Below, in pieces: positions 1-38,258 of a DNA stretch of 38,258 nucleotides (positions are counted from its first letter, which is position 1; the number at the start of each line of letters is the position of its first letter). Source of the stretch: Proteiniborus ethanoligenes (GTDB lineage: Bacteria; Bacillota; Clostridia; Tissierellales; Proteiniboraceae). A program made the position numbers and the translations under genes. Under the pieces are notes generated by a model. It did not search any database, had not been told where the DNA came from, and worked only from the letters and a program-made list of their open reading frames with translations. The DNA lies in the NCBI RefSeq assembly GCF_900107485.1, contig NZ_FNQE01000032.1, positions 1 through 38,258 of the forward strand, read 5' to 3'.

Positions 1-89
1 CCAAAAGGTTGAATTAAGACTTCACCATCAGCGGTCATAGCAGCGGCAAAGTGCTTTAGTTTGGCAATATCAATGCCAACGTAAATCAT
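1..89 (-). CDS. IS110-family transposase, N-terminal fragment (cut by window edge)
   Basis: The minus strand reads from an ATG at 89 to the window edge: MIYVGIDIAKLKHFAAAM, then a TADGEV stretch. This is the characteristic N-terminus of IS110-family DEDD transposases; the Asp in VGIDIAK is the first acidic residue of the RuvC-like catalytic site. IS110 enzymes move circular intermediates without the usual terminal inverted repeats or target duplications. Only about 29 codons are visible, so whether the gene is intact cannot be judged. It points away from hslO, so its upstream non-coding end lies between it and hslO. Confidence 0.85.
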   Translation of the reverse strand, partial: MIYVGIDIAKLKHFAAAMTADGEVLIQPF

Positions 90-290
90 AGAACCACGTC
101 CTTTATAATAATTGACAACTGTTTTGATCCACCTAGTCTTATTCTCATAGCCTTGCGGGAGATAAAAGTTTAAAACTTATCCAACTATAAATGATTTAAA
201 TAAGACAGTGGCAATACACTCCATCTAATAGTCAAGCTATAGGTAATTATAAAAAGTCCACAGTGTCTAATTTGATTATAGCGGATAATT
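90..290 (-). ncRNA. Candidate IS110 bridge RNA region
   Basis: About 200 non-coding bases lie directly upstream of the transposase start. In IS110-group elements this is where the structured bridge RNA (target- and donor-binding loops) is transcribed toward the transposase. Reading the minus strand, a weak promoter-like pair TTGCCA (N19) TATAGT ends near 184, and GC-richer tracts that could form helices lie at 145-165 and 200-225. I did not derive a fold; the call rests on position and family knowledge. Confidence 0.3.
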
Positions 291-300
291 AAAATAAATA

Positions 301-349
301 AGGAAGGAGAGTATGATTTTAGTCCTTGACTATATCATACAAGGTTATT
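301..349 (+). promoter_or_regulatory. hslO translation leader: Shine-Dalgarno, hairpin, start codon
   Basis: A strong Shine-Dalgarno, AGGAAGGAG (301-309), is separated from the homology-supported ATG (350) by 40 nt. Between them is a hairpin: GTATGAT (311-317) pairs with ATCATAC (334-340), and an inner helix pairs 320-324 with 328-332 around a CTT loop. If the hairpin folds, the effective spacing is about 10 nt. The TTG at 326 lies in the apical loop, and an out-of-frame ATG at 313 is buried in the stem. Confidence 0.5.
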
Positions 350-1234
350 ATGCAAGATTATGTAATAAGAGCTATGGATAAGGAAGGGAATATTAGAGTT
401 TTTGTGGCACTTACAACAAACTTAGTTAACGAGGCTAGAAACATACATAATACAACTCCTACAGCATCAGCTGCTCTAGGTAGAACTTTAACAGCAGCAG
501 CTATCATGGGGACTATGCTTAAGAATGAGAAAGAAATAGTGTCTATTCAATTTAAAGGTGATGGCCCCTTAAATACAATCTTAGCTGTGGGGAATAGTAG
601 GGGAGAGGTAAAAGGGTATGTTGGAAATCCCGATGTGGAATTGCCATTAAATGAAAGAGGTAAATTAGATGTAGGTACTGCGGTTGGCAGAAATGGAAAG
701 CTTATTGTAATAAGAGATTTTGGATTAAAGGAGCCTTATATAGGGCAATCAAATATTGTAACAGGCGAAATAGCTGAGGACTTGACTAATTATTTTGCTT
801 ACTCTGAGCAACAGCCGTCAGCGGTAGCATTAGGAGTGCTTGTAGATAAAGATACATCAATTAAAGCTGCTGGGGGATATATAATACAAGCATTACCTGA
901 TGCAACCGAAGAAGCTCTTGATAAGCTTGAAAGGAGAATGTCCCAGGTTGAGCCAGTATCCTCACTAATTGAAAAAGGTTATACTCCAGAAGAAATTTTA
1001 AACTATGTATGTAGTGACTTTAATATGGAAATAACAGATAAAAGTCCCGTTTCTCTTACTTGCGATTGTTCTGTTGAAAGGATAGAGAAGGCTTTAATTG
1101 CCATAGGAAAAGATGAACTAGAAAAGATAATCAAAGAAGATGGTCAAGCAGAACTAGTTTGCCATTTCTGTAATGAAAAGTATAGCTTTAATAAAGAAGA
1201 GCTAATTAAACTGTTAAATGAAGTAATATCTTAA
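350..1234 (+). CDS. hslO: Hsp33 redox-regulated molecular chaperone
   Basis: This 294-aa cytosolic holdase chaperone is activated when oxidation releases its zinc. The sequence aligns along its length with Firmicutes Hsp33, including the TASAALGRT and VCHFCNEKY stretches. The four zinc cysteines are C238 and C240 (CDC) and C271 and C274 (CHFC), the redox switch that unfolds the linker. The ATG at 350 (MQDYVIRAMD) matches the family N-terminus. A TTG at 326 is in frame but adds eight residues and lies in a hairpin loop. The gene follows the IS110 end and precedes two tRNA genes; no convincing terminator separates them. Confidence 0.95.
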   Translation: MQDYVIRAMDKEGNIRVFVALTTNLVNEARNIHNTTPTASAALGRTLTAAAIMGTMLKNEKEIVSIQFKGDGPLNTILAVGNSRGEVKGYVGNPDVELPLNERGKLDVGTAVGRNGKLIVIRDFGLKEPYIGQSNIVTGEIAEDLTNYFAYSEQQPSAVALGVLVDKDTSIKAAGGYIIQALPDATEEALDKLERRMSQVEPVSSLIEKGYTPEEILNYVCSDFNMEITDKSPVSLTCDCSVERIEKALIAIGKDELEKIIKEDGQAELVCHFCNEKYSFNKEELIKLLNEVIS

Positions 1235-1260
1235 TAAGAAGCTTTCTTATCTTCTACCTA

Positions 1261-1289
1261 TTGACATTGCTTTTAAAATAATATATACT
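1261..1289 (+). promoter_or_regulatory. Promoter of the tRNA-Phe/tRNA-Cys operon
   Basis: TTGACA at 1261-1266, a 17-bp spacer and TATACT at 1284-1289, about 25 bp before the first tRNA. It is a near-consensus housekeeping promoter with an AT-rich spacer, as usual for stable RNA genes. Confidence 0.85.
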
Positions 1290-1313
1290 AAAATTTGTCC
1301 TGTGAAGGACTTT

Positions 1314-1389
1314 GCCCAGATAGCTCAGTAGGTAGAGCAGGGGACTGAAAATCCCCGTGTCGGTGGTTCGATTCCGCCTCTGGGCACCA
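1314..1389 (+). tRNA. tRNA-Phe (GAA)
   Basis: A 76-nt cloverleaf with a 7-bp acceptor stem (GCCCAGA / TCTGGGC), discriminator A and encoded CCA. The anticodon loop CTGAAAA on a 5-bp GGGGA/TCCCC stem gives anticodon GAA, and the T-loop contains GGTTCGATTCC. It reads UUC/UUU. The phenylalanyl-tRNA synthetase genes are about 11 kb downstream behind a T-box whose specifier also reads UUC. Confidence 0.97.
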
Positions 1390-1390
1390 T

Positions 1391-1464
1391 GGCGGCATAG
1401 CCAAGTGGTAAGGCAGAGGACTGCAAATCCTTTACCCCCAGTTCAAATCTGGGTGCCGCCTCCA
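1391..1464 (+). tRNA. tRNA-Cys (GCA)
   Basis: A 74-nt cloverleaf starting one base after tRNA-Phe, with acceptor stem GGCGGCA / TGCCGCC, discriminator U and encoded CCA. The anticodon loop CTGCAAA gives GCA, and the T-arm contains GTTCAAATC. The U73 discriminator is the normal identity element for cysteine. It is co-transcribed with tRNA-Phe. Confidence 0.97.
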
Positions 1465-1480
1465 AAACACATATTTTCTT

Positions 1481-1520
1481 AGTCTTCTTAAAATTTAAAG
1501 AAGGCTTTTTTTCTTTTTTT
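1481..1520 (+). terminator. Intrinsic terminator after the tRNA pair
   Basis: A 9-bp stem, AGTCTTCTT (1481-1489) with AAGAAGGCT (1498-1506), has one G-U pair and an 8-nt AT loop. It is followed by a T-rich run to 1520. Confidence 0.85.
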
Positions 1521-1593
1521 GTTAATTATAAATCTTTGTGGTATTTTGTGGTATATATGATAATAATCTCATACAAGAAAGGAGCTAATACTC

Positions 1594-2331
1594 ATGTTTT
1601 TTAATCCTTTTGTCCCTGAAGACAAGGCTAGTTTAGCTGTTATAGATGGTAGAGCTGATGAGGAGATTAAAGATAATCTAATAGGTCATGGACTTAAAAT
1701 AATAGAAACATGTAGATGTGAAGAGCTTTACGATTCTATATCTTATCACCCAGACATAATTATGCATCCTATTACCCCTAGGAAAGTAATAGTTGCTCCT
1801 AATGTATATGATTATTATAGTGACATATTGCCCTTTTATGGAATAGAAGTAATCAAGGGAGAGAAAAAACTAGATAGAAACTATCCCGATAACATTGCAT
1901 ATAATGTAGCAAGGATTTCAAGATATGCCATTCACAACACTAGGTACACTGATGAAAAACTGAAATATTATATAAAAAAACAAGGTGTAGATTTTATCAA
2001 CGTAAATCAAGGATATACAAAATGCTCTTTAGCAATAGTAAGTAATACTGCTGTCATAACTTCTGATTTATCTATACATAAGGAGCTAATAAAACATGGT
2101 ATAGAAGTGCTTATTATCAAGGAAGGCAATATCGATTTGCCGGGACTAAACTATGGCTTTATTGGAGGAGCCACAGGTATGTTTTCTAAGAATGAACTTT
2201 TTATATCAGGAGAGCTAGGTCACCATCCAAACTATATTGAAATAATTAATTTTTTGAAAAAATATAATGTTAAGCCTATTTTTTTGTCTAATCACAAAAT
2301 TGTTGATATAGGCTCAATTATTACTTTCTAA
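1594..2331 (+). CDS. Conserved clostridial protein, DUF6873-like (possible GME fold)
   Basis: 245 aa, apparently cytosolic, with no signal peptide or membrane segment. It starts at an ATG 10 nt after AAAGGAG. Overall pattern (IDGRAD near the N-terminus, VNQGYTKCSLAIV in the middle, a glycine-rich GFIGGATG, then ISGELGHHPN) resembles the family annotated as DUF6873, assigned to the guanidino-modifying-enzyme fold. That fold covers arginine deiminases and amidinotransferases, but I cannot confirm their full catalytic set here; the Cys in YTKCS and the His residues of GHHP are the obvious candidates. Function is unknown. It lies just after the tRNA terminator. Confidence 0.6.
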   Translation: MFFNPFVPEDKASLAVIDGRADEEIKDNLIGHGLKIIETCRCEELYDSISYHPDIIMHPITPRKVIVAPNVYDYYSDILPFYGIEVIKGEKKLDRNYPDNIAYNVARISRYAIHNTRYTDEKLKYYIKKQGVDFINVNQGYTKCSLAIVSNTAVITSDLSIHKELIKHGIEVLIIKEGNIDLPGLNYGFIGGATGMFSKNELFISGELGHHPNYIEIINFLKKYNVKPIFLSNHKIVDIGSIITF

Positions 2332-2412
2332 TACAATTATTACATCTTAAATATAAGAATATACATCTATATTAAACATATACTACTATTACATCAGAGA
2401 GGAGTGAGACTA

Positions 2413-3312
2413 ATGAAATTACTCACAGTTGCATCAAAGATTCAAGCAGATAACATATTAAATCCCTACTTAAATATCTTTGAAAAAGAAGATTTAATTA
2501 TAGAAAAATGTATAAGTAAATGTGGAGATTTTTACCTTATTGATTATGGACTAGATAAAAATAATAATAAAAAAAACAGAGATTTAAAAGATATGTTTAA
2601 GCATTGTATAGCGGAAGGAATAGCTGATATTATTATTGACAAATATCAGGAAAATATTATAGATAGATTATTAAGCTACAATCTTTATTATTTTGATAAA
2701 GAAGAAAGAGATAAAATTAAAACCAATACAATAGAGTACCTAAAAAAGGACGAATTTGTTAACACAGAAGGAATAACCTACAAGATAAGTAAAAGAGCTA
2801 GGGTTTTAAAATCAGTTATTGGATTTTTTGAAGAAAATGACTCCATAAATCTGGAGGGATTCATAAACTTTAGATTAAAATATTATTTAGAGGCCATAGA
2901 AGATGCTATAGATAAAAATATTGAGGACTATTTTGCTGAAAAGGAATATAAGGAGTTTATCAAAATTCTTCAGTATTTTGTAGATATTCAAGAGCCTAAA
3001 AGAGAAATAGTTCACATAATATTTAAAAATAGCAGATACAAGCTGATTGATGAAAAAAGATTAGCAATAAATAATGAACTCATAGAAGAATTAAGCCAAG
3101 AATTATCTGAAATAGATATAAATTATGATGATTTACTTATTAGTTCCCTAATAACCATAGCACCGAAAAAAATTGTAATTCATATAGATAATATTTCAAA
3201 CAACAATGATATAATAAATATAATTAAAAATATTTTCCAAAACAAGGTTACTGTATGTGAAGGCTGTGACTTGTGCTTAAGCGATCTTTCTCACCCTTTC
3301 AAAGGATATTAA
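2413..3312 (+). CDS. ytxC: YtxC-like putative sporulation protein
   Basis: 299 aa, soluble, rich in Lys/Glu/Ile. The pattern of a divergent N-terminus, a central INLEGFINFRLKYYLE block (about residues 153-168) and a C-terminal segment ending VTVCEGCDLC matches the YtxC family seen in endospore-forming Firmicutes. Its biochemical role is unknown. ATG 2413 is chosen over an in-frame GTG at 2404 because GAGAGGAG ends about 9 nt upstream. The terminal CxxC pair is conspicuous. The last codons form the 5' arm of the downstream terminator hairpin. The family call is from recognition of the central block. Confidence 0.75.
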   Translation: MKLLTVASKIQADNILNPYLNIFEKEDLIIEKCISKCGDFYLIDYGLDKNNNKKNRDLKDMFKHCIAEGIADIIIDKYQENIIDRLLSYNLYYFDKEERDKIKTNTIEYLKKDEFVNTEGITYKISKRARVLKSVIGFFEENDSINLEGFINFRLKYYLEAIEDAIDKNIEDYFAEKEYKEFIKILQYFVDIQEPKREIVHIIFKNSRYKLIDEKRLAINNELIEELSQELSEIDINYDDLLISSLITIAPKKIVIHIDNISNNNDIINIIKNIFQNKVTVCEGCDLCLSDLSHPFKGY

Positions 3313-3329
3313 ATTTGAAAGGGTGTTTT
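3292..3329 (+). terminator. Terminator overlapping the ytxC 3' end
   Basis: A perfect 12-bp stem (3292-3303 with 3314-3325) and 10-nt loop are followed by only four T residues. The 5' arm lies within the last ytxC codons. Confidence 0.7.
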
Positions 3330-3399
3330 GCACTCTAAATAGAGGACAATAAAATAAAAAGTAGAATTATATAAACAACAAAGAAAGGGGTGCTTATAT

Positions 3400-3657
3400 A
3401 TGACAAGGGATAAAAAGATTGTTATTTTAAGCAATGAAGTAGAGGCTAAGCTCATGGAGGAAATATTAAGAGAAAGACAAATACCTCATATAATTCAGTC
3501 ATATCATAGCATTGTTTATGATGGAATTTTTCAATTAAACAAGGGCTGGGGTCATGTAGAATCAGAAGACCAGTACAAGGAAGAAATAATATCCATATAC
3601 GAAGATATAAAAAATGCTAAATTTGATACTGATTTCGAGCTTGAAGAAGAGGTATAA
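3400..3657 (+). CDS. Small DUF2007-like protein
   Basis: 85 aa with no signal peptide or TM segment. The layout resembles the DUF2007 fold (putative prokaryotic signal-transducing proteins): a short strand, NEVEAKLMEEILRERQIP as a helix, then strands and a final helix. The central YDGIFQLNKGWGHVE segment is distinctive. The C-terminal tail is very acidic (ELEEEV). The start has AAAGGGG 8-9 nt upstream. It lies between ytxC and a DUF445 gene with no visible functional link. No function is assigned. Confidence 0.55.
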   Translation: MTRDKKIVILSNEVEAKLMEEILRERQIPHIIQSYHSIVYDGIFQLNKGWGHVESEDQYKEEIISIYEDIKNAKFDTDFELEEEV

Positions 3658-3681
3658 TATGTTTTATATTTAAACAAAATA

Positions 3682-3690
3682 TGCTATAAT
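3682..3690 (+). promoter_or_regulatory. Extended -10 promoter before the DUF445 gene
   Basis: TGC-TATAAT at 3682-3690, 31 bp before the start codon. No good -35 is visible, which suits an extended -10 promoter. Confidence 0.5.
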
Positions 3691-3721
3691 AAGTCACATA
3701 ATTCTATTAGAAGGTGAAGCT

Positions 3722-4324
3722 ATGATTGTAGTAAAAGTTTTAGTCTTAGCCATAATCGGAGCTTTGATTGGGTGGCTTACAAATTTAATAGCTATTAAGC
3801 TAATGTTTAGACCACTTTATCCAGTTAAAATACCTGTGCTTAATTATAGTATTCAAGGTTTAATTCCAAAGCGTAGAGAAGAATTGGCTAAAAGTATTGG
3901 AGATGTAATTGAAAATGAGCTGTTATCCATGAATGAAATATTGGACAAGGCTATAGAAGGAAATAATATGTCTCAAATAAAAGATACATTAAAAAATAAA
4001 ATCAATGAAATTATAAGAGACAAGCTCCCAGCAATTGTACCTAGTATGTTTAAAAATATGATTTATTCATATGTTGATGAATTTATTGAGAGAGATGGGG
4101 AGGATATTATTAGGGATTTTTCTAAAAAAGCTATTGAAAAAGCTTCAAAAGATATAAGCCTATCTCAAATTGTGGAAGAAAAAATTAACTCTTTTGATAT
4201 CAGAAGAATTGAGGAGATTATAGTTTCTATTGCAAAACAAGAATTAAAGCATATTGAAATTCTAGGAGGTATCTTAGGATTTTTTATAGGCATAGTGCAA
4301 GGAATAATAGTAATTCTTTTATAA
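3722..4324 (+). CDS. DUF445 family membrane protein
   Basis: 200 aa. TM segment 1 (about residues 4-24) leads into WLTNLIAIKLMFRPLYP, the signature start of DUF445/YheB-like proteins. An amphipathic helical middle (40-175) follows, and a second TM segment at the extreme C-terminus (about 180-200, GGILGFFIGIVQGIIVILL). Two end anchors with the body on one side of the membrane is the family topology. It is shorter than the ~370-aa B. subtilis YheB type, a length common in Clostridia. The role is unknown. The start has GAAGGTGA 5-6 nt upstream. Confidence 0.8.
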   Translation: MIVVKVLVLAIIGALIGWLTNLIAIKLMFRPLYPVKIPVLNYSIQGLIPKRREELAKSIGDVIENELLSMNEILDKAIEGNNMSQIKDTLKNKINEIIRDKLPAIVPSMFKNMIYSYVDEFIERDGEDIIRDFSKKAIEKASKDISLSQIVEEKINSFDIRRIEEIIVSIAKQELKHIEILGGILGFFIGIVQGIIVILL

Positions 4325-4327
4325 AAA

Positions 4328-4358
4328 AGGCACACCATTGTATGGTATGCCTTTTTTT
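4328..4358. terminator. Bidirectional terminator between convergent genes
   Basis: A 10-bp stem with one mismatch, AGGCACACCA (4328-4337) with TGGTATGCCT (4343-4352). It is flanked by an A-run on the left and a T-run on the right, so it can serve both the DUF445 gene and the minus-strand ftsH-like gene. Confidence 0.85.
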
Positions 4359-4359
4359 C

Positions 4360-5928
4360 TTAGGTAGCTAATACATGTGAAGGATTATTTTGTTCAAAAA
4401 TATAATCTAGCTCATCTCCAGTCATATTCTCATTATCTAATAAGTATTGAGATATTATTGTTAGCATACTTTTATTATCTTGGACTATTTTCAAAGCTTC
4501 ATCGTAACAGCTATTGAGTATTTTCTTAACTTCTCTATCAATCTTAGCAAAGGCGTATTGCATATACTGTTCTTTTATAGATATATTCCCTAGAGAGCTC
4601 ATTCCATAGCTACAAACCATTTCCTGGGCAATTTCTGTTGCTTTTGTGAGATCATCCTTTGCGCCTGTAGTTATTTCACCGAAAACAACGTATTCAGCAG
4701 CCCTTCCCGCAAGTAGGACCTTTATCTTACTATAAAGCTCATCTTTAGTTAGTAGATATCTATCTTCATCAGGCACTCTAAGAACGTAGCCTAATGCTTG
4801 ACCTCTAGGTACAATTGATACTTTTTGAATCATATCGACATTTAATATTTTACCCACTAATGCATGGCCTGCTTCGTGGCTGGCTACTATAACTCTCTCT
4901 TTTTCTAACACAGAAGGATTCTTTACCTCTAATCCTGCTACTACCCTTTCGATAGCAGAATTGAAATCATTTATATCTATTACTTTCTTTTTATTCCTTA
5001 CGGCTATTATGGCTGCTTCGTTTGCAATATTAGCTAGCTGTGCACCTGAAAAACCATGTGTCTTTCTAGCTAAGTCCTCTATGTCTATACTTGCATCTAA
5101 TGGTTTATCTTTAGTATGAACGCCAAATATTTCTTTTCTAGCCTTTACATTAGGATTACCTACATATATGTGTCTATCAAATCTACCAGGTCTTAAAAGA
5201 GCTTCGTCTAATAAATCTAGACGGTTAGTAGCACCTATAACTATTACTGTTTGCGATCTATAGAATCCATCCATTTCAACAAGAAGCTGATTTAAAGTTT
5301 GATCCTTTTCATTATTACTATCTGAATTTCTTTTAGAGCCAATAGCATCGATTTCATCTATAAATACAATACTAGGGGCATCCTTTTTAGCCTTTTCAAA
5401 CAGAGTACGAACTCTTTTTGCTCCTACTCCAACATATTTTTCAACAAATTCAGAGCCGCTTGCATATAAGAAGGTAGAGTTTGTTTCTCCAGCTACTGCT
5501 TTTGCTAGCAGAGTTTTGCCCGTACCTGGAGGACCATAAAATAATACTCCTCTAGGAATTTTAGCTCCCATTTTATTGTATTTTTCTGAATTGTTAATGA
5601 AGTCTATGATTTCCTTAAGCTCTTCTTTGACTTCATCTAATCCTGCAACATCCTTAAAGGACACACTAGGTTTATTATTTTCACTAGACATATCATCAGT
5701 TTTCTTTTTTTCACTACTAAAAGAAGCAGGTACTAGTGACGGCTTAGAATCTAACCTTAAATAATATATCAATACTATTAGGGTTATAGTCCATACAAAC
5801 AGCCTATCTCCACTGGAAACATTATTTAAACTCATACCTGAAAAACACTTGTCATATACTAAAAAACTAGAAAAAGCGAAGCAAACTATCATTATTAAAA
5901 ATGTTATTTTCTTCTTCAATATATTCAT
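4360..5928 (-). CDS. ftsH: FtsH-type ATP-dependent zinc metalloprotease, compact form
   Basis: A 522-aa membrane-anchored AAA+ protease. TM1 is about residues 8-25 and TM2 about 43-57, with a loop of only ~17 residues, where classical FtsH has ~75-80. The Walker A motif is GPPGTGKT (132-139), Walker B FIDEID (189-194), the second region of homology ATNRLD...GRFDR (233-252) and the zinc site HEAGH (351-355); the third ligand is Asp 425 or 426 in GAKDDL. The pore loop FVEKYVG is intact. The C-terminus is also short. All catalytic residues are present, so it should be active. ATG 5928 has a poor Shine-Dalgarno (AGGTG directly adjacent); a TTG at 5976 has none. It stands alone, so it may be a second FtsH paralogue. 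Confidence 0.9.
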   Translation of the reverse strand: MNILKKKITFLIMIVCFAFSSFLVYDKCFSGMSLNNVSSGDRLFVWTITLIVLIYYLRLDSKPSLVPASFSSEKKKTDDMSSENNKPSVSFKDVAGLDEVKEELKEIIDFINNSEKYNKMGAKIPRGVLFYGPPGTGKTLLAKAVAGETNSTFLYASGSEFVEKYVGVGAKRVRTLFEKAKKDAPSIVFIDEIDAIGSKRNSDSNNEKDQTLNQLLVEMDGFYRSQTVIVIGATNRLDLLDEALLRPGRFDRHIYVGNPNVKARKEIFGVHTKDKPLDASIDIEDLARKTHGFSGAQLANIANEAAIIAVRNKKKVIDINDFNSAIERVVAGLEVKNPSVLEKERVIVASHEAGHALVGKILNVDMIQKVSIVPRGQALGYVLRVPDEDRYLLTKDELYSKIKVLLAGRAAEYVVFGEITTGAKDDLTKATEIAQEMVCSYGMSSLGNISIKEQYMQYAFAKIDREVKKILNSCYDEALKIVQDNKSMLTIISQYLLDNENMTGDELDYIFEQNNPSHVLAT

Positions 5929-6084
5929 CACCTGCTTTAACCTAAAAGTTTTTATGTTTATTATTATTTTATCCAATGTTTATGTTAATATTAGATATAG
6001 AAGGCTATAAAAAAAAGAAAATTAATGAAAATAGAAATAAATTTGTCATTAGCTTTTATATAAAAATTATAAGGAGGAAATTCC

Positions 6085-7485
6085 ATGAACATTAACCAAT
6101 TAGTAGAAAAATATAAAAATGACATAATAAAACATACTCAAGAGCTTATAAGGATTAAAAGCACAGAGAAACAAGGTATGCCAGGTAAACCCTTTGGGGA
6201 AGAAGTAAACCAGGCTTTAGAGTATGTATTAAAGCTCTCAGAAGATATGGGATTTCAAACATTAAATCTTGATGGATATGCAGGACATGCAGAAATAGGT
6301 CAAGGAGACGAAACTTTAGGAATTCTAGTTCATTTAGATGTGGTACCAGAGGGAGATGGCTGGACCTATCCACCATACGGAGGAGAAATACATAATGATA
6401 GAATATATGGTAGAGGAGCCTCTGATGATAAAGGACCAACAATAGCTGCCTTGTTTGCTATGAAGGCTGTTAAGGAATTAGGAGTAGAGCTTGGCAAAAA
6501 GATAAGGATAATATTTGGTACTAATGAGGAGACTAATTGGGACTGTATGAAGCATTATTTTAGGAAGATGAAAGCTCCTGATATGGCATTTACTCCAGAC
6601 AGTGATTTTCCAGTAATATTTGCCGAAAAAGGAATACTAGTCCTTAATCTAGTAAAGAAACTTGAAAACAAATCCAGTGGAGGCATAGAGGTTTTAGAGA
6701 TTAAGGGTGGAAATAGACCTAATATGGTGCCAGATTCTTGTAAAGCAATTCTTAAAATAAGAGATGAGAGTATAGATGATTTTATAAATAAATATGAAGA
6801 GTTAAAAGCTAATACTAGCTCAAATTTAAGCATAGAAATAGATCAGGAAAGAGTTGTGGTAATTTCGGAAGGAGTTTCAGCTCATGGGAGCACACCACAA
6901 TCAGGTGTCAATGCTATATCCCAGCTCATGTCTTTTTTAGAGCTAGTGTTGGACAGTAACTTTTCAACATACAACTTCATTAAATTGTATAATGAAAAGC
7001 TTGGAGCAGAAGTGAATGGAGAGTCTATAGGCTGTGGACTTGAGGACGATGTAACTGGGAAACTAACATTAAATGTAGGCATGATAGAGCTTAATTCTGA
7101 AGAAGCTAAGCTAACATTAGATATTAGGCATCCAGTAAAATTAACAAAAGAAAAAGTAGTCAATGGAATAATAGATGCTCTTGCTGGAACGGGAATAGAG
7201 GTGGAGATAGATAATTATATGGACCCTTTATATGTTCCCCTAGATAACCCCTTAGTTCAAACACTTATGAAGGTATATAGGGAAGAAACGGGTGATACCA
7301 CTAGCCAACCCATAACTACAGGCGGAGGAACCTATGCAAGATCTATGAAAAACGCAGTTGCTTTTGGTCCAGGATTTCCAGGTCAAGAGGACGTAGCACA
7401 TCAAAAAGATGAGTATATGTCTATAGAGCATTTGATAAAGATTACAAAGATATATGCTAAAGCAATATATGAGCTTACAAAATAA
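6085..7485 (+). CDS. pepV: M20 family dipeptidase (PepV-type)
   Basis: A 466-aa cytosolic di-zinc peptidase that releases amino acids from dipeptides; the length is typical of PepV. Metal-binding and catalytic motifs are HLDVVPEGDGW (His and catalytic Asp, about residues 84-94), GRGASDDKGP (~112-121), the Glu-Glu of FGTNEETNW (~144-152) and FTPDSDFP, with a late His in the EDVAHQKDE segment. GGGTYAR near the C-terminus also fits the family. AAGGAGG lies 8 nt before the ATG. It is a single-gene unit, divergent from the ftsH-like gene. It fits peptide-based nutrition, as does the later amino-acid fermentation cluster. No clear terminator follows. Confidence 0.92.
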   Translation: MNINQLVEKYKNDIIKHTQELIRIKSTEKQGMPGKPFGEEVNQALEYVLKLSEDMGFQTLNLDGYAGHAEIGQGDETLGILVHLDVVPEGDGWTYPPYGGEIHNDRIYGRGASDDKGPTIAALFAMKAVKELGVELGKKIRIIFGTNEETNWDCMKHYFRKMKAPDMAFTPDSDFPVIFAEKGILVLNLVKKLENKSSGGIEVLEIKGGNRPNMVPDSCKAILKIRDESIDDFINKYEELKANTSSNLSIEIDQERVVVISEGVSAHGSTPQSGVNAISQLMSFLELVLDSNFSTYNFIKLYNEKLGAEVNGESIGCGLEDDVTGKLTLNVGMIELNSEEAKLTLDIRHPVKLTKEKVVNGIIDALAGTGIEVEIDNYMDPLYVPLDNPLVQTLMKVYREETGDTTSQPITTGGGTYARSMKNAVAFGPGFPGQEDVAHQKDEYMSIEHLIKITKIYAKAIYELTK

Positions 7486-7510
7486 TAAAAATTAAAAAAT
7501 CAAAAATCAT

Positions 7511-7539
7511 TTGACAAAATCTCTAATATAAAATATATT
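7511..7539 (+). promoter_or_regulatory. Upstream promoter candidate of the infC leader
   Basis: TTGACA (7511-7516), a 17-bp spacer and TATATT (7534-7539). It lies 117 bp upstream of a better promoter and reads toward infC. No ORF lies between the two. Confidence 0.6.
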
Positions 7540-7627
7540 ATTTATGTTCGTCTTATTATGGTAGAGAATTGATTAGCATAAAAATAATTTTAAATATTAT
7601 ATTTTTAAAGAAAAATTATAAAAATAT

Positions 7628-7656
7628 TTGACAAATGCTAGATAATAAAATATAAT
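7628..7656 (+). promoter_or_regulatory. Main promoter of the infC-rpmI-rplT operon
   Basis: A perfect-consensus promoter: TTGACA (7628-7633), 17-bp spacer, TATAAT (7651-7656). The start would be near 7663, giving a ~187-nt leader before infC. Confidence 0.9.
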
Positions 7657-7663
7657 GAACTAG

Positions 7664-7820
7664 GATATATAATAGTATGAAAACAAAGTAGAAGTTTCCG
7701 CTTCTCACCTTACAGCAAAGGCTTATAGGGTTAATATTTACGATTTAATCAGCGTTTTATATGCTTTTTATGTAGTGTAATATAGCGGATAGTTTTACTA
7801 TCCGTTTTTGTTTTTTTAAT
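7664..7820 (+). promoter_or_regulatory. infC operon leader with attenuator (L20-type ribosomal-protein leader)
   Basis: The transcribed leader has a short hairpin (AGAAG 7690-7694 with CTTCT 7701-7705), then a region ending in a perfect 7-bp terminator stem (CGGATAG 7786-7792 with CTATCCG 7798-7804) and a T-run (7805-7817), all before the infC ribosome binding site. In Firmicutes this operon is controlled by L20 binding its leader, which stabilises premature termination. The architecture fits, but I have not matched the L20 binding site base by base. Confidence 0.65.
7786..7817 (+). terminator. Attenuator terminator in the infC leader
   Basis: A perfect 7-bp stem with loop TTTTA, followed by TTTTTGTTTTTTT. 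It sits 33 nt before infC with a strong promoter upstream, so it is regulatory rather than the end of a gene. Confidence 0.85.
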
Positions 7821-7849
7821 ATTTTTTAAAATTTAGGAGGTGTCTTAAT

Positions 7850-8356
7850 ATTAAAGAACTTCAAATTAATGAGGAAATCAGGGAAAAGGAAATAAGGCTA
7901 ATAGATGAAAATGGAGAACAGCTTGGCCTTATGTCTTCAAAAAAAGCTATGGAGATTGCAGATGAGAGAAAGCTAGATTTAGTTATGATAGCGCCTCAAG
8001 CAACTCCACCAGTATGCCGAATAATGGACTATGGTAAGTACAAGTATGAGCTTGCCAAAAGAGAAAAAGAAGCAAGAAAAAACCAAAAAGTAATCAATGT
8101 CAAAGAAATTAGGCTTACACCAAGTATTGAAATTAACGATCTAAAAGTTAAAGCTAATAGAGCTATTGATTTCTTAAAGGATGAAGATAAGGTGAAGGTT
8201 ACAGTAAGGTTTAGAGGAAGAGAGATGGGGCATACTGAAAAAGGAATGGAAGTGCTTAATAAGTTTTCAGAATTAATTTCTGAGTATGGAACTGTAGATA
8301 AGCAACCCAAGCTAGAAGGCAGAAACATGGTAATGCATTTGAACCCCAAAAACTAA
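7850..8356 (+). CDS. infC: Translation initiation factor IF-3, AUU start
   Basis: This 168-aa factor binds the 30S subunit, keeps it free of 50S and proofreads start-codon pairing. The start is ATT at 7850, 9 nt after AGGAGG (7835-7840); it yields [17 protein letters not shown], matching the family N-terminus. The first in-frame ATG (7931) would remove 27 conserved residues. A rare AUU start is a known feature of infC and permits autoregulation, because IF-3 rejects non-canonical starts. The N-domain, a Lys-rich linker ([11 protein letters not shown]) and the C-domain are all present. It is the first gene of infC-rpmI-rplT. Confidence 0.95.
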
Positions 8357-8378
8357 TTACTTGGAAGGAGGAAACATC

Positions 8379-8573
8379 ATGCCAAAAATGAAAACACATA
8401 GAGGAGCAGCAAAAAGATTTAAGAAAACAGGTACTGGAAAACTTAAGAGATATAAAGCATATAAGAGTCACTTAACAGGGAAAAAATCTCCAAAGAGAGT
8501 TAGAAGATTGAGAAAAGCTACATTGGTAAGCCCTGGTGATGCAAGAAGAATAAGCCCATTATTACCATACTAA
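8379..8573 (+). CDS. rpmI: Ribosomal protein L35
   Basis: This 64-aa, highly basic 50S protein begins [14 protein letters not shown], the L35 signature. GGAAGGAGG (8363-8371) ends 7 nt before the ATG at 8379; an in-frame ATG at 8361 lies before that ribosome binding site and is rejected. It is 22 nt downstream of infC and 26 nt upstream of rplT. The internal [18 protein letters not shown] segment is typical. Confidence 0.97.
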
Positions 8574-8599
8574 TTAGATGAACAAGGAGGAGAGAAAAG

Positions 8600-8950
8600 A
8601 TGGCTAGAGTAAAAGGAGCAGTAAATGCAAAGAAAAAACATAGAAAAATATTAAAGTCTGCAAAAGGCTATTATGGCGCAAAAAGCAAGCTATATAGACC
8701 AGCTAACCAAGCTGTAATGAAGTCTCTACAATACGCATATGTAGGTCGTAAATTAAAAAAGAGAGATTTTAGAAAACTTTGGATTACAAGAATAAACGCT
8801 GCGGCTAGAATAAATGGCATGTCTTATAGTACATTTATTAATGGACTAAAGAAGGCTAATATTGAAGTAAATAGAAAAATGCTATCAGAAATGGCAATAC
8901 ACGATGCTCAAGGCTTTGCGAGATTGGTAGAAGTAGCAAAGAATGCATAA
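8600..8950 (+). CDS. rplT: Ribosomal protein L20
   Basis: This 116-aa 23S rRNA-binding protein is required early in 50S assembly and is the known autoregulator of this operon in Firmicutes. [18 protein letters not shown] and [19 protein letters not shown] are diagnostic, and the length is standard. The RBS AAGGAGGAG lies about 8 nt upstream. It is the last gene of the operon and is followed by a terminator. Confidence 0.97.
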
Positions 8951-8955
8951 ATAAT

Positions 8956-8985
8956 AAAAGTTCCGATTACGGAGCTTTTTATTTT
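8956..8985 (+). terminator. Terminator of the infC-rpmI-rplT operon
   Basis: A 10-bp stem with one G-U pair, AAAAGTTCCG (8956-8965) and CGGAGCTTTT (8970-8979). The loop is ATTA and a T-rich tail follows. Confidence 0.85.
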
Positions 8986-9031
8986 GCTTAAATATATATA
9001 ATTAAATTAAGTTTTAAGAAGTAGCTTTAAA

Positions 9032-9040
9032 TGGTATAAT
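9032..9040 (+). promoter_or_regulatory. Extended -10 promoter before ktrB
   Basis: TGG-TATAAT (9032-9040) with a weak TTTTAA 17 bp upstream. It lies about 27 bp before the ktrB start, so the leader is short. Confidence 0.5.
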
Positions 9041-9066
9041 ATTAAATATATTAGAAAGATCTAACA

Positions 9067-10434
9067 ATGCAGGAGATGGTAATCATAGATTTCATTAATA
9101 AATTTGTTGAATCAAAATTAAATCCAGCACAAGTTTTGGCTTTAGGCTTTGGAGGACTTATTCTTATAGGAGCTACTCTTCTTAACCTGCCATTAGCTTC
9201 AGTAGATGGAAAAAGCATAGGGTTTATTAACTCTTTATTTACTGCTTCTTCAGCTGTATGTGTAACAGGATTAGTTGTAGTCAACACTGCTACTCATTGG
9301 TCTATATTTGGCAAGGTAGTAATTATCCTATTGATTCAAATGGGAGGCTTAGGGTTTATGACCATGGCCACATTAGTGGCTCTGATTCTTGGTAAAAGGA
9401 TTACTTTGAAAGGTAGGCTATTGATACAAGAAGGATTAAATCAACTTTCGTTAGAAGGCGTAGTAAAGCTCACAAAATACGTGATAATATCTACTTTAGT
9501 TATAGAAGCTATTGGAGCAGTACTATTGTCAACAAGATTTATACCTATATACGGCTTCAAAACAGGGATTTTGTTTTCTATATTTCACTCGATATCAGCC
9601 TTTTGCAATGCAGGCTTTGATATTACCGGCAATAGCATAGTGCCTTTTGTAGGCGACTTTATTGTTAATATTACTATTTCTATACTCATTATTATTGGAG
9701 GATTAGGATACACTGTTTATATTGATGTAACTACTCATAAAAATCTAAAGAAATGCTCGCTTCACACTAAATTTGTTTTATTTATCACAGGAATATTGCT
9801 CCTTGCTGGCTTTATATTTTTCTTTATAGTTGAATATACGAATCCAGATACCCTAGGGAATCTATCTTTTTTAGAAAAAATAATTGCTTCTATGTTCCAA
9901 TCTGTTGTAACTAGGACTGCTGGATTTAATAGTATAGATATAGGAAGCATTTCTAAAGCTACTACATTCATGATGATAATATTAATGTTTATAGGAGGTT
10001 CCCCAAGCTCTACAGCAGGAGGTATAAAAACAACTACCTTTGGTGTTATAATACTTTCAATAATAACAGTACTTAAAGGTAAAACTGATGTTGAAGCATT
10101 TAAGAAGAGAATTCCTAATGAGTTGATATTTAGGGCGTTAGCAGTAGTAGGTATAGGGCTTTTCTTAGTAATTTTAGTTACTATGGTATTGACTTTAACA
10201 GAAGTAGATGCTACTTTCTTAGATATATTGTTTGAAACAACATCTGCCTTTGCCACCGTAGGCTTGACAAGAGGCATTACACCTGATCTATCAAGTCTTG
10301 GTAAAATAATATTGACATTTACCATGTTTGCAGGAAGGCTGGGACCCTTAACCTTAGGATTCGCATTGGCTAAAAAGCAAGATGAATATAAAGGAAACTA
10401 TAGATACTCTGAAGGGAAAATAATAGTAGGCTAG
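9067..10434 (+). CDS. ktrB: KtrB/TrkH-type potassium uptake channel subunit
   Basis: A 455-aa membrane protein with the fourfold TM-pore-TM plan of the SKT superfamily. The four filter segments are recognisable: SSAVCVTGLVV (~58), SAFCNAGFDI (~177), TRTAGFNSID (~283) and SAFATVGLTRG (~398), each with the key Gly. The GGSPSSTAGGIKT stretch in the third repeat is also characteristic. It imports K+, with Na+ coupling usual in the Ktr group, under control of the RCK subunit encoded next. The ATG has a weak Shine-Dalgarno; CAGGAG is inside the gene just before a second in-frame ATG (9076), so the true start could be slightly later. Confidence 0.92.
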   Translation: MQEMVIIDFINKFVESKLNPAQVLALGFGGLILIGATLLNLPLASVDGKSIGFINSLFTASSAVCVTGLVVVNTATHWSIFGKVVIILLIQMGGLGFMTMATLVALILGKRITLKGRLLIQEGLNQLSLEGVVKLTKYVIISTLVIEAIGAVLLSTRFIPIYGFKTGILFSIFHSISAFCNAGFDITGNSIVPFVGDFIVNITISILIIIGGLGYTVYIDVTTHKNLKKCSLHTKFVLFITGILLLAGFIFFFIVEYTNPDTLGNLSFLEKIIASMFQSVVTRTAGFNSIDIGSISKATTFMMIILMFIGGSPSSTAGGIKTTTFGVIILSIITVLKGKTDVEAFKKRIPNELIFRALAVVGIGLFLVILVTMVLTLTEVDATFLDILFETTSAFATVGLTRGITPDLSSLGKIILTFTMFAGRLGPLTLGFALAKKQDEYKGNYRYSEGKIIVG

Positions 10435-10446
10435 GAAGGTGAGAGG

Positions 10447-11100
10447 ATGAAGCAATTTGTTGTTATTGGATGTGGAAGATTTGGAGCAAGTGTAGCCAGA
10501 ACATTGCATAGTCAAGGCTATGATGTGCTTGCAATTGATAATGATGAAGAAAAAGTACAGGAAATATCTGAATCAGTTACCTATGCAGTACAAGCTAATG
10601 TAGAAGATGAAAATGTATTAAAATCCTTAGGTATAAGAAATTTTGATGTTGCTGTAATAAGTATAGGCTCTGATATTCAAGCATCTATCATGGCAACTCT
10701 TATTGTAAAAGAAATGGGAGTAAAGACAGTAATAGCAAAGGCACAAAGTGATGTTCATGCAAAGGTGCTATATAAAATAGGTGCTGACAGAGTTGTATTT
10801 CCTGAGAGAGATATGGGTGTGAGAGTAGCACACAACTTAGTATCATCAAACGTTCTAGATTATATCGAATTGGCACCTAATTATAGTATAATAGAAATTT
10901 TTGCACTTAAAGAATGGGAGAACAAAACACTCAAGGAGCTTAGGCTACCAGCCAAATATGGAATAAATGTAATGGCTATAAAGCAAAATGATAGTGTAAA
11001 CATTTCTCCTTATGCTGATGATATTGTAAAGCCTGGAGATGTACTAATAGTAATTGGAAGCAATGAAGATTTAAGTAAGTTAGAAAAAAAGGCAGATTGA
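10447..11100 (+). CDS. ktrA: KtrA/TrkA-type RCK regulatory subunit
   Basis: This 217-aa cytosolic subunit gates KtrB in response to nucleotides. The RCK_N Rossmann domain has GCGRFGASVA (~8-17) with the acidic strand end LAIDND (~30-35). The RCK_C domain begins about residue 135 and ends PGDVLIVIGSNEDL. The RBS AGGTGAGAGG partly overlaps the spacer, only 12 bp after ktrB, so the two form a transcription unit. The length is that of KtrA/KtrC rather than the duplicated ~460-aa TrkA. Confidence 0.93.
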   Translation: MKQFVVIGCGRFGASVARTLHSQGYDVLAIDNDEEKVQEISESVTYAVQANVEDENVLKSLGIRNFDVAVISIGSDIQASIMATLIVKEMGVKTVIAKAQSDVHAKVLYKIGADRVVFPERDMGVRVAHNLVSSNVLDYIELAPNYSIIEIFALKEWENKTLKELRLPAKYGINVMAIKQNDSVNISPYADDIVKPGDVLIVIGSNEDLSKLEKKAD

Positions 11101-11110
11101 GGTTTTAGGA

Positions 11111-11935
11111 ATGTGTGAAATGATAACTAGTTCTTCAAATACAATTATAAAAGAAATAAAATCTCTCCACAGAAAAAAAGACAGATGGGCAAAAAATAGC
11201 TTTTTTGTTGAAGGAGTTAGAGGAGTTGAAGATTGTATAAAATCTGGTATAAGAGTAGAATACCTAGTGTATTCTGATATGCTATTGAGTACTAATGGTG
11301 GACAACAGCTCCTTGAAGAAATAAGCTATAAAGATTATAAAATATACTATATATCTGATAAACTTTTTAAAGAAGTATCTGATACTGAAAAGCCACAAGG
11401 CATATTAGCAGTAGTAAAGCTTCATTTAAAAGATATAAAGGAAGCTCTATTAGAAAAAAACAACTTTTTAGTGCTTTTAGATAGAATTCAGGATCCTGGC
11501 AATTTGGGAACCATAATAAGAACAGCAGATGCATTTGGTGCAAATGGAGTTATAGTTACAGAAGGGTGTGTAGATGTATTTAATCCTAAGACCATTCGCT
11601 CTACTATGGGATCAATTTTTCATGTTCCAATTATATATTATGGCTGCATAAAAGAAGCCATAAGAGATTTAAAGGCTTATAATATAAAAATAATCACCAC
11701 ATCCTTAGCTGCAAAAAAATACTCCTATGAGATAGATTTTAATACAAGCTTCTCCTTAGTTATTGGCAATGAAGCATCTGGAGTATCCGAAGAAGTTATG
11801 GAAGCCTCCGATTCACTTATTAAAATACCGATGACAGGGCAAGCAGAGTCCCTAAATGCAGCTATAGCTTCATCGGTAATAATGTATGAGGCTTTAAGAC
11901 AGAGGGCTTATTTTCAAAAAAATCATAAAATTTAG
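11111..11935 (+). CDS. SpoU/TrmH-family 2'-O-ribose RNA methyltransferase
   Basis: A 274-aa, SAM-dependent trefoil-knot methyltransferase. The N-terminal substrate-binding domain (KDRWAKNSFFVEGVRGVED) is followed by the three SpoU motifs: LDRIQDPGNLGTIIRTADA (~122-140), LVIGNEASGVSEEV (~217-230) and IKIPMTGQAESLNAAIA (~238-254). The closest type is the B. subtilis YsgA-like rRNA methylases, commonly beside pheST in Firmicutes. The rRNA target nucleotide cannot be inferred. It starts 10 bp after ktrA. GAGG lies ~8 nt upstream, a modest ribosome binding site. Confidence 0.9.
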   Translation: MCEMITSSSNTIIKEIKSLHRKKDRWAKNSFFVEGVRGVEDCIKSGIRVEYLVYSDMLLSTNGGQQLLEEISYKDYKIYYISDKLFKEVSDTEKPQGILAVVKLHLKDIKEALLEKNNFLVLLDRIQDPGNLGTIIRTADAFGANGVIVTEGCVDVFNPKTIRSTMGSIFHVPIIYYGCIKEAIRDLKAYNIKIITTSLAAKKYSYEIDFNTSFSLVIGNEASGVSEEVMEASDSLIKIPMTGQAESLNAAIASSVIMYEALRQRAYFQKNHKI

Positions 11936-11947
11936 TTTTCATATTCC

Positions 11948-11976
11948 TTGAAATTTTTAACACCTCATGCTATAAT
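11948..11976 (+). promoter_or_regulatory. Strong promoter before yqzL and the pheST T-box
   Basis: TTGAAA (11948-11953), a 17-bp spacer ending TGC, and TATAAT (11971-11976). It begins just 12 nt after the methyltransferase stop codon. No comparable promoter was found between here and the T-box, so it probably drives yqzL, the leader and pheST together. Confidence 0.8.
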
Positions 11977-12009
11977 CTTAGTAAATAGCTTTAGAGAGGT
12001 GTTTTATAT

Positions 12010-12114
12010 ATGTTTAACGCAGAATTTTTCTGGAAAATGTTTGAGCTTACTGGCTCTGTCAACGCCTATCTAATATATAAGAAGCTTATTATGAACTGTC
12101 AAATTAATATCTAA
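12010..12114 (+). CDS. yqzL: YqzL-like small protein
   Basis: A 34-aa ORF, ATG to TAA, with GAGAGGTG 8-9 nt upstream. The peptide begins MFNAEFFWKMFELTGSVNAY, matching the very small YqzL family of Bacillales and Clostridia, in which NAEFFWKxFExTGSVxAYL is the conserved core. The function is unknown. Here it occupies the space between a strong promoter and the pheST T-box and is probably on the same transcript. Six residues after KKLI (MNCQIN region) extend past the usual end. Confidence 0.8.
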   Translation: MFNAEFFWKMFELTGSVNAYLIYKKLIMNCQINI

Positions 12115-12119
12115 AAGTA

Positions 12120-12349
12120 ATGACAGAGAGAGTATGTATTTTAATGCTTAAAGAGAGAAGGTGCCGTGGCTGGAAGCACTTTTATGTGAAGAAATACAGA
12201 AGTTCCCTCTTGAACTGCTAGGTTGAAATAGTAGTAAACTTAGGCCGGTTTTTTACCGTTAACATAGTGAGTGATTTGATTTATTATCAAATTATTAGGG
12301 TGGTACCGCGGAAAACTTCGTCCCTTTGTGACGAGGTTTTTTTATTTTT
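12120..12349 (+). promoter_or_regulatory. T-box riboswitch, specifier UUC (Phe), upstream of pheST
   Basis: The conserved T-box AGGGTGGTACCGCGG is at 12297-12311; its TGGT bulge pairs with the ACCA end of uncharged tRNA. In stem I the specifier-loop 3' side reads GAAG-TTC-C, with TTC at 12203-12205, between helices AATAC (paired with GTATT near 12134) and CCTCTT. UUC matches tRNA-Phe (GAA) and the downstream synthetase. Uncharged tRNA-Phe should stabilise the antiterminator and switch on pheST. Confidence 0.93.
12314..12348 (+). terminator. T-box terminator of pheST
   Basis: A 9-bp stem, AACTTCGTC (12314-12322) and GACGAGGTT (12330-12338), with one G-U pair, followed by a T-run. Its 5' arm immediately follows the T-box, so the antiterminator excludes it. 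Confidence 0.9.
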
Positions 12350-12402
12350 GTAAAGGTTAATAATTGAGAAAATAGCTTTTTAGCAGGAAGGGAGTGCATA
12401 AA

Positions 12403-13425
12403 ATGAGAGAATTATTAAAAATTATGAAAGAAAGGGCTTTGCTTGAGCTTGAAAACACAAATAAGCTTGAAGAGCTTGAACAATTAAGGATTAAGTTTCT
12501 AGGTAAAAAAGGTGAATTGACCCAAGTTTTAAGAGGGATGGGCAGTTTATCTAGTGAAGAAAGACCTATAGTTGGTCAAGTGGCAAATGAGGTTAGGGTA
12601 TTAATAGAAAATGGCATTGAGAAAGTTAAAGAGAAACTTAAGGAAGAGTCAAAAAATATAAAATTAAATGCAGAAATATTAGATATTTCCATGCCAGGAA
12701 CCCAAATAGAAAAAGGACACAGACATCCACTTATAGGAGTAATGGAGGAGCTAGAAAATATTTTCATGAGCATGGGATTTAGCATAGTACAGGGTCCAGA
12801 GGTGGAAACTGTGTACAATAACTTTGATGCATTGAACTCTCCTGAAAATCATCCTTCAAGGGATCCGTCAGATACCTTTTATATAACTGATGACATCCTA
12901 TTAAGAACTCATACATCGCCAGTGCAGATAAGGACAATGAAAGAAAACAAGCCACCGCTAAGAATAGTATCTGCAGGTAGAACCTTTAGATTTGATGATG
13001 TAGATGATACTCACTCACCAATGTTTCATCAGCTAGAGGGATTAGTAGTAGATAAAAATATTACAATGGCTAATCTTAAGCATACAATAGATATGTTTAT
13101 TAGAGAGCTTTTTGGAAGCCAAATGAAAACCAGATTTAGACCCCATTATTTTCCTTTTACTGAGCCAAGTGCTGAAGTTGACGTGTCATGCTTAAAATGT
13201 ATGGGTAAAGGCTGTGAAGCATGTAATGGAACAGGTTGGAGTATGGAACTACTTGGATGTGGAATGGTCCATCCAAATGTTCTAAGAAACTGTGGAATAG
13301 ACCCTGAAATTTACAGTGGTTTTGCATTTGGACTAGGTGTAGACAGAATTGCCATGGTTAAGTATGGCATTAACAATATAAGACTTTTATTTGAAAATGA
13401 CATGAGATTTTTAAATCAGTTTTAA
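12403..13425 (+). CDS. pheS: Phenylalanyl-tRNA synthetase alpha subunit
   Basis: The 340-aa catalytic subunit of the (alpha-beta)2 enzyme. An N-terminal coiled coil (residues ~1-90) is followed by the class II core. Motif 2 is LLRTHTSPVQIRTM and motif 3 FAFGLGVDRIAMVKYG near the C-terminus. The CLKC...GCEAC cysteine cluster before GWSMELLG is the Firmicutes variant, likely metal-binding. ATG 12403 follows GAAGGGAG by about 8 nt; the in-frame GTG at 12394 is inside the ribosome binding site. Expression should rise on phenylalanine limitation through the T-box. Confidence 0.97.
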   Translation: MRELLKIMKERALLELENTNKLEELEQLRIKFLGKKGELTQVLRGMGSLSSEERPIVGQVANEVRVLIENGIEKVKEKLKEESKNIKLNAEILDISMPGTQIEKGHRHPLIGVMEELENIFMSMGFSIVQGPEVETVYNNFDALNSPENHPSRDPSDTFYITDDILLRTHTSPVQIRTMKENKPPLRIVSAGRTFRFDDVDDTHSPMFHQLEGLVVDKNITMANLKHTIDMFIRELFGSQMKTRFRPHYFPFTEPSAEVDVSCLKCMGKGCEACNGTGWSMELLGCGMVHPNVLRNCGIDPEIYSGFAFGLGVDRIAMVKYGINNIRLLFENDMRFLNQF

Positions 13426-13444
13426 GGAAAGGAGATGTTAGAAT

Positions 13445-15841
13445 ATGCTAGTACCTGTAAAATGGTTAAAGGAATATGTAGATATAGATATAGATGCAAA
13501 AGAACTTGCAGATAGACTGACTATGTCAGGTTCCCATGTGGATTCCATAGATAGTATAGATAGTGGAATAGAAAATGTAGTAGTAGGCAAAATTCTAGAA
13601 ATCCAAAGGCATCCTGATGCAGATAAATTAGTAGTTACCATAGTAGATGTAGGTGAAGAAAAGGTTCAAATAGTAACTGGAGCAGATAATATAAAAGTAG
13701 GAGATTATATACCTGTTGCATTAGTAGGTGCGAAGCTTCCAGGAGGAGTTAAAATAAAAAAAGGTAAGCTTAGAGGTGTGGAGTCCTGTGGAATGCTTTG
13801 CTCAGCACAGGAACTAGGTATAAATGACAATGTAGTATCTAAGGAAAACAAAGATGGCATATTTATACTAGATAAAGAATATACCTTAGGCCAAGATATA
13901 AAGGAAACTCTAGGGTTATATGGAGAGGTAATAGATTTTGAAATAACTCCAAATCGCTCAGATTGTTTAAGCATCATTGGTATGGCAAGGGAAACAGCAG
14001 CAACACTAGGTAAAGCTGTGAAGTACCCTAAAATAGAGATAAAAAATGAAGTAGATGATATTAAGGATTATGTTAATGGAATAACTGTACAGGATAAGGA
14101 CCTATGCAAGAGATACTACGCAAAAGTTGTAAAGGATATTAAAATAGAACCATCACCTATGTGGATGCAAAGAAGACTTATGGAAGCAGGAGTAAGACCC
14201 ATAAACAATATAGTAGATATCACAAACTATGTTATGCTGGAAGTTGGTCAGCCCCTACATGCTTTTGATCTTGATGTATTAGAAGGCAAAAAAATAATTA
14301 TAAGAAGAGCAGAGGAAGGCGAAAAAATCATTACTTTAGATGACGTAGAAAGAACTTTAGATTCAACAATGCTAGTTATAGCAGATGAAAAGAAACCTGT
14401 AGGCATAGCAGGGGTTATGGGAGGAGAAGATAGCGGAGTTACAGAAAAGACAAAAAATATACTTATTGAATCTGCTAACTTTAATGGAAGAAGTGTTAGA
14501 CTGACATCAAGGAAAACAAGCCTAAGAACGGAAGCATCAGCTAAATTTGAAAAGGATATTGATCCAAACCTAGTAGATATGGCCTGCAATCGTGTTTGTC
14601 AGCTAATTGAAGAGATTGGCGCAGGTACTGTAGTGAAAAATCATATAGATATATATGAGGGTAAATTAGAAGAGCGTGTAATGGAGCTATCTCCAGAAAA
14701 AGCAAATAAGCTTTTAGGAACATCAATAGAACCAATGGAAATGGTAAGGATGTTAAATGCTCTTGAACTAAAAGCAAAGCTTGAAAATCATAGGATAGTT
14801 GTAGAGATACCATCCTTTAGAAGGGATTTAGAAATAGAAGCAGACCTAATAGAAGAAGTAGGAAGAATTTATGGGCTCCATAGAATTACCCCACAGCCAA
14901 TCCTAGGAACTTTAGTAAAGGCTGAAAAATCCATACCGAGACAGATTGAAGATAAAGCAAAAAATATATTAACAGGAATAGGATTAAACGAAATAACAAC
15001 CTATTCATTCATAAGTCCAAAGCAATATGACAAGTTAAATATCTCAGATGAAAGCATGAAGAGAAAGTATGTAGAAATAAGAAATCCTTTAGGTGAAGAT
15101 TATAGTGTCATGAGGACTACTCTCATAGGAAATACTCTTGATGTGTTGACTAGAAATTATAAGCACGGAGTAGAAAAGGCATGGACTTATGAAATAGGAA
15201 ATACATTTATTCCAAAAGAACTTCCTGTTGCTGATTTACCTTATGAAAATAGAACTCTTTGTATTGGAATGTATGGAGAAAGTGATTTCTTTAAAATAAA
15301 AGGTGTAGCAGATTTGCTACTAGACAAACTAGGAATTAAAGACTACGAATATATTAGAGAAAAAAATGACCCTACATTTCATCCTGGCAGAACAGCAAAT
15401 ATAACACTAGGAAATCATGTATTAGGAATAATAGGGGAAGTTCACCCAGATGTTAGTGAAAACTATGGAATGAAGGAGAGAGTCTATGTAGCAGAGCTTA
15501 GCTTCGACCTAATGATTCTAGCCTCTAATCTAGAGAAAAAATATACTCCACTACCAAAATACCCTTCAGTAACTAGGGATATTGCATTAGTCCTTAATGA
15601 AGATATTATGGTGAAGGAAATAGAGAAGATAATAATGGAAAATGGGAAAAAGCTAGTTGAAGCTGTAAAGCTATTTGACGTATATAAGGGTGGGCAGGTA
15701 GAAGCAGGAAAGAAAAGTGTAGCCTATTCTATTACCTACAGATCCCATGACAAAACACTAACAGACGATGATGTATCACAAGTTCACAATAAAATAGTAG
15801 AAGAGCTAAAAGAAAAACTAAACGCCACACTAAGAAGCTAA
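13445..15841 (+). CDS. pheT: Phenylalanyl-tRNA synthetase beta subunit
   Basis: 798 aa, a standard length. Domains in order: N-terminal tRNA-binding OB-fold (~40-150), B3/B4 editing domain (~210-395, including the GQPLHAFD and IAGVMGGEDSGV segments), B5 (~405-475), class II-like core (~490-680) and C-terminal FDX-ACB anticodon-binding domain (~705-798, beginning PKYPSVTRDIALV). It clears mischarged Tyr-tRNA-Phe and positions tRNA for PheS. AAGGAGATG lies ~10 nt upstream of the ATG, 19 nt after pheS. It is followed by a terminator. Confidence 0.97.
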   Translation: MLVPVKWLKEYVDIDIDAKELADRLTMSGSHVDSIDSIDSGIENVVVGKILEIQRHPDADKLVVTIVDVGEEKVQIVTGADNIKVGDYIPVALVGAKLPGGVKIKKGKLRGVESCGMLCSAQELGINDNVVSKENKDGIFILDKEYTLGQDIKETLGLYGEVIDFEITPNRSDCLSIIGMARETAATLGKAVKYPKIEIKNEVDDIKDYVNGITVQDKDLCKRYYAKVVKDIKIEPSPMWMQRRLMEAGVRPINNIVDITNYVMLEVGQPLHAFDLDVLEGKKIIIRRAEEGEKIITLDDVERTLDSTMLVIADEKKPVGIAGVMGGEDSGVTEKTKNILIESANFNGRSVRLTSRKTSLRTEASAKFEKDIDPNLVDMACNRVCQLIEEIGAGTVVKNHIDIYEGKLEERVMELSPEKANKLLGTSIEPMEMVRMLNALELKAKLENHRIVVEIPSFRRDLEIEADLIEEVGRIYGLHRITPQPILGTLVKAEKSIPRQIEDKAKNILTGIGLNEITTYSFISPKQYDKLNISDESMKRKYVEIRNPLGEDYSVMRTTLIGNTLDVLTRNYKHGVEKAWTYEIGNTFIPKELPVADLPYENRTLCIGMYGESDFFKIKGVADLLLDKLGIKDYEYIREKNDPTFHPGRTANITLGNHVLGIIGEVHPDVSENYGMKERVYVAELSFDLMILASNLEKKYTPLPKYPSVTRDIALVLNEDIMVKEIEKIIMENGKKLVEAVKLFDVYKGGQVEAGKKSVAYSITYRSHDKTLTDDDVSQVHNKIVEELKEKLNATLRS

Positions 15842-15853
15842 AAGAACAAAACT

Positions 15854-15908
15854 AAAATGCATCTCAAAAGTTAAACCATACATTTAACTTTTTGCGGTGC
15901 ATTTTTTT
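15854..15908 (+). terminator. Terminator of the pheST operon
   Basis: A long composite stem. Outer AAAATGCA (15854-15861) pairs with TGCATTTT (15898-15905), and an inner perfect 10-bp AAAAGTTAAA / TTTAACTTTT pairs around CCATACA. A T-run ends at 15908. Confidence 0.85.
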
Positions 15909-16024
15909 AACGAACAGAAAAGTTCTGCTTTTATTTTGCACTCTTTTTTAATATATAAGAAGGAAATTAGATAAATAAGAAGAATAATAATAAATAAGCA
16001 ATGTTCTTAAAGGAGAGTGTAGCT

Positions 16025-16567
16025 ATGACGAACAAGGAAAGGGTTATAGTTAATATAGGTGGTCAAGAATTCTCTGTAGTAGGTAATGAATCAGAGGAAT
16101 ATATAAAAGGTATAGCAAAGCTTGTAGATGATAATATTAAAGAAATAACTAAAAAAAATAAAAGATTAAGTCAATCTATGGCTGCTATTTTAGCGGCATT
16201 TAATATTGGGGATAAATATACAAAAAGTCTTAAAGATTTAAATGATTTGAGGAAAAATACAGTTGAACCATTAAATCAATTTGAACAAATGAAGTCTGAA
16301 TTAGAAGAAAGCAAAAATAAGCTACAGGCTGTAAAAAGTGAATGTGATAGCTATAAAGATGAGCTGCTTCAATCAAAAAGAGAAATCGAAAAACTAAATA
16401 GGATGATTAGAAAGCAGGAAGAGGATTTAAAGCTTAAGGACGAAGAAGTGATTAATAACAACAAGACTATAGATGATCTTCAAAATAAGCTTTTTGAAAG
16501 CCAAGTTGAGATGGTTCAAATCAGAAAAGAGCTTAGAGAAGCTTTAAAAATGCTAGACATGGATTAA
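16025..16567 (+). CDS. zapA: Cell division protein ZapA with extended coiled coil
   Basis: 180 aa. The N-terminal ~95 residues match ZapA (NKERVIVNIGGQEFSVVG, then YIKGIAKLVDDNIKEI and the MAAILAAFNIGDKY segment), which bundles FtsZ filaments at the Z-ring. The C-terminal ~85 residues are a Lys/Glu-rich coiled coil, longer than the ~85-100-aa B. subtilis protein but common in clostridia next to pheT. ATG 16025 is preceded by AAAGGAG at 10 nt spacing; an upstream ATG at 16001 lies before that ribosome binding site. Confidence 0.88.
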   Translation: MTNKERVIVNIGGQEFSVVGNESEEYIKGIAKLVDDNIKEITKKNKRLSQSMAAILAAFNIGDKYTKSLKDLNDLRKNTVEPLNQFEQMKSELEESKNKLQAVKSECDSYKDELLQSKREIEKLNRMIRKQEEDLKLKDEEVINNNKTIDDLQNKLFESQVEMVQIRKELREALKMLDMD

Positions 16568-16595
16568 TATAAAAGTTCTGCTTTAACAAAATAAG

Positions 16596-16624
16596 TTGAA
16601 GTTAATAGGCAACAAAATTATAAT
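16596..16624 (+). promoter_or_regulatory. Promoter before the U32-mutS2 operon
   Basis: TTGAAG (16596-16601), a 17-bp spacer and TATAAT (16619-16624). The predicted start (~16631) falls inside the 5' arm of the next hairpin. Confidence 0.65.
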
Positions 16625-16670
16625 AAGAGTAGAAATAGCTATAATACTAGTATTCTACTCTTAATTTTTT
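16625..16670 (+). terminator. Terminator after zapA
   Basis: A 9-bp stem, AAGAGTAGA (16625-16633) and TCTACTCTT (16654-16662), extendable with a bulge, then AATTTTTT. It abuts the -10 box of the next operon's promoter. Confidence 0.75.
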
Positions 16671-16712
16671 GTGGAGTTTCAATTATTCGATAATAATCAG
16701 GGAGATGATCTA

Positions 16713-19178
16713 ATGATAGATAAAATAGAGATATTAGCTCCAGTTGGTAGCGTTGAATCCTTATATGCGGCAGTTGAGAATGGTGCGGATGCAGTGTACC
16801 TTGGTGGGAAATTATTTAATGCAAGACAATATGCTTCTAATTTTACAGATGACGATTTAAAGAATGCGGTAGAATATGCACATTTAAGGAATGTTAAAGT
16901 ATATGTTACAGCCAATATACTGCTTGATGACTACGAATTAAAGGAGATAATCGATTATTTAACATTTTTATACAATATAGATGTAGACGCAGTAATAGTG
17001 CAGGATTTAGGACTTGCAAGGATTATAAAAGAACTTTTTCCGGACTTTGAAGTTCACGGTAGTACTCAGATGTCTATTAACAACTACAAAGGAGTACAGT
17101 TCTTAGAGGAACTAGGTTTCAATAGGGTAGTTTTAGCCAGAGAATTGTCAACTACAGATATAAGGTATATAAAGGATAATACTAATATAGAGTTGGAGGC
17201 ATTTATTCATGGTGCACTGTGCGTATCCTATTCAGGACAATGTTTAATGAGTAGCTTAATTGGTGGAAGAAGTGGAAATAGAGGAACCTGTGCTCAACCC
17301 TGTAGGATGCCTTATTCAATAGTCAGTAAAAAGGATAATAAAATAATTAATCCTAAATATGAAGAAAAGTATCTTTTAAGTCCAAAGGATTTAAATACAG
17401 TTGAGCATTTGAAAGACATTATAGATGCTGGAATAGTTTCATTAAAGATAGAAGGTAGAATGAAAAAGCCTGAGTATGTGGCTATTATAGTAAATGGATA
17501 TAGAAAGGAACTAGACAGGATATTAGGAATTCACAATGAAAGACTATCAGAAAGAGAACATAAGGACATAGCTCAAATGTTCAATAGAGGATTTACTAAA
17601 GGTTACATTAACAATGAGTATGGGAAAAACTTCATATCCTTTGACAAACCAAATAATAGAGGAATTTTAATTGGAGAAGTTGTAAAGCTTGAGAGGGATC
17701 TTATTACCATAAAGCTTCAGGAGCCTATAAGCAAGGGCGATGGTATAGAAATAATAAATAAGGACGGAAGTAGCTATGGACAAATAATAGATAAAATACT
17801 TTTAGGGAATAAGACCATAGATGCAAGTGATGCTGGAAGCACTATAAGACTAAATAGCTCCAATAAAGCAGAGGTTGGAGCCAAGGTTTATAAAACCTTT
17901 GACTTATTACTAAATATAAGGGCAGCAGAAACCTACACTAAAAAAGAGACTTTAAAAAGGTTTCCAATCAATATGGCTGTGGAGATTAGTATAGGAGAAC
18001 CAGTAAGACTTATGCTTTGGACAGATGAACATTACATAAGCCTCGAGAGTAATGAAGCTGCTGAAAAGGGCTTAAAGGTTGTCCTAGAAAAAGAAAAGGT
18101 AATAAATCAAATGAATAAGCTAGGAGACACTCCTTATTATTTAAACAACATAGATGTGAATCTAGAAGAGGGAGCTATGATACCGGTTAGTGTTTTAAAT
18201 GGTCTAAGAAGAAAGGGAATAGAAGAATTAAATAAAAAAAGAGGTAATTTTAATAACAGACTAGAAATAAATAGAGAAAAAATAAATGAAAGGGCTAATG
18301 AGATTTTTAATTATCCTATTAATGAAATAAAAAGCCTTAGAAAAATTAGCGTGAAGGTAGACAATGTTTCACAATTTATGGAACTAGACCTTAATAAACT
18401 AAATAGGGTTTATTTGAATTTTAATGAAGATATAGAAGCTTGTATAAAAGAAATAAAAAAACACAATAAAGAAGTATATCTATCTACAGAAAAAATTATT
18501 GACAATATGGAGTTTTGTAAGCTTGATAAATTATTTGACAATGTAGCTAGTCAAATAGATGGAATAAGTTCATCTAATATAGGTACATTAAAATTTATCA
18601 AGGACAGGTATAATACTAATATCCATTGTGATATAGGGCTAAATATATTTAATAGCTCTACAGTAAAGCTTTTAATAGATAATGGCGTAAGCAGCTTGAT
18701 GCTTTCACCTGAACTAAAACTAGGTCAAATTGCTCATATCTGTAAAACTAATAATGTAGAGTATGAAGTACTTGGATATGGGCATTTACCTCTGATGACG
18801 ACAAAGCATTGTCCTATGTCTCTTGTGAGAGGCTGTGAGAATGATGATAATTGTAATACATGTGAGCTTAGAAGTGGATATGGTTTATATGATAGAAAAG
18901 GCATGACTTTTGAAATGAAGAGAAAAGGCAAATCAACAGTCATCTATAATAGTCAGCCTTTAATAGTTGCTGAATATATTGATAAAATATTTTCTGCTGG
19001 TATCCATATGATGAGATTGGATTTTACTATAGAAAAAGAAAATATAAGATTTATTCAGGAATTATATTATGAAATTGCAATGAATGGAATATTTAAGAAT
19101 GAAATGAAGGAAAAACTGGAAAATATTAAAATGAAAACAGGCAATACTACAGGACACTTTTTTAGAGGAGTGTTATAA
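16713..19178 (+). CDS. U32 peptidase-family protein (RlhA/YdcP-like, DUF3656)
   Basis: 821 aa. The N-terminal U32 domain (~5-300) contains EAFIHGALCVSYSGQCLMSS (~161-180), the PS01276-type signature, and the GTCAQPCRMPY cysteines. A DUF3656-like middle (~365-490) and a C-terminal U32-like half follow, with a second Cys cluster CPMSLVRGCEN...CNTCELR (~700-720). E. coli RlhA of this family hydroxylates 23S rRNA C2501 with the related TrhP/O group acting on tRNA; true peptidase activity is doubtful. This protein is longer than RlhA (~650 aa). ATG 16713 is chosen because AGGGAG ends 8 nt before it. Confidence 0.85.
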   Translation: MIDKIEILAPVGSVESLYAAVENGADAVYLGGKLFNARQYASNFTDDDLKNAVEYAHLRNVKVYVTANILLDDYELKEIIDYLTFLYNIDVDAVIVQDLGLARIIKELFPDFEVHGSTQMSINNYKGVQFLEELGFNRVVLARELSTTDIRYIKDNTNIELEAFIHGALCVSYSGQCLMSSLIGGRSGNRGTCAQPCRMPYSIVSKKDNKIINPKYEEKYLLSPKDLNTVEHLKDIIDAGIVSLKIEGRMKKPEYVAIIVNGYRKELDRILGIHNERLSEREHKDIAQMFNRGFTKGYINNEYGKNFISFDKPNNRGILIGEVVKLERDLITIKLQEPISKGDGIEIINKDGSSYGQIIDKILLGNKTIDASDAGSTIRLNSSNKAEVGAKVYKTFDLLLNIRAAETYTKKETLKRFPINMAVEISIGEPVRLMLWTDEHYISLESNEAAEKGLKVVLEKEKVINQMNKLGDTPYYLNNIDVNLEEGAMIPVSVLNGLRRKGIEELNKKRGNFNNRLEINREKINERANEIFNYPINEIKSLRKISVKVDNVSQFMELDLNKLNRVYLNFNEDIEACIKEIKKHNKEVYLSTEKIIDNMEFCKLDKLFDNVASQIDGISSSNIGTLKFIKDRYNTNIHCDIGLNIFNSSTVKLLIDNGVSSLMLSPELKLGQIAHICKTNNVEYEVLGYGHLPLMTTKHCPMSLVRGCENDDNCNTCELRSGYGLYDRKGMTFEMKRKGKSTVIYNSQPLIVAEYIDKIFSAGIHMMRLDFTIEKENIRFIQELYYEIAMNGIFKNEMKEKLENIKMKTGNTTGHFFRGVL

Positions 19179-19207
19179 AGCTTTATATTGCCTATAGGGA
19201 GGACAAA

Positions 19208-21586
19208 ATGAACGAAAAGACTTTAAGAGTACTTGAATATGGAAAGATTATTCAATTGCTTGTGAATAAGACTGAGTCTAGTCTAGGTAAGGACATAGCT
19301 AGTAACTTATCACCTAGTATAGACCTAGAAGAAGTAGAATATTTTCAAAAGGAAACTGATGAAGCAGTAAGTATTCTAATAAAAAGAGGAAATCCTCCCC
19401 TTGGCGGAATACACGATGTGTTACCAGAGGTAAAGAGAGCAGAAATAGGTTCGGTTCTCTCACCAGGGGGTCTGCTAAAGGTTGCTGATACATTACGTGC
19501 TGCAAGAAGAATAAAAGGCTTTTTAGGATACGACAAAGGCGATAGAGAATCCTCTTATCCATTGCTAGGAGGATTAACTAATGATTTAAACACATATAGA
19601 GATGTGGAAGAGGCAATATTTAATGCTATCATAAGCGAGGAAGAAATATCTGATAGTGCCAGTTCTCTTTTAAAAAGTATAAGAAAACAGATAATTTTAA
19701 AAAATGATTCTATAAGAAACAAGCTAAATTCTATAATTAGCTCATCTTCTAATAAAAAAATGCTTCAGGATGGGATAATAACCATTAGAGAGGATAGATT
19801 TGTTGTCCCTGTAAAGCAGGAATACAGGACTAGCTTCCCTGGACTTATACATGACCAATCTTCTAGTGGGGCGACTTTGTTTATAGAACCTATGGCTGTA
19901 GTTCAATTAAATAATGAACTGAAAGAATTAAGGCTTAAAGAAAAAGCTGAAATTGAAAGAATATTAGCAGAGCTTACAGAAAATGTTGCAACTGCTAGTG
20001 ATGGAATAAGAGAAAACCAAAAAAAGCTAGCACAAATTGACTTTATATTTGCTAAAGGAAAGCTATCCTTAAATATGAAGGGCATAAAACCAGAGTTAAA
20101 TGGGAAAGGATATATTAACATTAAAAAAGGAAGACATCCTCTTTTAAATGTAGATAAGGTAGTACCTACGGATATATATATAGGAGACAAATTTAATACC
20201 TTAGTCATTACTGGACCAAATACAGGTGGAAAAACTGTTACACTTAAAACCCTAGGTCTATTTACTTTAATGGTGCAATCGGGACTACAAATACCTGTAG
20301 AATATGGGACAAAAATGGCTGTATTTAAAAACGTTTTTGCTGATATAGGTGATGAGCAAAGTATTGAACAAAGTTTAAGTACTTTTTCATCTCATATGAC
20401 AAATATAGTAGATATATTAAAGAATGTAGAAGACAATAGTCTAGTTCTTTTTGATGAGCTTGGAGCAGGAACTGACCCTACCGAAGGAGCAGCCTTAGCT
20501 ATGGCTATACTGAATCATCTCCATAGAATAGATGTGAGGACTGTTGCTACAACTCATTATAGTGAGCTAAAAGTATATGCATTAACTACAGAGGGTGTAG
20601 AAAATGCTTCTGTAGAATTTGATGTAGAAACATTAAGTCCAACCTATAGGCTTTTAATTGGGGTTCCAGGTAAATCTAATGCTTTTGAAATATCTAAAAG
20701 ATTAGGTTTAAATGATTACATTATCCAAAGTGCAAAGGAGCTTGTGTCTAAGGAGAATATTGAGTTTGAAGACATATTAGCTAATATAGAGAGGGACAGA
20801 AGAGAAAGTGAGCACAATAAGGAGGAAACACAGCGTTTAAAGGAAGAAATACAAAAACTTAAAAGTGAACTTTTAGAGAAAAAAGAAAAACTTGAAAATA
20901 TGAGAGATGAAACCATAAGACAGGCCAAGAGAGAAGCAAGAAAAATATTAAAAGATGCAAAGGAAGAGTCAGAAAGCATAATTAATGAAATAAGAAATAT
21001 TTCTACTGAAATAGAAAAGGAAAAGAATAAGAGATTACAAGAAGCTAGAGATAAAATAAGAACCAATCTTGAATCCATAGAGGGAGACTTATCTGAAAAT
21101 ATTATAGTTAAAAAGAATACAAAACCTCCAAAAAATTTAAAGCCAGGAGAAAATGTAATACTACTAGGGCTAAATCAGGAAGGAATAGTTTTAAACCAGC
21201 CAGATGAATCGGGGAATGTAATGGTACAGGTAGGGATAATGAAAATTAGTGTCCATATTTCTACTTTGTCTAGAGCAAGAAAAGAAGAAAAAATAGAGAG
21301 TAAAGTAGCTGTAAAATCAATTGTTCGGACTAAAGCTTCTAATATAAAAAACGAACTAGATTTGAGAGGAAAAAATTTAGATGAGGCAATGCTTGATGTG
21401 GATAAATACTTAGATGATGCTTATATTGCAGGTCTAAAAACTGTTTATATAATACATGGCAAGGGTACAGGTATATTAAGGGAAGGAATAGGTCAGCTTC
21501 TAAGAGGGCATAAGCATGTAAAATCCTATAGGCTTGGTAACTATGGTGAAGGTGGAACAGGTGTAACTGTTGTTGAAATTAAATAA
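19208..21586 (+). CDS. mutS2: MutS2 (RqcU) ATPase/endonuclease
   Basis: 792 aa. It has a lever/clamp region, a MutS-type ABC ATPase with TGPNTGGKT (~334-342), Walker B LFDELGAGTDPTEG and THYSELK, a Glu/Lys-rich coiled coil (~520-630), a KOW-like stretch around 645-700, and a C-terminal Smr domain (~716-792) with LDLRG and HGKGTG. In B. subtilis this protein acts on collided ribosomes and feeds ribosome quality control; in other bacteria it suppresses recombination. It is not mismatch-repair MutS, as the mismatch-recognition domain is absent. AGGGAGG lies 5-6 nt before the ATG, 29 nt after the U32 gene. Confidence 0.95.
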   Translation: MNEKTLRVLEYGKIIQLLVNKTESSLGKDIASNLSPSIDLEEVEYFQKETDEAVSILIKRGNPPLGGIHDVLPEVKRAEIGSVLSPGGLLKVADTLRAARRIKGFLGYDKGDRESSYPLLGGLTNDLNTYRDVEEAIFNAIISEEEISDSASSLLKSIRKQIILKNDSIRNKLNSIISSSSNKKMLQDGIITIREDRFVVPVKQEYRTSFPGLIHDQSSSGATLFIEPMAVVQLNNELKELRLKEKAEIERILAELTENVATASDGIRENQKKLAQIDFIFAKGKLSLNMKGIKPELNGKGYINIKKGRHPLLNVDKVVPTDIYIGDKFNTLVITGPNTGGKTVTLKTLGLFTLMVQSGLQIPVEYGTKMAVFKNVFADIGDEQSIEQSLSTFSSHMTNIVDILKNVEDNSLVLFDELGAGTDPTEGAALAMAILNHLHRIDVRTVATTHYSELKVYALTTEGVENASVEFDVETLSPTYRLLIGVPGKSNAFEISKRLGLNDYIIQSAKELVSKENIEFEDILANIERDRRESEHNKEETQRLKEEIQKLKSELLEKKEKLENMRDETIRQAKREARKILKDAKEESESIINEIRNISTEIEKEKNKRLQEARDKIRTNLESIEGDLSENIIVKKNTKPPKNLKPGENVILLGLNQEGIVLNQPDESGNVMVQVGIMKISVHISTLSRARKEEKIESKVAVKSIVRTKASNIKNELDLRGKNLDEAMLDVDKYLDDAYIAGLKTVYIIHGKGTGILREGIGQLLRGHKHVKSYRLGNYGEGGTGVTVVEIK

Positions 21587-21609
21587 GCATACTCTAAAGC
21601 TATTGAAGG

Positions 21610-22059
21610 ATGATAAAAGTGTATATAATAAGTGCTTGTTTAGCAGGTGTTAATTGCAGATATGATGGAGGGAACAATTTCAGTTCGGAAATCGTCAAAT
21701 TAGTTAAAGATGGAAAAGCCATCTTAGTTTGTCCAGAGCAACTTGGGGGATTAACAACCCCAAGACTACCCTGTGAGATTATTATTGACGAAAAAGGCAA
21801 TAAAAAAGTAATAAGCATTGAAGGGAAGGATTATACAAAGGAATTCTTAAAAGGCGCGGAGGAAACACTTAAAATCGCAAAAATTGTTGAAGTAAAAAAA
21901 GCAATATTAAAAGCAAGAAGTCCATCATGTGGAAAAGGATATGTTTACGATGGTACATTTAAGAAAAAATTAGTATCAGGAAATGGGATAACAGCTGACC
22001 TCCTTGAGAAAAATGGTATTAAAGTATATACAGAAGAAGACAATATTAAAAATATTTAA
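21610..22059 (+). CDS. tudS: TudS/DUF523 family Fe-S protein
   Basis: 149 aa. The family formerly called DUF523 includes TudS, a [4Fe-4S] thiouracil desulfidase. The expected cysteine sites are present: SACLAGVNCRYDG near the N-terminus, ILVCPEQLGGL (~39-49) and ARSPSCGKGYVYDG (~97-110), three of which ligate the cluster in characterised members. PRLPCEI follows the second motif. Whether the substrate is 2-thiouracil or another thiolated base cannot be read from sequence. There is no clear Shine-Dalgarno beyond GAAGGATG before the ATG, 23 bp after mutS2. Confidence 0.85.
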   Translation: MIKVYIISACLAGVNCRYDGGNNFSSEIVKLVKDGKAILVCPEQLGGLTTPRLPCEIIIDEKGNKKVISIEGKDYTKEFLKGAEETLKIAKIVEVKKAILKARSPSCGKGYVYDGTFKKKLVSGNGITADLLEKNGIKVYTEEDNIKNI

Positions 22060-22078
22060 CTAATACGGGGGTGTAGAG

Positions 22079-22669
22079 ATGAAAAGAGTTTTAGCAATTT
22101 TTATTATTCTAATGCTATTATTTTTGAGTTTATTTGGATGCTCTAAAAACAAAAACAAAGAAAATGGAGATGCTGTATCTGCTGACGAAAATAATATTGA
22201 AACAGAGCAACAAGAAGAAAGTAAAGATACTAATCAAGTAAAATATCTTGATTATGCGGTTTATTTAAAGCATAAGGATATTCCATATTTATTTGGAGAA
22301 AGATTTGAAATAAAATCAAATGATCCAATACTTAATGAAAAAAGAATTGAAGAAATTGCATTAGAAAAGCTATTTGGCTATGATAAGGGAAGTTTTGAAT
22401 CACCAGTACCTAAGGATACAAAAATATTAGGACTTGAAAAAGAGGGTAGTACCGTTTATCTAGATTTATCTAAAGCATTTATAGATAATATGCCTAAGGA
22501 TGGAACTTTAACTCAAATGGCACTGGATGCTATAGTAAACACATTGACATTTTTCCCTGAAAATGAAAAAGTAGTTATTAAAGTAGAAGGAGAAAGTATT
22601 AAGGAGCTAAATGGAGTTAGGCTAGATAAGGATTTCTCTTTTAGCAGTGAATTTATTCCTGATAAATAA
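22079..22669 (+). CDS. GerMN-domain lipoprotein
   Basis: 196 aa. A type II signal peptide with lipobox LFGC gives Cys21 as the lipidated residue, followed by a polar Asn/Glu-rich linker (~22-55). The rest (~85-190) contains the GerMN features VYLDLSKAFI and LTQMALDAIVNTLTFFPENEKVVIKVEG. GerMN domains occur in GerM and LpqB and are found on the outer membrane face, in GerM tied to sporulation/peptidoglycan. The start has GGGGGTG ~6 nt upstream. It closes the U32-mutS2-tudS-lipoprotein run, with 19 bp from tudS. Its actual role is unknown. Confidence 0.82.
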   Translation: MKRVLAIFIILMLLFLSLFGCSKNKNKENGDAVSADENNIETEQQEESKDTNQVKYLDYAVYLKHKDIPYLFGERFEIKSNDPILNEKRIEEIALEKLFGYDKGSFESPVPKDTKILGLEKEGSTVYLDLSKAFIDNMPKDGTLTQMALDAIVNTLTFFPENEKVVIKVEGESIKELNGVRLDKDFSFSSEFIPDK

Positions 22670-22679
22670 AATACTACTC

Positions 22680-22708
22680 TTGTATTTGATTGGAATATAT
22701 GCTATCAT
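22680..22708 (+). promoter_or_regulatory. Promoter of the argS T-box leader
   Basis: TTGTAT (22680-22685), a 17-bp spacer ending TGC, and TATCAT (22703-22708). It is a moderate match plus the extended -10 TG, about 20 bp before the leader. Confidence 0.55.
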
Positions 22709-22727
22709 TTAAAGCATTAAATAATTA

Positions 22728-22960
22728 AATTCAAAGATGAGGAAAGTAAGCTGTAGTCATTGTCCAAGCGAGTCAGGTAAGGTGGGAGCTGACACATAGA
22801 TACATCTGAAGAGAGCCTCGGAGAAGCTATCTGAAATGAGTAGGATGTGCCGATACCCAGCGTTAATGGGCTTGAGTGGGTATGCTTATTAAGCTTACCA
22901 ATTAGAGTGGTAACACGGGAAATATCTCGTCTCTTTCTTGAGGCGAGATTTTTTTATTTT
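22728..22960 (+). promoter_or_regulatory. T-box riboswitch, specifier AGA (Arg), upstream of argS
   Basis: Stem I contains the typical AAAGTA-AGC start (~22745) and a CAAGCGAGTCAGG...GGTGGGAGCTGAC apical region. The specifier loop reads GAAG-AGA-G, AGA at 22812-22814, followed by CCTC that pairs with GAGG near 22739. The T-box is a variant, AGAGTGGTAACACGGG (22904-22919), still carrying TGGT for the ACCA tRNA end. AGA is the preferred Arg codon of AT-rich genomes and fits the downstream argS. Confidence 0.9.
22924..22960 (+). terminator. T-box terminator of argS
   Basis: A 10-bp stem with one G-U pair, ATCTCGTCTC (22924-22933) and GAGGCGAGAT (22940-22949), loop TTTCTT, then a T-run. Confidence 0.9.
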
Positions 22961-23081
22961 AAATAGATAGTTTTTCTGGTCATTATGAGTATTAATAAAC
23001 AATCTATATTCTTTGTAGATTTAGGATATAAAGAATGTGTTATTTCTATCAAACATTATAAATTTAAAAAGGAGGCAAATT

Positions 23082-24782
23082 ATGCTTGATTTTAAAAAAG
23101 AAATAGGAAAACTAGTAAGTAAAAACTTTGGCAGTTTAAATGAAGATACCATAATAGAGCTTTTAGAGGTTCCGCCAAATTATGAGCTTGGAGATTATGC
23201 TATGCCATGCTTTAGATTAGCAAAAGAGCTTAGAAAATCTCCTAACATTATTGCTCAAGAAATAGTAGATTCTATTAAAGAAAAGAATTTATTTGAAAAA
23301 ATTGAAAATGTTGGGGCCTATGTGAACTTTTTTATTAATAAAGAAGCTTTAGGGAAAACTGTACTTGAGGAAGTATTTCAGAAGAAAGAAATGTTTGGTT
23401 CAGCGAATATTGGGAAAGGTCAGAACGTTACTTTTGACTACTCTGCGCCAAATATTGCAAAGCCTTTTCATGTTGGTCACTTAAGATCAACAGTAATAGG
23501 CAATTCTCTATATAAGATTTATAACTTTTTAGGATATAATTCTATTGGAATAAATCATTTAGGTGATTGGGGAACACAATTTGGAAAAATGATTTCTGCG
23601 TATAAAAGATGGGGGGATGATGAGGAGATTAAAAAGGAGCCTATAAAATCTCTTCAAGCTCTGTATGTAAAGTTTCATGAAGAAGCAGAGAAAGCTCCCG
23701 AACTTGAAGAAGAGGGAAGATATTGGTTTAAAAAACTCGAAGAAGGCGATGAAGAAGCAAGACAAATTTGGAAAAGATTTGTTGATTTAAGCTTAGAAGA
23801 ATTCAATAGAGTATATGATTTATTAAATGTAAAGTTTGATTACAATACTGGAGAAAGCTTCTATGAAGGCAAAATGGAAAGAATAGTAGATATGCTAAAA
23901 GAAAAGAACCTTTTAGTAGAGAGTAAGGGAGCATATGTAGTAGACCTAGAAGAGTATAATATGCCACCTTGTATAATTCTTAAAAGTGATGGAACTACTA
24001 TATATGCTACTAGAGATATTACCGCAGCCATATATAGAAAGGAAACCTTTAATTTTGCAAAATCCATATATATTACCGACTATTCTCAAAATCTTCACTT
24101 TGCACAATGGATGAAGGTAATAGAGCTTATGGGCTTTGATTGGGCAAATCAAATGGAACATGCTCCCTTTGGGAGAGTAAGTACAGAGGAAGGGAGACTT
24201 CAAACAAGAAAGGGAAATGTTATTTTATTAGATGATTTATTAATGAAATCTATAGAAAAAGCAAAGGAAATAATCGAAGAAAAGAACCCTAATCTAGAAA
24301 ACAAAGATGAGGTTGCAAAAATGGTAGGGATTGGCGCTGTTATATTCAATGATTTAAGCAATGGTAAGATTAAAGACATAGTATTTAACTGGGATAGAAT
24401 GCTTAGCTTTGAAGGAGAGACAGGGCCTTATGTGCAATATACTTATGCAAGGGCTAACAGTGTCCTAGGTAAAGCAGAATACCATATAACTAATGATGTA
24501 GATTATTCTCTGTTGACAAATGATGAGGCTGTAAATGTTATTAGATTGCTTTATTCATTCCAAAATACTATTATAGCAGCAATGGAAAAAAATGAACCTT
24601 CATTTATTGCAAGACATATAATTGATATTGCTCAGGCATTTAATAAGTTTTATCATGAATGCCCAATAATTGTAGAAGATAAAGAGCTTCAAAAGGCAAG
24701 AGTGTTGCTTGTTTACGGTGCAGCTACAACTATAAAGGTTGGTCTTTCACTATTAGGCATTGAAGCACCACAAAAAATGTAA
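23082..24782 (+). CDS. argS: Arginyl-tRNA synthetase
   Basis: A 566-aa class I enzyme. The N-terminal Add1 domain (~1-110) precedes the catalytic core with the HIGH-type motif HVGHLRST (~130). The canonical KMSKS is replaced by the degenerate LQTRKGNV seen in many ArgRS. The C-terminal DALR anticodon-binding domain covers the last ~110 residues, including FNKFYHECPI. AAAAAGGAGG lies 6 nt before ATG 23082; an in-frame start at 23037 lacks a ribosome binding site. Control is by the Arg T-box. Confidence 0.97.
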   Translation: MLDFKKEIGKLVSKNFGSLNEDTIIELLEVPPNYELGDYAMPCFRLAKELRKSPNIIAQEIVDSIKEKNLFEKIENVGAYVNFFINKEALGKTVLEEVFQKKEMFGSANIGKGQNVTFDYSAPNIAKPFHVGHLRSTVIGNSLYKIYNFLGYNSIGINHLGDWGTQFGKMISAYKRWGDDEEIKKEPIKSLQALYVKFHEEAEKAPELEEEGRYWFKKLEEGDEEARQIWKRFVDLSLEEFNRVYDLLNVKFDYNTGESFYEGKMERIVDMLKEKNLLVESKGAYVVDLEEYNMPPCIILKSDGTTIYATRDITAAIYRKETFNFAKSIYITDYSQNLHFAQWMKVIELMGFDWANQMEHAPFGRVSTEEGRLQTRKGNVILLDDLLMKSIEKAKEIIEEKNPNLENKDEVAKMVGIGAVIFNDLSNGKIKDIVFNWDRMLSFEGETGPYVQYTYARANSVLGKAEYHITNDVDYSLLTNDEAVNVIRLLYSFQNTIIAAMEKNEPSFIARHIIDIAQAFNKFYHECPIIVEDKELQKARVLLVYGAATTIKVGLSLLGIEAPQKM

Positions 24783-24785
24783 GCA

Positions 24786-24830
24786 TGTACCTAAAGGCAT
24801 CTAGATTTAGATGTCCTTTTTGTTTTTTGG
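24786..24830 (+). terminator. Terminator of argS
   Basis: A stem, AAAGGCATCT with AGATGTCCTTT carrying a one-base bulge, loop AGATTT, followed by a T-rich run (24818-24828). Confidence 0.8.
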
Positions 24831-24873
24831 TTAAGTGTGGAAGCATTGGGTATGTTAATAAAATATAACAGTG

Positions 24874-24902
24874 TTGACATAGTGAGGAATAATTTGTATA
24901 AT
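24874..24902 (+). promoter_or_regulatory. Consensus promoter of the lytic transglycosylase gene
   Basis: TTGACA (24874-24879), a 17-bp spacer and TATAAT (24897-24902): a perfect housekeeping promoter, 35 bp before the start codon. Confidence 0.9.
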
Positions 24903-24937
24903 ATCACTTGTGCCAAAAAATGAAAGGAGTGTTTACG

Positions 24938-25582
24938 TTGCAAAAAAGGATTTTAATATATATAGTCCTCACTGCAACTATTTTATTTAGTACAACTGTT
25001 TATGGGATTATGCAAAATCAAGAAGCAAATATAATTGATATAAATAGTGTTGCAGAAGGAAATATTGCAAGGGAATTCTTGCGAGAAGAAATAATTGAAT
25101 CAAATAATCTGATTCACTTTATTTCAGATTTAACTAAACTATCTCATGAGGAAGCAGAATACATAGTTCAAATATGTAAAGAAAAAGAGATAGATATTTT
25201 CTTAGTTTTAGGACTTATGAAGGTAGAAAGCAATTTTAACATTAGACTAATTGGAAAGCAAGGAGAAATAGGTCTTACTCAACTTAAAGTAGGCACAGCA
25301 AAATGGATTGCAAGTAATATTGGAGTTGAGTTTAAAGCGCAGGATTTGTTTGAACCAAAGTATAATGTTAACATATCCACTAGCTTCTTAAAGGGATTAA
25401 GAGAAAGAAATAATGGAGATATCCACAAGACTCTTACTGCATACAATAGAGGAGAAGGCGGGTTGAAGAAGTACATGGTCTCAAGAAGCGGCAGAAGAAA
25501 TCCTGCAGAGAGTACTTATTCTAAAAGAGTACTTGAATACTCAACTATTTTTAGAGAATCATTTAAAAATTATAACTCTTAA
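24938..25582 (+). CDS. Membrane-anchored lytic transglycosylase (SLT)
   Basis: 214 aa. An N-terminal hydrophobic signal anchor (~3-22) precedes the extracellular SLT domain (~75-200). GLMKVESNFN places the catalytic Glu at ~97, followed by GEIGLTQLKVGTAKWI and the LTAYNRGEGGL motif. It cleaves glycan strands in peptidoglycan. The TTG start at 24938 is chosen because AAAGGAG ends 8 nt upstream; the next in-frame upstream codons precede that site. It is a single-gene unit bounded by promoter and terminator. Confidence 0.9.
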   Translation: MQKRILIYIVLTATILFSTTVYGIMQNQEANIIDINSVAEGNIAREFLREEIIESNNLIHFISDLTKLSHEEAEYIVQICKEKEIDIFLVLGLMKVESNFNIRLIGKQGEIGLTQLKVGTAKWIASNIGVEFKAQDLFEPKYNVNISTSFLKGLRERNNGDIHKTLTAYNRGEGGLKKYMVSRSGRRNPAESTYSKRVLEYSTIFRESFKNYNS

Positions 25583-25612
25583 AAGATGCTTAGTGCATCT
25601 TTTGTTTTTTTT
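25581..25612 (+). terminator. Terminator of the lytic transglycosylase gene
   Basis: A perfect 9-bp stem, AAAAGATGC (25581-25589) and GCATCTTTT (25595-25603), loop TTAGT, then GTTTTTTTT. Confidence 0.9.
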
Positions 25613-25640
25613 GAAGGGATTATTCTTTTACAAGCGTCTA
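25612..25640 (+). promoter_or_regulatory. Possible ECF (SigW-like) promoter before the DUF4097-sigma operon
   Basis: TGAAGG (25612-25617), 17 bp, then CGTCTA (25635-25640), resembling the SigW-type TGAAAC-N16-CGTATA. The start would be near 25647, leaving the Shine-Dalgarno in the leader. It would make the operon autoregulated by its own sigma factor. It is a motif match only. Confidence 0.35.
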
Positions 25641-25673
25641 TATTCTTAGTTGAAATTGAGGAGGCAATTATAT

Positions 25674-27104
25674 ATGAATAAGAGGAGAATTGGAGTTATA
25701 ACACTTGCTATCACATTTATTTCAATAGGCATACTATTATTGATGAGAAATTTTATAGGAATAAACTTGAAAGAGACTTTTTCGATTGCTTGGCCTAGCA
25801 TTATTATTTTATTTGGCTTAGAAATAATAATTACTAAAATTATTATTTTTAAACAGCATGATGAGGTAAGAACACATATAGATGCTATTAGTGTCATATT
25901 GCTATCTATAATAATAGTAATAACATCAATTTATTCGAGTTTTAGCCTTGATAATAGATTAGGATTTTTCTCTTTTGCTAAGCACTTTAATGCAAGGAAC
26001 TTTTCAATAAGTTCACCGAAGTATACTCAAAAATCAAACTACAGCTATAACTTTAACTTTGAAGCAGATGACAAAAAACAACTTGAGATAATTAATAGCT
26101 TTGGTGATATAGAAATAAGAGCAGGTGAAGGAGAGCATATTGAAATAATAGCAGAAGTTGACATTAGTCATAATGATGAAGAATATGCAGAAAAATTGTC
26201 AAAAAATATTATCCAAACTGAAGATATAGGGGGGAGTATAAAGGTAGTAACTAATCTAGATTCTCAATATGAAAAAGAGAAAGCAGGCAACATAAGAGTT
26301 AATTATAGTGTATATATGCCAGAACATATTAAAGTAAATGTAGAAAATAAATTTGGAAATATAACTGTAAGTGATATAAAAAATGATGTAGAAATATACA
26401 ATCAACATGGTAATATTAAAGTGACAGACATAACGGGAAAAACTAAGGCAAATAATTCTTTTGGGCAAATTAGTATTTCTAATATTAGTGGAGATGTTTC
26501 AATAGAATGTGCCCATGGTAATATAGAAGTAGAAAATGTATCAAGTAGCATAGATATAGTAAATTCCTTTGGCTGGATTAAAGTCTTTAGGATTAAGGGC
26601 GAAGTTAATATAGATAATCAGCACAACAATGTATATGTTGATAATACTGGAAGTAATGTTAAGATAAAGAACAAATTTGGAGATGTAGATGCTAAAAATA
26701 TAAATGGAGATTTAAATATAGAGAATGGTAATGGTAATATAAATATTGAAAGTATTAAAGGAAACGTAGTTTCATACGACAAGTTTGGAAATATTGATGT
26801 AAAAGAAGCTAATAAATTTGTAAAAATAATTTTAAAAAATGGTAACATATCCTTTAAAACAGATAAAATTATTGAAGAAGGCATAGAAATAGAGAATGAA
26901 TTTGGAGACATAAATATTTGGATTCCATCTGAACAAAAGGGAAGATTTAATATATTAGCTGAGTTTGGGGTTATAAAAAACAAACTAGGACTTAGTGTTA
27001 ATGAAAGCATCACAGAGCAGAGTATAAATGATTTTATAGGCAGTGATGATGTTGTATTCTATATTAGGAGTAGAAATGGAAACATAAATGTTAACTCTAA
27101 CTAG
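25674..27104 (+). CDS. Membrane-anchored DUF4097 beta-repeat protein
   Basis: 476 aa. Three N-terminal TM segments (~5-25, ~32-52, ~68-88), similar to the LiaF/LiaI TM region, are followed by a long repetitive beta region (~120-476). About 19-20-residue rungs alternate N-x-FG-x-I with QHGNI/NGNI motifs (FGDIEI, FGNITV, HGNIKV, FGQISI, FGWIKV, FGDVDA, NGNINI, FGNIDV), a parallel beta-helix-like solenoid. DUF4097 proteins often accompany envelope-stress regulators (B. subtilis YvlB). GAGGAGG lies 8-9 nt before ATG 25674. It is the first gene of the sigma/anti-sigma operon, so a sensory or target role is inferred. Confidence 0.82.
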   Translation: MNKRRIGVITLAITFISIGILLLMRNFIGINLKETFSIAWPSIIILFGLEIIITKIIIFKQHDEVRTHIDAISVILLSIIIVITSIYSSFSLDNRLGFFSFAKHFNARNFSISSPKYTQKSNYSYNFNFEADDKKQLEIINSFGDIEIRAGEGEHIEIIAEVDISHNDEEYAEKLSKNIIQTEDIGGSIKVVTNLDSQYEKEKAGNIRVNYSVYMPEHIKVNVENKFGNITVSDIKNDVEIYNQHGNIKVTDITGKTKANNSFGQISISNISGDVSIECAHGNIEVENVSSSIDIVNSFGWIKVFRIKGEVNIDNQHNNVYVDNTGSNVKIKNKFGDVDAKNINGDLNIENGNGNINIESIKGNVVSYDKFGNIDVKEANKFVKIILKNGNISFKTDKIIEEGIEIENEFGDINIWIPSEQKGRFNILAEFGVIKNKLGLSVNESITEQSINDFIGSDDVVFYIRSRNGNINVNSN

Positions 27105-27133
27105 TTTCCTAGGATTTAGGGTGGTGGTAGTAG

Positions 27134-27730
27134 TTGAATGAAGAACGCATAGTCTGTGAGTTGAAAGCAGGGAACTACACTGTTTTTACAGAGATAATTG
27201 AGTTATTCAAGAACAGAGTGTTCGGAATGGCTTATAAGTTTACTAATGATTATAATGAGGCACAGGACTTATCTCAAGAAATATTTCTTAAGATATATAA
27301 AGAGATTGGTAGCTTTAGATTTGAAAGTAAGCTTTCTACTTGGATATACAGAGTCTCCATGAATACTTGCCTAGATTGGAAAAGAAAAAATAGTAAGATA
27401 AAAAATCTAAGCACTAATATAGTAAACCATGAAGATGAAATTGTTGAAATTGAACTTAAAGATGAAAGTTCCCTGCCAGAAGATATATATATTCAATCTG
27501 AAAGTCAAAGAGAGATCCACCAGCTAGTATTAGGACTACCAGATATATATAAAACCGTGATTATAATGTACCATTTTAACAATATGTCATATGAAGAAAT
27601 TTCAAAGACATTAAGTCTTTCAGAAAGAACGGTTGAAACGAGGCTGTATAGAGCTAGAAGATTATTGAAAGAAGAGTTTACTAAGCTAAAGGATAGGAGT
27701 GGATACAAATGGAATGCAACCAAGCTTTAA
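27134..27730 (+). CDS. ECF sigma factor (sigma-70 family)
   Basis: 198 aa. Region 2 (~10-80) includes YNEAQDLSQEIFLKIYK and FRFESKLSTWIYRVSMNTCLDWKRK. Region 4 (~135-185) has MSYEEISKTLSLSERTVETRLYRARRLLKE, a helix-turn-helix for -35 recognition. Regions 1 and 3 are absent, which defines the ECF group. It starts at TTG (27134), behind a weak GGGTGG; an ATG four bases later is out of frame. Its last 22 bp overlap the anti-sigma gene, so the pair is translationally coupled. The gene lies 29 bp after the DUF4097 gene. Confidence 0.93.
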   Translation: MNEERIVCELKAGNYTVFTEIIELFKNRVFGMAYKFTNDYNEAQDLSQEIFLKIYKEIGSFRFESKLSTWIYRVSMNTCLDWKRKNSKIKNLSTNIVNHEDEIVEIELKDESSLPEDIYIQSESQREIHQLVLGLPDIYKTVIIMYHFNNMSYEEISKTLSLSERTVETRLYRARRLLKEEFTKLKDRSGYKWNATKL

Positions 27731-28158
27731 TAAAAGTTGATGAATATTTTGAAAATAGATTAAGTGATATTGAAAGGCATAATATAAAAAAGCACTTAGA
27801 AAAGTGTTCTAAGTGTAGACAAGAATACGAGGATATGAGCTTTGTATTTAATGCCTTAGACAATCACTTTATCAATGCTCCTGATGATTTAGCAGATAAA
27901 ATTATGAATAAAATTATTCATTTTGAAAGTTCTAAAAAGCGAAGCACTAAGGTTCTAAGAAATATTGGTGCCAGCTTTGTAGCAGCAGGTATAATGATTT
28001 CCCTTCTCAATTTTTCAAATTATAATCCTATAATTTTAGCAAAAGGCATATTTAGAGGTGCTTTTGAAATAAATCAAGTTGTGACAGATCCAATTACGAA
28101 GCTATCACAAGGCTTAAAATATGTAACAGATGTATATATCAATGGTAATGGTAAATAG
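27709..28158 (+). CDS. Anti-sigma factor, zinc-finger (ZAS) type
   Basis: 149 aa. The cytoplasmic N-terminus carries the ZAS zinc motif H29-x3-C33-x2-C36 (HLEKCSKC), which grips ECF sigma factors. One TM segment (~85-105) follows, then a short extracytoplasmic tail of ~45 residues. It overlaps the end of the sigma gene by 22 bp. The tail is too short for a large sensor domain, so the signal may come through the partner membrane proteins encoded on either side (inference). Confidence 0.88.
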   Translation: MECNQALIKVDEYFENRLSDIERHNIKKHLEKCSKCRQEYEDMSFVFNALDNHFINAPDDLADKIMNKIIHFESSKKRSTKVLRNIGASFVAAGIMISLLNFSNYNPIILAKGIFRGAFEINQVVTDPITKLSQGLKYVTDVYINGNGK

Positions 28159-28176
28159 ATAAGGGAGGTAATATAG

Positions 28177-28881
28177 ATGAATTGTGAATATCATAAAAAT
28201 TTCGAAGCGAATTTTATTTGCTCCGATTGTGGAATAAACATGTGTAAGGCTTGTGCAGTAAATGACAATGGAAGAGTTATTTGCATTGAATGTGCAAAAA
28301 AGAAAGGTCTATCTATAATAAAAAATGCTGCATATGAAAGTAAATTTCATAATGATAATATAGACTCTAATTATAGTAATCCTAATAAAAGGTATAGCAA
28401 GTTCTGGTCTATAATATTTTCATTTATGCCTGGAGGAGGCCATATGTATCTAGGAGTAATGAAAAGAGGACTTCAATTTATGCTGGCATTTTTCGGGATA
28501 ATTGCTTTGGCAAACTTTTTTTATTCATCAGAGTTTTTGATTTTCTTTTCGATTGTTATTTGGTTTTATAGCTTTTTTGATTGCTTTCACATAAGGAAGA
28601 AGCTAGAACAAGGTGAAGAAATCAATGAGGATTTAATATTTCCTGTAGACTTTAAGAACATAAATTCAAGACATCTTGGGGTAGGGCTATTAGTTGTAGG
28701 TGGATTGATATTGCTAAATGAGTTCTTTGATCAGTTAATATATATAACTAACCGAATGAATATAAATTCTGAAGCCATTAGAGTTACTATCAGAATGCTA
28801 AGAAACTCTTTCTTCCCTATAGTACTAATAGTGACTGGATTTTTAATATTAAGAAAATCAAACAAAAAAAATATTGAATAG
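28177..28881 (+). CDS. B-box zinc finger membrane protein
   Basis: 234 aa. The N-terminal B-box-like zinc finger has CEYH...CSDC...CKAC...CIEC spacing, residues C3, H6, C15, C18, C23, C26, C36 and C39. A short linker leads to two TM segments (~85-135) beginning SFMPGGGHMYLG, as in TM2/small membrane-associated domains. A LiaI/LiaF-like C-terminal pair of TM segments follows (~165-185 and ~208-225). The RBS AAGGGAGG lies 9-10 nt upstream. It is the last gene of the operon. Its C-terminal region resembles the TM part of the DUF4097 protein, which hints at a membrane complex. No function is assigned. Confidence 0.72.
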   Translation: MNCEYHKNFEANFICSDCGINMCKACAVNDNGRVICIECAKKKGLSIIKNAAYESKFHNDNIDSNYSNPNKRYSKFWSIIFSFMPGGGHMYLGVMKRGLQFMLAFFGIIALANFFYSSEFLIFFSIVIWFYSFFDCFHIRKKLEQGEEINEDLIFPVDFKNINSRHLGVGLLVVGGLILLNEFFDQLIYITNRMNINSEAIRVTIRMLRNSFFPIVLIVTGFLILRKSNKKNIE

Positions 28882-28911
28882 AAGCTGGCTCTTGAGCTAG
28901 CTTTTACTTTT
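28882..28911 (+). terminator. Terminator of the ECF operon
   Basis: A stem, AAGCTGGCTC (28882-28891) and GAGCTAGCTT (28894-28903), with one G-U pair, followed by TTACTTTTT. The drawn 2-nt loop probably opens by one or two pairs. Confidence 0.7.
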
Positions 28912-28977
28912 TAAATAACATGGTTTCTGTTATACTATAATATAGCTTGATCAGATACAATTTTGAGGAGTGTTTAT

Positions 28978-30021
28978 ATGCTTGAAGCCAATATCGAAAA
29001 GTTCATAGTAAATGGATGTAAAGAAGAGGTTAGGATATATGCAAATACTAATAGCAGGAGTAATACTACAGGCTATGCTAAAGATCAATGGACATACATG
29101 GTAGAGATTATGATTATTACTATTAAATGCCTGATACCAAGAGATGCAAGTCATGGCTCCGTAATTGATTATGATAGGTTTAACGAAGAATTGAATCTTT
29201 GGTATTATTATAGGCACGGAGATAATCAAAGTCTATTGGCGAGTATACTAAAAAAAGAGGCTCATTACTGGGAATATTCTGATGATAGCATATATTCAAG
29301 AATACCACCTATAGTATTTGCTAATGAGGACTGGAAATTAGTTAAGAATCAGGTTTTAAAAAATATTCTTTACACAACTGGGCGAATATCTTCTTTAATT
29401 GAAGGCTTAGTTCTTGCTAAACTATTATCTGTTCTTGTAAGCACACCAAATATTAAGGTGGATGATTTAATTAATGAAATGAAAGAAGAAATCATGTGTT
29501 TTTCACAGAAGGAATTTATAGAAAATTTCACAGAATATTTTAAACATCCATTAAATAAGTATAAAGGAAATTATACTATTGATTTTGAGAGAAAACGTAT
29601 AGAAGTATTAAATGTGCTGAATAGAATATACGATAAAACTGAGTACAAAATATTGAAAGCAGCTTTAAGCTTTTTATGTGAGTCTAAAAGCGAGGGATAT
29701 GATTCAAACTTTTTTATCAGTGGACTTATAGGATTAAGATCAAATATTAGTGATAGTACCTCTATTAAGGATGAAGAATTTATTAGAAATTTATGTGGTT
29801 TTTTAGTTAAGCTAAGAAAAGGCAGAATTACTGGAGAAAGCCTTTATATAGATAAATATGTTTTACCTGATATTTTTCAATACAAGGAAGGAGATGTGTT
29901 TTTTCATAGTTTACTAAAAAAAAGTCAAGTTATTAGAAGGATAAATGATGGCAATTCTATAATATGTTTTATAAGAACTAGATCAGGCATATATAGGTTT
30001 GTAAAACATCTGAATACATAA
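28978..30021 (+). CDS. Divergent ADP-ribosylglycohydrolase-like protein
   Basis: 347 aa, soluble, helix-rich. The N-terminal half follows the DraG pattern: an initial helix where TDDT-MAL is expected (here AKDQWTYMVEIMI, ~30-42), then DYDRFNEELNLWYYYRHGD, DDSIYSRIPPIVFANEDWK (the usual S-x-MRIAPLG position) and ILYTTGRISSLIEGLVLAKLL in place of the TH-x4-AI motif. The metal-binding Asp pair is not conserved, so it is probably not a normal hydrolase. GAGGAG ends 7 nt before ATG 28978. It is a monocistronic gene. The assignment is pattern-based inference. Confidence 0.5.
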   Translation: MLEANIEKFIVNGCKEEVRIYANTNSRSNTTGYAKDQWTYMVEIMIITIKCLIPRDASHGSVIDYDRFNEELNLWYYYRHGDNQSLLASILKKEAHYWEYSDDSIYSRIPPIVFANEDWKLVKNQVLKNILYTTGRISSLIEGLVLAKLLSVLVSTPNIKVDDLINEMKEEIMCFSQKEFIENFTEYFKHPLNKYKGNYTIDFERKRIEVLNVLNRIYDKTEYKILKAALSFLCESKSEGYDSNFFISGLIGLRSNISDSTSIKDEEFIRNLCGFLVKLRKGRITGESLYIDKYVLPDIFQYKEGDVFFHSLLKKSQVIRRINDGNSIICFIRTRSGIYRFVKHLNT

Positions 30022-30050
30022 TAAAAGTGGCTATTTGAGGCCACTTTTAT
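30021..30050. terminator. Bidirectional terminator
   Basis: A perfect 11-bp stem, ATAAAAGTGGC (30021-30031) and GCCACTTTTAT (30040-30050), loop TATTTGAG. The A- and T-flanked stem serves the convergent genes on both sides. Confidence 0.8.
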
Positions 30051-30051
30051 A

Positions 30052-30252
30052 TTACAAATCTCTATTTAAATAGTTTAAAAATTCTTCTTCACTAGTATCT
30101 GCTAGTTCGCTTAATTCCTTAACAATATTATCCTTTAACCTTAGAAATGCATCAATATTAGTGTTTTTTCCTGTATAGTCAAGAGCTTCTAATATTATTA
30201 ACATATCCTGTTTTGATATTTCAGAAATTGATATTTTTTCGAATTCTTGCAT
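30052..30252 (-). CDS. Small acidic protein of unknown function
   Basis: 66 aa, about one quarter Glu/Asp, predicted helical, no TM segment or cysteines. The protein starts MQEFEKISISEISKQD. ATG 30252 is supported by AGAGGAGGGAG 8-9 nt upstream on the minus strand; a longer reading frame would begin before that site. It is convergent with the DraG-like gene and divergent from the radical SAM gene. I do not recognise the family. Confidence 0.6.
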   Translation of the reverse strand: MQEFEKISISEISKQDMLIILEALDYTGKNTNIDAFLRLKDNIVKELSELADTSEEEFLNYLNRDL

Positions 30253-30479
30253 TTTATATATTCTCCCTCCTCTAGTACAATATAAAGTAGTATTCAAAAT
30301 AATATTCTATATAAAAGCATAAAAACCTTCATTAAGTTACAAATTTTTTAAAATACTTTTATAACTAAAATAATGAGCTTTAAAAGATGGAGTTTGAATT
30401 TTAATATTGTGTTTTTCTGGTATAATATATTAGAATAGAAAATCATATTAAAATACGGAATATGGAAGAAGGTATAATA
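30253..30479. other. Intergenic region between divergent genes
   Basis: 227 bp without a gene, very AT-rich. The right part has an extended -10 promoter for the radical SAM gene (TGG-TATAAT, 30418-30426) with no clear -35. No convincing promoter was found for the minus-strand small gene, and no operator palindrome stood out. Confidence 0.6.
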
Positions 30480-32267
30480 ATGAAGATACTCATAACTACT
30501 TTAAATTCAAAGTTTATACATACATCACTTTCAATTAGATATTTAAAAAGCTTTGTTAGAAATGATTTTCCAGATATACAGATAGAAGAGTATACTATAA
30601 ATCAGAATAATGACTATATTGCGGGAGAGATTTTTAAGAAGAACCTAGATGTAGTAGCTTTTTCATGTTATATATGGAATATTAGCAGCATACTTCAAAT
30701 ATCAGAAGTATTAAAGATTGCAAATCCAAACATAAAAATTATTCTAGGAGGACCAGAAGTTTCTTTTGATGGTGAAGAAATATTAAAGAAAAGTCCGTTT
30801 GTTGATTTTATTATATATGGTGAAGGAGAAGAAACCTTTAAAGAGCTATTATTGACTCTAAATAATAATGAAAATGCGCTGAAAGATATTAAAGGTCTTA
30901 TATTTAGAGAAAATGAAAAGATTTGTATCAATGAGCCTAGACCTCTTATACAAAACCTAGATGTTATACCATCTCCCTTTGATTATAATTTAAATGATTT
31001 CAAAAATAGAATAGTATACTTTGAAAGCTCAAGGGGTTGCCCTTTTAATTGCAAATTTTGTCTTTCATCAACAATAAAAGGAGTAAGGTTTTTCTCCATT
31101 GAAAGAGTAAAAGAAGATTTACAAAAGTTAATTAATGCAAAAGTAAAGCAGGTTAAATTTGTAGATAGAACTTTTAATGCAAAGAAGGAATATGCTTTAG
31201 AAATTATGAAATTTGTTATGGAGCAGGAGGTGGAAGATATAAACTTTCACTTCGAAGTAACAGCACATTTACTTGATGATGAAATATTAGATTTTTTAAA
31301 AGCTGTTCCTGAAGGCTTATTCCAATTTGAGATAGGCGTACAATCAACTAATCCTAAGACCTTAGAAGCTATAGATAGAAAAACAAACACCCAAAAGCTA
31401 ATGGAAGTAGTAAAAAAGATAAAAAGCTTTAATAATATTCATCAGCATTTAGATTTAATTGCAGGCTTACCCTATGAGGATTATGATAGCTTTAGAAAAT
31501 CCTTTAATGATATTTATTTACTAAGACCAGAAAAGCTACAGCTAGGTTTTTTAAAGCTTTTAAAAGGCTCTGATCTAAGGAATAAAAAAGAATTATATGG
31601 TTATAAATTCTTAGATAAACCACCTTATGAGGTGTTCCAAAGCAAATATATTAAATATATAGAAATGCTTAAACTCAAGGTTATTGAAGATTTAGTTGAA
31701 AAATATGCAAACGAACTTTATTTTGAAAATAGTTTAAATTACGTAATTAATAGCTATTTTGATCAACCCTTTGATTTCTATGAATCTTTTGCAGAATATT
31801 GGGAAGGAAAGTGTCATGATAGCAAAGCTCATAGTAGAGTAGATTTGTATAGAATATTACTAGAATTCTATCATGAGGTTGTTAATGAAAACGTTGAATT
31901 GTTTAGAAATATTGTCAAATTTGATTATTTATATAACACTAAAACAGCTACTATACCTGAATTCATAGATACAAGAAAGACTAATAAGTTAAAGCAGATG
32001 AGACATGAATTTTTAAAAAACCTAGAAAATCTTCAAATATATTTACCAGATTATTTGGATGTTCCTCCTAAAAAAATAGTAAATGAAGTACATTTTGAAG
32101 AGTTTAATTATGATATACTTAAATTTATAGATAGTAACTTTGAAAGTAATTCTATTAGTCCGTCAAGAACAATAATACTATTTGTTTATGATTTTGATAA
32201 TAAGGTTTTTAACAGATGTAAATCCTTCAATGTAACAGATGATTTTATTAATATGGAGAGTGATTAA
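30480..32267 (+). CDS. B12-binding domain radical SAM protein (DUF4080)
   Basis: 595 aa. The N-terminal cobalamin-binding Rossmann domain (~1-135) has NIKIILGGPEVSF and DFIIYGEGEETFKELL. The radical SAM core (~175-400) carries SSRGCPFNCKFCLSS with cluster cysteines C187, C191, C194. A C-terminal DUF4080 region (~405-590) follows. Proteins of this build are thought to catalyse B12-dependent methylation or similar chemistry, but no substrate is known for the DUF4080 group. The DxHxxG cobalamin His motif is not obvious, so cobalamin may bind base-off without a protein ligand. ATG 30480 has AAGG 7 nt upstream. Confidence 0.85.
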   Translation: MKILITTLNSKFIHTSLSIRYLKSFVRNDFPDIQIEEYTINQNNDYIAGEIFKKNLDVVAFSCYIWNISSILQISEVLKIANPNIKIILGGPEVSFDGEEILKKSPFVDFIIYGEGEETFKELLLTLNNNENALKDIKGLIFRENEKICINEPRPLIQNLDVIPSPFDYNLNDFKNRIVYFESSRGCPFNCKFCLSSTIKGVRFFSIERVKEDLQKLINAKVKQVKFVDRTFNAKKEYALEIMKFVMEQEVEDINFHFEVTAHLLDDEILDFLKAVPEGLFQFEIGVQSTNPKTLEAIDRKTNTQKLMEVVKKIKSFNNIHQHLDLIAGLPYEDYDSFRKSFNDIYLLRPEKLQLGFLKLLKGSDLRNKKELYGYKFLDKPPYEVFQSKYIKYIEMLKLKVIEDLVEKYANELYFENSLNYVINSYFDQPFDFYESFAEYWEGKCHDSKAHSRVDLYRILLEFYHEVVNENVELFRNIVKFDYLYNTKTATIPEFIDTRKTNKLKQMRHEFLKNLENLQIYLPDYLDVPPKKIVNEVHFEEFNYDILKFIDSNFESNSISPSRTIILFVYDFDNKVFNRCKSFNVTDDFINMESD

Positions 32268-32268
32268 T

Positions 32269-33045
32269 TTGAATATATTACAAGACTTGCTTTTAGTTAA
32301 TAAAAGCACAATAAATAAAACTTCAAAGCTATTTTTGAAAAATTGGGTCATTGTATTTACAGGATTTGTATATACACTGCTTAATATTGGGTTAATGATA
32401 GTAATGTCCTTACTTTTTACATTACCTATTTTAAGGTTTTTTTCTGGAATAATATCCTTTATTGCAACCAGTGCGATGATATCAAATTATTTGTATTTGC
32501 TTAATCAAATTATTAGATATGGAAGAGTTACTATACAAGACTTCAAAGAAGGCTTTAGAGTTTACTTGTGGAAAATATATGGTGTTTTGTTTATAGGCTG
32601 GGCTGCAAGCTTTTTATTTGATAGGATTATAGGACCTATTATTTTTTCAATGAGTGGAGCTCTTGCTGTTAATATAGGCTTTATTATAAGCTTATTAGTT
32701 CTTATACTAATGAACGCTCTACCTGAAAGCATATACCAGAAGCATTATTCTTCCTGGGACACTGTGCTATATGCATTTGAATTTGTTAAGGAAAATTGGA
32801 TTGAATGGTTTGTGCCTAATGTTATAATGCTAGGCTTATTTTACATTGTTACTGGTAACGTCATAAAAGATGTTTTTGCTATTAGTTCAGGATTTTTATA
32901 TAGTATTTCCATTAAAGGAATATTACTTTACATTGCAGGACAAATAATGTTCTCGTTTATTATGATATATAGGGGTATTTTATTTGATATTTTAAGTACC
33001 AGTACAAGAAGAAAAAGAGCATATATGCAGCACTTATATAAATAA
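32269..33045 (+). CDS. Polytopic membrane protein, unknown
   Basis: 258 aa with about six TM segments (roughly 28-55, 58-78, 103-123, 132-152, 183-203, 218-243), a hydrophobic Leu/Ile/Phe-rich protein ending in a basic tail RRKRAYMQHLYK. It uses a TTG start at 32269, with GGAGAG 8 nt upstream. The preceding radical SAM stop codon ends at 32267, so the two are coupled. I recognise no transporter signature; it may be a YesL- or DUF4013-like membrane family. It is likely in one operon with the flanking genes. Confidence 0.7.
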   Translation: MNILQDLLLVNKSTINKTSKLFLKNWVIVFTGFVYTLLNIGLMIVMSLLFTLPILRFFSGIISFIATSAMISNYLYLLNQIIRYGRVTIQDFKEGFRVYLWKIYGVLFIGWAASFLFDRIIGPIIFSMSGALAVNIGFIISLLVLILMNALPESIYQKHYSSWDTVLYAFEFVKENWIEWFVPNVIMLGLFYIVTGNVIKDVFAISSGFLYSISIKGILLYIAGQIMFSFIMIYRGILFDILSTSTRRKRAYMQHLYK

Positions 33046-33091
33046 ACTTAAAATAAATTTAGATGTTATATTCTAGGGGTGGATGAAGATT

Positions 33092-34228
33092 ATGAATGTA
33101 TTGAAGGAGTATTTTGTTAAAAAGGCTGATAATGTTTCTTTCATTGAGATAAAGCCTAATTCATATGTATATATTAATGAATATACGATTGGCTCAGAAA
33201 TACCATTACCATTAATAGTTGATGAGCTAATTAATGAAATAAAGGAAGGAACTGCACAAGATGAGATTAAGGTTTCTTCATTTATTAATGGAATGATATA
33301 CTTAATCGGAGCAGATCCAGAGTTCGAGTTCTGTAATCAATACAAAGAAATATTATATAATTATGATAAAAAAATAGAAGATTATATTTTATATATTGGC
33401 TTAAAAAAGATTAACGAAAGTGATTTTGAAGAAGGTATGGTTTGGCTTAGAGCTGCATACTATATGAACAATAATAATTTAATGGGGAAATATAATTATG
33501 CTCTTGCTTTAGAAGAAAAAGCTAGAAGACTATTTTCAGCAAATAATGAAAACATGGGTAGCGTTTTTTTAAATGCCTCTACTAATATTATTGAAGAAGT
33601 TATAGATATGGATTCGAATTTTGATTTAGCTTATTACAAGCTAGGATACCACTATAGAAATAGTAAGCAGTTTATGAAAAGCAAACTAATGTGGGAAAAA
33701 TATCTTCAACTAGGAAAAGACGATGAAATGCAACAGGAAATAAGAGAGAATTTAGAAACAATGCAGGACGATATAATATATGAAGAAGGATATAATGAGA
33801 TATTGACAGGAAACCCCAGGGCAGGATTAGAAAAGCTATTACCACTAAAGGAAAAATATGTTGATTGGTGGAATTTACTTTTTATGATTGGATTAGGATT
33901 TAGACATTTAAACATGTATGAAGAAGCTAAATCAGAGTTTGAATATGTTTTAGAGCTTGTACCAGACCAAGTAGATGTATTAAATGAGCTTGGACTTTGC
34001 TTAGCCTTTCTTGGTGAATATGAGGAGGCAATATCCAAATTATCTAGAGCAATAGAGTTGAAGCCTAAGGACTATGAAATAATGTGTAATAGAGGGATGG
34101 TGTATTTACAAATTAATGATTTTGTGAATGCTGAAAAAGACATAAATGCTGCTTACAAACTGAATAGTACAGATGAAATTACAATTGCTTGTAAAACGGA
34201 ACTTGAGAGAATAAAGAATATGGTTTAG
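33092..34228 (+). CDS. TPR-repeat protein
   Basis: 378 aa, soluble, no signal peptide. The C-terminal half contains several tetratricopeptide units, clearest at ~245-350: LGFRHLNMYEEAKSEFEYVLELVPD, LGLCLAFLGEYEEAISKLSRAIELKPK and RGMVYLQINDFVNAEKDI. The N-terminal ~100 residues are a separate domain beginning NVLKEYFVKKADNVSF that I do not recognise. ATG 33092 is preferred over 33083 because GGGGTGG is directly adjacent to the first and well spaced from the second. It probably acts as a protein-interaction scaffold with the two upstream genes. Confidence 0.78.
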   Translation: MNVLKEYFVKKADNVSFIEIKPNSYVYINEYTIGSEIPLPLIVDELINEIKEGTAQDEIKVSSFINGMIYLIGADPEFEFCNQYKEILYNYDKKIEDYILYIGLKKINESDFEEGMVWLRAAYYMNNNNLMGKYNYALALEEKARRLFSANNENMGSVFLNASTNIIEEVIDMDSNFDLAYYKLGYHYRNSKQFMKSKLMWEKYLQLGKDDEMQQEIRENLETMQDDIIYEEGYNEILTGNPRAGLEKLLPLKEKYVDWWNLLFMIGLGFRHLNMYEEAKSEFEYVLELVPDQVDVLNELGLCLAFLGEYEEAISKLSRAIELKPKDYEIMCNRGMVYLQINDFVNAEKDINAAYKLNSTDEITIACKTELERIKNMV

Positions 34229-34244
34229 GCTATATTCTTTTTTT
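34213..34244 (+). terminator. Terminator of the radical SAM-TPR cluster
   Basis: A 9-bp stem, AAAGAATAT (34213-34221) and ATATTCTTT (34232-34240), plus a T-run. The 5' arm and loop overlap the end of the TPR gene and its stop codon. Confidence 0.75.
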
Positions 34245-34275
34245 ATAGAAAATCATTTAAAGTTTTGTAAATATT

Positions 34276-34304
34276 TTGAACTGATGCATAGTATGTGATA
34301 AAAT
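34276..34304 (+). promoter_or_regulatory. Promoter of the ptb-iorA-iorB cluster
   Basis: TTGAAC (34276-34281), a 17-bp spacer and TAAAAT (34299-34304). The start would be near 34311, 46 nt before the first start codon. Confidence 0.7.
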
Positions 34305-34310
34305 AACTTT

Positions 34311-34324
34311 GGAAAACGATTTCA
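34311..34324 (+). promoter_or_regulatory. Possible cre (CcpA) site at the ptb transcription start
   Basis: GGAAAACGATTTCA agrees with the TGWAANCGNTNWCA catabolite-response consensus at all positions but the first. It lies at the predicted start of transcription, where CcpA binding would repress. It is a single-motif match. Confidence 0.35.
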
Positions 34325-34356
34325 TATAAAAGAAAACAACTAAAGGGGGAGATGCT

Positions 34357-35265
34357 TTGCTTAAACACCTAAATGATTTAATAGAAAAGGCTAAAGGACA
34401 AGCAAGAAAGAGATTAGCTATCGCTGCCTGCGAAGATGAAGAAGTGTTAAAGGCTGTTCATGAAGCCGCTTTACTTGAAATTGTGGAGCCTATACTAATT
34501 GGTAACATTGAAAAAACAGAAGCTATTGCAACAAGGATAGGAGTTTCTATTGAAGGCTATAAAAAAATAGAGGCAGATCAATTAGCCCAAGCTGCAGAAA
34601 TAGCTGTAAGACTTGTAAGCAGTGGTAAAGCTGATTTTATAATGAAAGGGTTAATAGACACATCTATATTATTGAAGGAAGTATTGAATAAAGAATATGG
34701 TTTAAGAACAGATAGTTTAATAAGTCATGTCATGATATATGAAGTACCTACTTATCATAAATTATTATTTTTAACTGATGGGGGTATGAATCTAGAACCT
34801 AGTTTAGAGGATAAGGTTAAAATAACCAAAAATGCAATAAGAGTTTGTGAGGCTCTAGATTACAAGATAATAAAGGTAGCAGCAATTGCTGCAAAAGAAA
34901 AAGTAGATCCAAAGATGAATGCTACAATTCATGGAGATGAATTAAAGAAAATGTGCAATGATGGTGTATTTAATAATGGAGTCATTGTTGAAGGACCATT
35001 AGCACTTGATTTAGCAGTTTCTGAAGAAGCAGCAAAGATTAAGGGTTATAATAGTGAAGTAGCTGGTGATGCAGACATTATTTTAGTTCCAAATATAGAA
35101 ACAGGAAATGGAATAGGCAAGAGCTTAACCTACTTCTCAAATAGCCTTTCTGCCGGGATAATAATGGGGGCAAAGGTTCCTATAGTTCTAGTGTCTAGAG
35201 CTGACTCTCATGAAGCAAAACTGTATTCAATAGCATTGGGAAGTCTGATTTCTGAGTTGAATTAG
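34357..35265 (+). CDS. ptb: Phosphotransbutyrylase-type phosphotransacylase
   Basis: 302 aa, converting acyl-CoA plus phosphate to acyl phosphate and CoA. The family marks are MKGLIDTSILLKEVLNKEYGLR, ISHVMIYEVP, FLTDGGMNLEPSLEDKVKI and the closing GAKVPIVLVSRADSHEAK-type segment (about 272-292). The length fits Ptb rather than ~330-aa Pta. It uses a TTG start with AAAGGGGGAG ~6 nt upstream. It lies 45 bp before iorA, so the substrate may be aryl- or branched-acyl-CoA made from 2-oxo acids, not only butyryl-CoA. No acyl kinase (buk) is in the window. Confidence 0.87.
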   Translation: MLKHLNDLIEKAKGQARKRLAIAACEDEEVLKAVHEAALLEIVEPILIGNIEKTEAIATRIGVSIEGYKKIEADQLAQAAEIAVRLVSSGKADFIMKGLIDTSILLKEVLNKEYGLRTDSLISHVMIYEVPTYHKLLFLTDGGMNLEPSLEDKVKITKNAIRVCEALDYKIIKVAAIAAKEKVDPKMNATIHGDELKKMCNDGVFNNGVIVEGPLALDLAVSEEAAKIKGYNSEVAGDADIILVPNIETGNGIGKSLTYFSNSLSAGIIMGAKVPIVLVSRADSHEAKLYSIALGSLISELN

Positions 35266-35310
35266 CAATGAATTTCGATTTTTAAAAACATATAAAGGGG
35301 TGCAAAAAAG

Positions 35311-37086
35311 ATGAAAAAATTATTGACTGGTAATGAAGCAGTAGCCCTTGGCGCATACGAGGCTGGGGTAACCATTGCTTCAGCTTATCCAGGGACTCCA
35401 AGCACAGAGATTCTAGAGAATATAGCACAGTATGATGAAATTTATTCTGAATGGGCAACAAATGAAAAAGTAGCTTTAGAAGTTGCGATTGGTGCATCAA
35501 TAGCAGGAGCTAGGTCAGTTGCGGCAATGAAGCATGTAGGAGTAAACGTAGCTGCAGACCCATTATTTACTTTTACCTACACTGGTGTCAACGGAGGATG
35601 TGTTTTAGTATCAGCAGATGACCCTGGAATGCATAGCTCCCAAAACGAGCAGGACAACAGATATTACGCGAAGTTTGCAAAAATTCCTATGCTAGAACCT
35701 AGTGATAGTCAAGAATCAAAAGACTTTATGAAAATTGCCTATGAGATAAGCGAAGAATACGACACTCCAGTGCTGTTAAGACTTACTACAAGAGTTTGTC
35801 ATGGCAAGGGGCTTGTAGAAATAGGAGAAAGAAAAGAGGTTGAATTTAAAGAATATAAAAAAGATATTCCTAAATATGTAGCTACTCCAGCTAATGCTAG
35901 AAAACGAAGGGTAATACTAGAAGAGAGATTAAAAAGGCTAGAACAATTAAGCAATAGCTCTGATTTGAATAAAATAGAGTGGAATGATAAAAAAATCGGT
36001 ATAATAACTTCTGGCGTTGCTTATCAATATGCAAAAGAAGTGTTTGGGGATAAGGCTTCGTTTTTAAAGCTTGGTTTTACATTCCCACTTCCAAAAGCTA
36101 AGATTAAAGAGTTTGCAGATCAGGTTGAGAAATTATATATAATAGAAGAACTAGAGCCATATATTGAAGATGAAATAAAAGCCCTAAGTATAGATGTAAT
36201 CGGTAAAGAGGTTATACCGGCTATAGGAGAGTTAAATCCTGATATTTTGCAGGAAGCGTTACTAGGAATCAAAGCTGATAAAGTAGATATAAGCGTAGAG
36301 AAGGTTGTGCCAAGACCACCTACTATGTGTGCAGGTTGTCCTCATAGAGGATTATTTTATGTGTTAAGTAAAAAGAAAAATACAGTCGTAACAGGAGATA
36401 TCGGATGTTATACATTAGGTTCGGCTCCTCCATTAGAGAGTATGGATACATGTATATGCATGGGAGCAAGTATTAGTGCAGGACATGGTTTTACAAAAGC
36501 TTTAGAAAAAAAAGGGCAGGAAACTAAGGTGTTTGGAGTAATTGGGGACTCAACCTTTTTCCACTCAGGTATAACAGGTTTAGTAAATGCAGTGTATAAT
36601 AAAGGCAATGCAGCAACAATTATATTAGACAATAGGATAACAGGTATGACAGGTCATCAAGAGAATCCAGGTACAGGATATACATTGTCTGGTGACAATA
36701 CTGAATATATAGATATTGTAAAAATATGCGAAGCTATAGGCGTAAAAAACATATCAGTAATTAATCCATTAGACTTGAAAGAATCAGAAGAAGCTGTAAG
36801 TAAAGCTATGAATACAAAAGAACCTATGGTCATAATAGCTAAGTGGCCATGCGTTTTGAAAAAATCACCTAAAGAAGAAGTAGAGGAATTTGGATTAGAT
36901 AAGAGGATTAAGTGCACTGTAGATAGAGAAAAGTGTAGAAAGTGTAAGATGTGTTTAAAGGCTGGATGTCCAGCTATCTCATTTGACCCTAGTATTGGCT
37001 CCATTATTGACGAATCTATGTGTGTTGGCTGTGATGTATGCTTACAGATATGTCCATTTAAAGCAATAGTAAAGGCGGGTGAGTAA
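35311..37086 (+). CDS. iorA: Indolepyruvate:ferredoxin oxidoreductase, alpha subunit
   Basis: 591 aa. The N-terminal pyrimidine/PP domain (~1-180) begins GNEAVALGAYEAGV with the AYPGTPSTEI motif. The TPP-binding domain (~330-510) includes MCAGCPHRGLFY and VTGDIGCYTLGSAPPL, then GDSTFFHSG. The C-terminus (~530-591) carries two [4Fe-4S] motifs, CRKCKMCLKAGCP and CVGCDVCLQICP. It oxidatively decarboxylates aromatic 2-oxo acids, and some branched ones, to acyl-CoA, reducing ferredoxin. The RBS AAAGGGG lies ~9 nt upstream. It is the central step of aromatic amino acid fermentation. Confidence 0.95.
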   Translation: MKKLLTGNEAVALGAYEAGVTIASAYPGTPSTEILENIAQYDEIYSEWATNEKVALEVAIGASIAGARSVAAMKHVGVNVAADPLFTFTYTGVNGGCVLVSADDPGMHSSQNEQDNRYYAKFAKIPMLEPSDSQESKDFMKIAYEISEEYDTPVLLRLTTRVCHGKGLVEIGERKEVEFKEYKKDIPKYVATPANARKRRVILEERLKRLEQLSNSSDLNKIEWNDKKIGIITSGVAYQYAKEVFGDKASFLKLGFTFPLPKAKIKEFADQVEKLYIIEELEPYIEDEIKALSIDVIGKEVIPAIGELNPDILQEALLGIKADKVDISVEKVVPRPPTMCAGCPHRGLFYVLSKKKNTVVTGDIGCYTLGSAPPLESMDTCICMGASISAGHGFTKALEKKGQETKVFGVIGDSTFFHSGITGLVNAVYNKGNAATIILDNRITGMTGHQENPGTGYTLSGDNTEYIDIVKICEAIGVKNISVINPLDLKESEEAVSKAMNTKEPMVIIAKWPCVLKKSPKEEVEEFGLDKRIKCTVDREKCRKCKMCLKAGCPAISFDPSIGSIIDESMCVGCDVCLQICPFKAIVKAGE

Positions 37087-37087
37087 T

Positions 37088-37666
37088 ATGGCAGAGGTAA
37101 AAAACATATTGTTTGTAGGGGTAGGAGGGCAAGGGATCATACTTGCTAGTAAAATATTATCCAGAGGACTTATAGATGCCGGATATGATGTAAAAATGTC
37201 TGAAGTTCATGGGATGGCACAACGAGGAGGAAGTGTAACCACTCAAATCAGATATGGACAAAAGGTATATTCGCCTATCATTGGAGTTGGGCAGGCTGAT
37301 GTAATAGTTTCTTTCGAAAAGATGGAAGCCATGAGATGGATAGAATATCTAAAACCAAAAGGTAAGTTAGTTGTTAATGATTATATGATACCACCTGCAC
37401 CAGTATTATCTGGGAAAGTAGAGTATCCTAAGGAAATCATAGAAGATTTACAGAGCAAAGTTAACACAATAAGTATAAAAGCTGCAGAAGAAGCCAAAAA
37501 ACTAGGAAATATTAAGACTTTGAATATTATAATGTTGGGAGCACTTATTAAAGCTATGGGTATTGATGAAATAGATTGGGAAAAGGTTATAGGGGAAGAA
37601 GTCAAAGATATATATGTAGATATAAATATCAAAGCATTTAATGTAGGGAAAATGCTAGTTGATTGA
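37088..37666 (+). CDS. iorB: Indolepyruvate:ferredoxin oxidoreductase, beta subunit
   Basis: 192 aa. The beta/gamma-type domain begins NILFVGVGGQGIILASKIL, the hallmark of this subunit family, with SEVHGMAQRGGSVTTQIRYG following at ~37-56. It pairs with IorA to make the active 2-oxo acid oxidoreductase. ATG 37088 lies immediately after the iorA stop (37086); GGTGAG in the iorA end serves as its ribosome binding site. The in-frame GTG at 37079 lies in that site. Translational coupling ensures equal subunits. Confidence 0.93.
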   Translation: MAEVKNILFVGVGGQGIILASKILSRGLIDAGYDVKMSEVHGMAQRGGSVTTQIRYGQKVYSPIIGVGQADVIVSFEKMEAMRWIEYLKPKGKLVVNDYMIPPAPVLSGKVEYPKEIIEDLQSKVNTISIKAAEEAKKLGNIKTLNIIMLGALIKAMGIDEIDWEKVIGEEVKDIYVDINIKAFNVGKMLVD

Positions 37667-37674
37667 TAGAATAT

Positions 37675-37704
37675 ATAGAGCTAATGGATATCCATTAGCT
37701 CTAT
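37675..37704 (+). terminator. Large palindrome after iorB (terminator-like)
   Basis: A perfect 15-bp inverted repeat with almost no loop, centred on 37689/37690 (TAGAGCTAATGGAT and its complement). The tail is ATTAAGTAATTT, a poor U-run, so termination may be inefficient, or the palindrome may bind protein. Confidence 0.5.
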
Positions 37705-37737
37705 TAAGTAATTTGAGAGATATATTTTAAAAAGCTA

Positions 37738-37766
37738 TTGACTTAATGAATTAAATTTGGTATATT
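37738..37766 (+). promoter_or_regulatory. rRNA operon promoter P1
   Basis: TTGACT (37738-37743), a 17-bp spacer and TATATT (37761-37766). The predicted start (~37773) falls at GTCG, the first base of a small hairpin. Confidence 0.7.
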
Positions 37767-37798
37767 TAAAAAGTCGTCACCAAGCGACAAAAAGCATT

Positions 37799-37861
37799 AA
37801 AAAAGATTTTCAAAAAACTTTTCAAAAACATGTTGACACGAAAGAATAAAAATGTTAACAT
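37799..37861 (+). promoter_or_regulatory. rRNA operon promoter P2 with UP-like element
   Basis: TTGACA (37833-37838), a 17-bp spacer and TAACAT (37856-37861). It is preceded by an A/T-tract region (37799-37830) like an UP element. The predicted start is near 37868, again at GTCG. Confidence 0.75.
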
Positions 37862-37866
37862 AAGAA

Positions 37867-38110
37867 AGTCGCCTCTTGAGAGATGGCGAGAAGAAAGCCC
37901 TTCGGGGAGCTAATAAAGTTGGTCCTAAGGGACACAAAGAACTAAAGCCCTTCGGGGAGCTAATAAAGTTGGTCCTAAGGGACACAAAGAACTAAAGCCC
38001 TTCGGGGAGATAATAAAGTTGGTCTTTGAAAATTGAACAGTGAGAAGCCAGTAAAAAGGTTTACAGTCGAAAGACACAAAAACCAAACAATTTTAATGAG
38101 TAGGAAAACT
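37867..38110 (+). promoter_or_regulatory. 16S rRNA leader with tandem hairpins and boxA-like element
   Basis: The leader opens with a hairpin (CGCC 37870-37873 with GGCG 37885-37888, plus TCT/AGA). It then holds 2.6 tandem 50-bp repeats and, after 38020, GTCTTTGAAAATTGAAC, a sequence usual before 16S and in rRNA spacers of Firmicutes and similar to the boxA antitermination signal. 38040-38110 probably holds the processing stem. Confidence 0.65.
37894..38024 (+). repeat. Tandem 50-bp repeat, 2.6 copies, in the rRNA leader
   Basis: The copies start at 37894, 37944 and 37994, with period exactly 50. Copies 1 and 2 are identical; copy 3 stops after 31 bp and has one change. Each unit begins AAAGCCCTTCGGGG (a CCC-TTCG-GGG tetraloop hairpin). 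Full units contain a second hairpin (GTCC-TAAG-GGAC inside AGTT/AACT). Confidence 0.95.
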
Positions 38111-38111
38111 T

Positions 38112-38258
<147 letters not shown>

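Follow-up and report, generated by a model that had tools for sequence, protein, structure and literature searches.

The leader of a 16S rRNA gene of Proteiniborus contains a tandem array of 50-bp units built from two alternating predicted hairpins, A and B, and the number of units differs between rrn operons of the same genome. On balance we consider it probable that a two-hairpin spacer module has been expanded in this leader, its element B belonging to a family located at TTGG(T) words, with growth at a direct repeat, gene conversion between operons, and the units tolerated as a spacer. The scatter of B through the genome makes it look like a spreading spacer module, not a proven control switch.

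The array is located in the window, i.e., the whole analyzed stretch of 38,258 nt, which is contig C32 of the source genome (Proteiniborus, hereafter G000), a draft in 69 contigs. At 37894–38024 TRF identifies a tandem array with period 50, 2.6 copies and score 255, the top one of its 10 rows. Units 1 and 2, compared directly, coincide at 50 of 50 positions, so an earlier note, made from the sequence alone, was right that copies are exact over 50 bp. Exact repeats within the 300-nt leader reach 66 nt, compared to a mean of 8.8 and a maximum of 14 for the longest repeat in 500 dinucleotide shuffles. The array is ordered A-B-A-B-A, where A comprises CCC-UUCG-GGG and an AT-rich spacer, and is followed by GTTGGTC and then by B, GUCC-UAAG-GGAC (Table 1). 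The direct repeat GTTGGTC (at 37918, 37968, and 38018) bounds the array blocks: it is found 5' of hairpin B in every unit, and it also opens the boxA strand, the third copy continuing as TTTGAAAATTGAACAGTGAGAAG. Unit 3 matches over 31 nt (37994–38024), with C>A at 38010 as the sole difference, and the match stops exactly with GTTGGTC (38018–38024), giving way to TTTGAAAATTGAAC. That the third copy is broken where boxA takes over, as the earlier note put it, agrees with this end point, but the GTTGGTC at which the match ends also precedes B in each unit.

The array is situated between the downstream promoter-like site and the 16S rRNA gene, the latter cut after 147 bases by the contig end. Intrinsic termination was considered and ruled out, as the + strand of 37660–38258 contains no terminator-like site and the two found within the array belong to the – strand. 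No Rfam family matches the array at the gathering threshold. Elsewhere in the window, T-box leaders are observed at 12111–12328 and 22725–22937, and an L20 leader at 7680–7819.

Table 1. Features of the 16S leader region, in window positions
Feature	Position	Strand	Details	Basis
Upstream promoter-like site	37738–37766	+	TTGACT-17-TATATT	Consensus scan
Downstream promoter-like site	37833–37861	+	TTGACA-17-TAACAT	Consensus scan; relatives arranged alike
Predicted hairpin near transcript start	37869–37889	+		Folds
Element A, copy 1	37894–37917	+	CCC-UUCG-GGG at 37898–37907, AT-rich spacer	Sequence
GTTGGTC (37918–37924) and element B, copy 1	37918–37943	+	GUCC-UAAG-GGAC at 37922–37933; B word 37921–37935	
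Element A, copy 2	37944–37967	+		Sequence
GTTGGTC (37968–37974) and element B, copy 2	37968–37993	+		Sequence, B-word search
Element A, copy 3	37994–38017	+	C>A at 38010	Sequence
Third GTTGGTC, leading into presumed boxA and predicted leader strand of the 16S leader–trailer helix	38018–38047	+	GGTCTTTGAAAA at 38021–38032	Alignments; duplex with G002 trailer
16S rRNA gene, 5' part, cut by contig end	38112–38258	+		Rfam RF00177

Three 16S starts are assembled in G000 (on C32, C42, and C2); every leader contig ends within the 16S gene, and the rRNA bodies are missing. The array is upstream of 16S and not in the 16S–23S spacer, which is missing from this assembly. Repeat counts of the three assembled leaders are 2.6 for C32 and C42 (both A-B-A-B-A) and 1.6 for C2 (A-B-A), i.e., the copy number varies among operons. 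The word RAGCCCTTCGGGGAG is found at 8 places of G000 with up to one mismatch allowed, all of them exact and all inside the three leaders. Based on variants inside A, two array types are distinguished, GAGCT, GAGCT, GAGAT and GAGAC, GAGAT. Upstream of the array, C32 and C42 share no block, yet from its first base they are identical over 315 bp; C32 and C2 are identical over 124 bp upstream, yet differ by one unit. As identity blocks between operons are mosaic, and unit number varies both within the genome and between species, the suggestion that the array expanded and was exchanged between rrn operons is supported. The G000 leaders may be explained by a single 50-bp duplication with one or more inter-operon transfers, and a deletion in C2 would explain them as well. 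Throughout, the sequence GGTCTTTGAAAA, which we take to be boxA, is unchanged, in three of three G000 leaders and in six of six leaders of the congeneric G002.

G002, a complete genome in one contig of 3,881,360 bp, is the only other genome of the genus compared that is complete. Five of its six leaders have a B-A module (with one B degenerate), and the sixth (L057) has A alone. The UUCG loop is not conserved, the G002 loops being UAAC or UAAU, the degenerate B aside. One leader, L054, has two GTTGGTC 51 bp apart, the second being the start of boxA; among the six it is the only one with an exact upstream GTTGGTC, as L055 and L056 have ATTGGTC, L058 and L059 diverge more, and L057 is without B. 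In G001, the leader is truncated where boxA begins, leaving a 125-nt stub with no repeated 6-mer. In other genera of the order (Caloranaerobacter, Anaeromonas, and others), leaders likewise have a promoter, a hairpin near the start, and then TTGGTCTTTGAAAA or its near variants, but no A/B module is seen in them and boxA is only 15–43 nt past the –10 box, compared to 63–109 nt in G002 and 109–160 nt in G000 (16 leader rows, of which L016 and L095 are one locus, leaders without a boxA pattern, e.g., L021, being left out). For L057 and C42, where the script took a weaker –10 box (giving 44 and 141), the values 63 and 160 were determined by hand.

A survey covered 102 distinct leaders of at least 120 nt (70 labels, 69 genomes, with L016 inside L095), namely three from G000, six from G002, the G001 stub, and 92 from other genomes. 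They were reached by exact patterns and are a part of the matches listed, at least 68 of 196 genomes having a match. No such array is found in the 92 leaders of other genomes, and long exact tandem copies are seen in G000 only; the survey, which scored each leader by its longest exact repeat, would miss diverged arrays. Outside G000 the longest exact repeat is 29 nt (L147), the next being 15. This 29-nt repeat (G248, C108), with copies 104 bp apart, contains TTGACA upstream of 16S and resembles a duplicated promoter region. A-like and B-like words occur together in G000 and G002 alone. A first pattern scan of named genomes retrieved nothing; a shorter pattern retrieved 19 stretches from other taxa, with no module seen among the matches listed. 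In 150 genomes of the order, GTTGGTCYNNNNGGAC is found at 46 places in 35 genomes, and a 16S start was present in only two of the 30 loci fetched, from G000 and G002. One G002 16S gene (L005, near C1 443400) has a longer insert near its 5' end, GTCATCCTGAGCG..AAGGATCT, which another copy (L026) lacks.

Element B is not restricted to leaders. Its word GGTCCTNNNGGACAC is found at 26 places in G002, seven in G000, two in G001, one in G050, and two in G056, and at none in G063, G013, and G031, with the reversed word giving zero in each of the eight genomes searched. Extended by one base, the B word occurs in 7 of the 150 genomes searched from the order, at 41 places in total, compared to four for the control. 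The 26 places in G002 comprise three rrn leaders, 22 copies that were examined, and one left out (near 3004755). TTGG is immediately 5' of B in all 22 non-leader copies, and in 19 of them as AAATTTGG. Most G002 copies are within a repeat of approximately 165 bp, which also exists without B and is widespread in the genus (at least 28 matches in G000, 29 in G001, and 25 in G002; 11 of 60 relatives in all). In G000, among the matches listed, the B part is missing in nearly all (pieces correspond, e.g., to 2–54 and 88–166 of the query), the only one running through it being on C26. Among the loci compared, the joint lacks B and reads AAATTTGGTG in nine distinct segments, and in 24 it includes B and reads AAATTTGGTC, a contrast between repeat copies with and without B and not between orthologous sites of a strain pair. 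Of 15 inserts that could be measured, 13 have the same length, and TTGGT flanks the insert on both sides in these cases.

Similar framing is observed in G142, where TTTGG is 5' of all seven B copies and GGTTGG closes six. In three other genera (G050, G056, and G067) the B word is between or beside tRNA genes, preceded by TTGG in G050 and G056 but not in G067, and one place in G000 (C24) is seemingly unrelated to the repeat. Element A, on the contrary, is not dispersed: six of its seven places in G002 are rrn leaders. Short hairpin sequences occurring at many intergenic places are familiar as REP-like and miniature elements. The B word resembles these in its many dispersed copies (26 places in G002, zero for the control), and differs in being located at TTGG(T) and within stable-RNA transcripts. 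For three loci of the dispersed repeat, no Rfam family is found at E up to 1, riboswitch and snoRNA matches being outside the repeat; in one locus (L224, 321–401) there is a partial match to the molybdenum cofactor riboswitch on the minus strand.

In the leader, too, TTGGT precedes B, and the TTGGT with which boxA begins marks the end of the module. Aligned with the dispersed repeat, the leader modules have local scores of 42 (L054) and 39 (L055) in G002 and 36 in G000, each reached in none of 1000 shuffles, the whole-module scores resting mostly on the searched hairpin word. Beyond B, position-by-position comparison of the flank yields 9 of 14 agreements in G002 (14–15 of 1000 shuffles) and 6 of 14 in G000 (57 of 1000), while the local score of the 3' flank gives no support, being matched by 874–899 (G002) and 328 (G000) of 1000 shuffles. 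The part after B in L055 resembles a tRNA-array copy of G056 (L086; 9 of 1000 shuffles), that of L054 less so (73 of 1000), and likeness to the second G056 copy is weaker (102 and 576 of 1000). The tRNA-array copy of G050 strongly matches the dispersed repeat beyond B (0 of 1000 shuffles). Since the flank scores are mixed and A is not dispersed, we regard kinship between leader and dispersed B as likely only, mainly on the grounds of the hairpin word and the TTGGT framing.

The predicted RNA folds only partly agree with the suggestion that each unit contributes a C(UUCG)G tetraloop and a second hairpin. Folded alone, copy 3 of A is predicted to form C(UUCG)G with three G–C pairs (–4.2 kcal/mol), being the predicted hairpin directly 5' of boxA, but it is the only copy to do so: for copy 1, which shares its sequence with copy 2, closing by AGC/GCU is slightly better (–5.0 kcal/mol). 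In the minimum-energy fold of the whole leader, A1 is paired with A2 across B1, and the folding energy z-score is only –2.05, two of 200 shuffles being equally stable. The 16S trailer is absent from the G000 assembly, and the G000 leader was paired with the G002 trailer; the predicted duplex has –41.1 kcal/mol, compared to –44.5 for the G002 leader strand and –13.4 for an array copy with the same trailer. Between G000 and G002 leaders, none of eight pairs is altered on both sides, i.e., no compensatory changes are found. When G000 is compared with each of the six G002 leaders, stem positions agree more often than others (8/11 to 15/16 vs. 10/29 to 26/41, p = 0.022–0.040), in six non-independent comparisons with stems picked from the very sequences compared.

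The closest precedent is the 16S–23S spacer of Clostridioides difficile. According to two reports (PMC3090617; PMC4164361), it consists of blocks of 33, 53, and 20 bp bounded by a 9-bp direct repeat, block number varies among operons, slippage and recombination are proposed by the authors, and secondary structure of the repeats and spacers is reported as unconserved. Both systems are rrn spacers composed of blocks that a short direct repeat delimits, with operon-dependent block number; the C. difficile blocks, in contrast, are between 16S and 23S, and their direct repeat TTAGCACTT is unrelated to GTTGGTC. A study of the E. coli boxB-boxA-boxC leader (PMC10250234) describes a hairpin 5' of boxA, near the transcript start, as observed here; it reports that the leader–trailer helix is essential and that leader deletion including boxB has little effect. 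E. coli, by this account, has one boxB, in contrast to two alternating repeated hairpins in Proteiniborus, where B is dispersed and boxA is predicted to be inside the leader–trailer helix. Among the titles listed by our literature search, whose coverage leaves out most subscription papers, none concerns tandem units in the leader of a bacterial 16S gene.

These observations are consistent with the following scenario. B would be a member of a family of short modules, most of them immediately 3' of TTGG(T) words in the order's spacers, and presumably related by descent and mobile. The likeliest course is that a short hairpin module became established at the leader TTGGT(C) that opens the boxA and processing-helix strand, and was later duplicated; because it was sited there, it would be flanked by a short direct repeat approximately 50 bp apart. 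The GTTGGTC repeat is well suited to slipped mispairing or unequal recombination, which may have added whole 50-bp units at it; slippage and recombination have been put forward for the 9-bp C. difficile repeats too. Gene conversion could then have taken the longer leader to another operon, as copy numbers and mosaic identity suggest. In the RNA, the units would be between the transcript start and boxA, in the place of E. coli boxB. Since in the E. coli account the helix is essential and the boxB-containing deletion mild, we infer that they are a tolerated structured spacer, leaving boxA and the helix intact and discarded with the leader. A bolder version, possible but doubtful, is that a hairpin module of approximately 40–50 bp moves in the order, settling at TTGGT and leaving TTGGT on both sides. 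It would have landed inside the dispersed repeat, among tRNA genes of arrays, and in ribosomal operons at the boxA TTGGTC, where its own flanking repeat would have driven tandem growth to an extent that varies by operon.

Several other readings have to be weighed. A and B might have arisen in the rrn leader itself, dispersed B resembling the leader B through convergent evolution of a short stable hairpin or through outward copying, and the expansion at GTTGGTC being retained; the near-confinement of A to leaders and the flanks past B, unlike the dispersed repeat by local score, would fit such an origin, but the same letters surround the stem, the same TTGGT framing is seen on both sides, and the whole-module scores exceed those of 1000 shuffles, though mostly due to the searched word, and we consider it unlikely. 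That the number of units might control pausing or, as the earlier note suggested, antitermination or processing seems improbable to us. The array is indeed immediately upstream of boxA and the helix strand, its stems are better kept than other bases in the non-independent comparisons, and the –10 to boxA distance is longer in both Proteiniborus genomes than elsewhere; against that, the loops vary, B is dispersed and is missing from one G002 leader, and deletion of boxB in E. coli had little effect (PMC10250234). A leader-specific regulatory hairpin is disfavored because B is dispersed in the genus and the UUCG loop is not conserved.

An artefact is conceivable, as leader contigs of this draft all end in 16S with rRNA bodies missing, and the common tail of C32 and C42 might stem from the same reads. 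However, the two array types have distinct internal variants and the C42 array adjoins unrelated upstream DNA; collapse or assembly error in the array is unlikely, and an artefactual unit number or contig assignment very improbable. If expansion of a spacer module is right, a dispersed hairpin word is tied to length variation of an rRNA leader, and direct-repeat-driven plasticity, known from the 16S–23S spacer, occurs before boxA as well. Natural leaders with varied unit number would then be material on whether the stretch from start to boxA matters, and a possible strain marker.

The dispersed repeat is also seen near other stable-RNA genes. In G000 (C49:60–200, and the minus strand of C28 near 47080 and 46810; L122, L123), copies without B are 5' of 5S at two places, and on C28 a copy is 3' of 5S; a 30-mer of the repeat is present at five places with up to two mismatches. 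In G002, a copy with B is between tRNA-Asp and tRNA-Val genes (L221, C1 416700–417100), and two regions (L225 and L238) contain nested or tandem repeat copies with two B words in one region.
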